Origin: Clostridia bacterium
GTDB taxonomy: Bacteria > Bacillota_A > Clostridia > Oscillospirales > UBA929
Reading direction: 5' to 3'
Length of the DNA: 10,323 nucleotides
Assembly: GCA_026001245.1 (NCBI GenBank)
Contig: BNZR01000049.1
Coordinates: forward strand, 1-10,323
The notes under the pieces were generated by a model. The model had not been told where the DNA came from. It searched no databases and saw nothing but the letters and a program-made list of their open reading frames with translations. Below are positions 1 to 10,323 of this stretch, piece by piece. Each line of letters opens with the position of its first letter. The stretch's first letter is position 1. The translations under genes and the position numbers were made by a program.

Positions 1-1
1 G

Positions 2-136
2 AGCATCGGTCCGGCGATTGGGCATGTGTCGCCGGAAGCGGCACTGGGCGGTCCGATTGCGCAGTTGCGGGACGGGGATGTAGTTGAGTTGGATATTGAG
101 CGCAGGAGATTGAATGTGGTTGGGTGGGACGAGTGA
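2..136 (+). CDS. ilvD: Dihydroxy-acid dehydratase, C-terminal fragment
   Basis: Only the last 44 codons are in the window; the 5' part lies upstream. The enzyme dehydrates 2,3-dihydroxy-acids to 2-oxo-acids in valine, leucine and isoleucine synthesis, using an Fe-S cluster in the cytoplasm. The frame reads [20 protein letters not shown] followed by [11 protein letters not shown], which is the conserved C-terminal signature of the IlvD/Edd family (GHVSPEAxxGGPIA, then a DGD-I-DI strand). It ends in GWDE and a TGA at 134-136. The related Edd dehydratases share this end, so a sugar-acid dehydratase cannot be excluded, but IlvD is the commoner match. This is the only clearly housekeeping gene in the window and marks the left border of the accessory region. 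Confidence 0.9.
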
Positions 137-151
137 AGGAGGCGGTATCCA

Positions 152-226
152 TTGCAATATCCGATTACAGTGTTTTTTGATACAAATGTATTTGACAGTC
201 AAAGTGGTTATCGCCGATCCAACTAA
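152..226 (+). pseudogene. Truncated PIN-domain protein, N-terminal remnant
   Basis: A TTG codon at 152 sits 9 bases after a strong AGGAGG (137-142) that begins immediately after the ilvD stop. The frame reads LQYPITVFFDTNVFDSQS and stops at TAA after 24 codons. A short hydrophobic strand leading into FFDTNVF/D is the first motif of PIN-type nucleases, where the D is a metal-binding catalytic residue. The rest of a PIN fold (about 120 or more residues with further acidic residues) is missing, and downstream sequence continues in another frame with unrelated content. I read it as the start of a PIN ribonuclease gene cut off by a deletion or recombination near 200-215. No antitoxin partner is visible. 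The motif is short, so confidence is moderate. Confidence 0.45.
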
Positions 227-548
227 CCAAAATACTATTGCCGATATCATCAAGGAAAAAATCGAAGATATACAACCCTTTATTGATGGTGAGGAAACGA
301 AAATTGAAATTCTCCGCGAAATCCAGTTTAAGATATCCCTTGATCCACATACTCGTGTAGCCCGGAGGATTATTCCCGATAATCCTTTTATTGAAGCTAT
401 AAATGAAACGCTTTTCAAATGTCCGTATTGTGATAGCACTATTCAGTTTTACGATTTAGCTGATAATCTCCAATGCGAAGCGTCTTATGAGCGCAACATG
501 GGTACTGAAAACCAATATTCATTATGTGCGGCGCTATATTTATCTTGA
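185..548 (+). CDS. Hypothetical protein with incomplete zinc-ribbon C-terminus
   Basis: This frame is open from 114 to 548. The first plausible ATG is at 185, but it has no good ribosome binding site, because the AGGAGG at 137-142 serves the 152 frame. From 185 the product is about 120 residues: an acidic N-terminal half with an amphipathic stretch (TIADIIKEKIEDIQPFIDG), then FKCPYCDST, LQCEASYERNMGTE and a stop. A CPYC knuckle followed by a lone Cys and a YERNMG-like segment suggests a zinc ribbon whose second CxxC has been lost. The reading frame seems to end abnormally in a short tail. I do not recognise the family. It is probably a decayed or fused fragment, perhaps joined to the PIN remnant upstream. 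Confidence 0.35.
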
Positions 549-615
549 CTTTTCAACTTTCTTGCCCCATACTGCTACTGACTTCGGTCAAATTCTATGG
601 AAAGAGGGTAAGGTT

Positions 616-1431
616 ATGCGAATTATAGATTCATCAACCATTACAGACTTTGCGCACCACTTGAAACTCGCAGAAAAATCTGAGGCAACCGTTATCAAAT
701 ACACAAGGGATATACGCAAATTTTCCGAGTATCTTAAGGCCGCGCCGCTGACTAAAGAATCAATTGTCGACTACAAAACGAAACTACGTGCCGATGGGCG
801 AAACGCGACTGGAGTAAACGCTGTCATCGCCGCCATTAATAGCTTCCTAGCTTTTGTCGGATTATCAGACTTCAAAGTCAAGCCTTACAAAATCCAGCAA
901 CGCCAATTTCGAGATTCCAACCGAGAATTGACGCGCGATGAGTACAATCGACTGCTTATTACAGCCCTCAATAGCGGCAATCGTCAGCTTTGGCTGATTA
1001 TGCAGACTATCTGCTCAACGGGTATTCGCGTCAGCGAGTTGCAGTTCGTGACAGTTGAAGCGGTGCGTTTGGGACAAATTACTGTGACGAACAAGGGTAA
1101 GACGCGTGTAGTGCCGCTTACCGAGAAGCTGTGCGCGAAGCTCGCCACATATATAAAGAAGTCGAAAATCACAGGCGAAATCTTTCCCGTCAGGCGCAAC
1201 CAGGTCTGGCGCGAAATGAAAAAGCTCTGCGCCAGAGCGGGCGTAGAGTCCAAGAAAGTCTTTCCGCATAACTTGCGGCACTTGTTTGGAGTGACGTTCT
1301 ATCATCGCGAACACGATATCATGAAACTAGCGGCGATACTTGGGCATTCGGACGTGAATACAACGCGGATTTATACGTTGGAGAGCGATAAAATGTATCG
1401 TGTGGGGTTAGATTTGGGATTGGTTGCGTGA
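616..1431 (+). CDS. Tyrosine recombinase, probable DNA invertase of adjacent switch
   Basis: The 271-residue protein has an N-terminal SAM-like core-binding domain (about 7-85) and a C-terminal catalytic domain (about 104-271). The catalytic set appears complete: R138 in STGIRVSEL, K160/K162 in TNKGKTR, H218 and R221 in PHNLRHLFG, H244 in LGHSDVNTTR and nucleophile Y253 in RIYT. Its length matches compact XerC/D-like recombinases rather than phage integrases with an arm-binding domain. ATG 616 was chosen because GAGGG lies 7 bases upstream and the core-binding domain begins just after it; the longer open frame to 487 adds only unconvincing sequence. The stop lies 5 bp before a pair of 24-bp inverted repeats that enclose a promoter. 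This fits the known arrangement of phase-variation recombinases placed beside the segment they invert. Acting on these repeats is an inference. Confidence 0.9.
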   Translation: MRIIDSSTITDFAHHLKLAEKSEATVIKYTRDIRKFSEYLKAAPLTKESIVDYKTKLRADGRNATGVNAVIAAINSFLAFVGLSDFKVKPYKIQQRQFRDSNRELTRDEYNRLLITALNSGNRQLWLIMQTICSTGIRVSELQFVTVEAVRLGQITVTNKGKTRVVPLTEKLCAKLATYIKKSKITGEIFPVRRNQVWREMKKLCARAGVESKKVFPHNLRHLFGVTFYHREHDIMKLAAILGHSDVNTTRIYTLESDKMYRVGLDLGLVA

Positions 1432-1436
1432 GGTGC

Positions 1437-1460
1437 GGAATTCTCATTCCCTACCGCGAC
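1437..1460 (+). repeat. Left inverted repeat of putative invertible segment
   Basis: This 24-bp arm begins GGAATTCTCATTC and ends CTACCGCGAC. It is the reverse complement of 1646-1669 with a single mismatch (23 of 24 positions agree). It lies 5 bp after the recombinase stop codon. Paired long repeats of this kind flanking a promoter are typical crossover sites for tyrosine or serine DNA invertases. Confidence 0.85.
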
Positions 1461-1474
1461 ACCCTCGAACCTTA

Positions 1475-1496
1475 GGGGAATATAGGGATATTCCTC
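1475..1496. other. Small hairpin in the segment leader
   Basis: GGAATAT at 1477-1483 pairs with ATATTCC at 1488-1494 around a 4-base loop, extendable by a G:U and a G:C pair to 1475-1496. It lies immediately after the expected start point (about 1500, minus strand) of the promoter inside the segment. Every transcript from that promoter would therefore carry a 5' stem-loop, in either orientation of the segment. A mRNA-stabilising role or a recombinase accessory site are both possible; neither is shown. Confidence 0.4.
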
Positions 1497-1506
1497 AACT
1501 TTTGTT

Positions 1507-1536
1507 ATTATAACATATCTGAATGGTAGCTGTCAA
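1507..1536 (-). promoter_or_regulatory. Consensus extended sigma-A promoter inside invertible segment
   Basis: On the minus strand, TTGACA (1536-1531) is separated by 18 bases from TATAAT (1512-1507), with the extended -10 TG one base before it. All 12 hexamer positions match consensus. The expected start is near 1500, reading leftward through the left repeat into the 3' end of the recombinase gene as antisense. If the segment flips about 1437-1669, the -35 would map to 1570-1575 and the -10 to 1594-1599 on the plus strand. That would give a leader of roughly 95-100 bases to the ATG at 1703 of the surface protein. Confidence 0.85.
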
Positions 1537-1557
1537 GCCACATTTGCAAGAAAAATA

Positions 1558-1597
1558 AGCCGGACGATGATTTGCATCTCGAACCGGCTATTTTCAG
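1558..1597. terminator. Bidirectional rho-independent-type terminator inside segment
   Basis: AGCCGG (1558-1563) pairs with CCGGCT (1584-1589), with a small inner GATG/CATC helix in the loop. The plus-strand side is followed by ATTTTC. On the minus strand the stem is followed by a better U-rich tract, TATTTTTCTT. It lies behind the segment's promoter in either orientation. As given, it would stop recombinase read-through from reaching the surface gene; after inversion it would insulate the promoter from upstream transcription. Confidence 0.65.
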
Positions 1598-1645
1598 TTC
1601 CCGCAAACAAAACATGCCTGCCGTTCAAGGCTGGCAACGACTCCA

Positions 1646-1669
1646 GTCGCGGTAGAGAATGAGAATTCC
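1646..1669 (-). repeat. Right inverted repeat of putative invertible segment
   Basis: This is the partner of 1437-1460, with one mismatch in 24. It begins GTCGCGGTAG and ends GAGAATTCC. The distance between arms is 185 bp (1461-1645). The arm lies 34 bp upstream of the apparent ATG (1703) of the surface protein, so an inverted promoter would read through it into the gene. Confidence 0.85.
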
Positions 1670-3569
1670 CTTGCAACAAAATAAAAATTGGAGGTTTGTA
1701 CTATGCGGAAAAAAATTATTGCAGAAATCCCTTGCCTTGCTGATGGCGATAGCCATGCTACTGATGTTGTTACCCACGAATGGAGGAGAATCGGTTGCGT
1801 TTGCGGCTGATGACGCTTCCGCACAAACTGATGTGGATAGCGGCATACATTATTTTTCCGAGGATGTAATCGTGGAGGGGCGAGACAACAGCGGGGCTGT
1901 AGTTGCGATAATAAACCTGTCCCGCGATACTATAACGCTTCCGTCGGAAGCGTATAGCGCCGTGGCGTTCAGCACGGATGCCGGAAATAAGTGGAGCGAT
2001 GTAAAGGCAACCACTTTCGAAAATTTCCCCAAAATGCTGACCACCGATTTCGAGCTATGGCTAACTGATAAATACGAAAAAGAAACAAGAAATCCTCCTA
2101 GTGATGCAAATATCGTCAAATTTGCTAAAATAAATGCTCGTCCGAAAGCCCCAAGTCTTATCGCAAACTATACGGTAGGTTCTACGTTGGCAGATAAGCG
2201 CTGGGCTTTAACTGAAAAAGAGGGTACACAAGCGGTTGTGGCCGGTATAGGCATTGCACCGGCGGATTCCACAGGCAAGACGATTGGCTCTGAGGGATAT
2301 GGCACATATTACGATGGAATATTTTTGAATAGATCATCTAGCAACAAAACGAAGGTTCAGAAGTATTTTATCAGAAACGAACCATATTTTGATGGTACTG
2401 CGTATACTGCTGCAAGCATCCCCAAGGCAATTTCAGTTAAAGGTGAACAAAAAGCCCCTAAAAAGAAAGCCAATTATAAGACGGAAACAATCAAGCTGAA
2501 TAAAGGCGATGTAATTTTCGCGGGTACGCTAGAGGAACTGGCCGAGATCGACTATTGGGATGTCCGAGAAATCTCTGAAAATACGGCGATCTTGGAGGCT
2601 GGGCAACTATTGTATGTAGCTTCCGCGAAGCGTACAGAAGTTTCGATTTCCGGTTATCTGTCCGAAGAAGCTCAAACAGTTGTGATTTGGGGTTCCGGCA
2701 CTGATAAAAAACCTCCGACTGCAAAACAGGTATATACTCTTGCGCCGAGAACTACTCTTGAAACGCTTAATCTAAGCGGGAAAAGCGGCAAGCTATCACT
2801 TGATTCCAGATTTCAAATATTAAACAAGCAAACCAACAAATGGGGTAAGTTGCCGAAAATTACGGCAAACCAAACCTTTGATATACGTTCAAAATCAACC
2901 GCAAAAGCGACCGGAGCGGTTGACAAGGGATTTGCCGCGAGTAAATCCGGCGACCTCAACATATCTTGGGGCGTATTTGATGAGCGTAAAAATAAAAGCG
3001 GCATTTTACAGGCTATCATACGTCCAAGAGGCGAGGGACAGAATTATTCCATTACCGGAGTTACAGTAAACAGGAGTGAAAACATAATATCCGCCGAGGT
3101 ATCGACAGGCGTTGCCGATTACGTTGATATAACAGTTTTGGAAGACGTTGTCGGGGAAAGCGACGATTGGGATACGGCAAAGGAATTAGCGGTCGGCAAC
3201 GCAAGTGTTGGCAAAGCGACTGAAGCAACCTTCATAGATGTTCCGATGTCCGACACATTGCCTACGTATTTTATCATAGTCGTTCGGCTTAGGAGTACAA
3301 ACGGAGCGGAGCTATGCTCTCCGTTTACGTCTATTGAGTACACGAGCGCACACGAGGAGTTTTTGACGAAGACAGTTGACGATTTTGCCGATCATCCCGG
3401 CGAGGTTATAAGGCTTGACGATGTAGCCGAAAACAATAATTTCATGGTTACAGCAGAGGGCGTACCTTTTATTGACGCGGATCCCGATGATGTAGACGTG
3501 TCCGAAGACGGGAACACATATGTGTTCAACCGCCGCTTCGGCGGACGGCAACTACAGGGCAACCTGTGA
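1659..3569 (+). CDS. Large secreted surface protein, start out of frame and C-terminus broken
   Basis: The open frame of 636 codons encodes an exported protein. Residues KKLLQKS, a hydrophobic core (LALLMAIAMLLMLL) and an AFA-A cleavage site near residue 49 form a signal peptide. The mature part has features of clostridial repeat-rich surface proteins: a segment near 80-130 with STDAGNKW and FPKMLTTDFELWLTDKYEK, then Thr/Lys-rich beta-type sequence; no enzyme motif is seen. The frame's only standard upstream starts lie inside the right repeat (ATG 1659) or lack a binding site. The convincing start is ATG 1703, 8 bases after TTGGAGG, giving MRKK, but an A7 run puts it one base out of frame with the signal peptide; with six As it would read MRKKLLQKSLALL. 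The ATG frame as written stops at 1810 after 35 codons. The 3' end leaves the frame near 3543, where a Big2 domain continues in another frame. Expression probably depends on the invertible promoter upstream. Confidence 0.75.
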   Translation: MRIPLQQNKNWRFVLCGKKLLQKSLALLMAIAMLLMLLPTNGGESVAFAADDASAQTDVDSGIHYFSEDVIVEGRDNSGAVVAIINLSRDTITLPSEAYSAVAFSTDAGNKWSDVKATTFENFPKMLTTDFELWLTDKYEKETRNPPSDANIVKFAKINARPKAPSLIANYTVGSTLADKRWALTEKEGTQAVVAGIGIAPADSTGKTIGSEGYGTYYDGIFLNRSSSNKTKVQKYFIRNEPYFDGTAYTAASIPKAISVKGEQKAPKKKANYKTETIKLNKGDVIFAGTLEELAEIDYWDVREISENTAILEAGQLLYVASAKRTEVSISGYLSEEAQTVVIWGSGTDKKPPTAKQVYTLAPRTTLETLNLSGKSGKLSLDSRFQILNKQTNKWGKLPKITANQTFDIRSKSTAKATGAVDKGFAASKSGDLNISWGVFDERKNKSGILQAIIRPRGEGQNYSITGVTVNRSENIISAEVSTGVADYVDITVLEDVVGESDDWDTAKELAVGNASVGKATEATFIDVPMSDTLPTYFIIVVRLRSTNGAELCSPFTSIEYTSAHEEFLTKTVDDFADHPGEVIRLDDVAENNNFMVTAEGVPFIDADPDDVDVSEDGNTYVFNRRFGGRQLQGNL

Positions 3570-3841
3570 CGTGACCATAACGGACTTCCCCGTCCCGGCG
3601 AACGGTATAACATTAAGCGATACTGCCGTTAGCATAATAAGGCAGGACAGCGGTACAATCACGGCGGAGGTGCTGTCAGCCAATAACAATTCTCCCCCCG
3701 CCACTAATCAAAAGTAGCATGGAGTAGCAGTGACGAAAGCGTTGCTACTGTTGCGGGAGGAAAAATATCCGCATGGGCGGTAGGAACCGCGACTATAACA
3801 GCCACTACGGTGGACGGAGGCTACGCGGCAACCTGCACGGT
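3543..3841 (+). pseudogene. Frameshifted Big2 (bacterial Ig-like) domain remnant
   Basis: In a frame different from the preceding ORF, the sequence reads ASADGNYRATCDVTIT, the end of one Ig-like repeat. It continues with ANGITLSDTAVSII to NQ near 3710. There the frame breaks again and resumes one base off as VAWSSSDESVATVAGG, ISAWAVGTATITATTVDGGY and ATCTV. Together these form one nearly complete Big2 domain, a fold common in surface adhesins. The break falls in CAAAAG at 3711-3716; one additional A would restore KVAWSSSD in frame. The domain was probably the C-terminal part of the surface protein above. It ends abruptly near 3841, where sequence of a different origin begins on the opposite strand. 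Confidence 0.7.
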
Positions 3842-3844
3842 GTA

Positions 3845-4150
3845 TCAAGCTGTGGATGGGAACCACTCGGTCTCTCCCAGCTTTCGTTTTCAAGCCGCCT
3901 TTTATCCAATTTTCCTCAAGGTTCACGTTGGCCGTCTCAATACTCAAAAGTTCGTTGATGCGGAACCCGCTGTATAGTAGTACAAGGACGGTATCGGCGT
4001 AAGGCTCGTCTCGGTACGCCCAGACCGTTTCGATTTCTTCCGCAGTAAAGGGTTCTTTAGAGGTCGGGGGTATCGGAGCGGCATGAATGAGTTCGGAGTT
4101 TTTCTTCGCAATAACGTCAGGCTCCATTGCATAGAGGTCGAGCTTCCCGA
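3845..4150 (-). pseudogene. Fragment of a second tyrosine recombinase (phage integrase type)
   Basis: The minus strand encodes about 100 residues: LYAMEPDVIAKKN, then EPFTAEEIETVW, VLLYSGFRINELLSIE, and GGLKTKAGRDRVVPIHS. These match the end of the core-binding domain, the catalytic Arg (YSGFRINELL) and the beta-hairpin with the catalytic Lys in phage/ICE integrases. The HxxR, second His and Tyr nucleophile are absent, so it is inactive. At the right edge (about 4150) it meets serine-recombinase sequence on the opposite strand. At the left edge (about 3842-3848) it meets the Big2 remnant. It differs from the intact recombinase at 616. Confidence 0.75.
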
Positions 4151-4555
4151 ACAAAAGCGATTTACTACAGATTTCTTAACGAAAAAGACGAAGCGTAACG
4201 AGGGCGAATATCCGCAGTATTATGTAGAAAACTCACATCCCGCAATCATATCTTTGGAAACTTACGACCTCGTGCAAGACGAAATGCGCCGAAACAGCGC
4301 GGTTGGGTGTACTCGAAGCGCGGCGCATTGTTTCTCAACAAAAGTTTTCTGCGGCGAATGCGGCGGCGTATTCGGCTCCAAGACATGGCACAGCACAGAC
4401 AAGTACAAACGCACAATCTGGCGTTGCAATCGGAAATACGAATTCAAGGCAGTGTTGCCTGCAAAACACCGCACCTTGATGACAAAAGTCTGCGGCGGGT
4501 TTTTGTGACGGCGTTTAATCAGATTCTCGCCGACAAAAGCCTGTGGTTGGACAAT
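4150..4555 (+). pseudogene. Fragment of a large serine recombinase, frameshifted
   Basis: The plus strand reads KRFTTDFLTKKTKRNEGEYP then QYYVENSHPAIISLETYDLV, the recombinase domain that follows the resolvase catalytic domain in large serine recombinases (TnpX/CcrB-like). Next comes a zinc ribbon, FCGECGGVFGSKT with WRCNRKY. Near 4445 the frame shifts, and the ribbon's next Cys appears as ACKTPHLDDKSLRRVF, with VTAFNQILADK after it. The catalytic N-terminal domain with the Ser nucleophile is missing, as is the coiled-coil C-terminus. It is therefore a remnant of an integrative element, truncated on both sides and internally frameshifted. It continues without a stop into an unrelated RCC1-repeat sequence. 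Confidence 0.8.
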
Positions 4556-5371
4556 TTCAGCCGAAGCGTAACTGTTCAAAACGTGAAGCAAGTTGAGTAT
4601 GGAGACATCGAAGTCGGCGTAATATTCTATATCGACGAAAGCAACAATCTCTATGGCTTGGGAGCTTTGGCACAAGGTGGAACAGTAAAAGTTACCTATG
4701 ATACTCCGACATTACTGCTTGAAAACGCGAAATATGTCCGCATGGGAGAAGGTCAAGTCTTGGCGTTGCAGAATGACGGCACTCTTTGGGGTTGGGGCGA
4801 TAATCGTGTAGGACAGCTTGCGCACGAAGAAGAGTACATTGAAACTCCCGTCAAAATCATGGAGGGGGTAAGGTTTATTTCGGCGGGACAGTACGTTTCT
4901 GCCGCTTTGAAAGAGGATGGCAGTTTGTGGGTTTGGGGTTCTAACGCGATAGGTGCGATTGGCAACGGCGAGCGCGGGAATGGGCAGTATCCACAACTTC
5001 CGGGTAAGAGCGTGCTGGAACCTTACAATACGCTGAATAATGTCGTGTTTATGTCCGTTGGCGGGATTAACAGCTACGCCATAACCTCGGACTACGCTCT
5101 GTGGGCGTGGGGCGGCGACTATGGCAACCTTCCGACTAAGATTGCGGATAATATTCAATTTGTCTGCAACTATGGTAGTGTTGGGTACGCTGTGGACTTG
5201 CAAGGGAATTTGTTTATGACCTCGGATTTGGATATGCCGTTTAAGAAAAATGTGCGTTCATGTTTTTTGTGCGTGTCTAACTTGCTGCTTATAGAGTATT
5301 CGGACGGCAGTCTGTGGAATTATAATGCGGATAGCGGCGAGGATGTGGAGGTGCTGGCGGCGGTCAGGTAA
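4556..5371 (+). pseudogene. RCC1-repeat domain, C-terminal part of a surface protein
   Basis: About 270 residues remain, in the same open frame as the second half of the serine recombinase remnant (frame open 4307-5371). RCC1-type blades are evident: VLALQNDGTLWGWGDNRVGQ, then VSAALKEDGSLWVWGSN, YAITSDYALWAWGGD and a weaker YAVDLQGNL. Each has the pattern of a hydrophobic strand, a DG turn, LWxWG and a spacer. In Clostridia such beta-propellers are found in secreted proteins, often beside Ig-like domains. Its own N-terminus and signal peptide are not here. The gene was probably the C-terminal portion of a larger exported protein, possibly the same one as the Big2 remnant, separated by recombinase debris. 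If translated from a start in the fragment upstream it would be cytoplasmic. Confidence 0.7.
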
Positions 5372-5387
5372 CCACGTCACCTAATGG

Positions 5388-5535
5388 CTAACGGCGACGA
5401 GGTTTAAACGCGCGCCAATCCCAAGCGGGTCTCGATCGAAGCCGACTGACTGAGCGAAAGGATGCCGAGGAGGGCAGAGAGATTCGCGAGTGTAATGAAT
5501 TGCGGGACGGCGGAGTGGGCGGCGATGCAGAGCCG
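5388..5535. other. GC-rich tract of non-coding appearance under the HNH gene's 3' end
   Basis: Every frame through this stretch gives low-quality protein rich in Arg, Ser and Pro, unlike the flanking genes. It includes short phrases such as GATCGAAGCCGACTGACTG and GAGCGAAAGGATGCCGAGG. It separates the convergent RCC1 and HNH genes and may be a dispersed repeat or structured non-coding element that has overwritten the end of the HNH gene. A genome self-comparison would decide this. Confidence 0.25.
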
Positions 5536-6167
5536 AACGCACAAGCATACGCATCAGCCACGTGTATCTCCGCCTTTTTCCACAAGTCATACATCGCGCG
5601 ATAGTGTCGGTCTGCTGCCTTGATTAAGTATTCTTCCGGGGGCTCTTCGCCGTTTATTTTATAATATTCAGCGTCCGCTGTTTCTACATCAACCCGCTCG
5701 TCTGTCATAAAGTAACACAGATGGACGATAGGTGTGTCCATCGCCGAGTGAAAAACATTTTGGGCGCGACCAAAAGCATCACCGTGCGAACCATTACAGG
5801 TTTTACAGAGCGGCACAATAAACACTCTGTTCGCAAACACCTCGTCCGAGTCTCCATGAGATCGCGTTGAACATTCGTTTGGACCGCGTCCGTCCCCGAT
5901 GACAATGTGTCCGCCTATAGCCAGGCGCAGACCGCGTCCTCCTTTTTCGATTTCGGCGTTGCACCCGGCGCAATTTGTGATGGTCGTTTGGGTAACATGC
6001 TCCCATACGTCATCCCAGTCCTGGTAGATATTATCATTCGGAGGAGGGGAATACCCGCTATCAGATTTATCCCAATGCAACATCGGTTTTGGGTCTTTAG
6101 CTGAACCGTCGACATTGCGGAAAGCCGTGCCTTTGCTCATCCTCCAAGGGCCTTTTATTAGCGACAT
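5388..6167 (-). CDS. HNH/treble-clef domain protein
   Basis: The 259-residue frame has a Zn-binding pattern typical of HNH-like folds: CAGC (66-69), GGH (85-87), then VPLCKTCNGSHG with C121 and C124. The GGH and VPLCxxCN arrangement resembles small HNH proteins carrying a GAHV...IVPLCxxCN motif, which suggests a nuclease or nucleic-acid-binding role; activity is inferred only. Residues 140-205 look like a genuine helical domain. The last 45 or so (from about SASPPTPPSRN) are Ser/Arg/Pro-rich and resemble translated non-coding DNA, so the native C-terminus may have been lost. ATG 6167 lies 16 bases after the stop of the DUF2589-like gene, with GAGG 11 bases upstream, so it is likely the third gene of that operon. 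The second ATG (residue 10), close behind GGAGG, is less likely. Confidence 0.65.
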   Translation of the reverse strand: MSLIKGPWRMSKGTAFRNVDGSAKDPKPMLHWDKSDSGYSPPPNDNIYQDWDDVWEHVTQTTITNCAGCNAEIEKGGRGLRLAIGGHIVIGDGRGPNECSTRSHGDSDEVFANRVFIVPLCKTCNGSHGDAFGRAQNVFHSAMDTPIVHLCYFMTDERVDVETADAEYYKINGEEPPEEYLIKAADRHYRAMYDLWKKAEIHVADAYACAFGSASPPTPPSRNSLHSRISLPSSASFRSVSRLRSRPAWDWRAFKPRRR

Positions 6168-6183
6168 AATCTACCACGCCTCA

Positions 6184-6894
6184 TCACGGCTTTGGGGGAG
6201 GATTACTGCCGGCTTTCAATGGTTCCATCGTCTGCGCGAACAGCGCGGTCAACTTTGCCATGCCCTCTGACGGCGGTTGCTGAACGGCGCGAACGTGGAC
6301 TTTGTATGTTGCGGTGGTGTCCGACGTGCGTTTATGCTCGCTGTCCGACGACACGTTTCCCGTAATGCTGGCATCCAAACCGAACCATGAGTTGTACTTT
6401 ACAACCGTTCCCGCGTCCGAGTGCGACTTGTCGTCCTGCAAGCTGGAGTTTTTAACTTCCATATCAAAGTCCACAGTCAGTTCGTCCATTGTGAACGCGG
6501 ACACCGGAACGAGCGACAACAGCGGGGCTTTCAGCGTGTAACTTTGAGAGGTTATTTGGCTGTTTCCGGTTTGATCAACTGTCGTTACAGGGCGGTCGTA
6601 AGTGAAATCCAGAGTGTTGACCGCTCCTGCTTTTCCGTCCGCGTAGGCAAGCTTCATAATCCCGTCGATATAAGTGGCCGTAAGCTGCTGCTGACCGCGC
6701 GCCGCCGCGATAACCGGCGCGACAATCAGCGACTCAATGGGAAGCGCTGCGAAATCTGACGCGATATTCGCCGCCGAATCGTCGCTGCCCGTCACAGTAG
6801 AGCTAGGGGACTTATTCCCTTCGAGAGCGGTTGTGATTGCACTGACAAGGGTCTGATCGAGTTCCGCATTTTGGTGGTTGTGTTCGTCCGACAT
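6184..6894 (-). CDS. DUF2589-like protein, long paralogue
   Basis: The product has 236 residues, no signal peptide and no membrane segment. After a variable N-terminus (1-48), the region FAALPIESLIVAPVIAAARG then QQQLTATYIDGIMKL (about 49-88), followed by beta strands with APLLSLVPVSAFTMDELTVD (about 123-142), matches the layout I associate with DUF2589 (PF11655): a helical PIxxLIxxP segment, then a beta sandwich of VPLL-xLVP and D-E-x-V strands. Function is unknown. The end contains PPSEGMAKLTALF, shared with the end of the gene upstream. AGGAGG lies 8 bases before ATG 6894 and overlaps the stop codon of the preceding gene, indicating tight translational linkage. The C-terminal PPPKP tail is low complexity. 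Confidence 0.7.
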   Translation of the reverse strand: MSDEHNHQNAELDQTLVSAITTALEGNKSPSSTVTGSDDSAANIASDFAALPIESLIVAPVIAAARGQQQLTATYIDGIMKLAYADGKAGAVNTLDFTYDRPVTTVDQTGNSQITSQSYTLKAPLLSLVPVSAFTMDELTVDFDMEVKNSSLQDDKSHSDAGTVVKYNSWFGLDASITGNVSSDSEHKRTSDTTATYKVHVRAVQQPPSEGMAKLTALFAQTMEPLKAGSNPPPKP

Positions 6895-6906
6895 GATTGA
6901 TTCCTC

Positions 6907-7335
6907 CTATATATTTTTGATGTGCTTGTCGCCTAATTTAGCCATGCCCTCCGGAGAGGGCGAGTTCTTGAAACGCAAAGTCAACTCGCTGACCGTGCTT
7001 TTAGTAAGAAATGACGTGACATTCACGGCTAAGTTACCGCCTTTGTCGGTGCCCGCAACTCTGAATTTCAGGCGCACTTCCACTTCGTCCAGCAACAGCG
7101 ATGTGTTGTGGACAAGCGCGGTAACGGGAACATTTATTTTTTTAGAACCGTCCGACGAACCGTCATTTGACGGAAGAGTTAGACTGTACATGATCGGAGT
7201 AAATTCATGTTCGTCGGTGCCGGGGGCGTAACCACGGGCGAGATAGAGATCCGCCGCCGCTTTTTCTATGATACTTCCGGCGTTTTGAACGCTCAGTCCT
7301 ATTTTATTGATTAGAGTAGAAAGCAATACACTCAT
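6907..7335 (-). CDS. DUF2589-like protein, short paralogue
   Basis: The 142-residue protein starts at ATG 7335, 7 bases after AGGGAGGG. The open frame continues to 7383, but that extension overlaps the promoter. The N-terminus (LLSTLINKIGLSV then IIEKAAADLY) is helical. Strand-rich sequence follows: FTPIMYSLTLPSNDG, VPVTALVHNTSLLLDEVEVR and ELTLRFKN. The VP-x-ALV-x7-DE-x-EV arrangement lines up with APLLSLVPVSAFTMDELTV in the next gene, and SPSPEGMAKLGD lines up with PPSEGMAKLTA. The two genes therefore look like diverged paralogues that may form a hetero-oligomer. It lacks the PIESLI helix of the longer one. It is first in the operon, 12 bases before its neighbour's start, with a strong promoter at 7382-7410. 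Confidence 0.6.
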   Translation of the reverse strand: MSVLLSTLINKIGLSVQNAGSIIEKAAADLYLARGYAPGTDEHEFTPIMYSLTLPSNDGSSDGSKKINVPVTALVHNTSLLLDEVEVRLKFRVAGTDKGGNLAVNVTSFLTKSTVSELTLRFKNSPSPEGMAKLGDKHIKNI

Positions 7336-7362
7336 GCGCACACCCTCCCTTGTATGACTAGG

Positions 7363-7396
7363 AACATCTGCTATGATTCTCATTATAACAGATGTT
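7363..7396. promoter_or_regulatory. Inverted repeat straddling the -10, candidate operator
   Basis: AACATCTG (7363-7370) and CAGATGTT (7389-7396) are perfect 8-bp inverted copies separated by 18 bp. They flank the -10 hexamer and the expected start site. Centre-to-centre spacing of 26 bp is about two and a half helical turns. A dimeric repressor site is plausible, but no dedicated regulator is encoded next to it other than the sigma/anti-sigma pair. Confidence 0.4.
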
Positions 7397-7410
7397 TAGT
7401 CGATTTGCAA
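7382..7410 (-). promoter_or_regulatory. Promoter of the DUF2589-like/HNH operon
   Basis: On the minus strand TTGCAA (7410-7405), 17 bases, then TATAAT (7387-7382), with an extended -10 TG one base before it. The -10 is perfect and the -35 is 4 of 6. Transcription would begin near 7375, about 40 bases before ATG 7335. Confidence 0.8.
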
Positions 7411-7480
7411 GCGTTTTAGACAATCATATACGAGGGGGTATAACTTACGCCCCTTGCTTGTTAAAACGAAACTGGCGATC

Positions 7481-8089
7481 TCACGTCACTACCGACGCTG
7501 CCATTTTTAGTAGTTCGTCTACGTCTATTGTACCGTCAAGTTCAAATCTCACTCCACCGCTATCCCAAACAATGGTGTTGCCCTTGCCGCTGGAAACGGC
7601 GGCGAAAACGTTGTATGTAACATCACCGCTTACTATGGTGCTGCACTCAACATCTTCGTTGTTTACGGACAATGAACCGTCAGAAGGCATAGTGGTTAAA
7701 TTGATTTCGTTCCCCGCCGCGTCAAGATACCTAACAACGGTCATGTCGCCGGCGGAGAGTATTTCATTCAGCGTGTACCCATTGGGCAGATATGTCGGGG
7801 TCAAATTCCCGTTCTCCGGCGCTTCGCTTGAGAACGGCAAGAATGTGGTGAACCTCTCAAACCATAGAATTGTCGCTTCAACGACCGCCGCTCGGACACT
7901 TGGAACCGTCATCAACGCACCGAACAGCACAGCAGCCACCAACACGATAACCGCCGCCGCTTGACGCGTCCACGTTAAAGCCTTGTGTATCCGCTCACGG
8001 CGTTCTTCTTGCGCGAACAACTTTTTCATCCGCTGATTGTGCCGTTCGGAAAACGTGTACTGCTTAGACAGCTCTTCCTCGCAGCGCAA
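7481..8089 (-). CDS. Membrane anti-sigma factor, DUF4367-like
   Basis: The 202-residue protein has a cytoplasmic N-terminal part with YTFSERHNQRMKKLFAQEER, a single membrane segment (about 43-61, AAAVIVLVAAVLFGALM) and an extracellular region ending in a beta-rich domain. In that domain LTPTYLPNGYTL, then strands with INLTTMPSDG and NTIVWDSGGVRFELDG, resemble DUF4367. Proteins of this build are commonly encoded after ECF sigma genes in Bacillota and hold the sigma factor at the membrane. The start is TTG 8089, overlapping the sigma gene by 26 bp, which suggests translational coupling. The later ATG that gives MKKLFAQ would remove part of the probable sigma-binding region. There is no zinc-binding HxxxCxxC motif, so it is not a ZAS-type anti-sigma. 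Confidence 0.8.
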   Translation of the reverse strand: MRCEEELSKQYTFSERHNQRMKKLFAQEERRERIHKALTWTRQAAAVIVLVAAVLFGALMTVPSVRAAVVEATILWFERFTTFLPFSSEAPENGNLTPTYLPNGYTLNEILSAGDMTVVRYLDAAGNEINLTTMPSDGSLSVNNEDVECSTIVSGDVTYNVFAAVSSGKGNTIVWDSGGVRFELDGTIDVDELLKMAASVVT

Positions 8090-8600
8090 CTTTTGCTCTG
8101 TAGACTATTGTTTCCGCATGTTTAGGGGTAATACCCATCTCCGCGACAATCTCATCGTAGGACATTCCTTGTATGTACTTCATGTTGAGCAGACGCTGTG
8201 CGGTCGCGCTAAGGTCGGATATGAGTTTTTGTAATTGTTCAAATTCTTCTTTTCGGATCATCCGAATATCTACCGGAACATCATTCGCCTCCAAACTGTA
8301 CTCCAACTCATCAAGCGGCGTAGTCGATATATTATTGTCGAGCTTGAGCAAGTCAAGGCATTTGTTCTTCACTATAATAACGATTGCGGAGCGAAAATCC
8401 CTACGTCCCAGCGATAAATATTTCTCCTTGTGCGTTATTACCGACAGAAACGCGCTGTGCAGAGCATCCTCGGCGCGAGATTGGTCGTGTAGTATCGCCA
8501 GCGCGGTTCTAAGGCAGGCATACTTGTTGCGCTCGTACAAATCGGCGAGTTTCATACGCTCGTCATCCGTTTCGAGCATAGACATATAGACGAACAGCAA
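8064..8600 (-). CDS. ECF-type RNA polymerase sigma factor
   Basis: The 178-residue protein has sigma region 2 (about 17-86: LADLYERNKYACLRTALAIL, DQSRAEDALHSAFLSV and then NKCLDLL) and region 4 (about 121-175: ISDLSATAQRLLNMKYIQG then SYDEIVAEMGITPKHAETIV). The DALHSAF motif takes the place of the usual DxxQEVF. The start is TTG 8600, 6 bases after GGGGGTG; upstream in-frame starts (ATG 8615, 8663) are too close to or inside the promoter. It is cotranscribed with the membrane anti-sigma downstream, which would hold it until an envelope or external signal. Targets cannot be told from the sequence. Its own promoter looks like a sigma-A promoter, not an ECF one, so autoregulation is not evident. 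Confidence 0.9.
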   Translation of the reverse strand: MLFVYMSMLETDDERMKLADLYERNKYACLRTALAILHDQSRAEDALHSAFLSVITHKEKYLSLGRRDFRSAIVIIVKNKCLDLLKLDNNISTTPLDELEYSLEANDVPVDIRMIRKEEFEQLQKLISDLSATAQRLLNMKYIQGMSYDEIVAEMGITPKHAETIVYRAKVALRGRAV

Positions 8601-8628
8601 GCGATTCACCCCCATTGAATTTTTCCTC

Positions 8629-8657
8629 ATTATAGCACAGCAAAAGATATTTATCAA
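8629..8657 (-). promoter_or_regulatory. Promoter of the sigma/anti-sigma operon
   Basis: On the minus strand TTGATA (8657-8652), 17 bases, then TATAAT (8634-8629), with TG one base before the -10. The start would be near 8622, leaving a leader of about 22 bases to TTG 8600. This short leader supports the choice of the TTG start. Confidence 0.8.
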
Positions 8658-8713
8658 GGGCATGAAAAATTTTTTAAAAAACCATGTAGGGATTTTCGTT
8701 GCTCAATCGTTTA

Positions 8714-8719
8714 TATAAT
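8714..8719 (+). promoter_or_regulatory. Probable -10 element for the divergent hypothetical operon
   Basis: TATAAT lies on the plus strand 43 bases before ATG 8763. No good -35 is seen at 16-18 bp (GATTTT at 8691-8696), so this could be a promoter needing an activator or an alternative sigma factor. It is divergent from the sigma-factor promoter, about 80 bp away. Confidence 0.45.
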
Positions 8720-8762
8720 AGGGGTTCACGAAACCTCGGCAAAATTAAGGAGTGTGTTACCT

Positions 8763-9343
8763 ATGAAAAAGAGGATTCTAGCGGCAAGGGGAATGACATA
8801 CATTTTGCCGAAGACGTGACGCAAAGGTACACAAATATCCTCGAAAAAATTAACGCCACATTTGCCGAGGGCGACTCTGAGCGCACTCGCCAAATCTCAT
8901 TGCTTGACAACGCGCTTGAAACACAATTGAAAAACTTCGCGTTTTCGGAAGTCGCCAGTTTGGATATGCCAGACTTCTTTGATTACAGCATAAATCCGCT
9001 AAGTTATCTCGCGAAAACGGAGGGCTTTGACAAGGACGCATTCGCCGCCAACCTGCGTGACAATGCCGCCGATTTCGCCCGTAAATTCGCGAACGCGGCG
9101 AAAAACAACCAATACGGTGCGGCAATTTCAAAAGCTATGGCGACTTTAATGGTAAATCAAACCACGAATATCAATAACCTGTCGTTTAAAGATTTTTTTG
9201 CTATGCTTGCCGCTTTCCCGCACGACAATGGCGTGTACACTCGCGGCGCGGTCTCAGAAAATCTGCTGAAAGCGTATCAGAGAATTGCGTCCGACAGCAG
9301 TTTGTCGCCGATGATACAGGACATTTTCAAGGGATTAGTATAG
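8763..9343 (+). CDS. Hypothetical protein, start codon one base out of frame
   Basis: I do not recognise this family. The main frame (open from 8699) encodes about 193 residues from the natural start region: acidic and helical, with FAEDVTQRYTNILEKINATF, LDMPDFFDYSINPLSYLAK, FKDFFAMLAAFPHDNG and a final IQDIFKGLV. No signal peptide or membrane segment is seen. AAGGAG precedes ATG 8763 by 11 bases. That ATG opens MKKRIL and stops at 8819 because the following A run has five As; with six it would read MKKEDSSGKGNDIHFAEDVT in the long frame. The long frame has no standard start between the -10 element and the conserved-looking region. This is therefore a frameshift, slippage or a sequencing error. 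It is followed closely by two more plus-strand genes. Confidence 0.6.
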
Positions 9344-9372
9344 AATCCACAAATTACGGGGAGGAATAACTT

Positions 9373-9606
9373 GTGAAACGAATTATAGCCATTGCCGTCG
9401 CGCTTTCAATGCTTATATCGGCAGGGAGTCTTTCTCTTGCGGCTACAGCGCTTGAAACCGCAAGACCCATGGGGTGTATGGGGATTATACTTGTATGCGA
9501 CACGTGTAATTCCATCGTCGTCAACAGATTTCGGAGCTGGCGCAACATTACAATCGGTTGCTTTGCGTATATATTACGCGAGTTAGTAAGGGGTTGTGTT
9601 AAGTGA
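9373..9606 (+). CDS. Small putative secreted protein
   Basis: The 77-residue frame starts at GTG 9373, 7 bases after GGGGAGGAA. Residues 1-28 (KRIIAIAVALSMLISAGSLS then LAATA) form a clear Sec signal peptide with probable cleavage after ATA. The mature part is about 48 residues with four or five Cys, including CDTC and GC pairs, and a basic tail. It could be a small Cys-stabilised exported peptide. Alternatively it is the start of a longer protein cut by a frame change, because the sequence after about 9500 is poor in every frame. It overlaps the next gene by 4 bases (GTGA), suggesting coupling. No family is recognised. Confidence 0.55.
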   Translation: MKRIIAIAVALSMLISAGSLSLAATALETARPMGCMGIILVCDTCNSIVVNRFRSWRNITIGCFAYILRELVRGCVK

Positions 9607-10142
9607 CCGATTTATCCTATTCTTTGGATTTGCTTCATGCACAATTCGGTACGACAATCACGGCGTATAATCCAACCGCAGACCGGTATGTGCCATGCGA
9701 CACGCCGTTTTCATTGCCGAATTTCAGTTATATCCTTAGCAAAACACCCCCCTCAATGTCGGAGGACGATTTCAAAAAGTCAATTATTGAACAAGCTCAA
9801 AAAGATTTCGCGAATGGTTATCGGCGTGTGCAGTCGGACGAGAGTGCGGCTCTTTTGAAGTCGTTCATGCAAAGCGCGTCACCTGATCGCAAGGCTATCT
9901 ACGACAAGTCTATGGAGCGAACGGGCGGCAAAATGAATATTACATTCAGCTTTTTTCAAGGTAATAGTCCCGTTTTGCGCTATAACTACAAGTCGGATTT
10001 ATGGATTCCCATAGGAACGCCCGCTGAGGGCGAACGGCAACAGGATTTTTACGTCATATATAACGAGGCGTACAGAGAAGCCGTGAATGACGCGAGGATT
10101 TCCGATACAAAGGGACGTTTGGGTTTCGACAAAAAGGGCTGA
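9603..10142 (+). CDS. Hypothetical protein
   Basis: The 179-residue protein starts at GTG 9603, which overlaps the stop of the small secreted ORF, after an AGGGG sequence. It has no signal peptide or membrane segment. Notable stretches are a polar N-terminus (YSLDLLHAQFGTTITAYNPT), a helical charged centre (SEDDFKKSIIEQAQKDFANG) and a C-terminal part (NITFSFFQGNSPVLRYNYKS then YVIYNEAYREAVNDAR). I do not recognise a family. Position and overlap suggest an operon with the two upstream genes, divergent from the ECF sigma operon. Confidence 0.6.
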   Translation: MTDLSYSLDLLHAQFGTTITAYNPTADRYVPCDTPFSLPNFSYILSKTPPSMSEDDFKKSIIEQAQKDFANGYRRVQSDESAALLKSFMQSASPDRKAIYDKSMERTGGKMNITFSFFQGNSPVLRYNYKSDLWIPIGTPAEGERQQDFYVIYNEAYREAVNDARISDTKGRLGFDKKG

Positions 10143-10211
10143 CTTACAATCACTACCATAGCAAGTGCTGCAAAACATATATCCAAGGATCACAAATCTT
10201 AGAACCTGTTC

Positions 10212-10322
10212 TCATAGACGTTTAAGCAAGATATGCAAATGAGAAATCACCAGCATATTTTTCTCGGAAGCCGTCTTAACCTCGTAGTCTTTGGAAAGGC
10301 GGCGCGAGTGGTTTAGCCAAGA
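10212..10322 (-). mobile_element. IS5-type transposase, C-terminal end
   Basis: The minus strand enters at the window edge with SWLNHSRRLSKDYEV and continues TASEKNMLVISHLHILLKRL to a TGA at 10212. This is the C-terminus of IS5-family (IS427-like) transposases, where WLNxxRRLxKDYE contains the third catalytic acid of the DDE triad and is preceded by RxxVER outside the window. The rest of the element lies beyond 10323. The stretch AGAACCTGTTCTCATAGACG just outside the stop may be part of the terminal inverted repeat, but the other end cannot be seen. Confidence 0.85.
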
Positions 10323-10323
10323 A

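Follow-up and report, generated by a model that had tools for sequence, protein, structure and literature searches.

The window, by which we mean the whole stretch of 10,323 nucleotides analyzed here, opens with the end of a gene for a dihydroxy-acid/6-phosphogluconate dehydratase-type enzyme (bases 2-133), which suggests a chromosomal place for the locus. There follow a complete tyrosine recombinase gene, a segment bounded by inverted repeats, and a long open reading frame (Table 1). The recombinase matches PF00589 (Phage_integrase, E 4.6e-23) and PF02899 (SAM-like, E 4.1e-8), and its homologues at 73-88% identity are proteins named Clostridia bacterium (P0002-P0010), which makes a clostridial origin of the window very probable. 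The catalytic positions expected for this family are R138, K160, H218, R221, H244, and Y253; all are invariant in the window protein and its eight closest relatives except H244, which is substituted in one of these nine. Over almost its full length, the protein is Xer-like in sequence, resembling the XerA-like structure PDB 4a8e (E 9.6e-31 for the alignment) and XerD (PDB 1a0p). Unlike the Xer recombinases, it would presumably act on two inverted sites next to the gene that encodes it. Assignment as an XerA, XerC, or XerD equivalog was rejected, its scores of 139.2, 94.5, and 111.5 bits falling below the respective curated cut-offs of 220, 335.15, and 329.6.

Table 1. Coordinates of the recombinase gene, the inverted-repeat segment, and the start of the downstream gene, numbered from the first base of the window.
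Feature	Position	Strand	Description
Tyrosine recombinase gene	616-1431	+	271 aa, complete; probable inverting enzyme
Left 7-4-7 dyad site	1435-1452		GCGGAAT-TCTC-ATTCCCT; dyad 5/7; proposed recombinase core site
Left inverted-repeat arm	1437-1460		24 nt; from repeat search
Invertible segment	1437-1669		233 bp including arms; 185 bp enclosed
Hairpin with T-rich tail	1475-1496	+	Terminator-like for plus-strand transcripts; possible recombinase terminator
Sigma-70-type promoter	1507-1536	-	TTGACA-18-TATAAT, extended TG; 12/12; directed at recombinase
Hairpin behind promoter	1558-1589		Folds stably on both strands; may insulate
Right inverted-repeat arm	1646-1669		23/24 (96%) complementary to left arm
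Right 7-4-7 dyad site	1654-1671		AGGGAAT-TCTC-ATTCTCT on the reverse strand; dyad 6/7; proposed core site
Long frame	1659-3569	+	Surface-protein-like; probable switched gene, not in frame with ATG 1703
GGAGG and ATG	1690-1705	+	GGAGG 1690-1694, ATG 1703; opens a 35-codon frame only

A first-pass annotation made from the sequence alone had described a 24-bp inverted repeat, matching at 23 of 24 positions and enclosing 185 bp, that lies 5 bp past a complete tyrosine recombinase. Our repeat search recovers it as described, with five bases between the end of the recombinase stop codon at 1431 and the start of the left arm at 1437. The repeat scores 21, far beyond chance: when the window was shuffled 200 times with its dinucleotides preserved, no score exceeded 15. 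The window yielded no tandem repeats and no Rfam match at gathering scores.

The minus-strand promoter reported inside the segment is present and perfect (12/12), and a scan of the window found no other site of that score. Plus-strand promoter-like sites in 1437-1702 reach 8/12 at most in the assembled orientation, in line with the earlier statement that no other promoter could be found for the downstream gene. When the 233-bp segment is inverted in silico, the 12/12 site moves to the plus strand, with its -35 element at 1570 and its -10 element at 1594-1599, the latter precisely where the annotation had predicted it; the GGAGG-ATG then lies about 100 nt past the promoter, giving the order promoter, leader, ribosome-binding site, ATG. 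Judged by sequence, the promoter is thus inside the segment and faces the target gene in just one of the two orientations. The hairpin noted behind it is also there, with folding energies for 1550-1600 of -16.4 and -18.1 kcal/mol on the plus and minus strands, and together with the T-rich hairpin it fits an insulated cassette, in which both structures may act to shield transcription. As assembled, the promoter faces the recombinase and the target side carries no plus-strand site above 8/12. From this arrangement it follows that the downstream gene would be OFF, the state in which the annotation proposed it had been captured.

Less clear is the gene that would be switched. ATG 1703, which lies 33 bases past the right repeat arm, is separated from the frame with a signal-peptide-like start (seen by eye within 1659-3569) by a run of seven A residues at 1709-1715. 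The first ATG of that longer frame sits within the right repeat arm, and it is possible that the switched gene starts there, at 1659. The frame is lost twice more, at about 3.54 kb and about 3.70 kb, and inspection by eye places these breaks on or next to short homopolymers. Because of the short ATG frame, the A7 run, and these two later breaks, the switched gene is either broken or mis-sequenced in this contig. The claim that a signal-peptide gene begins 34 bp past the repeat therefore holds only across the frame break at the A7 run, since ATG 1703 itself is out of frame. The 1659-3569 frame has no Pfam or NCBIfam match, and the 3' piece of the gene gives a match to Big_2 (bacterial Ig-like) of 16.4 bits, below the cut-off of 22.8. 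Control of a surface protein, as first proposed, retains a secreted-looking frame and this sub-cut-off match in its favor, set against a frame broken in three places, and the case for it is weaker than that for the switch itself. The protein is nearly an orphan, with itself and one partial relative recovered among 7998 scored candidates. A 369-aa metagenome protein related to it (P0122) joins a resolvase N terminus to pieces of the 1659-3569 protein; the joint may be genuine, may have arisen by recombination, or may reflect misassembly.

We looked for the same arrangement behind related recombinases. The first set comprised 53 loci with recombinase homologues from a scan of one genome per species, 9 of which were too short; the second came from a 394-genome sample of one order, with matches in 110 genomes and 29 new loci drawn, 5 of them untestable; L070, positive in another scan but misframed in this one, does not enter the count. 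A locus was counted as positive if it had a repeat score of at least 14, 100-450 nt inside the repeat, and a left arm between -80 and +450 bp from the stop. By this rule, 37 of the 44 testable loci in the first set and 21 of the 24 in the second have an inverted repeat following the recombinase stop, a total of 58 of 68, compared with 6 of 391 other gene ends taken from the first set's loci under the same rule. The 10 negative relatives (7/44 and 3/24) include two that are non-Clostridia with 28-30% identity (L052 and L053), and one positive locus, L012, probably counts through another repeat, its dyad-type repeat lying 404 bp behind the stop. Recombinases at the 58 positive loci are Clostridia-type and 41-54% identical to the window's. 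By hand count, the left arm begins no more than 100 bp from the stop at 55 of the 58 loci, and at 34 it begins within 10 bp or overlaps the stop. Thirteen further loci (L054-L066), several of which duplicate earlier ones, stand outside this count, as do L096-L101, where a wider spacing limit gave a repeat in four of six. At three loci (L041 1823-2143, L048 6461-6787, and L100 4874-5175), three repeat copies lie near one recombinase, so that such switches might have more than two states.

Other searches added little. An alignment-based search returned one relative at 33% identity, lacking the repeat; in a class-wide sample, one of 391 genomes rose above the cut, and it was a genome found before; and in the family sample of G001, which held three genomes, the cut-off was too strict to inform. 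Blastn found no window-like DNA in phage and plasmid collections, and viral contigs held neither a relative by single protein nor an exact match of the arm pattern.

The repeats share an internal layout. Most relatives' sites read ACA[T/A/G]AAT-N4-ATTNTGT, and among the spacers tried, one of 4 nt gives the best mean dyad (6.18 of 7, followed by 5.88 at spacer 6) and comes out best for 31 of the 57 relatives. Scored with a matrix built from 51 of these 57 (6 were dropped), the left and right window sites rank 16 and 15 among 10306 window positions, two ranks that are not independent, the arms being copies of each other. The same matrix scores the window sites at about 0, compared with a median of 21 for the relatives' own, and the window's GGAAT-TCTC-ATTCC is a diverged version of their site. 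In L081, a relative outside the matrix, one half-site is GCGGAAT, the same sequence as the outer half of the left site in the window. Co-variation between recombinase and site across 47 relatives (10 of the 57 were left out) gave a Spearman coefficient of -0.129, within the range of 300 permutations (lowest -0.23).

Promoter-like sites also recur within the segments. Across 58 segments (57 distinct ones plus the window's), 31 contain a promoter-like site scoring 10/12 or better (shuffled mean 8.15, maximum 13) and 11 contain one of at least 11/12 (shuffled mean 0.575, maximum 2); the remaining 27 have none at 10/12 or better. In the 31 segments, the best such site points toward the recombinase in 18 and away from it in 13. 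Homologous segments could be aligned in 30 pairs, each judged by its first listed alignment, and in 8 of these the two segments are oppositely oriented relative to the recombinase. Four of the opposite pairs involve L025, and the rest are L004/L010, L008/L010, L016/L023, and L023/L026, where L004, L008, and L010 share one MAG, L016 and L023 share another, and L026 belongs to a different species. Because homologous segments occur in opposite orientations, inversion appears to have happened within this recombinase family. The window's own segment aligned to none of the other 57, and its locus turned up no inverted copy. Opposite orientation in homologous loci, which the first-pass annotation had named as a check, is therefore seen among the relatives and not for the window's segment, whose own inversion is probable.

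The genes next to these segments are diverse. We scanned the first downstream proteins of 32 of 37 loci against Pfam (E 1e-5), leaving out four that run off contigs (L002, L012, L017, and L023) and L011, which equals L007. GGDEF, BTAD, cohesin, NusG, and an integrase N-terminal domain each occur twice; single cases include polysaccharide enzymes, SpaA/Cna_B, and regulators; and many of the 32 proteins have no Pfam match. From gene tables that are incomplete, the next listed gene behind the recombinase encodes an S-layer-homology protein in Pusillibacter faecalis and a hypothetical protein in a Monoglobus record. In L016 and L026 (members assigned by eye), the first gene behind the repeat carries integrase N-terminal-type sequence, as if one switch governed a second recombinase.

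Switches of this general kind are familiar from both Clostridia and Escherichia coli. The fim recombinases of E. coli belong to the tyrosine class, as does RecV of Clostridioides difficile. PMC2784873 describes the cwpV switch of C. difficile, in which RecV inverts some 195 bp flanked by 21-bp repeats upstream of a gene for a surface protein; it resembles the window in segment size and, probably, in its surface-protein target. In that description, however, the cwpV promoter is not part of the segment and recV is not nearby, whereas in the window the promoter is inside and the recombinase 5 bp away. We accordingly did not class the window with the RecV/cwpV type, its promoter being internal and its recombinase adjacent. 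The fim switch, cited in the same paper as an invertible promoter with linked recombinases (PMC2784873), has two recombinases versus the one complete enzyme of the window. Of the same kind by description is inverton group 139, for which PMC11892184 reports 32 of 33 members from Clostridia, tyrosine recombinase invertase group 35 as the most significant link, and examples that shift orientation in culture. Like the window, this group pairs a short inverted-repeat segment with a nearby tyrosine recombinase; the likeness is one of description, and the window's site is diverged from those of the relatives found here. The earlier statement that such a layout is known in Clostridia thus has a printed precedent (PMC11892184), and in the account of PMC5903667, 14 of 15 signature-positive Firmicutes are Clostridia. 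A literature search of titles and abstract openings returned no description of this locus, which is no proof of absence. The kind of switch is already known, and the window locus adds a diverged member.

Because the repeat exceeds chance and recurs in relatives, and given the shared dyad layout, the opposite orientations, and the promoter counts, we read the locus as a self-contained recombinase-linked invertible-promoter switch that is OFF for the downstream gene, with a probability of about 0.83. An invertible promoter with its own tyrosine recombinase, the core of the original proposal, is well supported by the repeats in 58 of 68 relatives, their common layout, and the occurrence of both orientations among them. 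In this mechanism, the recombinase would bind the two arms, each through its 7-4-7 dyad, and invert the 233-bp segment. In the assembled state, the promoter would fire leftward into the end of the recombinase coding sequence, leaving the downstream gene shielded by the hairpins and with no promoter of its own that the scan finds; in the inverted state, a plus-strand promoter at 1570-1599 would drive the surface-protein-like gene, with a leader some 100 nt long. Four steps of this scheme are inferred: continued inversion of this copy, action of this recombinase on the two sites, insulation by the hairpins, and synthesis of a product from the gene.

The same features could instead be what is left of a former switch that is decaying, its target gene broken and its inversion perhaps over. 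The three frame breaks in the downstream gene would fit such a relic, as would the diverged sites and two recombinase fragments beyond the gene: a tyrosine-recombinase piece at 3708-4154 (minus strand, below the Pfam cut-off) and, at 4083-4508 on the plus strand, a C-terminal piece of a serine recombinase. Decay sits poorly, though, with an intact recombinase frame that retains its presumed catalytic residues, with arms that are 23/24 alike, and with a perfect promoter, and the breaks themselves coincide with or adjoin short homopolymers, a frequent setting for sequencing errors. We regard a relic as unlikely, if still worth keeping in mind. The break at 1709-1715 also admits a two-layer switch in which promoter inversion is combined with slippage in the A7 run behind the ATG, the run, in the region of the fifth to eighth codon, choosing between the 35-codon and signal-peptide frames. 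Seven A residues are short for a slippage switch, however, and the two further breaks in the gene point to error or decay, making this combination very improbable. Finally, the repeats might bound a small mobile element or serve as attachment sites, with no role in switching, a view to which the recombinase fragments some 2 kb away lend a little color. It is hard to credit at all when many Clostridia have the repeat in the same position relative to the recombinase although the genes that follow it are unrelated, the segment contains only a promoter and hairpins, and phage, plasmid, and viral sequences offered neither similar DNA nor the exact arm pattern.

If the locus is the switch we favor, it might even remember its state. 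In OFF, the promoter would run antisense to the recombinase gene and damp its expression, a brake that would be gone in ON, and asymmetry of the half-sites would lead to unequal rates in the two directions. The OFF orientation pairs two middling sites (5/7 and 6/7), whereas ON would form a perfect dyad, AGGGAAT-GAGA-ATTCCCT, and a poor one, GCGGAAT versus AGAGAAT (4/7 by hand count). A terminator-like site on the minus strand at 1238-1224, within the recombinase gene, could stop antisense transcription some 260 nt from its start, and because of it we slightly lowered our estimate for this speculative reading, which we now consider unlikely. Given how many left arms abut or overlap the stop in relatives (34/58), such antisense feedback could be common among them, and the compact convergent layout makes the idea testable. 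Clostridia switches of one recombinase and one segment should likewise be easy to recognize, from a repeat just past the recombinase stop and a 7-4-7 site.

The rest of the window offers several observations of its own. A frame with RCC1-type repeats (4307-5371, plus strand) overlaps the serine-recombinase fragment, and two adjacent DUF2589 proteins are encoded at 6184-7383 on the minus strand. Also on the minus strand, an ECF-type sigma factor lies beside a DUF4367-domain protein (7481-8663), which is perhaps its partner.
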